A program made the position numbers and the translations under genes. A DNA stretch of 64,000 nt from an uncultured Bacteroidales bacterium (GTDB taxonomy: Bacteria; Bacteroidota; Bacteroidia; Bacteroidales; Muribaculaceae), in NCBI GenBank assembly GCA_902774055.1, contig CACYGX010000006.1:36243-100242 (forward strand), read 5' to 3'. Below the pieces are notes generated by a model. That model searched no databases. It saw nothing but the letters and a program-made list of their open reading frames with translations, and was not told the origin of the DNA. The first letter of the stretch is position 1; every line of letters starts with the position of its first letter. Positions 1 through 64,000 of this stretch are shown here, one piece after another.

Positions 1-2
1 GA

Positions 3-473
3 ATCCCCCACCTGTCCCTCAACTTTATGCGCACAAATCCCGATTCCAAGGGGCGTGTGCTGGACTGGGAGGAAACCGGGAAACTCGTTCAAGCCGATTT
101 TGCAAGGCTCGACGAGGGTGGAGTGCATGTCATTCAAGGCTTTATCTCGCGTGACACCGCATCGGGCGCGGTGACCAATCTGGGGCGTGGCGGCAGTGAC
201 TATACCGCTGCCATCCTTGCCTCTTTGCTCGATGCCGAGGCGCTGGAAATCTGGACCGATGTGGACGGTTTTATGACTGCTGATCCGCGTACTCATCCCG
301 ATGCAACGGTAATTCCCCAGATGACTTATGCCCAGGCCCAGGAAATGTGTGATGCTGGTGCTAAAGTCATCTACCCGCCCACCATTGCCCCCGTGGCGAT
401 GAAACATATCCCCGTATGGGTGAAGAATACCTTTAATCCGAGTGCACCTGGAACAGTAATTATCGACAGTTGA
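3..473 (+). CDS. aspartate kinase, C-terminal end of a protein that begins before the window; lacks ACT and homoserine dehydrogenase domains
   Basis: The frame is open from the left edge, so the true start lies upstream. The visible part carries late motifs of the aspartokinase catalytic domain: the GRGGSDYTA stretch, WTDVDGFMTADPR, and a final KNTFNPSAPGT segment. The enzyme phosphorylates aspartate at the head of threonine, methionine and lysine synthesis. It resembles the kinase half of bacteroidal bifunctional ThrA, in which ACT and homoserine dehydrogenase domains follow this point. Here a TGA stops the frame five codons after the PGT motif and thrC starts 10 bases later. Either this is a kinase without allosteric domain or the remnant of a larger gene. 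Family is clear; the truncation reading is inference. Confidence 0.85.
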   Translation: MPHLSLNFMRTNPDSKGRVLDWEETGKLVQADFARLDEGGVHVIQGFISRDTASGAVTNLGRGGSDYTAAILASLLDAEALEIWTDVDGFMTADPRTHPDATVIPQMTYAQAQEMCDAGAKVIYPPTIAPVAMKHIPVWVKNTFNPSAPGTVIIDS

Positions 474-483
474 AGCATTGACC

Positions 484-1788
484 ATGCTTTACCATAGCAC
501 AAATAACTATCAACACACCGCGCGGCTGGAACAGGCGGTTACCCGTGGACTGGCCCCGGATGGAGGCTTGTACATACCAGACAGTTTGCCGCGTCTGCCC
601 AAGGCGTTCTTGCGCAACATGAGCGCCATGTCGTTGCAGGAAATGGCCTACGCCATCATTGCTTTTGCCCTGAAGGATGATGTGCCCGAGGATGTGCTGC
701 ACGACATCGTCTTCAGTGCGTTTGACTTCGAGATACCTCTTGTCAAGACTGCCGCTGGCAACCATGTGTTGGAATTGTTCCATGGCCCGACCATGGCGTT
801 TAAGGACGTGGGCACGCGTTTCATGGCACGCCTGCTCAACCATTACCGCACGCGTCACCCCGAATGGAAGACCCTCAACGTGCTCGTTCCCACGAGCGGC
901 GACACGGGTAGCGCCGTGGCCAATAGTTTCTGGCGCATGCCTGGCGTTAACGTCTATGTACTCTATCCGCGAGATGCGGTCAACAAGATACAGAAGACCC
1001 AGTTCGCGACATTGGGCGGTAATGTGACGGCCATCGAAGTCAACGGCTCCTATGACGACTGCAAGTCGCTGGTTGAGGAAGCCTTTATGGATTCTGAACT
1101 CAACACAGTGATGCGACTCACGAGCGCCATGTCGATTAACTATGCTCGCCTGGTGCCGCAGATGATATATTATTTCTGGGCTTACACACAACTGCTTCGG
1201 GAGCAGAAGGTTAATGACCTTGTGTTCGCAATACCGTGCTCTAACCTGGGCAACTTGACCAGTGGCTTGATGGCACAGCAGATGGGGCTTCCCGTGAAGC
1301 GTTTCATCAGTGTGGAGAACCAGAATAACATCTTTTATAACTACGTCAAGACGGGCGTTTTCACGCCCAAACCCACACAATACAGTATAGCACCCGCGCT
1401 CGATGCAGGCTGCCCCAACAACTTTGCTCGCGTGGTGGAACTCCTGGGCAGTCACGAGAACATCTGCCGCCACATCCATGCCTACAGTTACGACGACAAC
1501 CAGATTATCGAGACCATCCGTCAGACCTATCGTGACGAGCGCTATCTGCTCGATCCGCACACCGCAGTCGCCTATCGGGCCCTGGCCGAGGATCTGCAGC
1601 CTGGCGAGACGGGTGTCGCGCTGGCGACGGCCCATCCGGCTAAGTTGAAGACGCTCATGGAGGGTATTATCAACGAATCTCTGATTTTGCCCGCTCAGTT
1701 GGCCCGTTTCATGGGAGGAAAGATGCATGTGGTGAAGATGCCCAACGGTTTCACGGCCTTTAAGCATCTTCTACTCGATAACGCATAA
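484..1788 (+). CDS. thrC: threonine synthase
   Basis: This 434-residue protein converts O-phosphohomoserine to threonine with PLP. The N-terminus (YHSTNNY... GLAPDGGLYIP) is typical of bacterial threonine synthase, and the PLP lysine is in HGPTMAFKDVG at about residue 107. The glycine-rich phosphate loop appears as PTSGDTGSAV. I start at ATG 484 rather than the TTG six bases upstream because the family N-terminus begins there. It follows the aspartate kinase by only 10 bases, so both are probably on one threonine-pathway transcript. A strong terminator follows. The usual bacteroidal middle gene (a phosphoglycerate-mutase-like homoserine kinase candidate) is absent between them. Confidence 0.96.
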   Translation: MLYHSTNNYQHTARLEQAVTRGLAPDGGLYIPDSLPRLPKAFLRNMSAMSLQEMAYAIIAFALKDDVPEDVLHDIVFSAFDFEIPLVKTAAGNHVLELFHGPTMAFKDVGTRFMARLLNHYRTRHPEWKTLNVLVPTSGDTGSAVANSFWRMPGVNVYVLYPRDAVNKIQKTQFATLGGNVTAIEVNGSYDDCKSLVEEAFMDSELNTVMRLTSAMSINYARLVPQMIYYFWAYTQLLREQKVNDLVFAIPCSNLGNLTSGLMAQQMGLPVKRFISVENQNNIFYNYVKTGVFTPKPTQYSIAPALDAGCPNNFARVVELLGSHENICRHIHAYSYDDNQIIETIRQTYRDERYLLDPHTAVAYRALAEDLQPGETGVALATAHPAKLKTLMEGIINESLILPAQLARFMGGKMHVVKMPNGFTAFKHLLLDNA

Positions 1789-1820
1789 CTTTGATAATCA
1801 AATATTTGTTTAAATAAATT

Positions 1821-1859
1821 GAGCGGGTCGTTTCCAAAGCCCGCTCATTATTTTTTTTT
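1821..1859 (+). terminator. rho-independent terminator after thrC
   Basis: A 7-bp GC-rich stem (GAGCGGG at 1821-1827, CCCGCTC at 1840-1846) is followed by a run of about ten T residues. It ends the threonine operon ahead of the convergent EamA gene. Confidence 0.85.
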
Positions 1860-1873
1860 GTTTTTGGGCTCTT

Positions 1874-2800
1874 TTAGAGCAGGAAGAATAGTGACACGCC
1901 AATGACCGAAATGAGGGCTCCCAGCAGGCTTTTCATCGTGATGGGCTGCTTGAACAACCACCATGCGGGCAGGATGATGATGATGGGTGTCAGCGCCATC
2001 AGTGTGCTGGCGATCCCCGCAGCGGTGTATTGTACGGCCAACAGCGATGCGCCCACGCCGACGAATGGTCCAAAAATGGTCGTCAACACGGCTGCTCCCA
2101 TACCCTTACGGTCGTGTAACCCCTTCTTTAATGGCTCGAATCCCTCTCGCAGGGCCATCAGCAACGTGAAACCGATGACACCCGCCACACACCTGAAGAA
2201 ATTGGCGTGGAAAGGCAGTATCCAGGGCTGCAAGGAGCTTGTCAGCGTAGCCTCATAGTGGTCCATGCCTATCTTGCTCAGTACCAGGCCAACACCTTGG
2301 CAAACAGCAGCTCCGATAGCAAAAAGCACACCCGCAAGGGGCAATTTGAGCGACAACTTGCGCTTATCACCGCGTCCAAGCACGCTGATGGCAATACCTG
2401 CAAGCGTGACAATCATGGCGAGGATGGCTGTGGGCCGTAATTCCTGGCCTAATGTGAACCAGGCCATGATGGCTGCTGTGATGGGGGCCAGTGTCATAAA
2501 CAGTTGGCCGAATTTGGAGCCGATGATGATGTAGCACTGGAATAGGCAAAAGTCGCCGATGACATAGCCCACCAGTCCAGACAGCATCATCCACAGATAG
2601 GCTTCGGTGCTGGCGTGAGCAGGCAAGGGTGTGCCACCCACAGCCCAGAACAGGATGCCTGAGAAAATGAGGGTGATGACCATGCGTGTCAAGTTCAACG
2701 TCAGGTTGCCCATGCGTTTGCTGCCAAACTCGCTCAGCAATGCCGTGGCAGTCCATGAGAACGCCACACCAATTGAAATTAGTTCGCCAATGTATTGCAT
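1874..2800 (-). CDS. EamA (DMT superfamily) membrane transporter
   Basis: About 308 residues, almost entirely hydrophobic, with two halves each resembling an EamA domain and around ten membrane segments. Members export metabolites or amino acids; the substrate cannot be read here. I place the start at ATG 2800 (MQYIGEL...) rather than 27 bases upstream, because a TATCTTTG promoter element lies at 2806-2813, so the upstream ATG would not be transcribed. The gene is convergent with thrC and divergent from the PBP gene, and probably monocistronic. Confidence 0.88.
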   Translation of the reverse strand: MQYIGELISIGVAFSWTATALLSEFGSKRMGNLTLNLTRMVITLIFSGILFWAVGGTPLPAHASTEAYLWMMLSGLVGYVIGDFCLFQCYIIIGSKFGQLFMTLAPITAAIMAWFTLGQELRPTAILAMIVTLAGIAISVLGRGDKRKLSLKLPLAGVLFAIGAAVCQGVGLVLSKIGMDHYEATLTSSLQPWILPFHANFFRCVAGVIGFTLLMALREGFEPLKKGLHDRKGMGAAVLTTIFGPFVGVGASLLAVQYTAAGIASTLMALTPIIIILPAWWLFKQPITMKSLLGALISVIGVSLFFLL

Positions 2801-2805
2801 GGCTG

Positions 2806-2834
2806 CAAAGATAGACAAAATAATCAATAGTCAA
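2806..2834 (-). promoter_or_regulatory. Bacteroidetes-type promoter of the EamA gene
   Basis: On the minus strand TATCTTTG (plus coordinates 2806-2813) matches the -7 consensus TAnnTTTG. A TTG trinucleotide lies 18 bases upstream (2832-2834). The leader before ATG 2800 would be nearly absent. Confidence 0.65.
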
Positions 2835-2930
2835 TGGATAATCGTTGGTAACGTTCGTGTTCATGCCATTCATCGTTACAATTTTTGTCAATTATTTGAT
2901 GCTGTTGGGTCGAAAAACTAAATCCAGGAA

Positions 2931-2961
2931 TTGAAGAACTGAAAACTTTTTAGTATATTTG
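2931..2961 (+). promoter_or_regulatory. Bacteroidetes-type promoter of the PBP1A gene
   Basis: TATATTTG at 2954-2961 fits the -7 consensus, with TTG at 2931-2933 and a 20-base spacer. The leader is about 80 bases long. Confidence 0.7.
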
Positions 2962-3046
2962 CAGGTTGATAGGTGCCGATTTGACCTGTTGGGATACTCC
3001 AAAGGTTTGATTGGTAGATTGTTAATGTAAATAACTAGACTAAAAT

Positions 3047-5509
3047 ATGAGCGAAAAAACTGCTGGAAAGAAGAGAAACAAGAGCCGTAGCATTACCCGC
3101 AAGATGTGGATGTGGTTCACCATTTTGGTGGGACTGCTGGTGTTGCTGTTTGTGTTGATTTACAATGGCGTGATCGGCTATATGCCGCCCATTGACCAGT
3201 TAAAGAATCCTACCGACAAGTTCGCATCGACCATCTACAGTGCCGATGGTGTGGAGATGGGCCGCTACTACCGTAGCCGCAGCAACCGCATCTATGTGGA
3301 CTTTGACGAGATGTCCCCTTACTTGACCCAGGCGCTGATTGCTACCGAGGATTCACGATTTGAGGAGCACTCGGGCATTGACGTGAAGGCCCTCGGGCGT
3401 GCTGTGATCAAGCGCGTCATCATGGGACAGAAAAGCGCTGGTGGTGGCAGTACCATCACCCAGCAGCTGGCCAAGCAGCTCTATTCTCCTGAGTCTCACA
3501 ACATCTTTGAGCGTGCCTTGAAGAAGCCCGTCGAGTGGGTTATCGCCGTTAAGCTCGAGCGCTATTATACCAAGGATGAGATCATTAAGATGTACTTCAA
3601 CCAGTTTGACTTCTTGAACAACGCTGTGGGTATCAAGATGGCAAGCCGTGTTTATTTTGACAAGGAGCCTAAGGACCTCAATATCCAGGAAGCTGCTACG
3701 CTGGTTGGTATGTGCAAGAATCCGTCCTATTTCAATCCTGTGCGCTATACCGAGCGAACTCGTCAGCGCCGCAATGTGGTGTTTGAGCAGATGGTCAAGG
3801 CAGGATTCCTGAGCGACGCCGAGTGCGAGCAGCTCAAGGCGTTGCCGCTGATCATCAAATTCCAGAAACTGGACCATAACGATGGCCCCGCACCTTACTT
3901 CCGCGAGGAGCTCCGTCGTGTGATGACTGCTAAAAAGCCCAACCGCAAGGACTACCCGTCGTGGAACCAACAGGCCTTTATCGACGACTCGGTGGCTTGG
4001 GCCGTCAATCCCTTGTATGGCTGGTGTAACAAGAATACCAAGCCCGACGGTACACATTATGATATATATACCGATGGCTTGAAGATTTACACCACCATCG
4101 ACTCACGCATGCAGGAGTATGCCGAGAAGGCCGTGCACAAGCACATGAGCAAGACCCTGCAGCCCGCATTCCTGCGTGAGCGTGGCGGTACCAAGAATCC
4201 TTATACCAACAACAAGCAGGAGCTCTCCAGCGCTGGCAAGCAAGCCCTTATCAACGCCGCCATCCGTCATAGCGAACGTTATCGTGTCCTCAAGAACCAG
4301 GGCCTGAGCGATGCCGAAATCATGGAGAACTTCAAGAAGCCGGTGCAGATGCACCTCTTTAACTATGAGGGTGGTTTTGACGCGCAGATGTCACCGCTCG
4401 ACTCGTTGTTATACACCAAGTCGTTCCTGCGTTGTGCCATGATGTCGATGGATCCCGTCACGGGCTTTGTCAAGGCTTACGTTGGCGGTCCCAACTTCCG
4501 CTTCTTTAAGTATGATATGGTCTCGACGGGTCGTCGTCAGATTGGTTCGACGGTGAAACCCTTTGTGTATTCACAGGCTATTGAGTTCGGTGGATTGACT
4601 CCCTGCTCAACCCGTCCTGGTGGTGCGCCCAACATCATTTGGAACAACGAGGTTTACAACCCCCAGAATGAGGGTAGTGGTGGCGCTATGGACCTGCGTA
4701 ACGCGTTGAAGTACTCCAAGAACTGGATTTCGGCTGGTTTCATGCGTGGTACGCGCGAGAACTGGATTGAACGCAATGGCTATTACACCATGACCCCTTC
4801 AGAGTTGGCCAAGTGGATGCACAGCTTCGGCATCACGAGCTACCTTGATCCTGTTCCCGCATTGAGCCTGGGCTCGTGCGAGATCACCCTGCGTGAGATG
4901 GTGGCAGCATACTCGGCATTCGCCAATGGCGGTATGCGAGTTGAGCCAGTGTATGTTTCGCGCATTACCGACAACCGCGGTAACGTGGTAGCCGAGTTTA
5001 CTGGCAGCCAGACCGAGATCATGAGCGAGGACACCTACTTGAAGATGCTCTCGATGCTCACCGAGGTTGTAGATGGTGGTACTGGTGCTCGCCTGCGTTA
5101 TGCCTACGGCATCACTGCCGAGATGGGCGGCAAGACGGGAACCACCAACTTCCACAGTGACGGTTGGTTCATGGGCTTCACCCCTGAACTGGTGACTGGC
5201 GTTTGGGTCGGTGGCGAGGAGCGCTACATTCATTTCAACAGCATGGCGATGGGTCAGGGCGCCGAGGCCGCTTTGCCTATCCTGGGTTACTTCATGAAGT
5301 GGATCTATGATGACAAGCAATTGCCCTACAAGCAAAGCACCAAGTTTGAGTTCCCCAAGGGCTTTAATGCATGCGGAGACGAGCTGAGCGGCTACTATGG
5401 TAGCGGCGGAGGCGGTGGCTGGCACGGCGGTGGCGGCGGAGGCGGCAACTCCGGCGGCGACGGCGGCGGTGGTGGCCAGGACGATGCCACCGAAGGACTC
5501 TTTGATTAG
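3047..5509 (+). CDS. penicillin-binding protein 1A, bifunctional glycosyltransferase/transpeptidase
   Basis: This 820-residue class A PBP polymerises and crosslinks peptidoglycan in the periplasm. A basic cytoplasmic tail is followed by one membrane segment (about residues 20-42). The GT51 domain shows EDSRFEEHSGID with the catalytic glutamate at about 101 and GGGSTITQQLAKQL at 132-145. The transpeptidase has STVK (serine about 501), SKN and KTGTT (lysine about 696). The C-terminus ends in a tail of about 30 mostly glycine residues with a terminal acidic stretch, beyond the usual domain boundary. It is the only peptidoglycan synthase in the window and has its own promoter. Confidence 0.95.
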   Translation: MSEKTAGKKRNKSRSITRKMWMWFTILVGLLVLLFVLIYNGVIGYMPPIDQLKNPTDKFASTIYSADGVEMGRYYRSRSNRIYVDFDEMSPYLTQALIATEDSRFEEHSGIDVKALGRAVIKRVIMGQKSAGGGSTITQQLAKQLYSPESHNIFERALKKPVEWVIAVKLERYYTKDEIIKMYFNQFDFLNNAVGIKMASRVYFDKEPKDLNIQEAATLVGMCKNPSYFNPVRYTERTRQRRNVVFEQMVKAGFLSDAECEQLKALPLIIKFQKLDHNDGPAPYFREELRRVMTAKKPNRKDYPSWNQQAFIDDSVAWAVNPLYGWCNKNTKPDGTHYDIYTDGLKIYTTIDSRMQEYAEKAVHKHMSKTLQPAFLRERGGTKNPYTNNKQELSSAGKQALINAAIRHSERYRVLKNQGLSDAEIMENFKKPVQMHLFNYEGGFDAQMSPLDSLLYTKSFLRCAMMSMDPVTGFVKAYVGGPNFRFFKYDMVSTGRRQIGSTVKPFVYSQAIEFGGLTPCSTRPGGAPNIIWNNEVYNPQNEGSGGAMDLRNALKYSKNWISAGFMRGTRENWIERNGYYTMTPSELAKWMHSFGITSYLDPVPALSLGSCEITLREMVAAYSAFANGGMRVEPVYVSRITDNRGNVVAEFTGSQTEIMSEDTYLKMLSMLTEVVDGGTGARLRYAYGITAEMGGKTGTTNFHSDGWFMGFTPELVTGVWVGGEERYIHFNSMAMGQGAEAALPILGYFMKWIYDDKQLPYKQSTKFEFPKGFNACGDELSGYYGSGGGGGWHGGGGGGGNSGGDGGGGGQDDATEGLFD

Positions 5510-5540
5510 TTAATAGTTAATAGAGAATAGTTAATAGTTG
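5508..5540 (+). repeat. heptamer array AGTTAAT, left of the four-helix-bundle gene
   Basis: Four to five consecutive copies of AGTTAAT (one varies as AGAGAAT) begin at the PBP1A stop codon. The array is inverted relative to the one at 5995-6029, so together they bracket the small gene between them. Confidence 0.85.
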
Positions 5541-5559
5541 ATTTTGTATAGCTGAAAGT

Positions 5560-5901
5560 TTGACCTTGGACAAAAGCAAGGAATTTGCCATAAGGATTGT
5601 AAAGCTATACAAGTACTTATGTGATGACAAACGCGAATTTATTCTGTCAAAGCAACTATTACGTTCTGGAACTTCTATTGGCGCAAATCTCTCTGAGGCT
5701 TTGTATGGTGTTAGCCGCAGTGACTTTCTAGCAAAGGTGTTCATATCGTTAAAAGAATGTGCCGAGACCAGATATTGGCTGGAATTATTATATAAGACAG
5801 ATTATCTAACTGATATTGAGTTCACAAGCATTGATAATGACTGTACTGAGTTAATGAAGCTGTTGACAAGTATCGTAAAGACATCTCGAGAGAATAGTTA
5901 A
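5560..5901 (+). CDS. four helix bundle protein (23S rRNA IVP family)
   Basis: A 113-residue, mostly helical protein of the four-helix-bundle family (PF05635/TIGR02436), recognised by the SKEFAIRIVKLYKYL opening, LLRSGTSIGANLSEA in the middle and the CAETRYWLELL helix. Family members occur as ORFs inside rRNA intervening sequences and as lone genes near variable loci, and are relatives of the Avd protein of diversity-generating retroelements; cellular function is unknown. The start is TTG 5560 or TTG 5566; no ATG suits the family N-terminus. The gene is bracketed by inverted heptamer arrays and closed by a perfect terminator, so it looks like a self-contained cassette. Confidence 0.85.
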   Translation: MTLDKSKEFAIRIVKLYKYLCDDKREFILSKQLLRSGTSIGANLSEALYGVSRSDFLAKVFISLKECAETRYWLELLYKTDYLTDIEFTSIDNDCTELMKLLTSIVKTSRENS

Positions 5902-5944
5902 ATAATGAGGGACTTCACTGCAATGGTTGAAGTCCCTCATTATT
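5901..5944 (+). terminator. 17-bp perfect hairpin after the four-helix-bundle gene
   Basis: Perfectly complementary 17-bp arms at 5901-5917 and 5928-5944 around a 10-base loop, starting in the stop codon of the preceding gene. AT-rich flanks make it usable on either strand. Confidence 0.85.
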
Positions 5945-5994
5945 ATAGAGTATTGGGAGTTATAAAATGTCTAGTAAAAACCTTCTGTACCGCC

Positions 5995-6029
5995 AACTAT
6001 TAACTATTAACTATTAACTATTAACTATT
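5995..6029 (+). repeat. heptamer array AACTATT, five exact copies
   Basis: Five exact tandem copies of AACTATT end immediately at the folD stop codon (which reads in from the right). It is the inverted partner of the array at 5508-5540. Confidence 0.9.
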
Positions 6030-6908
6030 TTACTGGTAGTATTCTTTTTTGGCGGCTGCAAGCGTGTTCTTCATCAGCGAACAGATGGTCATGGGACCTA
6101 CACCTCCGGGGACGGGGGTGATGTATTCGCACTTGGGAGCCACCTCGTCAAATTTCACGTCACCGTTCAGGCGATAGCCGGTCTTGCTCTCGGGGTCGGC
6201 AACTCGGGTAGTGCCCACGTCAATGATAATGGCACCTTCCTTGACCATGTCGGCGGTGACAAAATCGGGGTGACCAATAGCGGCAATAATGATGTCGGCC
6301 TGGCGGCACTCGTCCTTGAGGGTCGCTGAATGGCTGTGGCACACGGTTACCGTTGCATCGCCATGTTGTTTCTGGAGCATCAGTTGTGCCATGGGCTTGC
6401 CCACGATATTAGAGCGTCCCAGCACCACGCATTTCTTGCCTGAAGTGGGAATGTTGTAGCGTTTCAGCAGGGTGATGATGCCCAGAGGTGTTGCTGAGAT
6501 GAAACTCGGCAATCCCAATGCCATGCGGCCGGCGTTCATCGGGTGGATACCATCAACGTCCTTGCGGTAGTCAATGGTGTTGATGACCTTCTGCTCATCG
6601 ATGTGCTTGGGAAGAGGCAATTGCACGATAAAACCGTCAACGTCAGGGTCCTCGTTAAGGGAGCGAATGCAGTCTAGGATTTGGTCCTCGGTGGCGTCTT
6701 CGTCAAAGCGAATCAGTGACGACTTGAACCCGCATTTCTCACAGGCTATAACTTTATTCTTCACATAGGCTTCAGAACCGCCATCGTGGCCCACCAGCAC
6801 AGCGGCCAGATGCGGGCGCTTCAGCCCACTAGCTATCATCTGCTCCACTTCAGCCTTGATTTCCTCTTTGATGGCAGCGGCAGTCATTTTTCCGTCTATC
6901 AGTTTCAT
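6030..6908 (-). CDS. folD: bifunctional methylenetetrahydrofolate dehydrogenase / methenyltetrahydrofolate cyclohydrolase
   Basis: This 292-residue cytosolic enzyme interconverts 5,10-methylene- and 10-formyl-THF using NADP and supplies one-carbon units. Visible signatures are EAYVKNK near residue 50 (catalytic lysine), the PLPKHID segment, the Rossmann fold at [14 protein letters not shown], and [10 protein letters not shown] near the C-terminus. Length is normal. The gene starts at ATG 6908, with a TAATTTTG promoter element about 55 bases upstream, and stands alone between the heptamer array and priA. Confidence 0.97.
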
Positions 6909-6961
6909 ACAATCTCTATGTATTTTATTGTCGTTTCTTGTAGTTCTATGAAATCAAGCCA

Positions 6962-6969
6962 CAAAATTA
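6962..6969 (-). promoter_or_regulatory. -7 element of the folD promoter
   Basis: TAATTTTG on the minus strand, upstream of folD. No convincing -33 element was identified. Confidence 0.5.
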
Positions 6970-7076
6970 CTCCAAAAAATTGAATTTCGGGGTACAATAA
7001 AGAAACTTTTCCATAATCCTTCCCGATTTTGGGGTGATAGGGGCGTTTCAAACGGCCATTCTTGGGCGGCACAGAT

Positions 7077-9539
7077 TTAGACGGGATCGACGTCGTAGTA
7101 AAGTTTTACGGCCTTCATGCGCGCGTCGGCAGCGAGCATCTGCTCGTAGAGTTGCCGCAGTATGCCTTTGACCTTTGCCATAGAGGCTGCAGTCTCCATC
7201 TTGAGGACGACTTGGCGGATGAACAGATTCTGAACCCGTGCCACAAAGGGTGCCATGGGGCCTAGAACGCGTGTGCCGAACACTTGTCGCAACAGACCGC
7301 TGTAGCGAACGGCGAGTTCGCCCACGGTGGCATCGTCTCGGTGCTTGAGGTAGATGTTGATGACCTTGGTGAACGGGGGATAGCCAAATTGCTGGCGGTC
7401 GGCCAGTTCGTGCTGGTAAAATCCCTCGTAGTCATGGGCCTGGACGAACTTGATGACATCGTGCTCGGGATTGCTGGTTTGGATAATGACTTGGCCCTGC
7501 TTGTGAGCCCTTCCTGCGCGACCCGATACCTGCTCCAGCATGTCAAAGGCGCGCTCGTGGCTGCGGAAGTCGGGGAAATTGATCATCGTGTCGGCATTGA
7601 GGATGCCCACAATGCTCACGGCGTCAAAGTCCAGCCCCTTGGTCACCATCTGAGTGCCCACCAGGATGTTGGTGCGATGGGCCGAGAAGTCGTCAATAAT
7701 GCGGTCATAGCTGTTCTTGCTGCGTGTGGTGTCCAGGTCCATGCGCGAAATCTTCTCGCCGGGGAAAACGGCGTCAATGTCGTCCTCGATGCGCTCGGTG
7801 CCATAGCCAACAATCTCGATGCCAGGCAACTGGCATGCTGGGCACAAGTCGGGCAAGGGGAGGGCATAGCCGCAATAGTGGCACACCAGACTGTGGTTGT
7901 GCTTGTGATAGGTGAGCGAGACATCGCAGTTTTCGCATTTTGGCACCCAGCCACATTCCTTGCAGCGCACCATCGGCGAGTAGCCACGGCGGTTCTGGAA
8001 CAGGATGACCTGCTGTCCGTCGGCCAATGCCTTGCGGCACTCTGTAATGAGTTCATTGCTAAACAAGCCGTTCATCTCGCGGCGTTTGCGGGCTTGGATG
8101 GTGTTGATGACTTTGACATCGGGCATCTTGATGTCGCCATAGCGTGTCATCAGTTTGACCAGGCCATAGCGCCCCTCAAGTGCCAGGTGATAGACTTCGA
8201 GGGCAGGCGTGGCCGAGCCCAGTACCGTTTTGGCACCATGCATCTGAGCTAGCACGAGCGCGGCATTGCGTCCGTTGTAGCGGGGCGCGGGGTCCTGTTG
8301 CTTGTAACTGCTGTCGTGCTCCTCATCAACGATAACAAGCCCCAGGTTGGAGTAGGGCAGGAATACCGAAGAACGAACCCCAATAATCACGCACGGCTCA
8401 CTCGTGTCTAGCAGCTTTTTCCAGATGTCAACACGCTCGTTATCACTGAATTTTGAATGGTAAATCAGCAGCTTGTCGCCGAACACGCGCCTCAGACGTC
8501 GGGTCAACTGGGTGGTCAAAGCAATCTCGGGAACGAGGTAGAGCACCTGCTTGCCCAGTTTCAACGCGTCAGCGATCAAGTGCATATAGACTGATGTCTT
8601 GCCGCTGCTGGTCACTCCGTGCAACAGTGTGATGGCGTGTTCGCGCATCGACTGGTGGATTTCGGTATAGGCGCGTTGTTGTTCGTCGCTCAATGTGGGC
8701 GGTTCCTCCAGCACACTGCCCAGTTCGGCAAAACGGTTGATTTCTTTCTTATAGATTTCAAACATGCCGCGCTTCACCGCCTCGTGAAGGACCGCACCAC
8801 TCACTCCGGCCCGTTTCAGTAGATTTTCCTTGCTCACTTCTTTCACGTCGCCTCCCTGAAGCCATCTCGACATGTCCAGATAGGCCAGCAAGAGGGATTC
8901 TTGCTTAGGTGCACGTTTTAACTGGTCAAAAAACTGGTGCAGTGTTTCCTCATCATTATGGGCGATTGTGAGACGCACACATGCCTCAGTTTTAGGGCGA
9001 TAGTTGTCAATGACCCGCTCGCTCACGTGTAGCGCATCCATGTCTAATAAGTGGCTGACATTTCGCTCTACGGTCTTGAATCCAGTTGCGTGTGCAATTT
9101 CGGCAATCTGAACGCGTCCACGTTGAGCTGTGAAGTCAAGGATGACCCGCTCGCGGTCGGATAGTTGCCCGGGTTCGCTCTCCTCGAAGTCTGGATTGAC
9201 GCTGATGGTGGTCTCGCTCTCGACCTTTAATCCCGAGGGGACTGCCGCCTTATAAACCTCGCCCATCGAGCACAGGTAGTAATCAGCAATCCATTGCCAA
9301 AAATCTAATTGGGGATGCCGCAGGATAGGCTTGCCGTCTAGGGGTCCCAAAATCTCTTTTACATCATATCCCTTGGGTTCCCTGTCATGCAGTGACGTGA
9401 CGATGGCAGTAAAGATTTTTTTACGCCCAAAGGGTACCAAAACACGCATGCCGATGGAGAGCCGCATCCCCTCGGGAACACGGTAAGTATAGGTGCCAGG
9501 AATGGCAAGTGGCAGCAATGTTTCGGCAAATTGTGGCAT
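7077..9539 (-). CDS. priA: primosomal replication-restart helicase PriA
   Basis: An 820-residue DEAH helicase that reloads the replisome at collapsed forks. After an N-terminal DNA-binding domain come Walker A (GVTSSGKTSVYM), the DEEHDSS box, and a zinc-binding insertion with paired cysteines (CKECGW, CENCD, CHYCG, CPACQ), then the helicase C domain with VSGRAGR. All eight zinc-ligand cysteines are present. Length is somewhat above the E. coli protein, as usual in Bacteroidales. It ends 97 bases or so after the preceding intergenic boundary with folD and is probably transcribed alone. Confidence 0.97.
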   Translation of the reverse strand: MPQFAETLLPLAIPGTYTYRVPEGMRLSIGMRVLVPFGRKKIFTAIVTSLHDREPKGYDVKEILGPLDGKPILRHPQLDFWQWIADYYLCSMGEVYKAAVPSGLKVESETTISVNPDFEESEPGQLSDRERVILDFTAQRGRVQIAEIAHATGFKTVERNVSHLLDMDALHVSERVIDNYRPKTEACVRLTIAHNDEETLHQFFDQLKRAPKQESLLLAYLDMSRWLQGGDVKEVSKENLLKRAGVSGAVLHEAVKRGMFEIYKKEINRFAELGSVLEEPPTLSDEQQRAYTEIHQSMREHAITLLHGVTSSGKTSVYMHLIADALKLGKQVLYLVPEIALTTQLTRRLRRVFGDKLLIYHSKFSDNERVDIWKKLLDTSEPCVIIGVRSSVFLPYSNLGLVIVDEEHDSSYKQQDPAPRYNGRNAALVLAQMHGAKTVLGSATPALEVYHLALEGRYGLVKLMTRYGDIKMPDVKVINTIQARKRREMNGLFSNELITECRKALADGQQVILFQNRRGYSPMVRCKECGWVPKCENCDVSLTYHKHNHSLVCHYCGYALPLPDLCPACQLPGIEIVGYGTERIEDDIDAVFPGEKISRMDLDTTRSKNSYDRIIDDFSAHRTNILVGTQMVTKGLDFDAVSIVGILNADTMINFPDFRSHERAFDMLEQVSGRAGRAHKQGQVIIQTSNPEHDVIKFVQAHDYEGFYQHELADRQQFGYPPFTKVINIYLKHRDDATVGELAVRYSGLLRQVFGTRVLGPMAPFVARVQNLFIRQVVLKMETAASMAKVKGILRQLYEQMLAADARMKAVKLYYDVDPV

Positions 9540-9672
9540 TTCTAAAATTTCTTATCTTAAAATATTGATATTAATCAAATTAAACACTATTTTTTATAGT
9601 AATGCTATAGAAAAATAAATTTTTTAAATAATTACTTTAATTAAATGTGTTCAAATAATTGATTATAAATCA

Positions 9673-10854
9673 CTATTGATTTAAATACTGTTGATAAATT
9701 TGATTTTCCTTTTGGGCGGTGGCAACCCAGCTTACTTCGGGGGGTAATTCCTGCTTGATTCCTCCTTGAAGCAACTGCACGGCACGGTCAGTAAAGCGGT
9801 CAACAAAGTTGTCGCCTAGGTCGATCGCATTCTCGCGCCCCACGGCTTCGGCAGTGCCTATCACATTGGTGGCAACTACATGAGCGCCACAGGATAAGGC
9901 CTCGATGACAACCAGGGGCAAGCCTTCTAGGCTGCTGGGCAAAACCAGGAGATCTACACAGTTGAGCAGGTCGGGTATTTCATCGGGCGGCACCTTGCCG
10001 GTGAAGTGGCACGGGACGCCTTTTTCGGCCATTAATCGACGGGTTTCTTCAAGTTGTATTCCGTCACCTATTGCCCAGAATGTCAATTTCTTGCCGTACT
10101 TCTCTTCAATCTTTTGATAAATATCTGGAAGAAGGGTCACGTTCTTTACGGGCTCAAATCGGCCCACAAAGGCAACGACTTTTTTGTCGTCGTCGTTCAG
10201 GCCATATTTCTTGCGCAGCGAGGAGCGTTTCTCGTCACTATAGCGCTGGAATTGCTCGCTTGCGCCATTCAGCAGAATCTCGGCGGGGAAGCCGTTAGTG
10301 AGTTCGGCATGGGCTTTATCAAGCAGACCTTGACTGACAAAGAAATTGCAGGTAGGGCTGTGCAATAGCTTGATGGTTAGCTCCTTAATCATCGGGTCGC
10401 GAGGTGGGTCAGTATAGATGCTTGCTCCGTGCCATGTGATGAAACTGGGGATGTGCAGTTTCTTGCCGGCGAATACTGCAGCATGGCCCATGATGCGATC
10501 ATGAGCGCTGACCAAATCGTGGCCGCGCATCTCCCATCCCAGGCGGTGCAGGCGTCGCATCAGAGCGCGAGGCGGCTTGTGGAACAGGCGGTGCATCAAT
10601 GCGTCGGTCCATCGGCGGCGGAACCACGTGACGTGTATTTTCACGCCGTCGGCAATGATTTCGTCAGGGCGGGCGTCGATTTTCTTGCTGTGACGAAGGC
10701 GGCGCATCAGCCAGCCGTCATACACCTGGAACATATACACATCAATCTTGTAATCAGCGACTTGCTGCAAATGCTTCACGCGGTTGACGACCGCATTGAA
10801 CACGCCTAGACGCCGATTGATATCTCCTTCAAAAAGTACCGCAATCTGTTTCAT
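9673..10854 (-). CDS. glycosyltransferase family 4 protein
   Basis: This 393-residue protein has a GT-B fold. The C-terminal half carries the GT4 nucleotide-sugar site: VAFVGRFEPVKN, the FWAIGDG strand, PSSLEGLPLVVIEAL and a following GTAEAVG. The N-terminal acceptor half is divergent. It probably transfers a hexose in capsule, O-antigen or glycolipid synthesis, but no companion sugar genes are nearby, so the acceptor is unknown. No signal peptide is visible, fitting a cytosolic or peripheral membrane enzyme. It has its own promoter upstream and an AT-rich gap to priA downstream. Confidence 0.88.
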   Translation of the reverse strand: MKQIAVLFEGDINRRLGVFNAVVNRVKHLQQVADYKIDVYMFQVYDGWLMRRLRHSKKIDARPDEIIADGVKIHVTWFRRRWTDALMHRLFHKPPRALMRRLHRLGWEMRGHDLVSAHDRIMGHAAVFAGKKLHIPSFITWHGASIYTDPPRDPMIKELTIKLLHSPTCNFFVSQGLLDKAHAELTNGFPAEILLNGASEQFQRYSDEKRSSLRKKYGLNDDDKKVVAFVGRFEPVKNVTLLPDIYQKIEEKYGKKLTFWAIGDGIQLEETRRLMAEKGVPCHFTGKVPPDEIPDLLNCVDLLVLPSSLEGLPLVVIEALSCGAHVVATNVIGTAEAVGRENAIDLGDNFVDRFTDRAVQLLQGGIKQELPPEVSWVATAQKENQIYQQYLNQ

Positions 10855-10886
10855 AGCTTGGAGGATTATTGTTGTGATTAATCAAG

Positions 10887-10917
10887 CAAATTTACAAATA
10901 AATCGGCACGCGTGCAA
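10887..10917 (-). promoter_or_regulatory. promoter of the GT4 gene
   Basis: TAAATTTG on the minus strand (plus 10887-10894) with TTG at 10915-10917, a 20-base spacer. Confidence 0.6.
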
Positions 10918-10988
10918 TCCTATGGGCTAAATTTCATCACAAATAGACACAAAAAGAGGCCAAACATATCGTTTGCCCTCCTGTCTAG

Positions 10989-11060
10989 TAGCGGGAGCCA
11001 GACTCGAACTGACGACCTTTGGGTTATGAGCCCAACGAGCTGCCACTGCTCCATCCCGCA
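10989..11060 (-). tRNA. initiator tRNA-fMet (CAT)
   Basis: A 72-base cloverleaf reads on the minus strand. The anticodon loop is CTCATAA and the stem ends in three consecutive G:C pairs (GGG/CCC), the mark of initiator tRNA. The acceptor ends are T and T at positions 1 and 72, giving the unpaired 1:72 that distinguishes formylated initiators. The T-arm loop is TTCGAGT. CCA is not encoded. Confidence 0.93.
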
Positions 11061-11178
11061 ATTTGCGACTGCAAAGGTAATGCTTTTTCGTCACCTGTCA
11101 AGTGGTTTGTAGCGAAAATATGTGTTATTTAACATATTTTTACTGAAAATGGTAGTGTTTTTGAGCGTTTAGGGTGGT

Positions 11179-11215
11179 AAAAAACCGCGCGACTCGACAA
11201 TTTCGGGTCGCGCGG
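11179..11215 (-). terminator. terminator of the fumarase gene
   Basis: A 13-bp stem (11185-11197 with 11203-11215, one wobble) is followed on the minus strand by six T residues (A run at 11179-11184), directly after the fumarase stop. Confidence 0.88.
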
Positions 11216-11247
11216 TGGTGTTTTAGTGGAGGGAATTAGGTGTTGTC

Positions 11248-12873
11248 TTAAAGGCCGATTTTCTTGAAGAAGTCGTTACCCTTGTTGTCCACGAGGATGA
11301 AGGCGGGGAAGTCAACGACGCGGATTTTCCACACGGCTTCCATGCCCAGCTCGGGATACTCTACACACTCAATGCTCTTGATGCTCTCCTGGGACAGGAT
11401 GGCAGCGGGACCGCCGATGCTTCCCAGGTAGAAACCGCCGTGTTTCTTGCAAGCGTCGGTAACTTCCTGACTGCGATTACCTTTAGCAATCATCACCATG
11501 CTGCCGCCCAGGCTCTGGAACAAGTCAACATAGGGATCCATTCGGTTAGCGGTAGTCGGGCCCATCGAGCCGCAGGGCATGCCTTTGGGCGTCTTGGCGG
11601 GACCAGCATACAGTACGGGGTGATCCTTGATGTACTGGGGAATGCCCTCACCACGGTCGTAGCGCTCTTTCCACTTGGAGTGAGCAATGTCGCGGCCAAC
11701 GATGATGGTGCCGCTCAACGACACGCGGGTCGATACGGGATACTTGTCGAGGATGGCAAGCGTTTCGCTCATGGGACGGTCCAGGTCAATCTTGATGCCG
11801 TCGCCCTCTCCAGCTTGGCGTAACTCCTCAGGAATCAGTTCGGTAGGCTTGTCATCAAGCTTCTCGATCCACACGCCGTCAGCATTGATTTTGGCCTTGA
11901 TGTTGCGGTCCGCACTGCAGCTAACGCCCAATCCGATGGGGCAAGATGCGCCATGGCGCGGCAGGCGAACGATGCGTACGTCGTGAGCCATGTATTTGCC
12001 GCCAAACTGGGCGCCAAGGCCGATCTTATAGGCCTCTTCGAGCACTTGTTTCTCGAGTTCGATGTCGCGGAAGGCGCGACCCGTCTCGTCGCCCGTGGTG
12101 GGCAGGTTGTCGTAGTAGTGGGTGGAAGCCAACTTGACGGTCAGCAGGTTCTTCTCGGCACTGGTGCCGCCAATGACGAAGGCGATGTGATAGGGCGGGC
12201 AAGCTGCCGTGCCCAGGGTGCGCATCTTATCAACCAAGAAGGGAACCAGCGTGCCGGGATTGAGCACAGCCTTGGTCATCTGGTACAGGTAGGTCTTGTT
12301 GGCGCTGCCGCCACCCTTGGTGACACACAGGAAGTGGTATTCCATGCCCTCGGCACATTCCAGGTCAATCTGGGCAGGCAGGTTGCAACGGGTGTTTACC
12401 TCCTCGTACATGCTCAACGGAGCGTTCTGGGAGTAACGCAGGTTCTCCTGGGTGTAGGTGTTGTACACGCCACGGGCAAGAGCTTCCTCGTCACAGAATC
12501 CGGTCCATACCTGCTGGCCTTTTTCGCCGTGGATGATGGCCGTGCCAGTATCTTGGCACAGAGGCAGTTGGCCCTTGGCTGCCACTTCGGCATTGCGCAA
12601 GAAGGTAAGTGCCACATACTTGTCGTTGTCGCTGGCCTCAGGGTCACGCAGGATTTTGGCCACCTGCTCGTTGTGAGAGCGGCGCAACAGGAAGTTCACG
12701 TCGCGGAAAGCCTGTTGGGCCAGCATTGTCAGCGCTTCGGGCTCGATTTTCAAGATGGGTTTACCCTCAAACTCTCCCACCGACACATAGTCGCTGGTGA
12801 GTTTGTAGTATTCAGTGTCGTCTTTGCCCAACTGAAACATGGGCGCATAGCGGAATTCAGGGTTGTTTGCCAT
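11248..12873 (-). CDS. fumarate hydratase, class I (iron-sulfur)
   Basis: This 541-residue enzyme interconverts fumarate and malate in the reductive branch of the TCA cycle, central to succinate production in anaerobic Bacteroidales. It is the long single-chain class I form. CQDTGTA near residue 100, the KGGGSANKT segment and the C-terminal [10 protein letters not shown] and GSIGGPAA motifs are present; three cysteines should hold the oxygen-labile 4Fe-4S cluster. It starts at ATG 12873 with a clear promoter about 45 bases upstream and ends in a strong terminator, so it is monocistronic. Confidence 0.95.
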
Positions 12874-12918
12874 AATTTGAGATAAAAGTTATTCTGTTAA
12901 TAGTTGATTTAGTTGCTG

Positions 12919-12949
12919 CAAAGGTAACCATATTTCTTCAGAAAAACAA
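12919..12949 (-). promoter_or_regulatory. promoter of the fumarase gene
   Basis: TACCTTTG on the minus strand (plus 12919-12926) with TTG at 12947-12949 and a 20-base spacer. Confidence 0.7.
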
Positions 12950-13138
12950 AGGTAACGATATAGGAGTTGACCCTGAAAGTTTTTTAATGCGAATTTCACT
13001 AAATAAGCGAATTTCACGAAAAAATATTAAAAATTCGCGTTAAAATGGTCTAATTCGTGTAATTAGCATTAGCCCCGCAGGGTTTTGGGCCAACAGCTAT
13101 ATCATTGCAAAAACAAAACCACAGGCGGCGGTAGTTGT

Positions 13139-13819
13139 TCACGACTCAGAAACGTTTTCAAATCCAAGTCGCTTGAAGTCGTCGGGCAGGGGAGCCGTGA
13201 TGTCGATTTCCTGGCCGCTGACGGGGTGGGTGAAGCGGATGCGGTGGGCCTGCAAGGAGATGCCGCCGTCGGGGTTGCTCCTCGGGGCGCCATACTTGAG
13301 GTCGCCCTTGATGGGGCAGCCGATGGCCGATAACTGGGCGCGTATCTGGTGCTTACGACCCGTGATGAGGTCCACCTCGAGCAGCCAGTAGCGCTGGCTG
13401 ACGGCGATAACGCGGTAGTGGAGCACTGCCTTCTGGTGGCCCTCACGAGGCACGATGCTCACGCGGGTCTTGTTGTTCTGCTCCACGCTCTTGAGGTAGT
13501 GGGTGAGTGTCGCCTCGGCCTCCGGTGGCTGGTTGCCGACCACGGCCCAATAGGTCTTGTGCACCTCGCCCTTGCGGAAGAGTTCGTTCATTCTGGACAG
13601 CCCCTTGCTGGTCTTGGCCATAACCACCAGCCCGCAGGTGGGACGGTCGATGCGGTGTGTCACACCCAGGAAGACGTTGCCGGGTTTGTTGTATTTCTCC
13701 TTGATCCAGGCCTTCACCGAGTCGATGAGCGTCGGGTCGCCCGTTCGGTCGCCCTGCACGAGTTCTCCCGCACTCTTGTTGACGATGATGAGGTGGTTGT
13801 CGTCATATACGATTTCCAT
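13139..13819 (-). CDS. RluA-family pseudouridine synthase
   Basis: At 226 residues this is the short single-domain form without an S4 domain. The catalytic motif is HRIDRPTCGLVVMAKT with the active aspartate in HRID, followed by the KTYWAVV strand and the LITGRKHQIRAQL motif. It isomerises uridine in rRNA or tRNA; which site cannot be told. The gene is alone, with a TAATTTTG promoter element 27 bases above its ATG. Confidence 0.93.
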   Translation of the reverse strand: MEIVYDDNHLIIVNKSAGELVQGDRTGDPTLIDSVKAWIKEKYNKPGNVFLGVTHRIDRPTCGLVVMAKTSKGLSRMNELFRKGEVHKTYWAVVGNQPPEAEATLTHYLKSVEQNNKTRVSIVPREGHQKAVLHYRVIAVSQRYWLLEVDLITGRKHQIRAQLSAIGCPIKGDLKYGAPRSNPDGGISLQAHRIRFTHPVSGQEIDITAPLPDDFKRLGFENVSES

Positions 13820-13845
13820 AACAATCTCGAGATATAGTGGTAGTG

Positions 13846-13853
13846 CAAAATTA
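13846..13853 (-). promoter_or_regulatory. -7 element of the pseudouridine synthase promoter
   Basis: TAATTTTG on the minus strand 27 bases upstream of the ATG. Confidence 0.5.
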
Positions 13854-14076
13854 CTTATTTTCTCCCGAATAAAACCTTAAGAATTGCAAAAACTGCACTA
13901 GCCGTGTGGGTAAACAACTGAAATATAGGTTTATAAAAAGTTGTTAAGCGGTCATTCCAGGGTTAAAACTTCATAATTGTCTGTTTTTTAGTCTATTGGG
14001 ATTTGAGTTTAAAATAAAATGAGAAAAAACGTGAAAAAAGTACATCAAATACCTACATTATATTAAAAAAAATCAT

Positions 14077-14084
14077 TATCTTTG
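14077..14084 (+). promoter_or_regulatory. -7 element of the SusC operon promoter
   Basis: TATCTTTG, the only consensus -7 element between the pseudouridine synthase and susC. It implies a leader of about 210 bases. Confidence 0.6.
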
Positions 14085-14296
14085 CAGGCCTATCCTTTTA
14101 TGATGTGGTGTTAAGAAACGAAAAGACCTTAGACGATCCCTTGTTCGTATAGAATGGAAACGGGTAAATAATGCTGGTATCTAAGTCTTTTATGTGAATA
14201 GATTTGATTAAGTTTTGAGGCCGTGCATGTGAAAAGGATTGGTGATTAACAGTAAACTTATAAAACATTAATAATTAATCAATTAAACTAAAATTT
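14085..14296 (+). promoter_or_regulatory. long structured 5' leader of the SusC operon
   Basis: About 210 transcribed but untranslated bases. Complementary segments at 14121-14133 and 14180-14191 (AAAAGAC-TTAGA with TCTAAGTCTTTT, one bulged C) can enclose a domain of about 46 bases that contains further pairing. The last 40 bases are AT-rich and unstructured, as expected for a ribosome landing site in this phylum. No known riboswitch class was recognised. Confidence 0.4.
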
Positions 14297-17200
14297 ATGA
14301 GTCTTAAACATTTACTCTTGTTCCTTGTCATGGCACTTGCCACGCTTGGTGTTTCGGCCCAGGTGAGCGGTACGGTGTTAGATGAGAACAACGAACCCGT
14401 TATCGGTGCTTCGGTCGTTCAGCAGAGCAATCCCAAGAACGGCGTTGCAACCGATTTCGATGGTCATTTTACCTTGAATGTGCCAGCAGGCACTAAGATT
14501 AAAGTCACCTATGTGGGCTACGAGGATGCAATCGTTGCCGGTAAGTCTGGAATGACGATTGTCATGAAGCCCAAGGGTGAAATGCTTAACGAGGTCGTTG
14601 TCACCGGTTACCAGAAGGTGGACAAACGACTCTTTACTGGTGCTACCCAGAGCGTCGATGCCGAGAAGACAAAACTCTCGGGTGTTGCCGACGTCAGCCG
14701 TGGTCTTGAAGGCCGCGTGTCGGGTGTGCAGGTTCAGAACGTGTCCGGTACCTTCGGTACAGCGCCCAAGATCCGCGTGCGCGGTGCTACCTCTATCTAT
14801 GGTAGCTCCAAGCCCCTCTGGGTTGTGGACGGTGTGATTCTGGAGGACAACGTGGACATTAGTGCTGACGACCTCTCGTCGGGTGACGCTACCACGCTGA
14901 TCGCCTCGGCCGTTGCCGGTCTTAACGCCGACGATATCGAGAGCTTCCAGATCCTGAAGGACGGTTCCGCTACCTCGATCTATGGTGCCAAGGCTAACGC
15001 TGGTGTGATCGTTATCACCACCAAGACTGGTCGCAAGGGTGCAACCTCCATCAACTACACGGGTGAGTTCACCTACCGCCTGAAGCCCAACTATCGCGAC
15101 TTCAACATCTGCAACTCTCAGGAGCAGATGAGTATTCTTCGCGAGATGGAGCAGAAGGGCTGGCTCGAGTATGCCAACCTGGTGAACAGCACCACCTCGG
15201 GTGTTTATGGCCAGATGTACAATTTGATGGACTCTTACAATCCTGAGACCGGCCAATTCGGTCTGCCCAACACTCAGAATGCCCGCAATCAGTATCTGCG
15301 TCAGGCTGAGATGCGTAACACCGACTGGTTCGACCTGTTGTTCAACCACAACGTGATGCAGAACCACGCCGTGAGCATCTCGGGTGGTACCGACAAGGGC
15401 TCGTTCTACACCTCGGCATCGGTAATGACCGACCCGGGATGGTACAAGAGCAGCCGCGTTGAGCGTTACACCTTTAATGCTAATGCTATCTACAACATCA
15501 CTGACAAGATCAAAATCAAGATTCTGAACAGCAACAGCTACCGTGACCAGAAGGCTCCCGGTACCCTGAGCCAGAATGTGGACGTCGTTTACGGTGAAGT
15601 AAGGCGTGACTTCGATATCAACCCCTACAGCTTTGCCCTGAACACTGCACGTACCCTTGACCCCGATATGCGTTATGTGCGCAACTACACCACCTTTAAT
15701 ATTTTTGATGAGTTGCAGTCCAACTTCATCAATGTGGACGTTACCGACCTGAAGTTCCAGGGCGAGTTGAGCATTAAGCCCATCCTCAAGCAGGACCAGA
15801 GCCTTGAGTTCAACTTGCTGGGTTCGATGCGTTCGGTGAACTCTGAGCAGAACCACTACGTTCTCGAGAACAGTAACCAGGCCAACGCATACCGTGCCGG
15901 TATCATTCCCGAGAATGCGCTTATCCGTTCGTCCAACTCCTACCTCTACACTGATATCGACGTGCCCAACGCACTGCCCGAGAGTGTTATGAAGGAGGGT
16001 GGTATGCTGTTCTTCTCCAAGAATAGCCTGAAGACCTTTGACTTCCGTGTCACTGGTCAGTACATGAAGGACTTCAACAATGGCAAGCACCTCTTGAACC
16101 TCTATGCAGGTATGGAGGCTAGCCGCGTTGACCGTTTCTATCAGTCTGCCGACTTCTGGGGCGTTGTTTATGACAACGGTAACCTGGCTTCGCTGAACTA
16201 CAAGCTCTTCAAGCAGATGCAGGAAGAGAACGGTTCCTACTACAGCCTGGGTAACACCAAGCGCCGCAACATGGCTTACTTCGCTAATGCCAACTATGCG
16301 TTGCTGGGTCGTTACATTATTAATGGTACCATCCGCTATGAGGGTTCTAACCTCATGGGTATGACCAACCAGAGCCGCTGGCTCCCCACCTGGAACGTAT
16401 CGGCTGCATGGAACATCTATGACGAGCCGTTCTTCCAGAACACTGCCCTGTTCCAGAAGGGTACCCTCTCCTATGCTAAGCTGCGTGTGAGCTACTCACT
16501 GACTGGTGAGAGTGGTCCTTCGGGATATGCTAATGCCGAGGCTCTCTATTATCCCATTCGCCCCTGGCGTCAAGAGATTGAAGCTGTGGAGACGGGTCTC
16601 TACATGGCAGGTCTGGGTAACAGCGAGCTCACCTATGAGAAGAAGCACGAGTTCGACCTCGGTGTTGACCTCGGTTTCCTCTACAACCGCATCAACCTCG
16701 TGTTTGACTGGTACTTCCGTAACAACTTCGACCTGATCGGTCTTATCCGCACCCAGGGTATCGGTGGTGTCACCACTAAGTATGGTAACGTGGCCGAGAT
16801 GAAGTCACATGGTGTTGAGTTCACCATTTCGTCACGCAACATCGAGCCCCGCAGCGCTGGTGGCTTCGGTTGGAACACCGACTTGACCTTCTCCTATGCT
16901 GTGACCGAGATCAGCAAGCTGCAGTCACGTTCACGCGTCATCGACCTCGTGCGTGGTAGCGGTTTCCCCTTGGAGGGCTATCCCCACCGTGCTATCTTCT
17001 CGATTCCTTACGAGGGTCTTGACAGCCATGGTCTGCCCTTGGTAAGAGATGAGCACGGCAATGTATCGAACATTGGTGTAAACTTCCAGGAGTATGAAAA
17101 GTTGGGCTTCCTCAAGTATGAGGGTCCCGTTGATCCCACCATCACCGGTGGTTTCGGCAACACCTTCGACTTCAAGGGCTTCCACCTGAATGTCTTCATG

Positions 17201-17653
17201 ACCTACGCCTTCGGTAACAAGCTGCGCCTTGACCCCGTCTTCTCAGCTAGCTATAGCGACCTGACCTCCTTCACCAAGGACTTCAAGAACCGTTGGGTTC
17301 TCCCCGGTGACGAGATGTTGGAGGGTGTAATGCCTGCTATTGCTTCACGTCGTCAGGTTTACGCTAACACCGAGCTGGGTATGGCATACAATGCCTATAA
17401 CTACAGTACCGCACGTGTGGCTAATGGTGGTTTCATCCGTCTGAAAGAGATTTCTCTGACCTATGACATCCCCCGCACGCTCATTTCTCACTTGCGTCTC
17501 AGCACCGCTTCGGTTAAGCTTGCTGCCACTAACATCTGCCTGCTCTATGCCGACAAGAAGCTCAATGGCCAGGATCCCGAGTTCTTCAACAGCGGTGGTG
17601 TGGCTTCGCCCAACCCCAAGCAGCTCACTCTGACTGTTCGTCTGGGTATGTAA
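14297..17653 (+). CDS. SusC/RagA-family TonB-dependent outer-membrane transporter
   Basis: An 1118-residue outer-membrane barrel that imports oligomers with its SusD partner. Signal peptide residues 1-22 (cleaved after VSA); carboxypeptidase-D-like domain about 23-95 (GTVLDENNEPVIGASV, DGHFTL, VTYVGYED); TonB box region VVTGYQKVDK; plug with GLEGRVSGVQV, IRVRGATSI and LWVVDGV; then the barrel, ending in the aromatic-poor LTLTVRLGM strand. First gene of an operon with SusD 42 bases downstream. No sigma/anti-sigma or hybrid two-component regulator adjoins it. Confidence 0.97.
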   Translation: MSLKHLLLFLVMALATLGVSAQVSGTVLDENNEPVIGASVVQQSNPKNGVATDFDGHFTLNVPAGTKIKVTYVGYEDAIVAGKSGMTIVMKPKGEMLNEVVVTGYQKVDKRLFTGATQSVDAEKTKLSGVADVSRGLEGRVSGVQVQNVSGTFGTAPKIRVRGATSIYGSSKPLWVVDGVILEDNVDISADDLSSGDATTLIASAVAGLNADDIESFQILKDGSATSIYGAKANAGVIVITTKTGRKGATSINYTGEFTYRLKPNYRDFNICNSQEQMSILREMEQKGWLEYANLVNSTTSGVYGQMYNLMDSYNPETGQFGLPNTQNARNQYLRQAEMRNTDWFDLLFNHNVMQNHAVSISGGTDKGSFYTSASVMTDPGWYKSSRVERYTFNANAIYNITDKIKIKILNSNSYRDQKAPGTLSQNVDVVYGEVRRDFDINPYSFALNTARTLDPDMRYVRNYTTFNIFDELQSNFINVDVTDLKFQGELSIKPILKQDQSLEFNLLGSMRSVNSEQNHYVLENSNQANAYRAGIIPENALIRSSNSYLYTDIDVPNALPESVMKEGGMLFFSKNSLKTFDFRVTGQYMKDFNNGKHLLNLYAGMEASRVDRFYQSADFWGVVYDNGNLASLNYKLFKQMQEENGSYYSLGNTKRRNMAYFANANYALLGRYIINGTIRYEGSNLMGMTNQSRWLPTWNVSAAWNIYDEPFFQNTALFQKGTLSYAKLRVSYSLTGESGPSGYANAEALYYPIRPWRQEIEAVETGLYMAGLGNSELTYEKKHEFDLGVDLGFLYNRINLVFDWYFRNNFDLIGLIRTQGIGGVTTKYGNVAEMKSHGVEFTISSRNIEPRSAGGFGWNTDLTFSYAVTEISKLQSRSRVIDLVRGSGFPLEGYPHRAIFSIPYEGLDSHGLPLVRDEHGNVSNIGVNFQEYEKLGFLKYEGPVDPTITGGFGNTFDFKGFHLNVFMTYAFGNKLRLDPVFSASYSDLTSFTKDFKNRWVLPGDEMLEGVMPAIASRRQVYANTELGMAYNAYNYSTARVANGGFIRLKEISLTYDIPRTLISHLRLSTASVKLAATNICLLYADKKLNGQDPEFFNSGGVASPNPKQLTLTVRLGM

Positions 17654-17695
17654 TCAACGAGAAGTTACACATTATATATAATAATATACAAGACT

Positions 17696-19462
17696 ATGAA
17701 ATTAAGATATAAAATATTATTCATTGCCGTGGCGCTTGTTGGTTTGAGCTCCTGCAAGGATTTCTTGGAAACGGTGCCCGATACCCGTGTCTATCTGGTG
17801 AATCTCGACCAGCTGCAGCAGCTGCTCGTCACTGGTTACATGGACGCCAACTACGCCCTGGTAGGTGAGCTCTCGAGCGATAATGTCATCGACAACAACT
17901 CACCCAGTAGTGATAAAAAGCCCGTCCGTTACAATCTTTCCTACTATGACCAGTTTGATGTACAGGTTTATTCGTGGGATGATGTGGATTTGGAAATCTC
18001 TGATAACGATTCACCCTCTGGCGTGTGGAATGCTTGCTATGGCGCTATCGCTATTGCCAATGCTGTGCTTGAAAAAGCCGAGGAGTTCCAGAGGACCGGC
18101 ATGGTCGATGGTCAGACCATGTCGCCTACCGACAGAGCCCGCTTGAATGCTATCTTGGGTGAGGCCTACATGATTCGTGCTTATCACCACTTCATCTTGG
18201 CTCAGATGTTCTGTATGCCTTATCGTGGTGACGCCATCAGTGCTACTTTGCCCGGCATTCCTTATTCAACCACCCGCGAGACCGTACTTGACCCCAAGTA
18301 TGATCGCGGCACGTTGAAGCAGACCTATGACTCTATCGAGAAGGACCTGCTCAGGGGACTTCCTCTCATCAACGAGCAGTATTATCAGTCGCCCAAGTAT
18401 CACTTCAATGTGGCTTCTTCTAACTCGTTTGCAGCACGCTTCTATCTCATCAAGCGTGAATATGAGAAGGTGGTTGAGTATGCTACCGCAGCATTTGGTG
18501 GCAACGACATCATGAAGATGCTCAATGACGGCTGGTGGCAGGAGGATTTCTACTATATCAGCGATATCGGCCGCTACTTCACCAGTGTGGAGCGTCCTAG
18601 CAACTTCCAGTTGTTTACCAACTACAGCACCTGGTGGCGCCGCTTCGTTCAGAGTCCCCGCTTTGCATGCAACCGCGAGGCAAAGCGCGCAACCATTCAG
18701 GGTCCTGGCCCGTCTTGGGACAAGTGCACGTGGAAGAATAATAGAACTAAAGAAGAATTTGCAATGATGCCCTGCTTTAACGGCGTCTGCGGTAGTGCAG
18801 GTGGTCAGGAGTACGGTGCCTACTTTGCTGGCACATGCTTCGAGCAGTTTGAATATACCGACAAGATTGCTGGTATTGGCTACTGCCATGAGGTGCGTCC
18901 CGAGTTTACCTGCGAGGAGACCTTGCTCATGCGTGCCGAGGCTAACATCTTCCTGGGTAACATCGACGCAGCCTTTGAGGACCTTTACATCTGGAACGAG
19001 GCGCACCTGTCGCCCAAAGAAGAAGACCGTTATAACCATATTTCACTCACCAAGGAGGACATCGTTAGATTCTATGGTTGCTATGATGACCTGGAAGATC
19101 CCGTTGCCGATAATGAATATGGCATTATCATGAAGTTCAACATCGATGAGGTATGCCCCAGCGATAAGTACCAGCTGACTGACGAGATTGAGCCTTACCT
19201 GCAGTGCGTGCAGCACTTCCGCCGCATCCAGCTCGTTCACATGGGTAACCGTTGGTTTGATATCAAGCGCTTCGGCTTCACCATCCAGCACAAGATTGGC
19301 ATCAGCGAGGTGAGGACCCTTCAGGTTTTGGATCCCCGTTATGCTATCCAGATTCCGAGCGAGGTTATCGGTGCAGGTCTTGATCCCAACCCCCGTTCGA
19401 CTAACGCACCCGTCCAGGCTCCCATCATTGGACGTGAAGAGTATGTTCGTGTTTCTGATTAA
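17696..19462 (+). CDS. SusD/RagB-family surface lipoprotein
   Basis: A 588-residue nutrient-binding lid for the adjacent SusC. The signal peptide ends in a lipobox (GLSSC, cysteine about residue 20) followed by KDFLETVPD, the typical SusD start. TPR-like helices include GEAYMIRAYHHFILAQMF, and the C-terminal part has the RRIQLVHMGNRWFDIKRFG motif of RagB proteins. It is probably anchored on the cell surface. Ligand type cannot be read directly; the metallopeptidase behind it points to peptides or glycopeptides. Confidence 0.95.
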   Translation: MKLRYKILFIAVALVGLSSCKDFLETVPDTRVYLVNLDQLQQLLVTGYMDANYALVGELSSDNVIDNNSPSSDKKPVRYNLSYYDQFDVQVYSWDDVDLEISDNDSPSGVWNACYGAIAIANAVLEKAEEFQRTGMVDGQTMSPTDRARLNAILGEAYMIRAYHHFILAQMFCMPYRGDAISATLPGIPYSTTRETVLDPKYDRGTLKQTYDSIEKDLLRGLPLINEQYYQSPKYHFNVASSNSFAARFYLIKREYEKVVEYATAAFGGNDIMKMLNDGWWQEDFYYISDIGRYFTSVERPSNFQLFTNYSTWWRRFVQSPRFACNREAKRATIQGPGPSWDKCTWKNNRTKEEFAMMPCFNGVCGSAGGQEYGAYFAGTCFEQFEYTDKIAGIGYCHEVRPEFTCEETLLMRAEANIFLGNIDAAFEDLYIWNEAHLSPKEEDRYNHISLTKEDIVRFYGCYDDLEDPVADNEYGIIMKFNIDEVCPSDKYQLTDEIEPYLQCVQHFRRIQLVHMGNRWFDIKRFGFTIQHKIGISEVRTLQVLDPRYAIQIPSEVIGAGLDPNPRSTNAPVQAPIIGREEYVRVSD

Positions 19463-19480
19463 AGTTCATCCTACTACAAC

Positions 19481-20605
19481 ATGAAAAAGATTAAATTTTA
19501 TATTTCAGCATTGCTGCTTGTTGCTATTGGCGCTATGTCGCTTCCCTCATGCAGCGAAGACAAGTTGGGAGATACGATCTTCCCCGATGTCGATGAAACG
19601 CTAGATCCCAACTCTTATACTTACAAGCTCGATAAGTTCCTCAAGGAAAACTATCTCGACAAGTATAACTTGACGTTCCTCTATAAGATGGCCGATGTGA
19701 GCACCAACATGAACTACAACTTGGTGCCTGCAACCTATGACAACTCCATCAACTTGGCAGTGTTGTGCAAGCACTTGTGGTTTGACGTGTATGATAAGCT
19801 GGCCGGTGAGGACTTCCTCAAGACCTACGGCCCCCGTATCATTCACTTGATTGGTTCGCCAGCCTTAAACCCCCAGTCGGGTAACGAGATCGTCGGTCTG
19901 GCCGAGGGTGGTATCAAGATCTCATTGTTCAAGGTTAATGATATGGACATTAACGATCCTGAAATGATGAACGAATACTACTTCAAGACCATGCACCACG
20001 AGTTTGCTCACATTCTGCACCAGACCAAGACCTATCCCAATCAGTTCAACACGATTTCGGTAGGCCACTACGACATCAACAACTGGCAGGACCGCGACGA
20101 TAACCAGACGGCATCGTTGGGCTTCGTTTCCACCTATGCCTCCAGTGAGTTCCGTGAGGACTTTGCCGAGACCATTGCCAACTACATCGTCAAGACCGAC
20201 GCAGAGTGGAATCGTCTGCTGGAACTTGCTGGCCGTGGTTGGGAACCTCAAGATGATGCAAATGGTTATACTTGGTACTATTGCTACTTCTACTATCCCA
20301 ACAACGATCCCAATGAAGAAGTTAAGTACATCAGCGAGTGGAGCTTCTTTACCGACGTGAATGAGGATGGCTCTGTTCACAGGTACTTCTATGATGGTAA
20401 TACTGGCGAGGTTATTGAGGTCTATGAGGTTCCTGACAATGATGGCGTTGACGGCCCGGATGCAATCCTTGAGAAGCTGAATATTGCCCGCCAGTGGCTC
20501 AAGAACGAGTGGAATATTGACCTGGATGAGCTGCGTCAAGAGGTTCAGGATCGTCAGTCAAGCTACAACATCGAAGAGTTGCGCAAACAGGTCACTGACC
20601 AGTAA
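19481..20605 (+). CDS. substrate-import-associated zinc metallohydrolase lipoprotein
   Basis: A 374-residue lipoprotein (lipobox SLPSC, cysteine about 24). The zinc site is HHEFAHILHQ, with HExxH as H173-E174-x-x-H177, and a downstream REDFAETIANYI helix offers the third, acidic ligand as in gluzincins. This matches the TIGR04549/PF15890 family found in SusC/D loci. It starts 18 bases after susD, so it is co-transcribed. A likely role is trimming peptides or glycoproteins at the surface before uptake. The substrate is unknown; the C-terminal 120 residues are highly acidic and coil-like. Confidence 0.9.
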   Translation: MKKIKFYISALLLVAIGAMSLPSCSEDKLGDTIFPDVDETLDPNSYTYKLDKFLKENYLDKYNLTFLYKMADVSTNMNYNLVPATYDNSINLAVLCKHLWFDVYDKLAGEDFLKTYGPRIIHLIGSPALNPQSGNEIVGLAEGGIKISLFKVNDMDINDPEMMNEYYFKTMHHEFAHILHQTKTYPNQFNTISVGHYDINNWQDRDDNQTASLGFVSTYASSEFREDFAETIANYIVKTDAEWNRLLELAGRGWEPQDDANGYTWYYCYFYYPNNDPNEEVKYISEWSFFTDVNEDGSVHRYFYDGNTGEVIEVYEVPDNDGVDGPDAILEKLNIARQWLKNEWNIDLDELRQEVQDRQSSYNIEELRKQVTDQ

Positions 20606-20634
20606 TGTGTTTTCCCCCAATAAATAATAAGAAA

Positions 20635-21993
20635 ATGAGAAAATATTTTAATATCTTTTTATTGACGCTCGTTGCTCTGGCATCGGTGACCATGGTATCG
20701 TGTAAAAATGAGACCGAGGAAATCTTTGACCAGGATGCTATTACGCGTCTGGCGAATGCTAAGCAGTATTTCACTGATATCCTCACCGATCAGGGTGGAA
20801 AATGGAAGATGGAGTACTATGCCAATGGTGATGAGCCGGGTTACGTCTATGTGATGACGTTCCGTAACAACGGTTCAGTGACCATCTCGGGTGAGAACAA
20901 ATGGATTAGCCAATTAAATCCCGATGGGTCAACCTACGGCAGTGAGACTTCATTGTGGGACGTGATTACCGACAATGGTCCCGTGCTCACCTTTAACAGC
21001 TACAACAAGTATTTCCACTTGTTCGCCGACCCCGATGATATCACAGATCCCGAAGCCTTGGATGATTCTGATACCGACGAGACTGGTATCGGTCACGAGG
21101 GAGACTATGAGTTTGACCTGATGAAGTATTCGGGTGATACGCTCTACATGTCGGGCAAGAAGTATGGTATTAACGTCATTATGACGCGTCTTGACGGCAG
21201 CATTGATGACCGTGAGTATATGGATCAGACTGTTGCACAGGCCGACTCCTTCTTTAAGAAAGTTATTCCGCAGGTTTATCTGAATCTGCCCAATGGCAAG
21301 CGATGGGTCGTCAAGGATGGTTACACCAGCATCTTGACGATGTACCCCGAAGGCTCTGACTCAATCACAACTGCCGAGAAGCACAACGTGATTATTACTC
21401 TTGATGGCCTTTCATTCATGAATCCTAACACCTTCGACGGTTATACTGTTCAGTTCTTTGATCGTCAGGCCGATGGCTCTCTGTTGTGCCGTAACGACCA
21501 CCAGACGACCATCACTGCCGGTCCACTGAATAAGGTGTTCGCTATCCAGTCCTTAACTTGGAAGGCTGATACTAGCCAGATGGGTGGTGCCTTTAAAGCG
21601 AAACTTCATGAGATCATTAACAAGTTGAGTGGCTATAATAGTTCTAAGTTTTTGAGCCTTCAGATGGCTTATGATTCAAAAGCTAATTCTTATAGCATCA
21701 TCTTCAACATTAGGTCAAAAGTAAAAGGTAAACAAGTTCCCTTGACTGCAACATTTAAAGTTAATTATGAAATGATTAACGACAATCAGTTGAAGATCAA
21801 ATATACTGGTGAGATGGATGACAATGCTCACTTCTACGTTGATGCCGATCAAGGCAATTGCCCCGCTATAATTGAGCTTATTGAGCTCTTGGGTAATACT
21901 TACACCTTGAGTACAAGTTCATTGCTGGCTCCGACCGATATGAGGTTTGTCGAGGACGGCAACGCGTCAAACACCATTTACTGGAGGCTTTAA
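20635..21993 (+). CDS. DUF4302 domain-containing lipoprotein
   Basis: 452 residues starting at ATG 20635; the in-frame ATG 30 bases earlier would delay the signal peptide. The lipobox is MVSC (cysteine about 23). The body matches DUF4302, seen in ATRLANAKQYFTDIL, GGKWKMEYY and YVMTFRNNGSV, a lipocalin-like beta-rich family found only beside SusC/D and zinc metallohydrolase genes. It is probably a surface ligand-binding accessory. Expression likely runs from the susC promoter. Confidence 0.85.
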   Translation: MRKYFNIFLLTLVALASVTMVSCKNETEEIFDQDAITRLANAKQYFTDILTDQGGKWKMEYYANGDEPGYVYVMTFRNNGSVTISGENKWISQLNPDGSTYGSETSLWDVITDNGPVLTFNSYNKYFHLFADPDDITDPEALDDSDTDETGIGHEGDYEFDLMKYSGDTLYMSGKKYGINVIMTRLDGSIDDREYMDQTVAQADSFFKKVIPQVYLNLPNGKRWVVKDGYTSILTMYPEGSDSITTAEKHNVIITLDGLSFMNPNTFDGYTVQFFDRQADGSLLCRNDHQTTITAGPLNKVFAIQSLTWKADTSQMGGAFKAKLHEIINKLSGYNSSKFLSLQMAYDSKANSYSIIFNIRSKVKGKQVPLTATFKVNYEMINDNQLKIKYTGEMDDNAHFYVDADQGNCPAIIELIELLGNTYTLSTSSLLAPTDMRFVEDGNASNTIYWRL

Positions 21994-22011
21994 TCCAGAA
22001 TGTATTTTCCG

Positions 22012-22048
22012 TACTGGGGCCTGGTCCCACGAACCCCAGGCCCTAGTA
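22012..22048 (+). terminator. intra-operon hairpin after the DUF4302 gene
   Basis: A 13-bp stem with one G:T pair (22012-22024 with 22036-22048) lies 19 bases after the stop. Only three T residues follow before an A run, so it could be a partial terminator or a processing/stability element that sets the level of the dockerin-protein mRNA. Confidence 0.55.
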
Positions 22049-22105
22049 TTTAAAAAAGAAGAATTAATAATATATTTTATTAACATATTTTATTTTAAGT
22101 TTTTT

Positions 22106-23983
22106 ATGAAAAAGATTTTACTTTTAGCAGCCGCCGCTCTCATGGTGTCGTCTGCCAGTGCACAACTCAGGCACGAAGCTAAGGCTCCGGCTCCTGCCCA
22201 CCCTCAATCGCAATTGGTTAAGCCTGAATTCAAGCATCAGGTGATGCAGAAGCACATTCCTGGCACCCCGTTTATGAACCTGGCTCCCAAGAAGGCTGGT
22301 CCTGTTGAGGTTGGCTATCGTCGCCCTGCTGGTGCTTTCCCCGCAAATATCGGTGTGGAAGATGGTGCATATGCTGGTGTGTACTATGCACCCTATATTG
22401 CCATTACCCCCTATGCTGACTACACCTTTAACGGTTATGCCAATGGTGTGGGTGAAGGTGCTTCCTATTTGTGGAAGGTTCAATCATTTGGTGAAGAAGC
22501 AAGAGAATGGACGCAAGTCCCCGATGTCATGGACTTGACTTGGATGTATGCCTATGAGACGGACACTGTGCCCTCCTTCTTCGTTACTCTTGACGGTGGC
22601 AAACGCTACGAGTGGTTCTTGAGAGGTCACGAAATGGGCGGTTCTCAGGATAAGCCTGAAATTGTTGCTACGCACCCCTCATCTATTCTTGCAATTCCCA
22701 GCACGATGGAAATCTGGGAAGAGGACATCTTGAAATCAAGTAAGAACTTCTGCTTCGGTGGTCGCAATGGTAACGAGCGTTATCCCATGGGTACTATTGG
22801 TGGCGCAGAGCCTTATGGCCGTAACTCCTCTGGATGGTGGGCCGGTAAGAACGGTTTCCATCAGCTCGATGGTGCTCGCTACTTCGTTGACGGTATTGGC
22901 CAGGCTTTTGAGAAACCGACCGTACCTTACCTGCTCAAACAGGTGGTTGTGATGACTGGCGAGCTCGTTGTTAAAGCTCCCGTTGACATGGAATGCCGCA
23001 TCTATAAGCTGGACGAGATTCCCGCCTACACTGGCGAAGGTGAAGACGAGGTTGTTCTGCCCGAGGAACCCGGTGAACTCATCGCCAAGGGCCGTGCTAC
23101 CGTAACTCCCGAGACCAACGATCTCACTGGTGGCTTGGTCGTATTCGACCTTTATGGTGAGATTGGTGGTCTGGAATATAACGAGACCCCGACTATCGAC
23201 TGCGCTATCCTCGTGGTTATCGATGGTTATAACGATGATGATATGAGCAACCTGACCGACTTCTGTGCCATGTTCTCTACCGATGATCAGGTGGATGAAG
23301 GCTTCGGTGAGTTGGCTTATCTTAAGTTCAGTATGGCTGATGAGAATGGCGAGCCCGTATCCTATGGCTGGCATGGTGTGAACAACTTCTTCACGAGCGG
23401 TAAGATGATGACCGGCCTCACGATCTTCTTGAGCACCGAGAATCCTTATCTGACCTTCAGATACTTTGATGAGGATGGTAAGTACCACTTCCCCAATGAG
23501 GGTGGTGTCATGGTGAAAGACTTTGGTGGTGCACAGACCCGCAGCATCGAGTTCTTCTCATGGGTTGGCAGCGCTGATGACGCTTGGTACATGAGCTGCG
23601 ACGGTGATGATGTTCCCGAGTGGCTGAATATCGAACTGACCGATGGCGTGGATGCAAATGGCGAGTTTAACGGCGTTGTTAATGCCCTGGTAACTGCTGA
23701 GCCTCTGCCCGCAGGCATGAGCGGACGTGAGGCTGTTGTTCGCTTCGAGTTCCCCGGTGCTTATATTGATTACACGTTCACCCAAGGTGAAGGTGGTGGT
23801 GGTGGCTTCTTGAAGGGTGACGTGAACAATGACGGTGAGGTCGGTATTGCCGATGTTAACGCTCTGATTAACCTCATCCTTGGTGGCGAACCCACTGACG
23901 ACATGATGCTGATTCGCGCCGACGTGAATGAGGACGGTGAGATCGGTATTGCCGACGTTAACTATCTGCTTACACTCATCTAA
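22106..23983 (+). CDS. exported protein with C-terminal dockerin-like domain
   Basis: 625 residues from ATG 22106, chosen because the signal peptide MKKILLLAAAALMVSSASA follows at once; the longer open frame upstream reads through the hairpin. The central part is beta-rich with no family I can name. The last ~55 residues hold two dockerin type I repeats, DVNNDGEVGIADVNALI and DVNEDGEIGIADVNYLL, each with a calcium-loop DxNxDGxxxxxD pattern. There is no lipobox, so it is periplasmic or secreted, in contrast to its lipoprotein neighbours. Probably the last gene of the SusC locus, closed by a strong terminator. Confidence 0.85.
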   Translation: MKKILLLAAAALMVSSASAQLRHEAKAPAPAHPQSQLVKPEFKHQVMQKHIPGTPFMNLAPKKAGPVEVGYRRPAGAFPANIGVEDGAYAGVYYAPYIAITPYADYTFNGYANGVGEGASYLWKVQSFGEEAREWTQVPDVMDLTWMYAYETDTVPSFFVTLDGGKRYEWFLRGHEMGGSQDKPEIVATHPSSILAIPSTMEIWEEDILKSSKNFCFGGRNGNERYPMGTIGGAEPYGRNSSGWWAGKNGFHQLDGARYFVDGIGQAFEKPTVPYLLKQVVVMTGELVVKAPVDMECRIYKLDEIPAYTGEGEDEVVLPEEPGELIAKGRATVTPETNDLTGGLVVFDLYGEIGGLEYNETPTIDCAILVVIDGYNDDDMSNLTDFCAMFSTDDQVDEGFGELAYLKFSMADENGEPVSYGWHGVNNFFTSGKMMTGLTIFLSTENPYLTFRYFDEDGKYHFPNEGGVMVKDFGGAQTRSIEFFSWVGSADDAWYMSCDGDDVPEWLNIELTDGVDANGEFNGVVNALVTAEPLPAGMSGREAVVRFEFPGAYIDYTFTQGEGGGGGFLKGDVNNDGEVGIADVNALINLILGGEPTDDMMLIRADVNEDGEIGIADVNYLLTLI

Positions 23984-24061
23984 TGATGTGTAGTCAGTAA
24001 AGATGAAATCTGTTAAACTGAAAATTATTACAGTTTCTTAACATATCATCTATTACCTGTA

Positions 24062-24102
24062 GAGACGGAGAGCCTGATTGAAGGTTCTCCGTCTCGTTTT
24101 TT
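24062..24102 (+). terminator. terminator of the SusC/D locus
   Basis: 13-bp stem with one wobble (24062-24074 with 24083-24095) followed by six T residues. Confidence 0.9.
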
Positions 24103-24158
24103 ATGGGGATATGGGGAGGAGGAGCATCATTGGTAGAACGGCAGGCTTGCCTGTGACT

Positions 24159-24304
24159 GTAGGGCCTCGCCTTGGCGTGGTCGTTCCTGCTGGATAGCCC
24201 ATAACACCTGATTTCAGACTGTTCCTGTCTGAGATAGTGATCATGGTTATTTGTAAGCGTATCACCACTTGCTGCCCCGCGGCCACGCCAAGGCGAGGCC
24301 CTAC
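24159..24304. repeat. MITE-like element with 22-bp perfect terminal inverted repeats
   Basis: Exact 22-bp inverted repeats at 24159-24180 and 24283-24304 (core CTCGCCTTGGCGTGG) enclose 102 bases. A smaller hairpin, TCAGAC/GTCTGA at 24214-24219 and 24227-24232, sits at the centre, so the element is symmetric at two scales. It has no ORF and lies in the 320-base gap between the SusC-locus terminator and the next promoter. Its GC-rich ends differ from the AT-rich surroundings. Confidence 0.7.
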
Positions 24305-24411
24305 GTTCTGGACCATTCACAGCGCTGTAGCATTTTATGGGGGTGCTCATGATCTTTTGATACATGCATGTTGTGTGATGGAGACAAGTTTGAGTTATCG
24401 GGGATTTTCAC

Positions 24412-24419
24412 TAACTTTG
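24412..24419 (+). promoter_or_regulatory. -7 element of the TIGR04076-engB-GH2 operon
   Basis: TAACTTTG five bases before ATG 24425, giving an almost leaderless mRNA and ruling out the upstream ATG at 24368. Confidence 0.6.
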
Positions 24420-24424
24420 CACTC

Positions 24425-24778
24425 ATGAATGAGAACTGTGATAATAAGCCGTTGAAGCCCGTGCGCATCACCGCTATGCGTCAGACGGTCTATCGTGACT
24501 TGATGGAGCAATACGAGAATCCCATTGAGCACACCTGTGACATCAGGGTGGGGCAGACCTTTGTCTCGCATGACGCCCAGCGCCCCAGTGACCTGTGCGA
24601 GAGCGCTTGGGAGTCGATGCGACCCTTTGTCGAGGCGCTCGCCAGGGGAGAGGGGAACTTCTATGACGGATGGATGCAGAATCCACACTCGGCGATGATC
24701 TCCTGCAACGACGGTTTCCGTCCAGTCTCATTCTATCTCGAAACGATGGAAACCCCATCGTCTTTAACCTCTAAATGA
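24425..24778 (+). CDS. TIGR04076-family protein of unknown function
   Basis: 117 residues with the features of this small family: an initial [11 protein letters not shown] strand, conserved cysteines in [10 protein letters not shown] and DLCESAW, the invariant-looking [11 protein letters not shown] and [14 protein letters not shown] end. Conserved cysteines suggest metal or redox chemistry, but no function is established. The start is set by the promoter element just upstream. Its stop overlaps the possible engB start region by four bases, so it is translationally close to engB. Confidence 0.75.
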
Positions 24779-24789
24779 TAACTTGGAGT

Positions 24790-25395
24790 ATGAACATCAA
24801 ATCGGCCGAATTTAAAATCAGCAACAGCGATTACCGCAAGTGCCCAGACACGCAGTTGCCCGAATACGCATTCATTGGGCGCAGCAACGTGGGCAAGTCA
24901 TCGCTCATCAATATGCTCACGGGGCGCAAGGCGCTGGCCAAGACCAGTGCGACTCCCGGCAAGACATTGCTCATTAACCATTTTCTCATCAACGGCGAGT
25001 GGTATATTGTTGACCTGCCGGGCTACGGCTATGCCAAGCGCAGCAAGGAGAGTCGTGAGCAGTTGTGGCGCATGATTCAGGGCTATGTCATGGGACGTGA
25101 ACAGATGACAAATCTCTTTGTGCTTGTGGACAGCCGCGTCAAGCCCCAGAAGATAGACCTCGAGTTCATGGAGTGGCTGGGCGAGCATGGCGTGCCATTC
25201 TCCATCGTGTTCACCAAGATGGACAAGCTCGGCAAGGTCGCTGGACCCGCTGCCGTCGAGGATTACAAGAAGGAGTTGCTCAAGACGTGGGAAGAGTTGC
25301 CTCCCATCTTCATGACCTCGAGCGAGGATGCCCGTGGCCGTGACGAACTCCTGGGTTATATTGACTCCATTAACCAGCAATTGAAGAAACAATGA
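24790..25395 (+). CDS. engB: ribosome-biogenesis GTP-binding protein EngB (YsxC/YihA)
   Basis: About 201 residues. The GTPase motifs are complete: G1 [10 protein letters not shown]2 threonine in TPGKT, G3 DLPGYG, G4 TKMD, G5 SSEDARG. The protein assists assembly of the large ribosomal subunit and is usually essential. I prefer ATG 24790 (MNIKSAEF, matching family N-termini) to ATG 24775, which overlaps the previous stop. Its stop codon overlaps the start of the GH2 gene by four bases (ATGA), so an essential GTPase and a glycosidase share a transcript. Confidence 0.95.
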
Positions 25396-27800
25396 GAAAG
25401 ATAGCAATAACGTTAGTAATGGCTCTCGCCGGATTGATGATGGTGGCTCAGAGCCATCGCGAAGTCACCCTTGACGAGGGCTGGCAATTCTCTCGTGACA
25501 AGGCCAATTGGCAATCGGTAACCGTTCCCCACGATTGGGCCATTAGCGGGCCGTTTGACAAGAAATGGGACCTTCAGGTAGTCGCAATCAAGGAGAATGG
25601 CGAGAACGTTGCTACCGAGAAATCGGGTCGTTCTGGTGCACTGCCTTGGATTGGCAAGGGTTACTACAAGACCACATTTACTGTGCCTCAGGCTTACAAC
25701 CGTGCCCAACTCGTGTTTGATGGCGCGATGGCCGACCCCTACGTCTATGTCAACGGCCGTGAGGCTGGACATTGGGCCTACGGCTACAATGCCTTTATCG
25801 TCGATGTGACGCCATATATTCATGCCGATGGCAGCGCCAATGACCTCGAGGTGCGTCTCGAGAACAAGGAGGAGAGTAACCGCTGGTATCCTGGTGGCGG
25901 CATCTACCGCCCAGTGAAACTGGTGATGACCAGTGAGCGCAACGCCCTGGACCAGTGGGGACTATATGTGAACACCTTGAGCATCGATGGCGGGAACGCA
26001 GTCCTGCAAGTGGAGCATCAGCTCGCTGATGGGTCCAATCTTGACGGCGACTATGAATTGGCGATTTCCTTGACCGATGGAGCAGGGAATGCGATAGCTA
26101 GCAAAAAAACACGTCCTGATGGCTTGGGACACTTCGCCACACGCATGACGGTGAACAACCCGGCCTTATGGTCGCCCGAGACCCCCAATTTATACCAGAT
26201 TACCGTTGTGTTGACTCGTCAAGGCCACGAAATTGATCGTCAAACTACCCGTGTGGGCATCCGAACCGTTTCATTCAGCAAGGAGGGCGGTTTTCAGCTC
26301 AACGGCGTGCGCCGCAGCATCAAGGGTGTGTGCTTGCACCATGATTTAGGCCCGTTGGGCGCTGCCATCAACAAGACGGCGTTGATTCGCCAAATCGAGA
26401 TGATGAAGGCGATGGGCGCTGACGCTATCCGCACGTCACACAATATGCCTTCGACGATGCAAATGGAGGTTTGTGACAGCCTGGGCATGATGGTGATGGC
26501 TGAGAGTTTTGACGGGTGGAAAGAACCCAAAGTGCGCAACGGCTACGGCAGTTATTGGGACGAATGGTGGCAGCAGGACATCCGCAACCTGGTGCTCAAC
26601 CACCGCAACCATCCCAGCATCATCATGTGGAGCGTGGGCAACGAGATTCCCGAGCAGTGGAAGACCGAGGGCGTTAAACGCTACAAGGACCTTATCGCGC
26701 TGTGTCACCACTATGACCCCAGCCGCATGGTCACTTGTGGCATGGACCAGCCCGACGGCACCATCTGGTGCGGCTTTGCCCAAGTCGCCGATGTGCCGGG
26801 CTATAACTATCGTGTGCACAAGTATCAAGAGATGATTGAACGCTTGCCCCAGGGGTTTATCTTGGGCAGCGAGACGACTTCTACCGTGAGCACACGCGGC
26901 CATTACTGCTTCCCCGACACCGTTGCCGCCAACAAGGCGTGGCCCGACGGCCAGTGCTCCGGCTATGACGTGGAATGCTGCTGGTGGAGCAACCTGCCCG
27001 ACGATGACTGGAAGATGCAGGACGACTACGACTGGACAGTGGGCGAGTTTGTGTGGACAGGTTATGACTATTTGGGCGAGCCCACACCCTACGACGAATA
27101 TTGGCCCTCGCGCAGCAGCTACTTCGGCATCTGTGACCTCGCGGGACTGCCCAAGGACCGCTATTACCTGTACCGCAGCCACTGGAACAAGCAGGAGCAT
27201 ACCATCCACCTGTTGCCCCACTGGACATGGCCCGACCGCAAGGGCAAGGTAACGCCCGTCTATTGCTATACCGACTATCCCAGCGCCGAGCTCTTTGTCA
27301 ATGGCAAGAGCCAGGGCCGCATCACCAAGAGCGACACCGCGCGCTTGGACCGTTACCGCCTGCGTTGGCGCAACGTCATCTATCAGCCCGGTGAGTTAAA
27401 AGTAGTTGTCTATGACGAAAACGGCAACAAGGCAGGGCAAGAGATTGTACGCACAGCCGGTAAACCCAAACGCCTCGTGCTGGAGCCTGAGCGCAAGACC
27501 ATCAAGGCCGACGGCAACGACCTGGCCTATATTACCGTGAGCCTCGTCGATAAGAACGGAACCCTGTGCCCCGATGCCGCCAACCGCCTGCAATTCAGCG
27601 TCACGGGCGCTGGTACCTACAAAGCCGCATGCAACGGCGATGCTACCTCGCTGGAGTCCTTCACCGAGCCCCAAATGAGCCTCTTCCATGGCCAACTGGT
27701 TGTCGTTTGCCAAGCCGGTAAAACCCCAGGCGTGATGACCCTCACCGTCAAGGATCCCGCTACTGGCCTCAAATCCAGTGTCAATATCACTGTAAAGTAA
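25392..27800 (+). CDS. glycoside hydrolase family 2 protein (beta-galactosidase-like)
   Basis: An 802-residue exported glycosidase; signal peptide about 1-19. Order: GH2 sugar-binding jelly roll (about 20-190, [16 protein letters not shown]), immunoglobulin-like domain (190-290), TIM barrel (290-590), then a DUF4982-like and a further Ig-like domain. The acid/base is E418 in VGNEIPEQW and the nucleophile probably E494 in LGSETTS. Beta-galactosidase or another beta-glycosidase is likely; substrate cannot be fixed. Translationally coupled to engB. It is 1.4 kb from the SusC locus but separated by a terminator and promoter, so not part of that operon. Confidence 0.92.
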
Positions 27801-27809
27801 AACAGAATC

Positions 27810-27872
27810 AACGACTGAATCATCTGAAGAATCTGATTGAAAGGCTCAGATTTTTCAGATGTTTCAGTTGTT
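27810..27872. terminator. 27-bp imperfect hairpin after the GH2 gene
   Basis: Arms 27810-27836 and 27846-27872 pair over 27 bases with two G:T pairs and one mismatch. There is no long T run, so it may act through stability rather than classical termination. Confidence 0.7.
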
Positions 27873-27900
27873 AGTATGAAAGTGTCAATTTCTATTACAA

Positions 27901-27927
27901 TTGACTGGCGAAAGATTGCTATCTTTG
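27901..27927 (+). promoter_or_regulatory. promoter of the ATP-grasp-like gene
   Basis: TATCTTTG at 27920-27927 with TTG at 27901-27903 (16-base spacer), seven bases before the ATG. Confidence 0.65.
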
Positions 27928-27934
27928 CCGAGAG

Positions 27935-28972
27935 ATGAAAGAAGTCTATCTTTTCAATCCGGAGCATGACTTGGCGCTGGCCCATGGAGCGCACAATTAT
28001 ACGGCACCGCCGTTTGCCCGCCAGTTCCGTCATGACCTGCGGTTGCTGCCGTCGTGGGTAGCACCTGCTGGTTCCTATATTGCCATCCCTGACGATTGCC
28101 CGATGGAGGAGGACCGCCGCTGGCTCCATGACCATCATCTCGATATAACCCCCGTCCCTATCAGCAAAATCGCTGAGTTGGGCCCATGCTGCATCCGTCC
28201 TTGGGGCTGGGATGCCACGTTGCGCTACCAGTTGCTGCAAGCGGGCGTTTCGCCTGACAATCTGCCCACCGATGAGCAACTGGACTGGATTCGCCGCTTG
28301 TCACATCGTCGCACAACCATCGCCGTGCATGAGGCTCTGGGTATGGCAACAACGCCGTGTCCTGTGGAGTTGAGCACTCAAGAGGAGGTGACTGCATTCA
28401 TGAATGAGCATCCAGGCTGTTACTTGAAGATGCCGTGGTCGGGCAGCGGTAAGGGCATCTACCGCGTTCTTGACCCTCAGGGAGACAACCATGTGCGCCA
28501 CTGGATAGACGGGGCGTTGCGGCGCCAGGGGTCGCTCCTGTGTGAAGTGGGACTGGACCGGGTGCAAGACTTTGCCATCGAGTGTGAATGCCGTGACGGA
28601 GGGACCCAGTTGACAGGCTACTCGATTTTTGAGAGCGATTTCCACAGCCAGTTTGGCACGGGCATCGTTGCCCCGATGGAGGAATTACACGAGATGCTGC
28701 TGGGCATGTATCCCGAGCTTGACGTAGTGATTGGTCAACTCATTATGGCCATCAACGACCTTATTGCTCCTCACTATAATGGGCCTTTAGGCATCGATAT
28801 GATGCTCTATTGGGACAATAATGGCAAACTCGCCCTAAACCCCTGCGTGGAAATCAACTTGCGCATGACGATGGGCATGGTCACGGCCGCTATGGGCAGC
28901 CGTCATGCCATGCGTGGGCATTTTTCAATACGGTTTGATCAATCGCGTTACTCCGTTTCCTTATCAAGGTAG
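27935..28972 (+). CDS. ATP-grasp-like protein of unknown function
   Basis: 345 residues, no signal peptide. It opens with LFNPEHDLALA, which marks a bacteroidal family of unknown role. The middle YLKMPWSGSGKGIY looks like an ATP-grasp glycine-rich loop, and the end LNPCVEINLRMTMG resembles the metal-binding E-x-N motif of that superfamily, so an ATP-dependent carboxylate ligase is a reasonable inference. The substrate is unknown. The last 25 bases overlap the convergent M15 peptidase gene in antisense. Confidence 0.7.
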   Translation: MKEVYLFNPEHDLALAHGAHNYTAPPFARQFRHDLRLLPSWVAPAGSYIAIPDDCPMEEDRRWLHDHHLDITPVPISKIAELGPCCIRPWGWDATLRYQLLQAGVSPDNLPTDEQLDWIRRLSHRRTTIAVHEALGMATTPCPVELSTQEEVTAFMNEHPGCYLKMPWSGSGKGIYRVLDPQGDNHVRHWIDGALRRQGSLLCEVGLDRVQDFAIECECRDGGTQLTGYSIFESDFHSQFGTGIVAPMEELHEMLLGMYPELDVVIGQLIMAINDLIAPHYNGPLGIDMMLYWDNNGKLALNPCVEINLRMTMGMVTAAMGSRHAMRGHFSIRFDQSRYSVSLSR

Positions 28973-29910
28973 TAGGCGTAGTACTCGTCGAAGGTGATGT
29001 CTTCGTCATGGACTCGTTTGGCGGTCTCTAGACCCACATAGCGCAGGTGCCAAGGCTCATAGGCAAAACCAAAGACCTGTGACTGCTTCTTGGGGTAGCG
29101 CAGGATGAAGCCATATTCATGGCAATGCTCCCGCATCCACACGCCCTCCTCAGATGTGTCAAAAGGCCATCTCATGGGATGCTGCCGTGAAGTGACGTCA
29201 ATGGCGAAACCCGTCTGGTGTTCGCTGCTACCTGCTCGAGCGGCATATCCTTTTGGATTGCGCTTGTAGGTTCCTATCTGATCCTCGTAGGAGCGGTAGG
29301 CCGAGTTGACCATCAACTGGGCATCAGTCTGTTCTTTACAGGCCTTTTGCATCGCCATGAATGCGTCAACCACAACACGCTGAGCCTTCTGATCCTCATA
29401 GCAGTAGCTCTTACTGAACGTTGCCAGGCTGTCTGGCTTGTAGTTCTCATCCAGGTAATGGCGGCCATTGACCAGCATCAGTGGGCCCTTACTGGTGTCG
29501 CAGGGTACTGCATATGATTCTCGGTCCTGGTCGGCACCAATGTTGACCAGCGCAATAATGTTGCTGAGCGGAGTGCCTGTCTCAACCTTCTTGTTGAAGG
29601 CAAGATAGCGGTCAAAATTCTTAAGGATGAAGTATCGCTCACTCAAGATGGGGTAGGCCAGGGTGTCATGCTCCTGGCGGGCGATGAGCGAGTCGGCTTG
29701 GGCATCTCTTAAGGTCGCGGCAAGGACCCGGGCTTCCTCGATGGGGTAGCCCAACTTGTAAATCTTGCACTCGTTGCTGTTGAGATAAACAATACCTTGG
29801 CAACTCTTGACCAGCACAAGCAGGACCAGCAATGCGGCTACGGCGACAGGCCCCGTCATCCACAGGTGATCACGGTTGAAGTATTGCTTGAAATCTTTAA
29901 TGGGGGTCAT
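28948..29910 (-). CDS. M15-family D-alanyl-D-alanine carboxypeptidase
   Basis: A 320-residue VanY-like zinc peptidase. A single membrane anchor at about residues 18-38 puts the enzyme in the periplasm. The zinc motif is SSEHQTGFAID (H...D) with the second site EPWHLRYVG; SAYRSYEDQ is also conserved. It trims the terminal D-Ala of peptidoglycan stems. An N-terminal extension of about 140 residues precedes the catalytic domain and has no recognised fold. It lies six bases after msrA, so the two share a transcript. Confidence 0.9.
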   Translation of the reverse strand: MTPIKDFKQYFNRDHLWMTGPVAVAALLVLLVLVKSCQGIVYLNSNECKIYKLGYPIEEARVLAATLRDAQADSLIARQEHDTLAYPILSERYFILKNFDRYLAFNKKVETGTPLSNIIALVNIGADQDRESYAVPCDTSKGPLMLVNGRHYLDENYKPDSLATFSKSYCYEDQKAQRVVVDAFMAMQKACKEQTDAQLMVNSAYRSYEDQIGTYKRNPKGYAARAGSSEHQTGFAIDVTSRQHPMRWPFDTSEEGVWMREHCHEYGFILRYPKKQSQVFGFAYEPWHLRYVGLETAKRVHDEDITFDEYYAYYLDKETE

Positions 29911-29916
29911 GGGCCG

Positions 29917-30420
29917 TTAACGGTTGGCACGCTTGGCCATTTCGAACAGTTCCAGTGGCAAGTGGCAATAACCGTCGGGATTCTTGTCCAGATAGTCCTG
30001 GTGATACTCCTCGGCGCTGTAGAAATTCTTCAGCGGCAACAATTCCACGGCGAGCCTCAGCCGCACCTCGGCCTGCATGCGGTCATACACTGCCTGCAGC
30101 GTCGGCACGTCGGCCTCGTCGGTATAGTAGATGCCCGTGCGGTACTGGGTGCCTTTGTCGTGCCCCTGCTGGTTGACGCTTGTCGGGTCAATGGCCTTGA
30201 AGTACATCTCGGTGAGAAATTCCAGTGAGATGACATCGGGATTATAGACGATGCGCACCGTCTCGGCAAATCCCGTCTTGTCGGTACACACGTCTTGGTA
30301 GGTCGGGTTCTCGGTATGCCCGTTGGCATAGCCGACCTCGGTCTCCACGACGCCGTTCACCAGTTTGAAATAATGCTCTGTTCCCCAGAAACATCCACCT
30401 GCAAAATAAATCTCCTTCAT
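29917..30420 (-). CDS. msrA: peptide-methionine (S)-S-oxide reductase
   Basis: 167 residues. The catalytic cysteine is C10 in GGCFWGTEHYF; EVGYANGHTENPTYQ and the HDKGTQYRTGIYY segment are family hallmarks. It repairs oxidised methionine using thioredoxin. No fused MsrB domain is present. A TATCTTTG promoter element lies 22 bases upstream of its ATG, and it heads a two-gene operon with the M15 peptidase. Confidence 0.97.
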   Translation of the reverse strand: MKEIYFAGGCFWGTEHYFKLVNGVVETEVGYANGHTENPTYQDVCTDKTGFAETVRIVYNPDVISLEFLTEMYFKAIDPTSVNQQGHDKGTQYRTGIYYTDEADVPTLQAVYDRMQAEVRLRLAVELLPLKNFYSAEEYHQDYLDKNPDGYCHLPLELFEMAKRANR

Positions 30421-30441
30421 AGCTCTTACTTATTTTATTGG

Positions 30442-30449
30442 CAAAGATA
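30442..30449 (-). promoter_or_regulatory. -7 element of the msrA promoter
   Basis: TATCTTTG on the minus strand. Confidence 0.6.
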
Positions 30450-30566
30450 CATTATTTTTTCAACATCTTGTCCTTGGGGAAACACTTTTGTCTGCCCTAG
30501 TTTTGTATGGCGGACGATGAACTCGCAAAATGCTTAAACTTTCTTGCTTAATTCTAGTCTTAGTTG

Positions 30567-30574
30567 TAATTTTG
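30567..30574 (+). promoter_or_regulatory. -7 element of the DUF2520-maf-ABC operon
   Basis: TAATTTTG, eight bases before ATG 30583; it decides against the upstream ATG at 30544. Confidence 0.6.
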
Positions 30575-30582
30575 CAAGTTAT

Positions 30583-31362
30583 ATGAAACGAGTGGTTATC
30601 ATCGGTTCGGGTAATGTGGCGACCAGTCTGGCGCATGGATTGGTGGCACGATGTGAGGTGGCGCAGATCTATAGCCGCCAGTTGATTCACGCCCAGGCGC
30701 TAGCCTCGGCTATTGGCTGCAAGAATGCTACTGACGACCTGGGCGCGCTCGTCCCCGATGCTGACGTCTATATCATCGCCGTGCGTGATGACGCCATTGC
30801 CGATGTCGTGACGGCGACACCCGACAATGGCGCACTGTGGATCCACACTTCCGGAAGCAAGCCGATTGACCTGTTCGTCGGCAAGCGGACGCGTTATGGC
30901 GTCTTGTGGCCCATGCAGTCGTTTTCGCGCGAGATGGTTGTGCCTCTCGATGATGTACACTTCTTTGCCGAGGCCAGCAACAAGGGCGTGCTGAGTGACC
31001 TGATGGACTTTGGACATCTGCTTTCTTGCCACATCATCGAGGCCGACAGCAAGAAGCGCCGCCAACTGCATGTCGCATCGGTCTTCTCGTGCAACTTTGC
31101 CAACCACATGTGGACGCTGGCAGCCGAAGTCCTTGATGATGCAGACTTGCCCTTTGACGCGCTGAAGCCGCTCATTCGCACCACTGTCGATAAACTTGAC
31201 CGCCTGGCGCCCTCACAGTCACAGACGGGGCCCGCCATTCGCCACGATCGTCAGGTCATCGACAGTCACCTGTCGATGCTCGACGGGGACAAGCGTGACA
31301 TCTATGACATGCTAACACAATCTATCATGAAACATCATCCACTTGACGACAATGCTCAATAA
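30583..31362 (+). CDS. Rossmann-like / DUF2520 domain protein
   Basis: 259 residues. An N-terminal NAD(P)-binding fold (VVIIGSGNVATSLA) resembles the F420-dependent NADP oxidoreductase group; the C-terminal half (DSKKRRQLHVASVFSCNFANH) matches DUF2520. Proteins of this architecture are predicted oxidoreductases with ketopantoate/pyrroline reductase-like folds; the substrate is unknown. The next gene, maf, begins 11 bases before this stop, so translation is coupled. Confidence 0.85.
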   Translation: MKRVVIIGSGNVATSLAHGLVARCEVAQIYSRQLIHAQALASAIGCKNATDDLGALVPDADVYIIAVRDDAIADVVTATPDNGALWIHTSGSKPIDLFVGKRTRYGVLWPMQSFSREMVVPLDDVHFFAEASNKGVLSDLMDFGHLLSCHIIEADSKKRRQLHVASVFSCNFANHMWTLAAEVLDDADLPFDALKPLIRTTVDKLDRLAPSQSQTGPAIRHDRQVIDSHLSMLDGDKRDIYDMLTQSIMKHHPLDDNAQ

Positions 31363-31927
31363 TCTTGATAAATATGATGTGGTACTGGGCAGCAACTCGC
31401 CTCGACGTCGGGAACTGCTCAACGACATGGGCGTGAAATTCCGTGTCGAGGCCATCGAGGGGATAGATGAAACCTATCCCGCTAACCTGCCTGTCGAAGA
31501 TATTCCCGTGTACCTTGCCCGCATCAAGGCCGAGGGGCATCCGCTCCAGGACGGCGAACTTCTTATCACTGCCGACACCGTTGTCGTCCTTGACGAGGAA
31601 GTACTGGGCAAACCGGTTGGCGAGGCCGATGCCCACCGCATGCTGCGTGCCCTTTCGGGTCGTGCCCACCGGGTCATCAGCGGCGTGTGCGTCTCGACAC
31701 GCGACCGCGTTGAGTCCTTTGCCGACACGAGTGTCGTCCATTTTGCCGACCTCACGGATGACGAAATCGACTACTACATCGAGTATTACCGCCCCCTGGA
31801 CAAGGCGGGCGCCTATGGTATCCAGGAATGGATCGGCAACATCGGCATCTCGGGCATTAACGGCGATTTCTATAATGTGATGGGCCTGCCCACACGCAAA
31901 CTCTATCAACTGTTGAAAACATTCTAA
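31352..31927 (+). CDS. maf: Maf family nucleotide pyrophosphatase
   Basis: 191 residues from ATG 31352. The Maf signature is complete: LGSNSPRRRELL, the ITADTVV strand, GKPVGEADA, SGRAHRVISGVC, and the GAYGIQEWIGNIG end. Members hydrolyse dTTP, UTP or modified nucleotides as a house-cleaning step and have been linked to septum formation. The start overlaps the DUF2520 gene; the stop and the next ATG overlap by one base (TAATG). Confidence 0.94.
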   Translation: MLNNLDKYDVVLGSNSPRRRELLNDMGVKFRVEAIEGIDETYPANLPVEDIPVYLARIKAEGHPLQDGELLITADTVVVLDEEVLGKPVGEADAHRMLRALSGRAHRVISGVCVSTRDRVESFADTSVVHFADLTDDEIDYYIEYYRPLDKAGAYGIQEWIGNIGISGINGDFYNVMGLPTRKLYQLLKTF

Positions 31928-32589
31928 TGAATATCGATATGAAAGACTGCATGAGAAATATCTGGCTTGTGGTAATGCTCGTTTGCTCGCTTCATTCTCT
32001 GGCGGGCGAACAGGAATTGCGCGACACGGTCTATTTTTACAATAACTGGGAACAGATGTTTAACCTGGATCCCAAAGGAATTGTTGTCGATCCCTACATC
32101 GAGCAAATGTCGCCCTTTGAACTACACTTCTACATGTCGGAAGACGAACTCAGTGAAATGATTGTGAAGAAGCACATTGCCGCTTCACTGGGCGACAGCG
32201 TCATGCTCATCAACACATACTACCTCAGTAAGAATTTCAAGGGCGACGCCAACCGGCTAAGTGGATTCATACCCGTCTTCTTTAACGATAAAGTGGCCTA
32301 TGCCGTTTATACTGGCGACCCCAGTGTGAAGGAAATCTTGTTCGGCTCATCTGAAGATGATGAATGGTTGATGGAATATTATTACATTGATTTCCAGAAC
32401 AATAAAGTGAAACGGGTTACTCCATCTGTGCTGAGTGAATTGCTTGAGGACTACCATGACCTGAAAGTGAGATACGAGGGCATGAAGGACTATAAGAAGC
32501 GGCACATTATCGAGTACTATTTCCTCAAGTATGTTGAGCGTGCCACTCAAGACATTATGCGTCCTAGCATCTTCAACTTTGTCGAATAA
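31927..32589 (+). CDS. exported protein of unknown function
   Basis: 220 residues, with a signal peptide ending near residue 27 (HSLAGEQ). No family recognised with confidence; it resembles uncharacterised bacteroidal periplasmic proteins of the DUF6563 kind. It has no cysteine-containing motif after the signal, and its C-terminal third is helix-rich and basic. One-base overlap with maf and an 18-base gap to the ABC binding protein place it in the middle of the operon. Confidence 0.65.
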   Translation: MNIDMKDCMRNIWLVVMLVCSLHSLAGEQELRDTVYFYNNWEQMFNLDPKGIVVDPYIEQMSPFELHFYMSEDELSEMIVKKHIAASLGDSVMLINTYYLSKNFKGDANRLSGFIPVFFNDKVAYAVYTGDPSVKEILFGSSEDDEWLMEYYYIDFQNNKVKRVTPSVLSELLEDYHDLKVRYEGMKDYKKRHIIEYYFLKYVERATQDIMRPSIFNFVE

Positions 32590-32607
32590 TCTCAGAAACT
32601 TATCCCC

Positions 32608-33723
32608 ATGCGACGATATCTGCTGTTAACCCTCCTCCCGGCCTTGCTGCTGTTGACTGCCTGTTTCAAGGGCGGCAATAGTGGCGTGACGTTAAGCGTT
32701 CAGGATTCTGTGATTACCCGTGCCCAGTTGCTGTCGATGCAGCGAACGCCGGGCTACACCCTGGTTACCATCGCTGACCCCTGGAAGGGTGGGGTACTGC
32801 ACCGCTACGTGCTGGTGCCGCGCGACTCGACCATTCCTGATGGTTTGCCCGATGGCACGCTGGTGCGTACGCCCATTCGCCAAGCGCTGGTCTATTCGTC
32901 GGTTCACACGAGCCTCATGGATGAGTTGGGCGCCATTGCTGCCGTGCGCGGTGTGGTGGATAGCCAGTATTTTATCGACACGACCATCGTTAACGGGGTG
33001 GCGCAGGGCACCATCGCCGACTGCGGCAACTCGATGAATCCTACTGTCGAGCGTGTCATCGACATGCAACCCGACGCGATCCTGCTCTCGCCCTATCAGG
33101 ACGCCAGTTATGGGCAGATTGCCAGCCTGGACATCCCTATCATCGAGTGTGCTGATTATTTGGAATATGATCCGTTGGGCAGGGCCGAGTGGATGAAGTT
33201 CTACGGTGAGTTGCTGGAGCGGCGACAGGAGGCCGATAGCCTCTATCAGTCTGTTGTCGATGCTTACAATCGCGTGAAATCGCTGGCCGCCGATGCCAAG
33301 ACCCATCCCACTGTGGTTACCGAAATGGTCATCAGCGGCGTGTGGAATGTTCCTGGCGGACAGAGTTATATGGCCCGCATCCTGGGTGACGCAGGCGGCA
33401 AGTACCTCTGGGCCGATGATAAAAATACGGGCTCTCTGGCGCTGGATTTCAACCAGGTCCTGGCCGTGGCCCAGAAAGCCGACTACTGGTTCATCAAGTG
33501 GACCAACATCAACACGTTGAAAGACTTGCAGGGCGCCTATGACCTGAACAAGGAGATGGAGGCGTTTAAGAATAAGCGCGTCTATGTCTGCGACACCGAC
33601 AAGACCCGCTTCTTTGACCGAATCCCCTTCCACCCCGAGGTGCTGCTGCAGGAATTTGCCTCAATCCTGCATCCTGAGTTGTTCCCCGACTTCACTAACC
33701 AGATGTATCACCACATTGACTGA
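32608..33723 (+). CDS. ABC importer substrate-binding lipoprotein (BtuF/FecB-like)
   Basis: 371 residues; lipobox LLTAC (cysteine about 19). The body is a class III periplasmic binding protein: VRGVVDSQYF, the MQPDAILLSPYQ strand and IIECADYLE, with a long helical linker. Such proteins deliver cobalamin, haem or ferric siderophores to FecCD-type permeases. It is followed within 7 bases by the permease. No B12 riboswitch or Fur-like site was seen, so corrinoid versus iron chelate stays open. Confidence 0.88.
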   Translation: MRRYLLLTLLPALLLLTACFKGGNSGVTLSVQDSVITRAQLLSMQRTPGYTLVTIADPWKGGVLHRYVLVPRDSTIPDGLPDGTLVRTPIRQALVYSSVHTSLMDELGAIAAVRGVVDSQYFIDTTIVNGVAQGTIADCGNSMNPTVERVIDMQPDAILLSPYQDASYGQIASLDIPIIECADYLEYDPLGRAEWMKFYGELLERRQEADSLYQSVVDAYNRVKSLAADAKTHPTVVTEMVISGVWNVPGGQSYMARILGDAGGKYLWADDKNTGSLALDFNQVLAVAQKADYWFIKWTNINTLKDLQGAYDLNKEMEAFKNKRVYVCDTDKTRFFDRIPFHPEVLLQEFASILHPELFPDFTNQMYHHID

Positions 33724-33730
33724 TTCCCCG

Positions 33731-34765
33731 ATGACATATCGCCGCTTTGTCGTCACGCTTGTCGCCTTGACGCTGTTGCTGGTGCTCCTGGCGCTGGCCT
33801 GCCTCGTCTTTGGCTCGGTGGAGATCCCCATGGGCAGCATTCTGGACATCGTCACGGGCAAGGGCAGTGAAAACAAGGCTTGGGAAATCATTATCTTGAA
33901 ATCCCGCATTCCCATGATTGCCACGGCGGCACTGGCGGGAGCAGCATTGTCCATCTCGGGTCTGTTGCTGCAGACCACCTTCAATAACCCGCTGGCGGGT
34001 CCATCGATCCTGGGTGTCTCGTCGGGCGCCGGCTTGGGTGTCGCCATCGTCATCCTGGCCATGGGAGGCTCGTTGGGCGGTCTGCTGGGCGAGAATGTGG
34101 GCAGTTACATGGCTATACTTGTGGGAGCCCTTCTTGGCGCTGGCGCCGTGCTGCTGGTACTTATCGCCTTCTCGGCTATTGTGCGCAGCAACACGATGCT
34201 GCTCATCATCGGCATTCTCGTGAGTTACCTGACATCGAGCGTCGTGCAGTTGCTCAACTCGGTGGCTACTGAAGAGGGCGTGCACAATTACGTCTCATGG
34301 GGCTTCGGTAACTTTTCGGGCGTGAGCGTGGCCCAGATGCCCGTCTATGCGGGTGTCATTATCTTGGCGCTCATCGGCTCGGCACTCATGGTCAAGCCCT
34401 TGAACGCCCTGTTGCTGGGAGCCCGATATGCCCAAAACCTCGGCATCAACGTGTCGCACACCCGCAACATCCTCTTGATCATCACGGGCATCCTGACCGC
34501 CGTGGTGACCGCCTTCTGCGGCCCTATCGGGTTTATCGGCTTGGTAGTGCCTCACATCGCCCGCATGTCGCTAGGCACGAGCAACCATAGCCGATTGGTG
34601 CCCGCAACCATCCTCTCGGGGGCCGTCATCGCATTGCTGTGTTGCCTGGTCAGCGTGTGCAACCCTCACGGCATTATTCCCATCAATGCCATCACGCCCA
34701 TCATCGGTGTGCCCATCATTCTCTACATCATTCTCAACCGTCGGCGAATCAACTATTTTAATTGA
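33731..34765 (+). CDS. FecCD/BtuC-family ABC permease
   Basis: 344 residues from ATG 33731, the codon at which the first membrane helix starts. About ten membrane helices; conserved motifs are RIPMIATAALAGAALSISG, NPLAGPSILGVSSGA and the GPIGFIGLVVPHIAR cytoplasmic loop that couples to the ATPase. It works as a homodimer with the binding protein upstream and the ATPase downstream, whose ATG lies two bases after this stop. Confidence 0.94.
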   Translation: MTYRRFVVTLVALTLLLVLLALACLVFGSVEIPMGSILDIVTGKGSENKAWEIIILKSRIPMIATAALAGAALSISGLLLQTTFNNPLAGPSILGVSSGAGLGVAIVILAMGGSLGGLLGENVGSYMAILVGALLGAGAVLLVLIAFSAIVRSNTMLLIIGILVSYLTSSVVQLLNSVATEEGVHNYVSWGFGNFSGVSVAQMPVYAGVIILALIGSALMVKPLNALLLGARYAQNLGINVSHTRNILLIITGILTAVVTAFCGPIGFIGLVVPHIARMSLGTSNHSRLVPATILSGAVIALLCCLVSVCNPHGIIPINAITPIIGVPIILYIILNRRRINYFN

Positions 34766-34767
34766 AC

Positions 34768-35550
34768 ATGAACACGAACACGATACTTAAGACCAACAAT
34801 TTGGCGGTGGGTTACCGCAACGGCAAGCAGCAAGTGACCTTGCTCAGCGGGCTCAACCTGAGCCTCGAGCGCGGTAAACTGGTCGCTCTGCTGGGGCAGA
34901 ACGGTGCAGGAAAATCGACCCTGCTGCGGGCTCTCACCTGTGACGAGAGGCCGATAGACGGTACCATTGAGGCCAACGGCAAGAACCTTCTTGACATGCC
35001 TCAGCGCGAGCGTTCGCGCCTGCTGGGACTCGTTTCGACCGAGCGTATCCAGGCCGGTGCCCTTACCGTCACCGAGCTGGTGGGCTTGGGACGGCAACCG
35101 CATACGGGTTTCCTGGGGCGACTTGACGAAGAAGACCATGCCATCGTGCGTCAGTCTATGGCCGATGCGGGCATCATCGGCAAGGCTAATGAGTATGTCG
35201 CCTCGTTGAGTGACGGCGAGCGCCAGAAAGCGATGATTGCGCGTGCCCTGGCCCAACAGACGCCCATCATCATCCTCGATGAGCCGACGGCCTTTCTGGA
35301 CGTCGCAAGCCGCATCGAGACCATGCGTCTCTTGCAGACCCTGGCCCACGAACGCGACAAGGCGGTGCTGCTGTCCAGTCACGACATCTCCCAGTCGCTG
35401 ATGTTGGCCGACGAATTGTGGCTCATCACCACCGATCGCCAGGTGATCACGGGCACTACCCAAGAACTGATTGCTGATGGAGTCATGAACCGCCTCTTCA
35501 CCAACCGAGACATCTACTTCAATCCCACCATCCTCGACTACTCCTTCTGA
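34768..35550 (+). CDS. ABC importer ATP-binding protein (BtuD/FecE-like)
   Basis: 260 residues. Walker A is GQNGAGKST, the signature is LSDGERQK, Walker B is PIIILDEPTAFLD, and the switch histidine is in SSHD. It powers the adjacent permease. ATG 34768 is preferred to TTG 34762. It is the last gene of a six-gene operon starting at 30583. Confidence 0.95.
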   Translation: MNTNTILKTNNLAVGYRNGKQQVTLLSGLNLSLERGKLVALLGQNGAGKSTLLRALTCDERPIDGTIEANGKNLLDMPQRERSRLLGLVSTERIQAGALTVTELVGLGRQPHTGFLGRLDEEDHAIVRQSMADAGIIGKANEYVASLSDGERQKAMIARALAQQTPIIILDEPTAFLDVASRIETMRLLQTLAHERDKAVLLSSHDISQSLMLADELWLITTDRQVITGTTQELIADGVMNRLFTNRDIYFNPTILDYSF

Positions 35551-35661
35551 TAGGTTTTTTGTGCTATTTTATGGACTTAGGTAAGAGGTGTTAAATATGT
35601 AAATCACCCCAAAAATTTCGTTTTTACCCCTATTTATGCAACTTTTTGCCGTTTGCATAGA

Positions 35662-35714
35662 TAGTGCCGTAAAGCCCTATAAACACTGGCTTTAGCGCCA
35701 TTTTTGATGGCACT
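35662..35714 (+). other. hairpin-rich intergenic segment
   Basis: TAAAGCC (35670-35676) pairs with GGCTTTA (35688-35694), and an outer AGTGCC/GGCACT pair (35663-35668, 35709-35714) can enclose it. It lies downstream of the ABC operon and upstream of the next promoter, so it may be the operon's 3' end. The rest of this 247-base gap shows nothing else. Confidence 0.35.
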
Positions 35715-35740
35715 GGAGGGTCACTTTGTGGCCTGAAAAT

Positions 35741-35771
35741 TTGGTCAATTCAAATGATTTTCATACCTTTG
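35741..35771 (+). promoter_or_regulatory. promoter of the barrel-domain protein gene
   Basis: TACCTTTG at 35764-35771 with TTG at 35741-35743 and a 20-base spacer. Confidence 0.7.
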
Positions 35772-35797
35772 CGCTACAAACCAATTACTAACAACTT

Positions 35798-36184
35798 ATG
35801 CTAAGACGATTATTTTTAGCGCTTGCTGTTGTGATTGCTGTGTCTGCCGTGGGGCAGGATTTTAAATTGCATGCCACCAAATACCACCCTGGACAGGGCG
35901 GTGCTGGATGGGTAACAGCAAGTGGAGACCGAATCAATTATGATAAGTTGAAAAACTATCAGATTCGATGGGTCGCTCTCTCGCATGACATGTTCAAGCA
36001 ACATGGATTCAAAATGGGCGACGTTATTGTTGTGGAGAGTGAGTCCACCCCTGCTCTGAATGGCGAGTGGGTGGTGAAGGACAAAATGGGTCCTAGACTG
36101 CGCAAACGCATCGATTTCCTCACTCCCAAGGGTGACAAGTACAACTTTCGCAACGGTGCAGTCACCATCCGTAAGAAGAAATAA
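35798..36184 (+). CDS. small exported protein, 3D/double-psi-barrel-like
   Basis: 128 residues with a signal peptide of about 20 residues. The mature part (TASGDRINYDKL, WVALSHDMF, GDVIVVE, GEWVVKDKMGPR, IDFL) has the spacing of a 3D / RlpA-type double-psi beta-barrel with aspartates in KDKM and RIDF. Related domains act on or bind peptidoglycan. Basic C-terminus (IRKKK). Monocistronic, facing the S41 genes. Confidence 0.6.
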   Translation: MLRRLFLALAVVIAVSAVGQDFKLHATKYHPGQGGAGWVTASGDRINYDKLKNYQIRWVALSHDMFKQHGFKMGDVIVVESESTPALNGEWVVKDKMGPRLRKRIDFLTPKGDKYNFRNGAVTIRKKK

Positions 36185-36242
36185 GAGTTAACTCTAAAGG
36201 AATTCACCCCCCTCTGTTGGGTGATTCCCCTAAGAAATGGTT

Positions 36243-36273
36243 AAGACGGGACAGATTACCTCTGCCTCGTCTT
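36243..36273. terminator. bidirectional terminator between convergent genes
   Basis: 13-bp stem with wobbles (36243-36255 with 36261-36273), followed by GTTTTAT on the plus strand, between the barrel gene and the S41 operon end. Confidence 0.65.
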
Positions 36274-36293
36274 AGTCGTTTTATGAGATTGGG

Positions 36294-37916
36294 TTACTCG
36301 TCGGTGATGGGGAAGGCGGCTTTGTGCTGGTTCAGCGCATTGAGTGACTCCTGGATGGTCTTGTCGCCCTTGTTGATGATGGGGTAGAAGGCCTGGTTGC
36401 CGAAGATGTCGCGCGCTATCAACGCCTTGAGGTTGGTCACGATCACCTGGCGTGACAGGTTGATGTAGTACCATCGTGGCGTGATGCCATTGCGCGCGGC
36501 AAAGTTGGCAAAGTCCTCCAGCATTTTATCATCGCTGGGGGCGGTGGCCAGGAACTGCCTGTAGTCATCAAACTGCTTGAGGGCAGAGCGGTGGTTGTCA
36601 CAGTAATTGAAGGCGTAGCGTTGTAGCAAGCCGGCGTTGGCCACCTCGATGTAGTAGCTGGTGATACCGCTGGTGTCGCGGGCCACAAAGATGTCGGGAA
36701 CGATGCCTCCGCCGCCATAGACCGTGCGGCCAAATGCTGTAGTGAACACCTGACTCTTGTCAATCTTCATGCTGTCGCGACTGTAGAGCTCGCCGTTGAG
36801 GTAGCGGTCCACGAGTTCTTTCTCGTAGTTGAGCATGCCTTCGTGATAATCCTTCTGTATGCAACGGCCGCTGGGGGTATAGTAGCGGGCTATGGTCAGG
36901 CGGATGGCGCTGCTGTCGGGTAATACGAACTCTTGCTGCACCAGTCCCTTGCCGAAGGAACGGCAGCCCACGATCAGGCCGCGGTCGTTGTCCTGAAGGG
37001 CGCCAGCCAGGATCTCGCTGGCACTGGCACTGAACTCGTCGATGAGCACGGCCACCTCGGCATCCTGGAAGGATCCGTTGCCATCGCTCCACACCTCGCT
37101 GTTGTCATGGCTGTAGCGTCCACGTGTGAAAACGATGGGTTGGTTAGCGGGCAGGAATTCATTGGCCATGAGCACGGCCATTTCCATATATCCGCCGCCG
37201 TTGCCGCGCAGGTCAATGATATAGCGTCGGGCGCCTTCTTCCTGAAGGGCTGCCAGGGCGGTAATGAACTCGTCATAGGTGTGACGGCCGAACTGGTTGA
37301 CCTTGATGTAGCCGGTGATGTTGTCAATCATGTAGTGGGCGTCAACCGAGTTGATGGGGATGTCACCGCGGGTGACGGTGAAGGTCAGCATCTTGCTGGT
37401 GTTCTGACGCTTGATTCCCAACTTGACCTTGCTGCCCTTGGGACCGCGCAGGCGTTTCATCACGGCGCCGTTGGTCATCTTGTCGCCGGTGGCCGTTGAG
37501 TCGTCAATCATGATGATGCGGTCTCCTGCCAGCAGGCCCACTTTCTCGCTGGGGCCTCCAGGAATGACCTCAACCACGCCGATGGTGTCGTTCATGAGCA
37601 CAAACGAGATGCCGATGCCGCTGAACGAGCCGTTCAGGTCCTCGGAAGCGGCCTTGAGTTCCTCGGCGCTAAAGTAGCTGGTGTGCGGGTCAAGGTTGCT
37701 GAGTATCTCGGGGATGCTCATCTCGATGAGGTCCTTGAGGTTGGTCGTGTCCACGTAGTCCTGGGCAATCAGGTTAAGGATGGCGTTGAGTTTGCGGTCG
37801 TTCTCGGCAACATGCTTGTTGTTGGAGAAACGTTGACCAAAAAACACGCCGACGACCACCGCCACGGCGATGGCGATGGGTAACCAGATGGGTTGACGTG
37901 TGGACTTAGGCTTCAT
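36294..37916 (-). CDS. S41-family C-terminal processing protease (copy 2)
   Basis: 540 residues, periplasmic with an N-terminal membrane anchor (about 12-28). A PDZ domain (GIGISFVLMND, GGPSEKVGLLAGD) precedes the tail-specific protease core; serine and lysine of the catalytic dyad lie in SASASEILAGAL and SFGKGLVQ. It cleaves periplasmic proteins from their C-termini. It is a tandem paralogue of the gene 40 bases upstream, with near-identical first 20 residues and the same domain layout, and ends at ITDE where the sister continues. Confidence 0.93.
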   Translation of the reverse strand: MKPKSTRQPIWLPIAIAVAVVVGVFFGQRFSNNKHVAENDRKLNAILNLIAQDYVDTTNLKDLIEMSIPEILSNLDPHTSYFSAEELKAASEDLNGSFSGIGISFVLMNDTIGVVEVIPGGPSEKVGLLAGDRIIMIDDSTATGDKMTNGAVMKRLRGPKGSKVKLGIKRQNTSKMLTFTVTRGDIPINSVDAHYMIDNITGYIKVNQFGRHTYDEFITALAALQEEGARRYIIDLRGNGGGYMEMAVLMANEFLPANQPIVFTRGRYSHDNSEVWSDGNGSFQDAEVAVLIDEFSASASEILAGALQDNDRGLIVGCRSFGKGLVQQEFVLPDSSAIRLTIARYYTPSGRCIQKDYHEGMLNYEKELVDRYLNGELYSRDSMKIDKSQVFTTAFGRTVYGGGGIVPDIFVARDTSGITSYYIEVANAGLLQRYAFNYCDNHRSALKQFDDYRQFLATAPSDDKMLEDFANFAARNGITPRWYYINLSRQVIVTNLKALIARDIFGNQAFYPIINKGDKTIQESLNALNQHKAAFPITDE

Positions 37917-37956
37917 ATGTGTTTTAATCTCTTTAACTGACTTTTAACTCATGACC

Positions 37957-39651
37957 TTAAAGATGCCAGCGCTGCTTGATTTCGCTCAACAAGTTGTGCC
38001 GACCCTGGGCGATGGACTTCGGGTCCAGGTTCTCGGTAATCGGGAAGACGGCCTTGTGCTTGTTCAGCGCCTTGAGGGCCTGCTGCACGGTATTGTCGTT
38101 GCGGTTCAATATCGGATAATAGGCCTGACTGCCGAAGACGTCGCGGGCAATCATTGCCTTGAGCCTGGTGACGATCACGTCGCGCGACACGTTGATGTAG
38201 TACCACCGTGGGGTGACGCCTGCCTTGGCAGCATAGTCGGCGAACATGTTGATGAGATTATCATCGCTGGGCGCCATGCGCAGGAATTGCTTGTAGTCGC
38301 TCATCTTGCTCAGGGCTGCCTTGTTGTTATTGCAATAGGTGAGGGCGAACCGTTGCAGCAGTCCCGCGTTCTCGACCTCGATGAGGTAACCCGAGAGGCC
38401 ACTGGTGTCGCGTGGCACAAAGATGTCGGGGACGATGCCTCCACCGCCATACACGATGCGGCCGTGAGTGGTTGTGAACTGCTGGCTCTTATCGACCTTG
38501 ATGCTGTCGCGCTTGTCCAGCTCGCCTCGGGTGTAGCGCTCGAGCAACTCGTTGTCATAGCTGGCTAGATCGCCACGCTTGTAATCCTTCTGGATGCAGC
38601 GGCCGCTGGGCGTGTAGTAGCGGGCCGTGGTCAGGCGGATGGCGCTGCTGTCGGGCAGTAAGAACTCTTGCTGCACGAGGGCTTTGCCATAAGAGCGGCA
38701 GCCCACAATCAGTCCGCGGTCATTGTCCTGCATGGCACCGGCAAAAATCTCGCTGGCACTGGCGCTGTACTCGTCGATGAGCACGGCCACCTCGGCATCC
38801 TGGAACTGGCCCGTGCCGTCGCTCCACCACTGCAAGTCATCGCGTTTATAGCGGCCATGCGTATAGACGATGAGTTTGTTGTCAGGCATAAACTCGTTGA
38901 CCATGCGCACCGCTATCTCCATGAAGCCGCCACCATTGCCGCGCAGGTCGATCATGAAGCGTCGGGCACCCTCGTCCTCGAGTTTCTTCATCGCTGCGAT
39001 GAACTCTTTATAGGTGTTACGGCCGAACTGGTTGATTTTGAGGTATCCCGTGTTCTTGTCGAGCATGTAGTGGGCATCGACGGTGTTGACGGGGACATTG
39101 CCACGAGTAGCGGTGAAATAAAGGGTCTTGTCGCTGCTGGGGCGCTTGATGCCCACTTTGACCTTACTGCCCTTGGGGCCGCGCAGCCGTTTCAACAAGG
39201 AACCCTTGGTGGCTTTCTCTCCCACGGCGATGGTGTCGTCGATCGACACGATATGGTCGCCGGCCTTGATGCCGACCTTGGCACCCGGGCCACCGGGAAT
39301 GACCTCGATCACAACGGCGGTGTCCTCGAGTATCTCGATCTGCAAGCCGATGCCGGTTGTCACGCCATTCTTGTTCTCGGTCGAAGCCTTCAACTCCTCG
39401 GCGGTCAGATAGATGGAGTGGGGGTCAAGATTGCTCAAAATCTCGGGGATGCTCATCTCGACCAGGTCCTTGAGGTTGGTCGAGTCCACATAGTCCTGGT
39501 TGATGAGGTTGAGGATGGCGTTGATTTTTCGGTCACTATCCACCGCATACTGGTTAACTGAGATGCGATGGCCAATGAACAAGCCCGCCACGACCGCTAG
39601 GGATATGGCAAGGGGTAACCAGATGGGTTGTCGTGTGGACTTGGGTTTCAT
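37957..39651 (-). CDS. S41-family C-terminal processing protease (copy 1)
   Basis: 564 residues, same layout as its neighbour: membrane anchor, PDZ (TGIGLQIEI, GGPGAKVGIKAGD), catalytic dyad in SASASEIFAGAM and SYGKALVQ. It carries about 24 extra C-terminal residues beyond the ITE position. Divergence is concentrated in the PDZ ligand-binding strand, suggesting different substrate tails. It follows the deaminase gene by 20 bases, so deaminase and both proteases form one operon. Confidence 0.93.
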   Translation of the reverse strand: MKPKSTRQPIWLPLAISLAVVAGLFIGHRISVNQYAVDSDRKINAILNLINQDYVDSTNLKDLVEMSIPEILSNLDPHSIYLTAEELKASTENKNGVTTGIGLQIEILEDTAVVIEVIPGGPGAKVGIKAGDHIVSIDDTIAVGEKATKGSLLKRLRGPKGSKVKVGIKRPSSDKTLYFTATRGNVPVNTVDAHYMLDKNTGYLKINQFGRNTYKEFIAAMKKLEDEGARRFMIDLRGNGGGFMEIAVRMVNEFMPDNKLIVYTHGRYKRDDLQWWSDGTGQFQDAEVAVLIDEYSASASEIFAGAMQDNDRGLIVGCRSYGKALVQQEFLLPDSSAIRLTTARYYTPSGRCIQKDYKRGDLASYDNELLERYTRGELDKRDSIKVDKSQQFTTTHGRIVYGGGGIVPDIFVPRDTSGLSGYLIEVENAGLLQRFALTYCNNNKAALSKMSDYKQFLRMAPSDDNLINMFADYAAKAGVTPRWYYINVSRDVIVTRLKAMIARDVFGSQAYYPILNRNDNTVQQALKALNKHKAVFPITENLDPKSIAQGRHNLLSEIKQRWHL

Positions 39652-39671
39652 GTGTGTGTGAATCTTTAGCC

Positions 39672-40181
39672 TTAACCTTTATACTGTTCCACTTCCTGGT
39701 AGTGGCTCTCGCTGTTGTCGCTGGTGATGGCAACGGGAGTGTATTGGCCGTCACGCTCCCACAGGTGGACGATCTCGATGCCGGCGCGGCACAGCAGGTC
39801 CACACCGTCATGCATGCGGTAATACTCGCCGAAGACTATGCGTCGGATACCAGCTTGAATAATCAGCTTGCTGCACTCCATGCAGGGCGATGTCGTGACG
39901 TAGAGTGTCGCGCCCTCGCTGCTGTTGTTGCTGCGGGCCACCTTGGTGATCGCGTTGGCCTCGGCATGCAGGACGTAGGGCTTGGAGTGGTCGGCATCTT
40001 CCTCGCACACGTTCTCAAAGCCGGCCGGAGTACCGTTGTAGCCGTCGCTGATGATCATCTTGTCCTTGACCAGCAATGCGCCCACTTGACGGCGACGGCA
40101 GTAGGAATTTTCGGCCCAAATCTGCGTCATGCGCAGGTACCTGGAGTCGAGCAATAACTGTTTTTTCTCTTGGGCATCCAT
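39672..40181 (-). CDS. dCMP deaminase-family protein (ComEB-like)
   Basis: 169 residues. The zinc site is HAEANAI (histidine and catalytic glutamate) with PCMECSKLI carrying the two cysteine ligands; NGTPAGFENVCEE is typical of dCMP deaminase. The reaction yields dUMP for thymidylate synthesis. First gene of an operon with two S41 proteases; promoter element 20 bases upstream. Confidence 0.9.
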   Translation of the reverse strand: MDAQEKKQLLLDSRYLRMTQIWAENSYCRRRQVGALLVKDKMIISDGYNGTPAGFENVCEEDADHSKPYVLHAEANAITKVARSNNSSEGATLYVTTSPCMECSKLIIQAGIRRIVFGEYYRMHDGVDLLCRAGIEIVHLWERDGQYTPVAITSDNSESHYQEVEQYKG

Positions 40182-40200
40182 TTGAATAGCGTTTAATTTG

Positions 40201-40208
40201 CAAAATTA
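40201..40208 (-). promoter_or_regulatory. -7 element of the deaminase promoter
   Basis: TAATTTTG on the minus strand, 20 bases above the ATG. Confidence 0.5.
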
Positions 40209-40318
40209 CATCAAATATCCACATTATTCTATTCGGAAATGCCATTTTTTTCGTTCATCTTCTTAAAAAACATGCCCAAAGCCATCACGGGCGCCATCCA
40301 TCGCCCAAAGTAGCCCAT

Positions 40319-40353
40319 AAAAAGCAAGCCCCTGACTCAGCGTCAAGGACTTG
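40319..40353 (-). terminator. terminator of the sppA-lpxK-PNP-thiL operon
   Basis: 12-bp arms 40325-40336 and 40342-40353 pair fully in the minus-strand RNA (two G:U), followed by five U (A run at 40319-40323). It lies 556 bases beyond the thiL stop, so the operon may have a long 3' UTR. Confidence 0.75.
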
Positions 40354-40803
40354 TTTTAACTAATTAACCTTCTAATACCATTAACATAAACCTTAAACAT
40401 ATTGGAAAAAACTACCTGTCTCGCGACACTCGGTTTTCCTCAAAACTTGTGCTAGCCGAAAGCCAAGCCAAGTTTATTCAATCTTAAAAACTAATACCAT
40501 GAAAACCATTGCAAATATAAAGCCAATTGGTTTTTACTACCTAATATTTCGGCAAAAAAATGACCGTTTTTAACACAATTTAGCAAAAATCACCCAAAAA
40601 TCGCCGAAATAACAGAAAAACCTATGGATAAATTACATTCCGAAACGGAAAAACAACCGAATTTTAATTGATTTAATAAAAACGGCGATAGAATGGTTGT
40701 GTTTAATAAAAACGGTGAATTTTACGAATTGCATCCGCTATCAACCCTTTTTCCGCATTGGAACACGTTGTGAAGTTATTAATGGCGATTGTTGTGTCCA
40801 AGC

Positions 40804-40857
40804 AGGTCGAAGGCCTGCACAAGGCCGTTGGCCTTGTCAAGGTCTTCGACCTTTTTT
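40804..40857 (+). terminator. 23-bp hairpin followed by T6
   Basis: Arms 40804-40826 and 40830-40852 form a 23-bp stem with two mismatches and one G:T around a GTT loop, followed by six T residues. On the plus strand this is a textbook terminator, but no plus-strand gene precedes it within 5 kb, so it may end a small RNA or be an interspersed repeat. Confidence 0.6.
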
Positions 40858-40908
40858 GCCGAATGAAAATAGCACGGGACACGCCATTTTGAAGAATTGG
40901 TCGAAGTT

Positions 40909-41961
40909 TTATTTGTCAGCAGGGTCGGGGGTGAAGGCGTTCCAGCCTTGGGCTTGGATGGGCAGTTCCTGATTGTCGCGGGTTACCATGTAGGAACCCA
41001 GTTCGGCCTTGGTAATATGGCCAATGAGGCGGGCCGTCTTCATTCGTGCGACCTTCTCGTGATCGGCCAGTGGCACTGTGAACAGCAGTTCATAGTCCTC
41101 ACCGCCGTTCATGGCAGCGGTCACTAGGTTCATGTTCAGTTCCTCGGCCATGAGTGCCGTCTGGTAATCGATGGGAATGCGGTCTTCATACACGCGGCAG
41201 CCTACGCCCGAATCCTTACAGATATGCAGCAGTTCGCTCGACAGGCCGTCGCTCACGTCCATCATCGCGGTGGGGCGGATGCCCAGTTCGCGCAGTTCCT
41301 CGATGACGTCACGGCGAGCTTCGGGCTTGAGTTGGCGCTCGATGATGTATTCCTTGCCTGTGAAGTCGGGTTCGAAGTCCTTGTCCTTCATCTCGGCACT
41401 CACGCGTCGCTCGCGTTCCAGCAATTGGAGACCCATATAAGCCGCTCCCAGGTTGCCGCTGACACAGACGAGGTCGGTGTCGCGTGCGCCGGTGCGGTAA
41501 ACGATGTCGTCACGCTTGGCTTCGCCCAAGCAGGTCACGCTAATGATGAGTCCTGTCACCGACGCGCTCGTGTCGCCACCCACGAGATCCACACCATAGT
41601 GCTCGCACGCGATTCGCATGCCCTCGTAGAGTTGTTCGATGTGCTCCAGTGTGAAACGTTTGCTGATGCCCAGCGACACGGTCACCTGGCGTGGCGTACC
41701 GTTCATGGCATACACGTCGCTCAGGTTCACGACAATGGCTTTGTAGCCCAGATGCATCAGGGGTACATAGGTCAGGTCGAAGTGGATGCCCTCGAGCAGC
41801 AGGTCGGTGGTGACAAGCGTCTCGCGATCGGCGCCGTAGTTGATAACGGCACAGTCGTCACCCACGCCGCGGCGGGTGGACGCGTTGCGAACAGGAAAAG
41901 AGCGAGTGAGGTGTTCAATCAGCCCAAACTCGCCCAATGTCGAAATTTCGGTTTCCTTCAT
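40909..41961 (-). CDS. thiL: thiamine-monophosphate kinase
   Basis: 350 residues, somewhat longer than the usual 320-340. It phosphorylates TMP to the cofactor thiamine pyrophosphate. The family motifs are GVGDDCAVI at the N-terminus, VNLSDVYAMNGTP, GGDTSAS and MDVSDGLSSEL, and NGGEDYELLFT. It starts four bases after the PNP stop and is the last gene of the operon. Confidence 0.95.
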   Translation of the reverse strand: MKETEISTLGEFGLIEHLTRSFPVRNASTRRGVGDDCAVINYGADRETLVTTDLLLEGIHFDLTYVPLMHLGYKAIVVNLSDVYAMNGTPRQVTVSLGISKRFTLEHIEQLYEGMRIACEHYGVDLVGGDTSASVTGLIISVTCLGEAKRDDIVYRTGARDTDLVCVSGNLGAAYMGLQLLERERRVSAEMKDKDFEPDFTGKEYIIERQLKPEARRDVIEELRELGIRPTAMMDVSDGLSSELLHICKDSGVGCRVYEDRIPIDYQTALMAEELNMNLVTAAMNGGEDYELLFTVPLADHEKVARMKTARLIGHITKAELGSYMVTRDNQELPIQAQGWNAFTPDPADK

Positions 41962-41964
41962 TTC

Positions 41965-42807
41965 TTAAAGTTCGTCGAAGCGGTTGATCATTTCTTGAAC
42001 AAGCATTGCCATGATGGGCTGGGCGGCAGCGGCAGCCTTTTGCACCTCCTCGTGGGAAGCTCGCTCGACAGCGCCCTCGACACCCAGGTCGGTGATGATC
42101 GAGATGCCAAACACCTCAATGTCGCCATGCCGTGCCACGATGACCTCGGGCACCGTGCTCATGCCCACGGCATCGCCGCCGATGCGCCAGAAGTAACGGT
42201 ACTCGGCCGGAGTCTCAAACGTGGGACCCTGAGTGCCCACATACACGCCCTCCATCAGGCGAATGCCTTTTTCCTTGGCAATGTCGCGCGCCATCTGAAT
42301 CAGGCGGGGACTATAGGCATCGACCATAGCCGGGAAGCGGGGTCCCAGTTCGTTGATGTTCTTGCCGTGAAGCGGATGCTCGGGAAAGACATTGATGTGA
42401 TCGGTGATGACCATCAGGTCGCCCACCTTGAAGTTGGGATTCATGCCGCCCGAGGCGTTGGACACGAACAGCGTCTTGATGCCGATGGCCTTCATCACCC
42501 TGATGGGGAAGGTTACCTCTTGCATCGAGTATCCCTCGTAGTAGTGGAATCGGCCCTGCATGGCCATGATATACTTGTTACCCAGGGTGCCAAAGATGAG
42601 GCAGCCCTTGTGTCCCTCGACGGTCGATACTGGGAAGTTGGGAACCTCGCCGTAGGGGATTTCTATCTCGATATTGATGCGGTCAACCACGGCACCCAGG
42701 CCGCTGCCCAGGATGATGGCGGTCTTGGGCAACTTGCCGTTGACGCGCTTCTTGATGAATTCGCTGGTTTCTTGAATCTTCTCCAGCCAGTTGATTTCTT
42801 TTGCCAT
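41965..42807 (-). CDS. purine nucleoside phosphorylase, trimeric type
   Basis: 280 residues; splits inosine and guanosine with phosphate. Motifs: ILGSGLGAVVDRI, the GRFHYYEGYSM segment, SNASGGMNPNF and the GGDAVGMSTVPEVIVARH substrate site. Its position between lpxK and thiL gives no pathway link. Start ATG 42807. Confidence 0.95.
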   Translation of the reverse strand: MAKEINWLEKIQETSEFIKKRVNGKLPKTAIILGSGLGAVVDRINIEIEIPYGEVPNFPVSTVEGHKGCLIFGTLGNKYIMAMQGRFHYYEGYSMQEVTFPIRVMKAIGIKTLFVSNASGGMNPNFKVGDLMVITDHINVFPEHPLHGKNINELGPRFPAMVDAYSPRLIQMARDIAKEKGIRLMEGVYVGTQGPTFETPAEYRYFWRIGGDAVGMSTVPEVIVARHGDIEVFGISIITDLGVEGAVERASHEEVQKAAAAAQPIMAMLVQEMINRFDEL

Positions 42808-42867
42808 AAAATTAGATCCTTTCTTTATTGTATTGTTGTGAATGTCGAAATGTGCTGATATTACCGA

Positions 42868-43980
42868 TTATTCCTCCTCGCCTTCAATCTTGGCTACAAG
42901 GTCATCGATGAAGTTGGCCCCCTCCATTTCCAGGAATCCCACTCTCATGGGGATGTAGAAAATGTTGCCGCGCTTGGTGGGCGGGTAGTAGGGGTTGTTG
43001 AGAATGCGCACCGCATCCTTCTCGGTGGTGATGATGAACTTGCGGCTGCCATTGAGCTCGTTGAACACCTTGAAGATGTCGGTGAAGTCACGGCGTGTGA
43101 AGAAGTGGTGGTCGTCGAAGTGCATCACCTTGACGTTGGTGGAATATTGACGCAGGTAGCGCACGAGCGGTTTGGGCGTAGCAATACCCGTCAGGCACAG
43201 GATGGCGTCGTCGGGGCGCAACCACTGCAGCGAAGTGAGTTGTGGCGACTGCACGGGGAACACCGGCACGGGGTCGGCGTAGCGGATGTTGCTGAAGTAG
43301 AGTTGCTGGGACGGGAACAGGTCCAGATTCTTCTTGAGCATCCTGATATCCATTGCCGTGAGGTCGGTGGGGCACTTGGTCACCACGACCATGTCGCAGC
43401 GCAACAGACGCTCGGCAGGCTCGCGCAACGTGCCCAGCGGCATCAGCCTGTCCTGGTATGGCGGACGGTTGTAATCCACAAGCACCACATTGACCTTGGG
43501 CTTGACGTAACGATGCTGGAAACCGTCATCGAGCAAGATGAGGTTGATGCTAGGGTCGATGCGCATCAGTTCGCGAATGCCCTTGCGCCGTTTTTCACAC
43601 ACGGCCAGCGTGATTAGGCCGCCATACTTGCGGTAAATCTGATAGGGTTCGTCGCCGATGTCGCGCGGTGTCATGGTGTTACTGGCCAGGATAAATCCCT
43701 TGGTCTTGCGCTTGTAGCCACGGCTGAGCACGGCCACGTGATAACGGCGGTAAAGCGCCTCGATGATGTATTCCACATGAGGCGTCTTGCCCGTGCCGCC
43801 CACAGTAATGTTGCCCACCGACACGACCGGTACGTCAAACTCCTCCTGAGGCAATAGTCCCATGTTGAATGCGGTGTTACGCATCCACACACCGGCACCA
43901 TATCCCCACGAGAACGGCGTCAGCAAGGCATCCATGATGGACTTGCGTTGATCTTTATTGAGTATCTTGGAAAGGTCCAT
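42868..43980 (-). CDS. lpxK: tetraacyldisaccharide 4'-kinase
   Basis: 370 residues. It adds the 4'-phosphate of lipid A at the inner membrane face. A P-loop sits at VGNITVGGTGKTP (about residue 60), followed by SRGYKRKTKGF and the DDGFQHRYVKP motif. Bacteroidal lipid A often loses this phosphate later, but the kinase is retained. Second gene in the sppA operon, 43 bases after sppA. Confidence 0.95.
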   Translation of the reverse strand: MDLSKILNKDQRKSIMDALLTPFSWGYGAGVWMRNTAFNMGLLPQEEFDVPVVSVGNITVGGTGKTPHVEYIIEALYRRYHVAVLSRGYKRKTKGFILASNTMTPRDIGDEPYQIYRKYGGLITLAVCEKRRKGIRELMRIDPSINLILLDDGFQHRYVKPKVNVVLVDYNRPPYQDRLMPLGTLREPAERLLRCDMVVVTKCPTDLTAMDIRMLKKNLDLFPSQQLYFSNIRYADPVPVFPVQSPQLTSLQWLRPDDAILCLTGIATPKPLVRYLRQYSTNVKVMHFDDHHFFTRRDFTDIFKVFNELNGSRKFIITTEKDAVRILNNPYYPPTKRGNIFYIPMRVGFLEMEGANFIDDLVAKIEGEEE

Positions 43981-44023
43981 TGTTAAATGCTAGACTTTAG
44001 ACCTTAGATTTTTAATAATTGTG

Positions 44024-45823
44024 TTAAAAGTGGATTTCTTCGTAGGGCATCAGGCACAAGATGCGGTCACGGCCCAGAATGCGCTGCAACTGCAGGTGCC
44101 AGTCATAGAGCAGGCCCATCTCGCCACGCAATTGCGACTCATAGCGGGTAACCATGTATTTGTCAAGCATCGCCATGAATTTGTCCTCGAGGGCGGGATA
44201 GTTCTGGGTCTTGTAATCCTTGCCCAGATTGGCCTTTTGTGCTACCCATGCTACAGCCTCACGGATGCCTCCAAAGTCGTCCACCAGACCAATCTGCTTG
44301 GCGGTGATGGCGTCCCACACGCGACCCTCGGCAATCGACTTGATGGAGTCTTGGGTAACGTGACGGCCATCGGCACAACGCTTGGTGAAGAGCTCATAAC
44401 CCTGGTTGACCATGTTCTGCAAGGCAGCGAGTTGGGCCGGGGTGAGCTTTTTGCCAAGGGCGCCCATGTCACCATTCTCATTGGTCTTGACCGAAGCCAT
44501 GTGTACGCCCAACTTGTTCTCGATAAGTTCGTTAAATGACGGAATCATGCCAAAGATGCCGATAGAACCGGTGATGGTCGTACGCTCGGCAAAGATGCGG
44601 TCGGCGCAACATGAGATATAGTAACCACCCGAAGCGGCATAGTCGCCCATCGACACGGCCAGGGGCTTTCCGGCGGCCTTGAAGTCCATCAGTGCTTTCC
44701 AGATCTGCTCGCTGCCAAAGGCGCTGCCGCCAGGAGAGTTCACCCTGAGTACCAAGCCCTTGACGTTGTCGTCGTTCATGAGGTCGTGGATGGTCTCGGA
44801 CAGTTTGTCGCTGTTGATGCCCTCTTCGGTGGAACCCATGCTGGTGCTGCCATCAATCTCGCCCACGGCATAGAGCACGGCAATGTGGTCGCCAATGGCG
44901 ATATCCTCGAGCGAGGACGCCATGTCGTCGGGAGTGACAAAATTCAGGTCATCCTTCTTATCGACCTCGGTGCGGGCGCGCAGGATGTTCTCCATCTCAT
45001 TCTTATAGACCATCTTGTCGGCCAGTTTCTTGGCGACAAGGTCTTTAGTCTCCATGCAGAAAACAACGCTGTCACACAGGCTGTTCAACGCATCGTACTG
45101 CAACTTGCGGTCAGCCGCGATGCTGTCGAGCATCTCTTTCCACAGCATGCCCAGGTAGTGCTCCTGTTGCAAGCGGTTGGCGTCGCTCATGTCCTCGAGC
45201 ATATAGGGCTCAACAGCGCTCTTGAAAGTGCCTACACGTACAATTTGCATCTCGATGCCCACCTTGTCAAGCAACTTCTTCATGTAGGGCGTTACCGATG
45301 CCATACCGTGCAGGTCAATGGAACCCACGGGGTTGATATAGATGCTGTCGGCAACAGAGGCCAGATAATAGTCGGCCGGATTGATTCCCTCGTGGCCGTA
45401 GGCGGCAATCCACTTGCCACTTTTCTTGAACTCCTTGAGCGCGCGGCGCATCGCTTGGAGGGTGGCGGGAGAAGCGCTCACGCCATTGCACTCGATATAG
45501 ATGCCGTCCACCTTGTCGTTCTCGGCAGCGTTCTTAACGGCCGAGATAAAGGTGTTCAGTCCCAGGTCCTCAGGCATGCCTCCGCCCTGGAGCATCGCCA
45601 TCATGTCCAACCCTTCGCTGCCACTGCGTTCGCTAACGACAGTGCCCAAATCGATTTTCAGGATTGAGTGCTTGGAGACGCTGACGGCTTTCTTGCTGCC
45701 GCCAAAACTCATTGAACCCATGATGGCAAAACTCATGATCATGGTAGCGATCATGAAGAACATAAATGCCAAAAATGCGCCCACGAATGAGCCGCACACG
45801 ATAAGAATAAATTTCTTCATCAT
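44024..45823 (-). CDS. sppA: signal peptide peptidase SppA, 67-kDa type
   Basis: 599 residues with two S49 domains and an N-terminal membrane anchor (about 5-35). The catalytic serine is in MGDYAASGGYYIS in the second half; the general-base lysine is in VGTFKSAVEPY in the first, as in the duplicated E. coli form. It digests cleaved signal peptides in the membrane. First gene of the operon; its promoter element lies 105 bases upstream, leaving a long leader. Confidence 0.95.
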   Translation of the reverse strand: MMKKFILIVCGSFVGAFLAFMFFMIATMIMSFAIMGSMSFGGSKKAVSVSKHSILKIDLGTVVSERSGSEGLDMMAMLQGGGMPEDLGLNTFISAVKNAAENDKVDGIYIECNGVSASPATLQAMRRALKEFKKSGKWIAAYGHEGINPADYYLASVADSIYINPVGSIDLHGMASVTPYMKKLLDKVGIEMQIVRVGTFKSAVEPYMLEDMSDANRLQQEHYLGMLWKEMLDSIAADRKLQYDALNSLCDSVVFCMETKDLVAKKLADKMVYKNEMENILRARTEVDKKDDLNFVTPDDMASSLEDIAIGDHIAVLYAVGEIDGSTSMGSTEEGINSDKLSETIHDLMNDDNVKGLVLRVNSPGGSAFGSEQIWKALMDFKAAGKPLAVSMGDYAASGGYYISCCADRIFAERTTITGSIGIFGMIPSFNELIENKLGVHMASVKTNENGDMGALGKKLTPAQLAALQNMVNQGYELFTKRCADGRHVTQDSIKSIAEGRVWDAITAKQIGLVDDFGGIREAVAWVAQKANLGKDYKTQNYPALEDKFMAMLDKYMVTRYESQLRGEMGLLYDWHLQLQRILGRDRILCLMPYEEIHF

Positions 45824-45927
45824 AACTCAATAGTATTTTTTTTGATTTGTTGTTCTAACTTGTTTAATGTCAAACCATTGCTGCTGTCTCATGGCCAATC
45901 GCCACAAGACGATATTGCTCTAACCTA

Positions 45928-45957
45928 CAAAGATAGTGTATTTTCTTGACAAAACAA
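45928..45957 (-). promoter_or_regulatory. promoter of the sppA operon
   Basis: TATCTTTG on the minus strand (plus 45928-45935) with TTG at 45955-45957 and a 19-base spacer. Confidence 0.65.
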
Positions 45958-46002
45958 CAAATCAGCCCGATAATTATTTTCTATGTCTGTTTTTAGGGCT
46001 TT

Positions 46003-46887
46003 TTAGGGTCGGGGAAGGGATGGGGGAGTCTGCTGCCGGCGATAGCGGTTGTGGGCCCAGATGGCAAGCGTGATGCTGGCGATGGCGCTGAGCAGCGCAA
46101 GCCACGGGAAGGCGCCGTCGGCAGGCATGCCCAGGGTGTCGCCATAATTCTCGGGGACAATGCCCTTGTTGGCTAAGTAACTGAACACGACCACAGTGCT
46201 GTTGTTGAGCGTGTGGGCGATGATAGGAACCCACAGGCTGCGTGTCCACACCAGCAGATAGCCTAACCACAAGGCCAGTACCATGCGGGGAAAGAAGCCG
46301 TAGAACTGCATGTGGATGGCGCTGAAGATGATGGCGACAATCCACACCGCGGCGTGGGTGCTCAGACGGCTGTCCTGCATCGTGCGCAACATGGCGCCGC
46401 GAAAGAGCATCTCCTCGCTTAGTCCGGCCATGAAACCGATAACAAAGATGCACACCAGCAGCCTGCCAACGGAGTGAATGTCAAGCAGTTGCTTGGTGGC
46501 CTCGGCGGCTTCGTCCTCGGCGGCACGCATCCACTGCTCCACGCCACTCATCCACGAGGGCAACGTCATCGCCTGGTTGGTGTTTACAAGCCAGTTCATG
46601 GCAGGCATCGAGAGAACAAAAAAGGCCAGGACGAGTATCAGGGACCACCCGCTAGGGGCGCGGTCGAGGCACATGGCGTGAATGGGGCGGCGATAGAAGA
46701 TGGCCATGGCGGCTATGGCGGGTAGGATGAAGGCCATGATGTCTTGCACGGTGAGCATGGTGAGCATTCCCCTCTCCATGATGATGGGTAAAATGCAGAC
46801 AATCGAGCCCACGAGGAGTCCAACGCCCATCAGGCACAAGAGTACGATCAGGCGAGTGCCCAGCTTCATATCGGTTTTTCTTTCCAT
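46003..46887 (-). CDS. CPBP-family intramembrane metalloprotease
   Basis: 294 residues from ATG 46887; the longer frame would start upstream of the promoter element at 46911-46918. About eight membrane helices. The Abi/CAAX motifs are present: EEMLFRGAM (EExxxR), FSAIHMQFYG (FxxxH) and HTLNNS. Family members include CAAX proteases and bacteriocin-immunity proteins; the role here is unknown. Independent transcription unit. Confidence 0.9.
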   Translation of the reverse strand: MERKTDMKLGTRLIVLLCLMGVGLLVGSIVCILPIIMERGMLTMLTVQDIMAFILPAIAAMAIFYRRPIHAMCLDRAPSGWSLILVLAFFVLSMPAMNWLVNTNQAMTLPSWMSGVEQWMRAAEDEAAEATKQLLDIHSVGRLLVCIFVIGFMAGLSEEMLFRGAMLRTMQDSRLSTHAAVWIVAIIFSAIHMQFYGFFPRMVLALWLGYLLVWTRSLWVPIIAHTLNNSTVVVFSYLANKGIVPENYGDTLGMPADGAFPWLALLSAIASITLAIWAHNRYRRQQTPPSLPRP

Positions 46888-46910
46888 AATTGTTCTCTTT
46901 TTTTCTTTTG

Positions 46911-46918
46911 CAAAATTA
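46911..46918 (-). promoter_or_regulatory. -7 element of the CPBP protease promoter
   Basis: TAATTTTG on the minus strand, 23 bases above ATG 46887. Confidence 0.5.
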
Positions 46919-47037
46919 AACATTTTGCAAATCATGCTTCTTTTTCGCGCCTCAAGTGCCTATCCTGCAAGTGTTTGTGTGCGTTGTGTTATAGGTCGGG
47001 GAAATCCCGCGACAATAATTCGGCAACAAAACGTAGT

Positions 47038-47598
47038 TTATTGTTTTGTAACAGTAGCGTCAGTGATTACAAATGTACCAAGCCAGATGGTGGAAGACAC
47101 ACGGAACCCAGTACCAGTAAAACGCCCATTCCTATCCCACTTTTTTAGTATGCCTTTGACAAGGTATCTGCCCGATGAGAGGGTAGAAGCCTCGTCTTTG
47201 GTCATTTCAACAAGTAAGCGGAAGCCCAAATCCCATTTATCACCACCATAACTTGAGTAGTCTGGGACCTTGAACCATGCAGTTGCTTTTTCTCCATTCA
47301 CCTGGTCAATCTCCTCGAATTGCACAGGCAAATTGCTTATGAAGTCGAAAGGCTTTCCAACGCAAGAAGAAAAGTATTCTTCTAACGACTTTGCCATTTC
47401 CCCTTGAGCTATCTCGTTGTCCTTATAATTCGGGTATTTCTCCACGAGAGGATCAAGCAGTCTTGAGGCTTCATTCTTTGGCGCATCAACCTCATCTATA
47501 TGTGAAGTTGCGGTTTGCTCATTTGATTGTTCGGATGTAACATTAACACAAGCTATTAATGCAAAAAACAAACAGATAATGGATATAGCTTGCTTCAT
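47038..47598 (-). CDS. lipoprotein of unknown function in XRE-led island
   Basis: 186 residues; signal peptide with lipobox ALIAC (cysteine about 17) and a serine/glutamate-rich linker. The C-terminal half (YLVKGILKKW ... WLGTFVITDATV) has the alternating pattern of an OB-fold, similar to tRNA_anti-like proteins; this is a weak inference. Third gene of a tight minus-strand set with 3-base spacing. Its base composition is AT-richer than the surrounding genes. Confidence 0.65.
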   Translation of the reverse strand: MKQAISIICLFFALIACVNVTSEQSNEQTATSHIDEVDAPKNEASRLLDPLVEKYPNYKDNEIAQGEMAKSLEEYFSSCVGKPFDFISNLPVQFEEIDQVNGEKATAWFKVPDYSSYGGDKWDLGFRLLVEMTKDEASTLSSGRYLVKGILKKWDRNGRFTGTGFRVSSTIWLGTFVITDATVTKQ

Positions 47599-47601
47599 GT
47601 T

Positions 47602-48081
47602 TTAGTCTTGTTCAGGATTAAATAATGTAATCGTCATTACTTTTTTGTCATTATCATTGGTGGACATATCTACCCACACTTTTTTCCACAATCGAGAGAA
47701 GGAACCACGCTCAATCAGTGTGTAATCTCGTTGAGTAATTTCACCTTCACCGCTGTCTGTTGGGCCGAATAATTTGCAGCAGACTGTGACAAATTCAGAA
47801 AGGTCTGCCGTCATTCCTGCGCGATCACCCCATATCTCAACTTGATAACTGCCATCTCCTTTGAAGCGTTTTATGATAGCTTCTTTGAATAGACCCATAT
47901 CATTGTTTAGTTGTTGGATGGTTGCCGTGTACTTGAGCCCATTGTCTTGATCTCCATTCAAATATTGGTCAAGGTTATGGATGTCAATGGAGAAAAACTC
48001 TGCCAATGATTGGCGCACAGGAATAGCCTCAAGTTCTTCGACTTGATTTTTCTTTTTCTTGAATATATCAAAAAGTCCCAT
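47602..48081 (-). CDS. cytosolic protein of unknown function in XRE-led island
   Basis: 159 residues, opening MGLFDIFKKKK, an amphipathic, lysine-rich start seen in many accessory immunity-like or DUF proteins. No membrane segment or signal peptide. The remainder is mixed alpha/beta with SFSRLWKKVWVDM near the end. I do not recognise a family. It lies between the regulator (6 bases) and the lipoprotein (3 bases), so the three form one transcript. Confidence 0.65.
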   Translation of the reverse strand: MGLFDIFKKKKNQVEELEAIPVRQSLAEFFSIDIHNLDQYLNGDQDNGLKYTATIQQLNNDMGLFKEAIIKRFKGDGSYQVEIWGDRAGMTADLSEFVTVCCKLFGPTDSGEGEITQRDYTLIERGSFSRLWKKVWVDMSTNDNDKKVMTITLFNPEQD

Positions 48082-48087
48082 AATGAT

Positions 48088-48405
48088 TTATTGGTTTTGA
48101 AGTTGTTTGATTTTGTCTTGTAGGTTGCGGATGGTTTCCTGCTGCATGGCGATGACGTCCACGAGGTTGCCAATGCGCTTATCCTGATCATCGTTGCTCC
48201 TGCTCATCGTTCCCGTTCCCCTCATGAGCCATTCGGCAGAGACTTCGGGGAATGTGTCGAGGATAGCCCGCACTGTCTCAAGGCTGATTTTGCGTTTGCC
48301 GTTGAGCTGGGTCCATAATGTCATTTGTTGAACGCCGATTTTTGCGGCGAAAGAAGTAGGTTTCATACCCGTACTCTCGATCAGTTTTGAAATTCTATTT
48401 ACCAC
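48088..48405 (-). CDS. XRE-family helix-turn-helix regulator
   Basis: 105 residues. Residues 1-55 form a Cro/CI-type HTH (SFAAKIGVQQMTLWTQLNGK), then FPEVSAEWLMRGTG, the usual end of phage-repressor DNA-binding domains. The C-terminus is a short predicted coiled coil (AMQQETIRNLQDKIKQLQ) for dimerisation. It has no peptidase or sensor domain. It heads a three-gene transcript and probably represses its own promoter through the dyad at 48468-48504. Confidence 0.85.
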   Translation of the reverse strand: MVNRISKLIESTGMKPTSFAAKIGVQQMTLWTQLNGKRKISLETVRAILDTFPEVSAEWLMRGTGTMSRSNDDQDKRIGNLVDVIAMQQETIRNLQDKIKQLQNQ

Positions 48406-48467
48406 GCTCTAAGTTTTATTGAAAATGTTGCAAAAAAAGTTAAAATTCAAATTCTTAGAACAAATAT

Positions 48468-48504
48468 TCTTGTAAAAAGGGCATTTGAAGTAATATTTAC
48501 AAGA
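48468..48504. promoter_or_regulatory. candidate operator: 9-bp perfect inverted repeat
   Basis: TCTTGTAAA (48468-48476) and TTTACAAGA (48496-48504), 19 bases apart, lie between the XRE start codon and its -7 element, in the transcribed leader. A 13-base direct repeat (ATTTGAAGTAATA at 48483-48495 and 48604-48616) overlaps the spacer. The rest of this 392-base gap is AT-rich without other features. Confidence 0.5.
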
Positions 48505-48522
48505 TACAAACAATATGGAATG

Positions 48523-48552
48523 CAAAAATACGACAAAATTTTGTTTTCCAAA
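48523..48552 (-). promoter_or_regulatory. promoter of the XRE-led island
   Basis: TATTTTTG on the minus strand (plus 48523-48530) with TTTG at 48549-48552 and an 18-base spacer. Confidence 0.5.
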
Positions 48553-48797
48553 TCATTTTTAATCAAAAAGATGATGAAATGGAAGAAACAAATGAGAAAA
48601 AAGATTTGAAGTAATAATTAGACAATGAGTTAGTTCTAAAATGATAGTGCATTCACCAACCTTTTAATGATTAACAGCTTAAGGTTCCGTTGTAAATTGA
48701 TAATTATTAGGTAATGGTTTTTCTGCCTCGGACATTAAACATTTTTTTACTAGCTCGGTCTAATAGACAAAGAATAATCACTAAAACACCAATAATT

Positions 48798-49409
48798 ATG
48801 AAAAGGATTTTGTTCACACTCTCTGCTTTGATGGCGCTAGGATTATGTGCTACGGCACAGACCAATAGTGCCGAGGTGGATATAGAGACGACCGATGACG
48901 TGAAACTGGAAATCATCACGCCTGCCGAGCCTGTCCAGGAAACCAAAGAGGAAATCAAGGCACGTGAGAAACGCCTGCGGGAATTTAATGACGATGTGGC
49001 CTATGCCAAGGCCTCCAACTCGATGCGCCGTGGTTACTTTGTGCTCGTCGCCGATAACATCCAGATTGGCCCCACTGGCTATCGCCACTATGCCTTAAAC
49101 AATAATTCCAATTTTATCCTGGTCCAGAGTGACGATGGTATCATCCAGTATGCATTCAATATGGGCGATCCGGGCTTAAATGGCCTCGGTGGCTGGACGG
49201 GTAAGGGTACCGTGCGAGACAAGAAATTACAATATAAGGACAATGGTGACGTGTTCATGCAGTTCAAGCTGGTCACCAAATATGGTACGCTGGATGTTGA
49301 CGTGACGTTGTTCCACAACAGCAAGCGGGCGATGGCATACATCTATGGTGGCACCCAGATCGTCATGTATGGCGAAATCCTTCCTTACCGCGACAAGGAG
49401 CACCGATAA
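48798..49409 (+). CDS. exported DUF4251-like protein
   Basis: 203 residues from ATG 48798, where a 20-residue signal peptide (ending CATAQ) begins. A charged helix (KEEIKAREKRLREF) precedes a beta-rich domain with FVLVADNIQIG, FILVQSDDGIIQYAF and GWTGKGTVRDKKL, resembling DUF4251. Bacteroidal members are periplasmic with no known function. Ends in a strong terminator shared with the convergent gene. Confidence 0.7.
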   Translation: MKRILFTLSALMALGLCATAQTNSAEVDIETTDDVKLEIITPAEPVQETKEEIKAREKRLREFNDDVAYAKASNSMRRGYFVLVADNIQIGPTGYRHYALNNNSNFILVQSDDGIIQYAFNMGDPGLNGLGGWTGKGTVRDKKLQYKDNGDVFMQFKLVTKYGTLDVDVTLFHNSKRAMAYIYGGTQIVMYGEILPYRDKEHR

Positions 49410-49478
49410 CTCAAGAAAATATCAAAATGGTTTTTATAAACGATTAATGCCGGTAATAGATGATTTAAACAATGCCGC

Positions 49479-49514
49479 GCGCCCCGCCAGTTGACCGGCA
49501 ACTGGGCGGGGCGC
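49479..49514. terminator. GC-rich bidirectional terminator
   Basis: 15-16-bp stem (49479-49493 with 49499-49514, one bulged C) between convergent genes. Confidence 0.85.
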
Positions 49515-49527
49515 AATTTCTTATGGC

Positions 49528-50157
49528 CTACTTGCTGCAGCAGGGGCAGCAGGGTGTTTGCAATAGCGGCTTGAGTTCATTCTCAAAGATGTTCCGCTTG
49601 ATGATGCGGTAGTGCGGGGCATAGGCCTCGCGGTAGTCGGGCGAGTGGCTGATGGCATATTTCCCTTGTGCCAAGACATCCTCGATAAATGCTTTATCTT
49701 CTTGCTGATGGGGCAGGTCTAATCCCAAATCTTCGATGACAAGCAGTATTTCATGCCACCTGCCAGCCCACATGGCCACGGTGGGGCGTTTCCCCTCGTT
49801 GGCGCTACGCACAAAGGCGTCCATCAGTTGGTCGGCAGTGATTTTGCCCTCGATGACGGCACGCAGGCTGACGCGGACATAATTGCAGTCAACGCCGCAG
49901 GGCTCATAGTCCCACGGCTGCAGGGTGCTGATATCGGTCGTGGCGAGTTCCTTATCCAGATAAGCCCTGGCCGACGCGGGGTCATTGACGAGGTGCTCGG
50001 CTCCCATATAGTCCTGGAAACAAGACTTGTAGATGTCCAGCAGTCGGGCCTTGGGATACTGCTCCATCATCCCAGTGACAAAATTCTCGATATTTTGGGC
50101 TTGGATACACATGCAGCATGCAGCAACAATCACCATGCTTAAGATTCTCTTTGTCAT
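49528..50157 (-). CDS. exported protein of unknown function with Cys-rich tail
   Basis: 209 residues; signal peptide to about residue 20 (CMCIQAQ). The body has conserved-looking LLDIYKSCFQDYMGAEHLV and SPDYREAYAPHYRII, known to me only from uncharacterised bacteroidal proteins. The last residues are TPCCPCCSK: four cysteines in five positions, unusual outside metal-binding or membrane-anchored tails. It starts 12 bases after the ligA stop region, so it may be read through from ligA. Confidence 0.7.
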   Translation of the reverse strand: MTKRILSMVIVAACCMCIQAQNIENFVTGMMEQYPKARLLDIYKSCFQDYMGAEHLVNDPASARAYLDKELATTDISTLQPWDYEPCGVDCNYVRVSLRAVIEGKITADQLMDAFVRSANEGKRPTVAMWAGRWHEILLVIEDLGLDLPHQQEDKAFIEDVLAQGKYAISHSPDYREAYAPHYRIIKRNIFENELKPLLQTPCCPCCSK

Positions 50158-50169
50158 TTCCATCGGGTT

Positions 50170-52173
50170 TTATTCAATCATGTCTAGGAACTCGTCCTCG
50201 TTCAGGATGCTGATGCCCAGTTTGCGGGCTTTTTCCAACTTGGCGGGCCCCATGTTCTCGCCAGCGAGAATGAAGCTGGTAGCGCTCGAGATGCTGCTCA
50301 CATTTTTGCCGCCATGCTGTTCGATCAGCGCCTTGTATTCCTCGCGGGAGTGCTTGGCAAACACGCCGCTGATGACGATTTTCTTGCCCATCAGTTTGTC
50401 GGTCTGCCCAGCGGTCTCCTCGTCGGTGAGCGCCATCTGCAGCCCCGCTGCCCGCAACCGTTCGACGATGACGCGGTTACGTTCCTCGGCAAAGAAATCG
50501 ACAATCGATTGGGCGATTTTAGGACCCACCTCGGGAATTGCCGACAACTGCTCGGCAGGCAGACTCATTAAGGTGTCAATATCGCGGGTGTGGCGTGCCA
50601 GCACCTTGCCTGTGGTCTCACCCACAAAGGGGATGGACAGGGCAAAGATGACACGGGCATAGGGCACGCTGCGGCTTGCCTCCAAGCCGCGCAGGATGCG
50701 TTGTGCGCTCTTTTCCTGGAAGCGGTCCAGCGCCACGAGTTTCTCCTGCGTGAGGTCATACAAGTCGGCCACATCGTTTACCAGGCCGTTCTTGTTGAGG
50801 ATGACAGCGACCTCCTCGCCGATGCCGTCGATGTCCATCGCGTGGCGTCCCACAAAGTGCTCGATGCGGCCACAAATCTGCGGTCCACAGCCCCATTTGT
50901 TGGGGCAGACCCATGCCGCTTCGCCCTCGATGCGCTTCAGCGGAGTGCCGCAGGAGGGGCAATGGGTGACAAAGGTGACAGGTTGGCTGCCGGGTTGACG
51001 GCGTTTCTCGTCAACGCCCACGATTTTGGGAATGATTTCGCCTCCCTTCTCGACATAGAGCATGTCTCCCTCGTGGATGTCCAGTTGCTCGATGATGTCG
51101 GCATTGTGGAGCGAGGCGCGCTTGACGATGGTGCCGCTCAGCAGCACGGGCTCCAGGTTGGCAACGGGGGTGATGACACCAGTGCGGCCCACCTCGAAGG
51201 AAACATACTGCAGCTTGGTGCATTCACGCTCAGGGGCAAATTTATAGGCTATCGCCCAACGTGGCGACTTGGCGGTGGAACCAAGGTTCAACTGCTGGCG
51301 CAAGGAGTTGATCTTGAACACCAAACCATCGGTAGCGACAGGCAATTTCTTCCGTTCCACATCCCAGTGGCCGATAAAGTCCTTCACGGCATCGATGCTG
51401 GGCAAAACAGACATCTCGCCGGTCTTGAAGCCCCATCGCTGCAATGCCATGATGCTGTCGTAGTGTGTCTCGAAGGGCAGATTGTCGCCCAGCAGATAAT
51501 AAAAGATGGCGTCCAGTCCACGGCGAGCTACCTCGGCACTGTTTTGCAACTTCAGCGTGCCAGCGGCGGCATTGCGGGGATTGGCAAACAAGGGTTCCTC
51601 GTTAAAATGGCGTTCCTCGTTGAGCCGCTCAAAGCTCTTCCACGGCAACAGAATCTCTCCACGCACCTCAAACTTCTCGGGCAGGTCGGTCACACCTGTG
51701 ATTTCCAGCGGTACCGACTTGATGGTGATGACATTGGCGGTCACGTCATCGCCCTGAACGCCGTCGCCACGGGTCACGGCACGCACCAGGCGACCGTACT
51801 CGTAGGTGACCGAAATCGAGGTGCCGTCATACTTCATCTCGCCCACAATCTCGCTGGCCTCGCCACCCAGGCCATCCTGGGCGCGGCGCAAGAAGTCCTG
51901 TACCTCCTCGATGCTGTAGCTGTTCGACAGCGACATCATGGGGCGCTCGTGGCGCACCTGGGTAAACCCCTTGCTGATGTCACTGCCCACGCGTTGGGTG
52001 GGGGAGAGCGGATCCTTGAATTGTGGGTAATCTCGTTCCAGATCCTCGAGTTCGCGCAACAGGGCGTCAAATTCCTGGTCGCTCACCGTGGGCGCATTGA
52101 GCACATAGTAGTTATGGTTGTGGCGGTTGATGATATCCCGCAATTCCTTGATTCGCTGTTCAAACAGGTCCAT
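50170..52173 (-). CDS. ligA: NAD-dependent DNA ligase
   Basis: About 667 residues from ATG 52173 (MDLFEQ). The adenylation lysine is in MKYDGTS; an OB domain, a four-cysteine zinc finger (CPSCGTPL and CPNKWGC), helix-hairpin-helix repeats ([15 protein letters not shown]) and a C-terminal BRCT domain ([15 protein letters not shown]) follow. It seals Okazaki fragments. Length is standard. The downstream exported protein gene is close enough to be co-transcribed. Confidence 0.97.
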
Positions 52174-52254
52174 TGTCATTAACGATTTGTATGATTTTGA
52201 TGCGCTAAATTAGTGTTTTTTTCTCAAAAAGACTCAGTAGGTCAATTTTTTTAT

Positions 52255-52262
52255 TATTTTTG
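52255..52262 (+). promoter_or_regulatory. -7 element of the small lipoprotein gene
   Basis: TATTTTTG, 34 bases before ATG 52297. Confidence 0.45.
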
Positions 52263-52296
52263 CGCATAAATTAATTGCATTAGCTTTTCAGTATAT

Positions 52297-52482
52297 ATGA
52301 TGAAGAGAAGAAACAAATTGATGGTGCTATCTGTTGCTCTGATCATGTTCACGCTGATGATGACAGGGTGTTTCAGGCAGGATTATTTGATGTTTGAAGA
52401 TGGCGATTTTGATGGAATCGAGTTTTCGGACTACGATTTGATTCAGAATGCCGAGCTTGAGATGGACGATATTGACAGGTAA
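52297..52482 (+). CDS. small acidic lipoprotein
   Basis: 61 residues: basic start, hydrophobic stretch, MMTGC lipobox (cysteine about 25), then a mature part of only about 37 residues that is highly acidic (14 or more Asp/Glu). A promoter element lies upstream and there is no neighbour on the same transcript. Function unknown. Coding status is supported by the complete signal-peptide architecture. Confidence 0.6.
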   Translation: MMKRRNKLMVLSVALIMFTLMMTGCFRQDYLMFEDGDFDGIEFSDYDLIQNAELEMDDIDR

Positions 52483-52614
52483 ATTTGATTTTTACCTTTT
52501 TTAAAAATTATTAAAAGGCGTGATATGTTATCAGATAGACGGTTAGATAAAGCACTCTTGCTCAAATTGTCTTCTTTAGTTTTATTTTTAACATTTGCTT
52601 AACGATTATTTTTA

Positions 52615-52622
52615 TATATTTG
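52615..52622 (+). promoter_or_regulatory. -7 element of the serine palmitoyltransferase gene
   Basis: TATATTTG, 72 bases before ATG 52695. Confidence 0.6.
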
Positions 52623-52694
52623 CAGCCAATTATGAAGTAATGTCTTCATCGGAACGCGCCGGTGAAGGCAATCAATGAATCTATATATTTATAT

Positions 52695-53882
52695 ATGAAC
52701 CTATTACACAGTAAGTTAGCACGATACGAAGAGCCTCAGAAAGCTAAGGCTGCAGGCATCTATCCCTATTTCCGTGCTATCTCCAGCGAACAGGATACCG
52801 AGGTCATCATGAATGGCAAGAAAGTACTCATGTTCGGATCAAATTGCTACTCGGGACTGGTCAATGACGAACGCATCAAGCGCGCTGCCATCGAAGCCAC
52901 CGAGAAATATGGTACAGGTTGCGCTGGCTCGCCCTTCCTTAACGGCACGCTCGACCTGCACAAGCAGTTGGAGCGCAAGCTCGCCGAGTATGAGGGAAAG
53001 GAAGATGCGATGATCTACAGCACCGGCTTCGGCGTCAACCTGGGCGTCATCTCGACGCTCACGGGACGCGAGGACTATATCCTGTGGGATGAACAGGACC
53101 ACGCCTCGATCATCGAGGGCCGTCGCCTGTCGTTTTCCAACTCACTCAAGTATAAGCATAATGACATGGCGTCGCTTGAGACCCAGCTCAAAAAGTGCGA
53201 GCCCGACCGCATCAAACTCATCGTCACCGACGGTGTATTCTCGATGGAGGGCGACGTGTGCAAGCTTCCTGATATCGTTGACCTGGCTCACAAGTACAAC
53301 GCCAACATCATGGTTGACGAGGCCCATGGCATCGGCGTGTTCGGTGAGGGCGGACGTGGCGTGTGCGACCATTTCGGCCTGCGTGACGAGGTGGACCTGA
53401 TCATGGGCACCTTCTCCAAGTCGTTCGCATCACTTGGCGGCTTCATTGCCACCTCGAGCATTATCACCAACTACCTGCGCCACCACTCACGCAGCTACAT
53501 CTTCACCGCCAGCATCACCCCGGCTTCGACCGCTGCTGCGATGAAGGCCATCGACATCCTCATCTCGGAGCCCGAGCGTCAAGAGCACCTCTGGGCCATC
53601 ACCCGCGAGGCTCTGCAGGGATTCCGCGAGATGGGCTTTGAAATCGGCCATACCGAGACGCCCATCATCCCCCTGTTCATTCGTGACAACAACAAGACCT
53701 TTGCCATCACGCGCGACTTGTTGAACGAGGGCATTTTTGTCAATCCAGTCGTTTCGCCCGCCGTGGCACCCAACGACACGCTCATCCGATTCAGCCTCAT
53801 GGCGACCCACACCCACGAACAGGTGGCCATCGCCCTCGAGAAGATTCAGAAAGTGTTCCGCGCCTATGGCCTCGTGCCTTGA
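52695..53882 (+). CDS. serine palmitoyltransferase (alpha-oxoamine synthase)
   Basis: 395 residues from ATG 52695; upstream GTG would add 11 poorly fitting residues. A PLP alpha-oxoamine synthase with GSNCYSGLVNDERI, DEAHGIGVFGEGG and the PLP lysine K242 in GTFSKSFASLGG. Close to the bacteroidal Spt that condenses serine with acyl-CoA to start sphingolipid synthesis; KBL (glycine acetyltransferase) is the main alternative. No other sphingolipid gene is beside it. Confidence 0.88.
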   Translation: MNLLHSKLARYEEPQKAKAAGIYPYFRAISSEQDTEVIMNGKKVLMFGSNCYSGLVNDERIKRAAIEATEKYGTGCAGSPFLNGTLDLHKQLERKLAEYEGKEDAMIYSTGFGVNLGVISTLTGREDYILWDEQDHASIIEGRRLSFSNSLKYKHNDMASLETQLKKCEPDRIKLIVTDGVFSMEGDVCKLPDIVDLAHKYNANIMVDEAHGIGVFGEGGRGVCDHFGLRDEVDLIMGTFSKSFASLGGFIATSSIITNYLRHHSRSYIFTASITPASTAAAMKAIDILISEPERQEHLWAITREALQGFREMGFEIGHTETPIIPLFIRDNNKTFAITRDLLNEGIFVNPVVSPAVAPNDTLIRFSLMATHTHEQVAIALEKIQKVFRAYGLVP

Positions 53883-54019
53883 GATTGACCCGATAGAGAT
53901 AATTAATAAAATATGTGTGAAGCCATGCCTTGAGCGTGGCTTCGCTCGTTCAATAGGGGGCTTGTGGAGCCAAACACCCCTTTTTTCTTGTTCAATCTTA
54001 AAAAAAATCCTAAAAACAC

Positions 54020-54049
54020 TTGTTTGATAAAAATGTATTAGTAATTTCG
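54020..54049 (+). promoter_or_regulatory. promoter of the pRiA4b ORF-3-like gene
   Basis: TAATTTCG at 54042-54049, one base off consensus, with TTG at 54020-54022 and a 19-base spacer. Confidence 0.5.
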
Positions 54050-54084
54050 CATCATCAAAAACTCTTAAGAACACTATTGATATT

Positions 54085-54648
54085 ATGATTTACAGATTTG
54101 TCATAGTCTCTGACGAGGCCGATAACTTCAAGTTGCAGATAGCTATTGACTCCACGGCGACCTTCATGCAGTTGCGCAACGTCATCCTCGAGTCAGCCGG
54201 TTACGGGAAGGATCAGATGGATTCTTTCTACATCTGTGACGACGAGTGGAACAAGGAGAAAGAGGTAACCTGCATGGACATGGGCACCGACAGTGACGAG
54301 GATATTTGGATCATGGACGATACGCAACTCGACGAACACCTCGAGGACGAGGGACAGCGGATGAAGTTTGTGTTTGACTACATGACAGAGCGCTTCTTCA
54401 AGGTAAAACTCAAAGAAGTCATCCCTGGCAAAACCTTGCATGACCCCCTGTGCGAGAGCAAGATTGGTAATCCCCCCGCCGAGAGTGTGGACATCTCCGA
54501 TTTCATCACCATTCCCAAGATACCCGATGCTAGCAACATCGAGGCTATCGACAAGAGCGAATTTTATGGTGATGAGGAATATGACGAGGACGAAATCTCG
54601 GATTTTGACGAGCTTGACAGCCTCGATAGCGACAATTACAAGTTCTAG
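54085..54648 (+). CDS. plasmid pRiA4b ORF-3-like protein
   Basis: 187 residues. The first ~120 match the pRiA4b ORF-3 / IS1096 TnpR-like family: RFVIVSDEADNF, STATFMQLRNVIL, SFYICDDEWN and FVFDYMTERFFKV. Such proteins were named from mobile elements but are widespread as lone chromosomal genes of unknown function. The C-terminal 60 residues are a strongly acidic tail (about one Asp/Glu in two near the end). No transposase, inverted repeats or plasmid genes adjoin it. Confidence 0.8.
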   Translation: MIYRFVIVSDEADNFKLQIAIDSTATFMQLRNVILESAGYGKDQMDSFYICDDEWNKEKEVTCMDMGTDSDEDIWIMDDTQLDEHLEDEGQRMKFVFDYMTERFFKVKLKEVIPGKTLHDPLCESKIGNPPAESVDISDFITIPKIPDASNIEAIDKSEFYGDEEYDEDEISDFDELDSLDSDNYKF

Positions 54649-54698
54649 AAATCTGTCGCAGCCCGTATAGGACCACACTGCAAAAAACCTCGGATATT

Positions 54699-54728
54699 TT
54701 GTCCGGTCGATAAAATGTTGTACTTTTG
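54699..54728 (+). promoter_or_regulatory. promoter of the lipoprotein gene at 54757
   Basis: TACTTTTG at 54721-54728 with TTG at 54699-54701 and a 19-base spacer. Confidence 0.6.
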
Positions 54729-54756
54729 CTGACGTAAAACAAACCCATTCGACGAC

Positions 54757-55098
54757 ATGAAGAAATTAGTTCTAGTATTTGGCGCACTTCTCGCCATGAC
54801 AATGTTTTCGTGCATTGGCGACGGGCAACAGCAAACCGATGACCAGCAGGAGAAGGTTGACACAGTTGAAGTAAAAGACGCGCCCATCGAGGTCACCGGT
54901 GTGGCCATTGACGGAGCGATGAACAGTGTCTATCTCAAGGTGGGCAACGACACCATCGAGTTCAGCTATCCAGATCTGGATGCCGAACAACGGGCCTCCT
55001 GGGAAATCAACGACACCCTCACCATCCGCTACTATGCCACCGAGAATGGCGATAGCGTCACCGAGGTCATCAACCACGCCGACGCAGCGGGCGCATAA
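54757..55098 (+). CDS. small lipoprotein of unknown function
   Basis: 113 residues; lipobox TMFSC (cysteine about 19), an acidic/glutamine linker, then a beta-rich domain (VYLKVGNDTIEFSYP, DTLTIRYY) that looks like a small all-beta fold. No family assigned. Its 3' end lies 43 bases before tRNA-Gly, so it is the last chromosomal gene before the integrated element. Confidence 0.7.
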   Translation: MKKLVLVFGALLAMTMFSCIGDGQQQTDDQQEKVDTVEVKDAPIEVTGVAIDGAMNSVYLKVGNDTIEFSYPDLDAEQRASWEINDTLTIRYYATENGDSVTEVINHADAAGA

Positions 55099-55141
55099 AC
55101 TAGAGAAATATCATCGCGCCGCCACCTCGGCGGCCGACATT

Positions 55142-55214
55142 GCGGTAGTAGCTCAGTTGGTAGAGCATCAGCTTCCCAAGCTGAGGGCCGCGGGTTCGAG
55201 TCCCGTTTACCGCT
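55142..55214 (+). tRNA. tRNA-Gly (CCC)
   Basis: 73-base cloverleaf: acceptor GCGGTAG/TTACCGC, anticodon loop TTCCCAA giving anticodon CCC, stem TCAGC/GCTGA, T loop TTCGAGT. CCA not encoded. The integrase gene begins 236 bases downstream, so the 3' half of this tRNA is the likely attachment site. Confidence 0.95.
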
Positions 55215-55224
55215 CAAACAAAGT

Positions 55225-55270
55225 AATACGCTAACAATCAAGGATTTAAACCCTTGAATGTTGGCGTATT
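55225..55270 (+). terminator. hairpin downstream of tRNA-Gly
   Basis: 19-bp arms (55225-55243 with 55252-55270), one wobble and one mismatch. It may end the tRNA transcript, or its symmetric arms may belong to the recombinase attachment region. Confidence 0.55.
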
Positions 55271-55449
55271 TTGCGTAAAAAAGCTGACAACGACCATAAA
55301 AAAAAAGGACAAATTGGCACAATTTCACCCAATTTCTCCCGATTTCGCATCAAAAAGTTTGCACATTAGCTTGCACATTTTCGAAATGTGCAAACAAAAG
55401 CGAGATTGAAGAAGGGTAAAATTCAGCCAATAAAGACCGAGTATTTATT

Positions 55450-56682
55450 ATGGCTAAAACTAGTTTTTTTCATGACACCCGGAGGACGAAACCAGGTCTT
55501 CCATCAGTTTTGAAAGTGGCAATCTGCCAGAATCGCAAAACTGCCTACATTTCACTTCCCGTGAAAGTGTTGCCCAAACAATGGGATTCAAAGAAGTGTA
55601 TGGTGGTAAAGCACCCGAATCAGCAGGTGCTGAACCTCCATATCAAGGGAGCCATGCAGGTAGTTGAACGCACATTGTTCATTCTTGGGGATGAAGGACG
55701 TCTCCCTTTGATGACAGCCATTGAGATCAGGGATGAGATTGAACGAAAACTCAACCCGGTGAAGGCTGAAAAGAAGCAAGAAGTCGAGAAAAGAAAGACC
55801 TTGTTCGTTACTCGTTTCAAGATGTTTGCAGACAGTAAGAAACCCAGCACAAGAGGGCTTTACATGCATACGTTGTCCCGCATGAGAGCATTCGCTGGAG
55901 ACAAGCTGGATCGCCTTTCCTTTGAGGACATCACGAAGGAATGGCTTACGTCGTTCGAGAACTTCCTTGCCCAGACTGCTCGCAAGAACTCCCGCAACAT
56001 CCACTTGCGGAACATTCGTGCGGTCTTCAATGAAGCGATAGACGATGAAATCACGTCCTTCTATCCCTTCCGTCGTTTCAAGATTCGCCCTGTGGCTACG
56101 CCAAAGCGGAACTTGAAAGTGGAGGAGCTGCGCACCTTGATGACCTTCCCAATGGAAGACTACGCAGTGCAGTACCGCGATATGTTCATCTTGATGTTCA
56201 TGCTTTTGGGTATCAATATGGTGGATCTGTGCAACCTCAAGGAGATTGAGGATGGGCGAATCAACTACTATCGCGCTAAGACAGGTCGTCTGTACTCCAT
56301 CAAGGTAGAGCCTGAGGCTCTGGAAATCATCGAGCGTTACCGTGGTCAGAACTGGTTGCTGAACATCCTAGAACGCTACGAGGATTACCGTGACTACACT
56401 CACAGGATGAACCTCAGTTTGAAGAAGATAGGTCCGATGAAGCGTGTGGGACGTGGCGGCAAGAAGGTTTACCAGCCGCTGTTCCCCAAAATCTCGACCT
56501 ATTGGGCACGTCACTCCTGGGCAACTATCGCTGCAAGCCTCGATATTCCCAAGGAGACCATTGCACATGCGTTGGGTCATAGTGCTAACTCTGTGACTGA
56601 CATTTACATAGAGTTTGACCAACGCAAGGTGGACGTGGCCAACCGCAGGGTATTGGACTGGGTGCTCTACGGCAAGAAGTAA
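55450..56682 (+). CDS. tyrosine-type site-specific recombinase (phage integrase)
   Basis: 410 residues. N-terminal arm-binding segment (VLPKQWDSKKCM), SAM-like core-binding domain (about 110-210), C-terminal catalytic domain. Visible catalytic residues: ARHSW (R354, H355), ALGHS (H377), and Y386 in DIYIEF. The first arginine of the usual tetrad seems replaced: its position, LLGINMVDLCNL, has N256. IntDOT of CTnDOT is a known bacteroidal recombinase that also lacks this arginine. It sits beside tRNA-Gly and should catalyse integration and excision of the element. Confidence 0.94.
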   Translation: MAKTSFFHDTRRTKPGLPSVLKVAICQNRKTAYISLPVKVLPKQWDSKKCMVVKHPNQQVLNLHIKGAMQVVERTLFILGDEGRLPLMTAIEIRDEIERKLNPVKAEKKQEVEKRKTLFVTRFKMFADSKKPSTRGLYMHTLSRMRAFAGDKLDRLSFEDITKEWLTSFENFLAQTARKNSRNIHLRNIRAVFNEAIDDEITSFYPFRRFKIRPVATPKRNLKVEELRTLMTFPMEDYAVQYRDMFILMFMLLGINMVDLCNLKEIEDGRINYYRAKTGRLYSIKVEPEALEIIERYRGQNWLLNILERYEDYRDYTHRMNLSLKKIGPMKRVGRGGKKVYQPLFPKISTYWARHSWATIAASLDIPKETIAHALGHSANSVTDIYIEFDQRKVDVANRRVLDWVLYGKK

Positions 56683-56866
56683 GCGTTGAATGGGGTTGGA
56701 AAGCCACACCATCCCCATGAGAGGTGTATCTATAAGTGTATCTATAAATGTAACGAATAATTCAACGAATAATATATAGATAAATATATTGCTTGGGGTA
56801 TTTGGTGGTATATAGGAAAGTGGATTGATTGTTGTATTATAGAGTGTATGGGCATCCGTGCCTAGC

Positions 56867-56914
56867 AAAAAAAATAATGGCATTTTCGGGCTTTTTCTCG
56901 AAAATGCCATTTTT
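56867..56914. terminator. bidirectional terminator between integrase and tail gene
   Basis: 13-bp perfect stem (56876-56888 with 56899-56911) with an A run on the left and T run on the right, so it can serve both converging transcripts. The rest of the 266-base gap shows nothing. Confidence 0.88.
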
Positions 56915-56948
56915 GACTTGAAATTGGGAGTATTACATAGTGTATCGG

Positions 56949-58910
56949 TTATGGGTACACTATTTTGTAAAAATTGCCTTTGATGAGGTGGGACATGCCG
57001 TCTTCGGTAAAGGTTGCGGTCAGTTTCTCGCAGAGGTAGCGTTTGCCGTCGATGTGGAAGACTGAGCGGACGTTGGGGATCTTGTCGGCAAGGAAGGAGA
57101 AGGTGTATTTCTTCTTCTGGTCGACGGGATAGAAGGTGTCGCGCTCAACGCCCTGGCCGTAAGCAGCATTGTTGATGCGCAGAGAGCAGGTCTTGCCGCT
57201 ATTGATGCGATTCCAGGTGACCGAGAGCACGCCCGAGTTGCTGTTGGGAGCCGGTGCGTAATAGGAGTAATCGAGGTCGAAGGTGTCCGTCCAGGGATGC
57301 GGGTGTCGGGGCGAGAACATCATGTAACTGCCCCACCAGAAGGCAACAAAGAGCTTGTCGAAGACGGCTCCGCTCTTCTCCCGCTTCCCGGCGCTGACCG
57401 TGGGCAGGGCGCCCCACTGGATGGGCACGTCCTGGTCCACCTTCTCCGACGAATGGGGGCGGCCCGTGTGCGACTGGTTGGAGTAGGCGTTGTCACCCTC
57501 TCCCGTCTCGCCGCACTCGAGGAATGGGACGAGACCGATGATATCGTCCGTTTCGTCGAGCCAGGCGGGAACGATCTTCATCTCATCCACATCATCGGGG
57601 TTGTCCCTGTCGATGATCAGCGGGCCGAAGCGGTTGATGGGAACAAGTCGGGTGACGTTGCCCCAATTGTCCCACTCCTCTCGGCCACCGCTGCGGTATT
57701 TCACCCGCTTCATCACCTCAAGCACGAAGTAGGTATCCACGTCCTGCGCGTAGTGCAGGCCCCACACTCCGCCGCTGTCGGGAACGGCCTCCTGCCGGAC
57801 GTTGCTCGAGATCAGGGCGTTGAGCGTGGCGTGGGTGGTACACCTTACCGTGCCGTCTGCCTTGGTCATCTGGTCGATGTACCACTGGCAGTTGTAGATG
57901 TTGTCAAGGCGGTGGCCACCTGCGGCGTAGCCCTGGTTGAGCATCGCCTTGTAGCCGCTCTTCTCCTCGTCGGTGGTCACCTCCACAGTGAAAGCGTCAA
58001 CGACCTTTGAGATGTGGATGGTGCCGGCCGCCTCGATGTTGTCCGCGGTCGCAGTGCAGGCTATCGTGCTGCGTGCGTGGTCAATGTCGAACTCACAGAG
58101 CAGGAGTTTCTCCAGTTCCTGGAAGAACTCGTTGACCGTCCAATGCGGCAAAGCACTCGCCCATGTGCGGTTGCTGTTGGCGTATGGCGTGGTGTTCATC
58201 AGCAGCAGGTGGCGGTAGTCGCTCTGCTCCCACAGCGAGAAGTCATAGGCGTAGCCCAGGGCTTCGCAGATCTTCTTCGTCAGCCACAGCAGGTACGGCT
58301 GGAACGAGAGGCCACGGGAGAAGTCCGTGTCGTCCTCGTCGTCGGGGTTGACCTTCCACTCGTACTTGCTGGCAGATGCGTTCCACTTGGCGCAGTTCTG
58401 CAGGTTGCCGCTGGAGTTGTTGACCCACGGCAAGGCGGTGTAGTCCTCCGTCCTGCCCCAGAGCTGCGCCGGAGAGGCGTAGGACACTTCCTCCCCGGGT
58501 CGTGGCTGGGCCCCGCCGGTAGGCGAATTGTCGGGATAGATGCTGGGCCACTTGCCCAGGTCGAGCTCGTCAATGTAGGTCTCATCGAAGCGTGGGAAGA
58601 AGTTCTGGTAGCTGCGCTTCTCCAGGAACTGCACCTTGACTGATTCCTGCGTGATGCCGGTGATCACGACGGCACCTCGCTTGAAGAAGTTGGTGTCCTG
58701 CAGCACCGCATCGAAAAAGATGTCGCCTGCATCTACATCCTTGCGGGTGATCATCCCGAAGATGTCAAGGTTCTGCGGACAGTCTGCCAGCGGCAGTTCT
58801 ATCTCCATGCTGTAGTCGTCGGCATCGGTGAAGATGCGGTTCTCCGATACATACTCTATCGAAGACCCCTTCTTCAGCGCTGCCTGTTTTCCGTTTATCG
58901 TCAGTATCAT
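56949..58910 (-). CDS. phage tail-associated protein
   Basis: 653 residues, starting MILTINGKQAALKKGSS. No signal peptide. Beta-rich and aromatic-rich throughout, as in baseplate or tail-tip proteins; it lies downstream of the tape-measure gene in the ancestral order, where distal tail proteins are encoded. I do not recognise a precise family. GC-rich, unlike the cargo genes just upstream. Its promoter region and first 17 codons are copied as a relic at 61081-61189, which proves that it was once adjacent to the tape-measure 3' end. Confidence 0.65.
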   Translation of the reverse strand: MILTINGKQAALKKGSSIEYVSENRIFTDADDYSMEIELPLADCPQNLDIFGMITRKDVDAGDIFFDAVLQDTNFFKRGAVVITGITQESVKVQFLEKRSYQNFFPRFDETYIDELDLGKWPSIYPDNSPTGGAQPRPGEEVSYASPAQLWGRTEDYTALPWVNNSSGNLQNCAKWNASASKYEWKVNPDDEDDTDFSRGLSFQPYLLWLTKKICEALGYAYDFSLWEQSDYRHLLLMNTTPYANSNRTWASALPHWTVNEFFQELEKLLLCEFDIDHARSTIACTATADNIEAAGTIHISKVVDAFTVEVTTDEEKSGYKAMLNQGYAAGGHRLDNIYNCQWYIDQMTKADGTVRCTTHATLNALISSNVRQEAVPDSGGVWGLHYAQDVDTYFVLEVMKRVKYRSGGREEWDNWGNVTRLVPINRFGPLIIDRDNPDDVDEMKIVPAWLDETDDIIGLVPFLECGETGEGDNAYSNQSHTGRPHSSEKVDQDVPIQWGALPTVSAGKREKSGAVFDKLFVAFWWGSYMMFSPRHPHPWTDTFDLDYSYYAPAPNSNSGVLSVTWNRINSGKTCSLRINNAAYGQGVERDTFYPVDQKKKYTFSFLADKIPNVRSVFHIDGKRYLCEKLTATFTEDGMSHLIKGNFYKIVYP

Positions 58911-58918
58911 AAAGAGTA

Positions 58919-58951
58919 GCGGTTGATTTGCCGCAAAGGTAAATCAACCGC
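58919..58951 (-). promoter_or_regulatory. promoter with an inverted repeat around its -7 element
   Basis: TACCTTTG on the minus strand (plus 58935-58942) lies in the loop of an 11-bp perfect inverted repeat (58919-58929 and 58941-58951), just before ATG 58910. The relic copy at 61137-61168 keeps the pairing with different bases. Confidence 0.7.
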
Positions 58952-58980
58952 GTATGCCTCGAAAAGACGACGTTATTTCT

Positions 58981-59712
58981 TTATCTTATATAGTGATATT
59001 GCATTAAATCATATCCGTTATATTGATAATAATATGTACTATCAGTACATTTCTGATAAATGACAGATTCAAAGAAACCTTGCTCTCCAACATTCCGCTC
59101 GAAGATTCTATTATTTTCCATATAGACACTTGCAGAGATATAATCATCTTTTAAGTGATTATAAAAAAGATGCTTTAAATCTTTTACCGCAGACTGATAG
59201 CTATCGTACCCATATATCTGAAATTTTCCAAAAGGATAAATTGATATAGAATCATTAAGATTGTCTCTCACTCCCACAAATGCTTTTGCTGCATAATTAC
59301 GACCTTTATCAACTGTTTTATATTCTTTGTTTTCTATCGTTTTTTCCTCAATACAAACAAAAATAAAACACTTTAGGCCATCTTCATTATATAATATTGT
59401 ATCTGTTGACACATTGATGTATTCATTCACAGGGAGAGGCGCTTGTAAAAACTTTTTACTATTATGATAATACACTCCAGCAAAAGGCTTATAGTAGTAG
59501 GCTACATCCATGTTATGAATTACATCCGTGCCATAATTAACCCGAATATATTCGATGTTTCTCATGATGCAATCCGCAACTTGACGCTTATCGCGCTCAT
59601 AGATTTCTGGTGTAATCAATGGGCACTTTGGTTGCTTTATTTGCTTAGGCTTGCAGGAAAAAAGAGACAGCAAAAGAAGAACTATTAGTGAAACAGACTG
59701 CATTCTCATCAT
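58981..59712 (-). CDS. cargo lipoprotein 4 of the prophage
   Basis: About 243 residues; signal peptide with lipobox SLFSC (cysteine about 20). The mature part is lysine/tyrosine-rich with no recognised domain (motifs GRNYAAKAFVGV, SIYPFGKFQIYGYD). Strongly AT-rich. It has its own TACCTTTG promoter (59737-59744) but no copy of the tape-measure end before it; the preceding cargo stop overlaps the promoter dyad. By analogy with phage morons a role at the cell surface, such as superinfection exclusion, is possible but unproven. Confidence 0.7.
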   Translation of the reverse strand: MMRMQSVSLIVLLLLSLFSCKPKQIKQPKCPLITPEIYERDKRQVADCIMRNIEYIRVNYGTDVIHNMDVAYYYKPFAGVYYHNSKKFLQAPLPVNEYINVSTDTILYNEDGLKCFIFVCIEEKTIENKEYKTVDKGRNYAAKAFVGVRDNLNDSISIYPFGKFQIYGYDSYQSAVKDLKHLFYNHLKDDYISASVYMENNRIFERNVGEQGFFESVIYQKCTDSTYYYQYNGYDLMQYHYIR

Positions 59713-59736
59713 CAGTAGCTATTAGAGTTTGTACGG

Positions 59737-59757
59737 CAAAGGTAGCGATTATTTCGC
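59737..59757 (-). promoter_or_regulatory. cargo promoter with GCGA...TCGC dyad
   Basis: TACCTTTG on the minus strand (plus 59737-59744), immediately preceded by GCGA/TCGC (59745-59757). The same arrangement stands before the other three cargo genes. Confidence 0.65.
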
Positions 59758-60267
59758 TTGTAACTTCTTTATAATAACACTTTTAACCAGTTCCCTGTTG
59801 TCTTCAAGATAATCTAATATTCCACAAGGGAACTTGCAATCATCATCAAAAACGTCAAACTGCATTCCTAAATCACGTGCAGGTGCTATATAATTGGACT
59901 CATAAAAAAGAATGAAAGCTAAATCTCCTTTTCTAAGATTTACCTTTTTGGAACAAATATTTTGTGCCAAGTCAGTAGTATCTGAAATACTTTCGGCCAC
60001 ATTCATCAATATTCTACCATCTATTTTTCTATCCTTGAAGGCTTTGTAATCATCATTCTGTATGAAACAATTATCAAGACAGTTCCAGATGATGTTGAAT
60101 TGTCCGTATCTGATATTAATCAGTGAGTCATTCATAACCATTTCATTATCCGCTTGAGAAATAGCCACATCTTTAACTTCCTTTTGTTCCTTCCCTGAAC
60201 AAGAAGACAACAAGCAAAAAAATACTAAAGAAATAGCTAGGAATTGATGTAATCTGAGATTTTCCAT
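59749..60267 (-). CDS. cargo lipoprotein 3 of the prophage
   Basis: 172 residues; lipobox LLSSC (cysteine about 23) followed by SGKEQKEV. The mature domain contains several cysteines (WNCLDNCF, DDDCKFPCG) that could form disulfides. AT-rich, no family recognised. Immediately upstream is repeat copy C with the promoter at 60293-60300. A 25-base leader separates promoter and ATG. Confidence 0.7.
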   Translation of the reverse strand: MENLRLHQFLAISLVFFCLLSSCSGKEQKEVKDVAISQADNEMVMNDSLINIRYGQFNIIWNCLDNCFIQNDDYKAFKDRKIDGRILMNVAESISDTTDLAQNICSKKVNLRKGDLAFILFYESNYIAPARDLGMQFDVFDDDCKFPCGILDYLEDNRELVKSVIIKKLQAK

Positions 60268-60292
60268 AATTCAATATTATTATTGCTAACCG

Positions 60293-60374
60293 CAAAGGTA
60301 GCGAAAACTACGCTTAAACACTTCATTTTCTTTTATTTTTCGGTGATTTATTATTCATGAGGCGCTGGTACTCG
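60293..60374 (-). repeat. copy C of the tape-measure 3' end plus promoter
   Basis: Reading on the minus strand: codons matching EYQRLMNNKSPK and KRK, stop, then the GCG...CGC dyad and TACCTTTG (plus 60293-60300). The most diverged of three copies; the others are 60984-61075 and 61807-61899. Confidence 0.85.
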
Positions 60375-60465
60375 CCAGAGTTTTATAATTTTGGAAAAGT
60401 TGCTCAACCGCTTAAGCCTTGAAAAGACGCGCCGAAAAATTGGAATCAACTTTCGATAATCTATG

Positions 60466-60951
60466 TTATTTGATTTTAAGGAACCAAGAAACACCCTTCC
60501 ATTTTGTATCGTATTCAATTTTGTATTCAAATTCTCTTGGATATGACTTTTCTTCAATGATGCTTTTCAGTAAAGAGTCAACAGGTTTAGGGTCATACAA
60601 TTGCCAAATCATTCTGCAATGGCCATTAGTTGTTTCTCTAGCAAGGAATAATGCATTAGGATGAACTGGGTCACCAATAATCTGTTTGGAAATACCTTCA
60701 AGATACTCTATTACCAATTGGCTTTCATCACTAGTAGGCATCTCATTATCAGCCAATTCTTTAAATTCCATCCATAGAGAGCATGTCCACCCAAAAATGT
60801 TTTTATGTTTGAATTTCCGAAGAGCAGTATTTAGAACTATAACAGATGGTAATCCGTTAAGTGTGTTAGAAGCAATAACGAGATTATCTTCAGGGATAAT
60901 CAACTTGACATTATTGGCGTCTTTTTTAAAAAAGTCTGTTAAGAAACTCAT
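60466..60951 (-). CDS. cargo protein 2 of the prophage, cytosolic
   Basis: 161 residues with no signal peptide, the only non-exported cargo gene. It opens MSFLTDFFKKDANN, similar in style to the unknown at 47602-48081. Features such as NIFGWTCSLWMEF and the final WKGVSWFLKIK recall DUF695-type proteins, which is a low-confidence guess. AT-rich. Preceded by repeat copy B and its promoter at 60984-60991. Confidence 0.65.
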   Translation of the reverse strand: MSFLTDFFKKDANNVKLIIPEDNLVIASNTLNGLPSVIVLNTALRKFKHKNIFGWTCSLWMEFKELADNEMPTSDESQLVIEYLEGISKQIIGDPVHPNALFLARETTNGHCRMIWQLYDPKPVDSLLKSIIEEKSYPREFEYKIEYDTKWKGVSWFLKIK

Positions 60952-60983
60952 AAATTCCGATTTATCGTTCTGATTATGATGTG

Positions 60984-61075
60984 CAAAGGTAGCGTTTTTT
61001 TCGCCCGAACACTCATTTTCTTTTAGATTTCGGTGATTTATTATTCAAGAGGCGCTGGTACTCGTCCTGCGCCTG
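60984..61075 (-). repeat. copy B of the tape-measure 3' end plus promoter
   Basis: Minus-strand codons for QAQDEYQRLLNNKSPKSKRK and stop, then the dyad and TACCTTTG (plus 60984-60991). The left neighbour on the minus strand is the truncated 5' end of the tail gene, fused to it in frame-disregarding fashion at about 61076. Confidence 0.9.
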
Positions 61076-61080
61076 TTTGA

Positions 61081-61189
61081 CGAGCCTTTCTTGAGGGCGG
61101 CTTGCTGCCCGTTGATGGTGAGTATCATAAACAAAAGCGGTTGTTCACCACAAAGGTAGAACAACCGCGTATGACTGGAAAAGACGTGC
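61081..61189 (-). pseudogene. relic of the 5' end of the tail-associated gene
   Basis: Contains the promoter dyad, ATG (61125-61127) and about 17 codons reading MILTINGQQAALKKGSS, then breaks off into repeat copy B. It matches 58865-58972 at the main gene with many substitutions, so it came from a related but not identical phage or diverged after duplication. Confidence 0.88.
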
Positions 61190-61210
61190 AAATAGAAAGC
61201 TATTTATATG

Positions 61211-61774
61211 CTATCTGACATATTTTTCAATAGTGTCATTAGGTACATTGCCTTGCTTTAATAACCTTATTATGTTATTCTTGTCAAAATGGTCTTTCGC
61301 TCTATTACTTGGATTTTTTGGAAAGTCTTCACCCAGGTTGACTAAAATATCTATATGATTGAACATTTGGACTAGCAGTGTATCTTCTACAAAAGCAAGT
61401 ATTCTATACTTTCCGTCCCACAATAAAAGTTCATTCTTATTCTCTTTATAATACCATTTGTCGAGATATTCGATATCGTCAATGATTGGATCATATTCTA
61501 CATATTGGTTGATCTCGTCATTATAATCAACATGCAGCAGGTTTCCATTACTCTTAAATTTGAAGCAACCAAAACCATGAACCAAGTATTTTGATGTTGA
61601 GTCTAGATCCTCAAACATTGGGTTTGGTCGGCCATATACATACCACATATTACCCTTTTGGCTGAGACGTTTTTCAACTTCGTTTTGACATGATGCCAAG
61701 ACCAAGAGTAATACGATACTAAATAATAGACTAATTGTTAGTCCTCTTTTATCGGGCAGCTTTATGTTTGTCAT
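61211..61774 (-). CDS. cargo lipoprotein 1 of the prophage
   Basis: About 187 residues from ATG 61774; an ATG overlapping the tape-measure stop (61840) is open but lies upstream of the promoter at 61807-61814. Lipobox VLASC, then a domain with several aromatic residues (GNMWYVYGRPNPMF, GDYRILAF-like strands) and a C-terminal helix. No family recognised. AT-rich. First cargo gene after the tape-measure gene. Confidence 0.7.
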   Translation of the reverse strand: MTNIKLPDKRGLTISLLFSIVLLLVLASCQNEVEKRLSQKGNMWYVYGRPNPMFEDLDSTSKYLVHGFGCFKFKSNGNLLHVDYNDEINQYVEYDPIIDDIEYLDKWYYKENKNELLLWDGKYRILAFVEDTLLVQMFNHIDILVNLGEDFPKNPSNRAKDHFDKNNIIRLLKQGNVPNDTIEKYVR

Positions 61775-61806
61775 ATTCATAATCCATTCTTCTTTATCCG
61801 ATATGG

Positions 61807-61899
61807 CAAAGGTAGCGAATTTTTCGCCATAAACACTCATTTTCTCTTAGATTTCGGTGATTTATTGTTCATGAGGCGCTGGTACTCGTCCTGCGCCTG
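61807..61899 (-). repeat. copy A: true 3' end of the tape-measure gene plus cargo promoter
   Basis: The original tape-measure C-terminus (QAQDEYQRLMNNKSPKSKRK, stop) followed by GCGAA...TTCGC and TACCTTTG (plus 61807-61814). Copies B and C repeat this block. Confidence 0.9.
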
Positions 61900-62166
61900 C
61901 TTTATGCCCTTGTCGCCGGTCACGGTGTTGACGGTGACGAAGGGCTCGTCCAATCGCTCGTTGAGACGGGCGATGATCTCTTTCAAGTCTTTACTCTCCT
62001 GCACTATCACCTGCGGTTGGCTCTGCGCCAAAGCCATAGGCGCGGTGATTGACCTGGACACGTCGGCACTGCGAAGCGAGCCGATCGTGTTGGTGCGCTG
62101 CGCGTAGTCCAGAGCCTCGATCAGAGGACGGGCAACGGGTGAAGCGACCAGTTTCTGACTCGCCAC
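61837..62166 (-). pseudogene. frame-displaced C-terminal part of the tape-measure protein
   Basis: 109 codons in another frame than the rest of the gene, beginning with the same VASQKLVASPVARPL segment because of the 79-bp duplication, then continuing with the natural C-terminus. Deleting one repeat copy would join it to the upstream frame. Confidence 0.88.
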
Positions 62167-64000
62167 CGTTGGTGCGCTGCGCGTAGTCCAGAGCCTCGAT
62201 CAGAGGACGGGCAACGGGTGAAGCGACCAGTTTCTGACTCGCCACCCATTCCCCGGCATGGACCACGCCAGCCACCTCGTCGGCACGGCCCTTGCGGGTG
62301 AAACCGCCCTCGCCGTAGCCCTGCGCCTGGCTCGCCTGTTGCTGCTTTTTTATTGCGGCCACCTGCATGGCACCTGCGGCCACTGCCATGGCAGCAGCTA
62401 TAGGGGCGATGATGTAGCCCACGACAGGTATGGCGGCAGCACTGGAGTAGGCGTTCAAGGCGGCAGTCGCTGTCTGCGCCACGGCCTGGATGACCTGCAT
62501 GGCGAACAGTTTCCTGTTGGCCTCGTCCTTGACCTTGGCCACCTCCTTCTGCTTCTGCTGTTCAAGGCGTTTCGTCTTGAACTTGTTGCCCTCGGCCATC
62601 GAGATCTCGCGCTCGTAGCGTTTCTCGATGGCGGCTGTCTCTATCTCCATCTCGGACTGTACAAGAGAGGAGATTTGGCTGAAGATGGATGACATGCCCG
62701 AGGTCAGGGTCTCGACGCTCTTGGTGACGGCCTGCCCGCCGTCGCCTTCGAGCCAGTCGAGCACGTCCTGGTTCCACTGCTGCAAGGCGTTCTTGTCATC
62801 CTCTCCCCCAAGCTGGTTGTACCGCTTCTTCAGGGCGAGTTTCGCCTTCTCGTAGGCCTCATCGATGCGGAGTTTCTCCCTGGCATTGTCGCCTGCGGCT
62901 TTAAGCTCCGCCTCATAGACGGCATCGAGGTTGACCATCGCCTCGTTGTAGAGGGCGAGGTTTTCTGCAGCATTGTTGCCGAAGAACTCGTCCTTGAGCT
63001 TCTGCAGTTCTTGCTGGTGCTTGCGCTGCTGCTCCTCGTACTCCTTCTGGCGCTTCTGCTGGTCCTTGACCAGGGCGGCCAGGTAGGTGTCGTGGGCCTT
63101 GATGTAGTCCTGCCAGGCCTTCTCGTCCACGTTGGGCTTGGCCACATCGAACTCCTCGCCGTTTTCCTCGGCTTGGCGTTTCGCCTCTTCCCAGTCTTTG
63201 ACGGGCCTGTTGGCCTGCTGCTCGTAGATCTTTTCGAGGGTGCGCAGTTGTTGCAGCTCGATAAGTTCCATGTTGGCGTTGTACTGCTCCGTGGTGATCT
63301 TCCCGTCGATGTAGCGTTGCTGCATCAGGGCCTTGATTTCCCTGTAGGCTTCCTGCTCTTCCTCGATGGTGAACTTGTTGGCCTGCTCCTGCTGCTTGCG
63401 CTGGGCCTCGCGGTACTGCGCCTCGATGGTCAGGCGCTCCGTTGCGCTGAGATCAGTATGAGCCAGCCTCTGCTTCTCGAACTCGACGGCTATCTCCAGC
63501 ATCCTGTTGGTGTAGTCCTCGTAGTTCTTCTGGCCCGTGGCGTAGGCGATGCGGTTCAAGGCTTCCTCCCGTTCTCTCCACTCCTTCTCGGCCTTGAACC
63601 TGTCTTCGGCCTTGGCGTGGCTGGATCCGCCACCTGTGGCTTTGTCGGGTTTTCCCGACGGCGAATAGCTGCCGCCCGGGGGCGTTGCATTGTTGGCGGT
63701 GCTGCCGCCGGTGCCTCGATAGTTCATCTCTGAACGATACTGGGCCAGCAGGTCTTGCGCCTGCTTGGGCGACAGTTCCTTGTACTCGCCCTGGTTGGAG
63801 CCGTCAACGAAGACGAGGGCTCGGCCTCTCGTCTCCGACTTGACGATGGCTTCCAGCCCTTCGATGGCACGCTTGAGCCATGCGGTATCGACTTTCCTCA
63901 AGGGGGCGTTGGCGTTCTCCATCGCCTCGATGCCCGCCATGCCCTTGCTGTACTCGCCCTGGTGGCGGTACATGTTGTTGACGATACCTGCAGGGCCGGT
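61991..64000 (-). CDS. phage tail tape-measure protein, 5' end outside window, frameshifted near 3' end
   Basis: Open to the right edge, so the N-terminus is missing. More than 650 residues: long coiled-coil stretches rich in Glu, Gln, Lys and Ala (about the middle 350), then a hydrophobic Ala-rich membrane-like segment (IIAPIAAAMAVAAGAMQ), then GYGEGGFTRKGRADEVAGVVHAGEWV, which is characteristic of tape-measure C-termini in bacteroidal prophages. It sets tail length and may form the DNA channel. The exact 79-bp tandem repeat at 62089-62246 shifts the frame, giving about 40 aberrant residues and a stop at 61991. Confidence 0.85.
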   Translation of the reverse strand, partial: TGPAGIVNNMYRHQGEYSKGMAGIEAMENANAPLRKVDTAWLKRAIEGLEAIVKSETRGRALVFVDGSNQGEYKELSPKQAQDLLAQYRSEMNYRGTGGSTANNATPPGGSYSPSGKPDKATGGGSSHAKAEDRFKAEKEWREREEALNRIAYATGQKNYEDYTNRMLEIAVEFEKQRLAHTDLSATERLTIEAQYREAQRKQQEQANKFTIEEEQEAYREIKALMQQRYIDGKITTEQYNANMELIELQQLRTLEKIYEQQANRPVKDWEEAKRQAEENGEEFDVAKPNVDEKAWQDYIKAHDTYLAALVKDQQKRQKEYEEQQRKHQQELQKLKDEFFGNNAAENLALYNEAMVNLDAVYEAELKAAGDNAREKLRIDEAYEKAKLALKKRYNQLGGEDDKNALQQWNQDVLDWLEGDGGQAVTKSVETLTSGMSSIFSQISSLVQSEMEIETAAIEKRYEREISMAEGNKFKTKRLEQQKQKEVAKVKDEANRKLFAMQVIQAVAQTATAALNAYSSAAAIPVVGYIIAPIAAAMAVAAGAMQVAAIKKQQQASQAQGYGEGGFTRKGRADEVAGVVHAGEWVASQKLVASPVARPLIEALDYAQRTNGGESETGRFTRCPSSDRGSGLRAAHQHDRLASQCRRVQVNHRAYGFGAEPTAGDSAGE
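62089..62246. repeat. exact 79-bp tandem duplication in the tape-measure gene
   Basis: 62089-62167 and 62168-62246 are identical. 79 is not a multiple of three, so the duplication breaks the reading frame. Confidence 0.97.

What the first reader, a model, noticed from the sequence alone, without database searches (positions are those of the whole stretch)
58860..61912. Stepwise accretion of moron genes between two tail genes, recorded by triplicated gene ends
The 3' end of the tape-measure gene plus a promoter occurs three times (61807-61899, 60984-61075, 60293-60374), each followed by a different AT-rich cargo gene. The 5' end of the next tail gene occurs twice (58865-58972 intact, 61081-61189 as a relic fused to copy B). 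The simplest reading (inference) is that [tape end - cargo - next-gene start] blocks from related phages were joined by recombination in the conserved flanks, each event leaving a junction behind. That would be a reusable cargo-loading site in the tail module. Three of four products are lipoproteins, suggesting a host-surface role such as blocking superinfection.
Basis: partly seen in the sequence, partly recalled or inferred. Interest (0 to 1): 0.85.

Follow-up and report, generated by a model that had tools for sequence, protein, structure and literature searches.

The report
Phage cargo slot with roaming cassettes
A group of temperate phages in rumen bacteria keeps a slot between two tail genes for swappable extra genes, and cassettes of the same kind, still flanked by the broken ends of those two phage genes, also sit at recurrent places in the bacterial chromosomes, which suggests that phages and hosts trade the genes through the shared ends.

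Summary
In detail: the tape-measure (TMP) 3' end plus promoter occurs three times, the 5' end of the next tail gene (H) once intact and once as a relic; a third H-promoter relic was missed. Four cargo genes (33% GC; TMP and H 59-60%) lie between. Of 42 related loci with both ends, 34 are occupied and 8 empty, with mostly different cargo; a TAnnTTTG promoter follows TMP in 30/34 and precedes H in 33/34 occupied slots, in 0/8 empty ones. The larger finding lies outside tail modules: 33 of 61 genus genomes carry short H 5' pieces, and 36 of 46 fetched stand-alone loci have both arms, as [TMP end - cargo - H start] cassettes at recurrent chromosomal positions, some at the phages' tRNA attachment sites. 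At one position orthologous insertions carry unrelated cargo, while near-identical cassettes (97-99% DNA) sit elsewhere in other species. One tandem junction of the window recurs in a chromosomal array of another species with other cargo on both sides. Best reading: collapsed prophages leave cassettes whose gene-end arms let cargo be exchanged by homologous recombination. Known principle, new variant. The superinfection idea is untested and not general.

The parts
61991..64000 (-). tail tape-measure (TMP) gene, 5' part beyond the contig end; reading frame shifts at an exact 79-bp tandem repeat (62089-62246)
   Evidence: PHROG 2854 tape measure E 2.5e-12; repeat D4; copies identical
61838..61990 (-). 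TMP 3' end, copy 1 (T arm)
61806..61840 (-). cargo promoter 1 with TAnnTTTG (61807-61814)
61211..61780 (-). cargo gene 1, 189 aa, lipobox-like (P0001); same family in L101 and L168 (55-79% aa within the family)
61081..61189 (-). relic of H promoter and 5' end fused to TMP-end copy 2 (junction 1)
   Evidence: same junction in chromosomal locus L134
60982..61080 (-). TMP 3' end copy 2 plus promoter
60466..60951 (-). cargo gene 2, 161 aa, DUF695 (P0002); 98-99% aa copies in L124 and L130
60391..60429 (-). relic of H promoter fused to TMP-end copy 3 (junction 2)
   Evidence: (D6)
60292..60374 (-). TMP 3' end copy 3 plus promoter
59749..60267 (-). cargo gene 3, 172 aa, lipobox-like (P0003); 98% aa copy in L130
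59732..59757 (-). fourth promoter copy between cargo 3 and 4
   Evidence: (D7)
58981..59712 (-). cargo gene 4, 243 aa, lipobox-like (P0004); copy in L130 (region 99.4% DNA) and a relative in chromosomal L134 (76% DNA over 910 bp)
58911..58972 (-). H promoter region with TAnnTTTG (58934-58941)
56949..58910 (-). H, intact next tail gene, 653 aa (P0005)
   Evidence: no Pfam match, two weak PHROG matches (E 0.07 and above), no PDB match at E up to 1
55450..56682 (+). phage tyrosine integrase at the prophage end
   Evidence: PHROG 1 E 2.1e-25; Pfam
55142..55215 (+). tRNA-Gly(ccc), likely attachment site
   Evidence: same tRNA beside prophage L108 and stand-alone array L149

Best explanation
SHOWN: the phage family has an optional cargo slot between TMP and H. 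A full slot holds cargo with its own promoter plus a second promoter for H; in an empty slot H overlaps or nearly abuts TMP and has neither. Cassettes with the same TMP-end (T) and H-start (H) arms also exist without the rest of the phage at recurrent chromosomal positions. At some of these (tRNA-Arg, tRNA-Gly) H- and integrase-bearing prophages of the family sit in other genomes, and partly collapsed forms exist. Cargo differs between species at one position, and near-identical cassettes occur at different positions. INFERRED: prophages collapse at their attachment sites and keep useful cargo with short arms. The arms then let incoming or induced phages and other arm-bearing loci swap cargo by homologous recombination, probably relaxed phage-type or RecA recombination. 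Tandem T/H junctions arise rarely by illegitimate joining and then spread with the cassettes. Presence at non-tRNA positions needs a further, unidentified insertion step.
For: Slots and promoters: 34 occupied, 8 empty; TAnnTTTG after T 30/34 vs 0/8, before H 33/34 vs 0/8, background 38/375 windows of 90 bp; cargo GC median 35 vs 56 (T) and 52 (H). In the 27 of 42 loci with a TMP frame of at least 1000 aa: 20 occupied, 7 empty, 17/20 and 19/20 vs 0/7 and 0/7. Stand-alone pieces: 33/61 genus genomes have short H 5' hits, 22/61 full H. Locus I: 21 genomes empty with 11-139 bp between the flank matches, occupied by 2.0-3.9 kb in L098, L100 and L116, with largely shared outer ends. Same-site pairs sharing any cargo family: 4 of 56, 0 of 21 at locus I. 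Mosaic: in L116 the flanks are 81-87% identical to locus I orthologs but the 2.6-kb cassette is 98.0% identical to locus V L121. Prophage-chromosome blocks: L108 with L106 516 bp 96.7%, with L117 374 bp 96.8%. Window junction 1 = L134 junction. Permuted order of window cassettes in L130 at 96.7-99.4%. tRNA-Arg site: L111 (H and integrase, TMP cut by contig end), L113 (H and integrase, TMP reduced to 371 bp), arrays L014, L131, L164, L172; tRNA-Gly: window and L108, array L149. 43 of 46 stand-alone stretches have no hit to three integrases of these loci.
Against: All genomes are draft assemblies, by their titles mostly metagenome-derived, and arms are repeats, so some joins could be misassembled. 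Of 46 cargo ORF pairs at 90% aa identity or more, only 1 links a prophage and a chromosomal site, so recent phage-host exchange is thinly documented; 4 of the 7 'prophage-prophage' pairs involve L130, whose TMP is only a ~150-bp arm and whose H runs off the contig, so its class is uncertain. No direction or recombinase was identified. Scanned loci of I and III-VI have no tRNA and no prophage was seen there except a single-gene flank match of L159 to locus V, so their origin is not explained. Loci were found with an H 5' query, which biases the sample towards pieces that keep that arm.
Confidence: 0.72

Rival explanations
1. Plain prophage decay: every stand-alone array is a vertically inherited leftover of an old prophage, and the arms have no continuing role.
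For: Arrays at tRNA-Arg and tRNA-Gly coincide with sites of H- and integrase-bearing relatives; L113 (TMP reduced to 371 bp) and L127 (full TMP, truncated H, no integrase hit) look intermediate. Arms are broken by ~60-70 bp inserts at identical positions in several genomes.
Against: Vertical leftovers at one position should share cargo; 52 of 56 same-site pairs share no cargo family. Near-identical cassettes sit at different positions in different species.
Confidence: 0.13
2. Cassettes move mainly as site-specific integrative elements or satellites (integrase and attachment sequences), not through the arms.
For: L119 and L132 have a cassette directly before a 453-aa tyrosine integrase; relatives of that integrase without arms nearby exist. 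Units separated by a tRNA-Arg-like att sequence in L013 and L171.
Against: 43 of 46 stand-alone stretches have no hit to the window's, the 396-aa or the 453-aa integrase (other integrases not searched), and scanned loci of positions I, III, IV, V, VI have no tRNA; near-identical cassettes occur there.
Confidence: 0.1
3. Assembly artefact: short-read assemblers joined cassettes through the repeated arms.
For: Arms are tens to hundreds of bp of repeated sequence and many contigs end in them.
Against: The pattern recurs in records of several projects. G059 (L116) and G023 (L115) each have only one H 5' hit, hence no second H arm found to misjoin, yet differ in cargo at locus I (L115 reaches the contig end on its left; T arms were not counted). 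The cassette of L116 differs by 2% from that of L121, so it is not the same molecule.
Confidence: 0.05

Closest known systems
[quoted passage not shown] 2022, PMC9122126; passages read)
   Same: Small loci (~1-5 kb there) with high turnover of genes between two conserved phage genes; homologous recombination is one step of the exchange proposed there.
   Different: Here the flanking gene ends are copied with the cassette, tandem relics remain, most cargo matches no defence model, and arm-flanked cassettes sit at chromosomal positions outside prophages. The cos-adjacent mechanism suggested there was not tested here.
Temperate phages acquiring DNA from defective prophages by relaxed (Rad52-like) recombination (De Paepe et al. 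2014, PMC3945230; abstract read)
   Same: Likely mechanism: homology-driven exchange between phages and prophage remnants.
   Different: There lambdoid mosaicism in general; here a dedicated cargo position with recurrent chromosomal counterparts. No recombinase identified here.
Morons (accessory phage genes acquired horizontally and transcribed independently; wording from the PMC6469090 abstract start in the listing)
   Same: Own promoter, deviating GC, inserted between phage genes.
   Different: Arms and chromosomal copies.
SopE moron cassette moving between unrelated Salmonella phages (recalled; only listings seen)
   Same: One cargo cassette in different phages.
   Different: Single cargo; no chromosomal arm loci known to me.

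Membership tests
phage cargo hotspot between conserved genes | two conserved flanking genes with occupied and empty versions | tested here: met
   34 occupied, 8 empty of 42; 20 and 7 of the 27 with TMP frame of at least 1000 aa
phage cargo hotspot between conserved genes | high turnover of content | tested here: met
   10 of 528 pairs of occupied loci share a cargo family
phage cargo hotspot between conserved genes | enriched in anti-phage systems | tested here: inconclusive
   20 PADLOC models (for example PD-T4-3, PDC-M64) each hit by 1 of 40 slot representatives; 0 of 52 stand-alone representatives match any model
moron | own promoter and foreign base composition | tested here: met
   sigma-ABfr -7 consensus TAnnTTTG from a passage of PMC7366714; promoter by motif only
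moron | expressed from the repressed prophage | not testable with these tools
   no expression data
integron gene cassettes | integron integrase and attC sites | not tested
   no dedicated search; junctions seen are gene-end fusions
phage satellite | integrase plus hijacking of a helper phage | tested here: inconclusive
   integrase directly beside the cassette only in L119 and L132, further off in L012, of 46 stand-alone stretches, three integrase queries; helper dependence not testable

The most novel reading that the evidence does not exclude
The ends of two phage tail genes act as standard homology arms of an open cassette-trading network: phages load and unload cargo at a tail slot, and collapsed prophages at fixed chromosomal positions serve as docks that store, stack and re-export cassettes across species without a dedicated integrase.
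Probability: 0.4. Interest if true: 0.82.

Novelty: new variant of a known kind. Interest (0 to 1): 0.7.

Why it matters
Rousset et al. leave open the extent of gene exchange between phages, satellites and the host (passage). Here the relics of exchange are still readable, with empty and occupied sites on both the phage and the chromosome, so rate, direction and breakpoints can be measured directly. It also offers a concrete route by which accessory genes of uncultured rumen bacteria could spread between species.

Tried and rejected
Superinfection lipoproteins as a general function: rejected as a rule. Integron-like mobility: no dedicated test made. The sequences that I called endA/endB (next to tRNA-Arg in L003/L004) are not a simple element end: endB also occurs alone near cobalamin genes, and no Rfam family matched it in the five sources searched; left unresolved. 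Whether the carrier is a true phage: terminase-like hits lie on the same contig and strand as H in G000:C7, G045:C34 and G010:C13, the last with stops, and portal-like, holin-like and endolysin genes in the G045 prophage, so a phage is likely. H has no Pfam or PDB relative and only weak PHROG matches, and one weak relative among phage records (34% over 59%).

Rows dropped or doubtful: of the loci classed as prophage, L096, L151, L152 and L162 show no TMP end on the stretch and are not in the 42. The 42 include 10 with TMP cut by the contig or locus start and 5 with a short TMP frame (window, L113, L130, L141, L155), and L127 and L174 with short H; L007 and L146 have slots of the same length with 100% identical cargo protein matches. 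L015, L094, L095, L010 (ORFs inside H), L169, L161 and L013:5520-6152 were dropped; one search includes some of them. For the cargo scans I gave 40 of 45 slot and 52 of 61 stand-alone representatives. One stand-alone cargo is a transposase.

Literature: eight searches listed no paper that by title and abstract start describes chromosomal cassettes flanked by phage gene ends; I read only passages or abstracts of five papers.
Full report
1. THE WINDOW. The window ends at the end of its contig (G000:C6, 100242 bases) inside the TMP gene of a prophage. Order from the host side: tRNA-Gly(ccc), integrase 55450-56682 (+), H 56949-58910 (-), slot, TMP (-). The slot holds four genes (32.5-33.7% GC; TMP fragment 60.5%, H 58.9%). 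Each cargo gene is preceded by TAnnTTTG, the -7 consensus of Bacteroides sigma-ABfr (PMC7366714, passage read).

2. THE SLOT IN RELATED LOCI. I collected relatives from viral contigs, genomes of the genus and named genome contigs (the best 80 of 101 kept, 79 loci, titled mostly Prevotellaceae, Muribaculaceae or Bacteroidales, many from rumen or other ruminant gut samples). Of 42 loci with both TMP end and H start, 34 have 0.5-3.7 kb between them and 8 have -3 to 18 bp. The own genome has both kinds: occupied in the window, empty on C7. TAnnTTTG follows TMP in 30/34 occupied and 0/8 empty and precedes H in 33/34 and 0/8; background in cargo interiors 38/375 windows. Check on quality: 27 of the 42 have a TMP frame of at least 1000 aa (20 occupied, 7 empty; promoters 17/20 and 19/20 vs 0/7 and 0/7), 10 are cut by the contig or locus start, 5 have a short TMP frame (window, L113, L130, L141, L155). 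So an insertion brings its own promoter and one for H. Only 10 of 528 pairs of occupied loci share a cargo family. This refutes 'one old unit'.

3. SHARED JUNCTIONS AND SHUFFLING. L130 (RUG497) carries relatives of window cargo 3, 2 and 4 in that order, DNA identity 96.7-99.4%, interleaved with other cargo. Its TMP is only a ~150-bp arm and its H runs off the contig (at least 743 bp), so it may be a partly collapsed prophage. The window's H|T junction 1 recurs within one or two nucleotides in L134, a chromosomal array, with different cargo on both sides. Junction 2 recurs in L130 and L103, with similar forms in arrays L125, L112, L119 and L056. Junction H+191|T-168 occurs in L098, L114 and L117, which lie at three different chromosomal positions.

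4. CASSETTES OUTSIDE PROPHAGES. In the genus sample 44 of 61 genomes have an H 5' hit; 22 have a full-length H (open frame of 500 aa or more), 33 have short pieces (under 200 aa), 22 have short pieces only (some short rows are two parts of one piece, a few lie at contig ends, and the weakest hits were not inspected). Of 46 fetched stand-alone loci, 36 show both a T end and an H start on the stretch; many are tandem. Arms reach at most about -820 (T) and +560 (H) in the table, apart from a detached H piece in L101; loci with more H or TMP were classed as prophage, so this limit is partly by definition. Arms often carry ~60-70 bp palindrome-like inserts at the same positions in different genomes (H+24, +63, +228, +328; T-221, -64).

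5. POSITIONS. Clustering of flanking proteins of 47 loci puts many arrays at a few shared chromosomal positions. Locus I lies between a TonB-receptor-like gene and a cobalamin gene (names by recall from sequence; a cobalamin riboswitch lies upstream in L098): 21 genus genomes have 11-139 bp there (own genome 70), L098, L100 and L116 have 2.0-3.9 kb, and occupied ones largely share outer edges. Locus II is at tRNA-Arg(tct)/tRNA-Ser(tga): arrays in L014 (own C4), L131, L164, L172 and L168 (only the tRNA-Ser was called there), and H- and integrase-bearing loci L111 (TMP cut by the contig end) and L113 (an upstream tail-module gene kept, TMP reduced to 371 bp). L149 is an array at the tRNA-Gly(ccc) site where the window prophage and L108 sit. 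L127, with full TMP, truncated H and no integrase hit, sits beside tRNA-Ser(cga), as do H- and integrase-bearing L097, L103, L104 and L139. The scanned loci of I and III-VI show no tRNA, and no prophage compared lies there, apart from a single-gene match of L159 to the flank of L121.

6. CARGO EXCHANGE. At the same chromosomal site 4 of 56 locus pairs share any cargo family (0/21 at I, 0/6 at II, 1/6 at III, 2/21 at IV with L171 added, 1/1 at V, 0/1 at VI; family = 30% aa identity over 80% of the shorter). Among 46 cargo ORF pairs with at least 90% aa identity in different loci, 12 are at different assigned chromosomal sites, 5 at the same site, 7 prophage-prophage (4 of them with L130), 1 prophage-chromosome, 21 with an unassigned site. 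L116 is a mosaic: locus I flanks 87% (left, to L098) and 81-83% (right, to L098 and L115), cassette 98.0% to locus V of L121 and 97.5% to L114. L114 comes from G032, whose locus I is empty. Other blocks: L125/L131 1.08 kb 98.4%; L107/L112 4.36 kb 98.8%; L105/L134 578 bp 95.8%; prophage L108 with L106 (96.7%) and L117 (96.8%). Blocks end in arms partly because the arms are all alike, so this alone does not prove where the crossovers were.

7. CARGO. Pfam hits are scattered, nearly all shown families hit by one member only (25 of 32 and 25 of 38 families are shown): in 40 slot representatives CrcB, CdiI_3, DUF5714, redoxin, aspartyl protease, histidine kinase, Mrr and others; in 52 stand-alone representatives GDSL lipase, BspA LRR, SUFU, M50, small multidrug resistance protein, OMP barrel, one IS1595 transposase and others. 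PADLOC models hit only the slot set. This looks like a general accessory-gene pool rather than a dedicated exclusion set.

8. INTEGRASE-LINKED FORMS. In L119 and L132 the H arm (to +160) is followed by a 453-aa tyrosine integrase. Related integrases (E up to 1e-60) occur in 11 of 61 genomes; of 13 such loci only L235 (= L132) and L239 (= L119) show arms within their flanks of at most 1.5 kb. So cassettes can also sit in small integrative elements.

9. MECHANISM. Homologous recombination in the arms is the simplest account of points 3 and 6, and relaxed phage recombination with prophage remnants is established in E. coli (De Paepe et al. 2014, abstract). Collapse of prophages explains the tRNA sites. 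The insertion at loci I and III-VI, the recombinase, direction and fitness effects remain unknown. Lateral transduction of defence genes (PMC12829572, passages) is another possible delivery route.

10. DISTRIBUTION. H relatives occur in 35 of 149 genomes of the family, 14 of 30 genera; of 34 hits outside the genus, 30 lie in open frames of 500 aa or more and 4 in shorter ones (162-453 aa). So stand-alone cassettes look like a feature of this genus in this sample, though the query peptide comes from the genus and would miss diverged short pieces.

'Intact prophages' at tRNA-Arg was too strong and is now described locus by locus; L130 is no longer called a plain prophage; an integrase scan of the stand-alone loci was added.

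Noticed in passing
window 62089-62246: Exact 79-bp tandem repeat in the TMP gene shifts its reading frame, so the window's prophage may be defective (or the repeat an assembly error).
   Followed up: partly
L070:8441-8508, L059:11651-11718, L172:210-269 and others: Family of ~60-70 bp palindrome-like inserts at identical positions in T and H arms of different genomes; in L171 (about 15744-15806) such a sequence joins T and H arms with no cargo between, as if it mediated a deletion.
   Followed up: partly
L119:11161-12522, L132:3032-4393: 453-aa tyrosine integrase with and without an adjacent phage-arm cassette; 11 of 61 genomes have a relative.
   Followed up: partly
L276 and L275:1-10000 (G045:C34): AT-rich region of tens of kb with long accessory genes (one Rhs-like by eye) on the same contig, between a terminase-like hit and the tail genes.
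   Followed up: no
L274:7277-7441, L277:6129-6293: A ~165-bp repeat (endB) also lies beside cobalamin-type genes; in L274 no arm was found nearby, in L277 an H piece lies next to it.
   Followed up: no
G000:C46: Contig with a terminase-like hit and a 52-bp piece of the tRNA-Arg-side repeat; possibly part of another prophage of the own genome.
   Followed up: no
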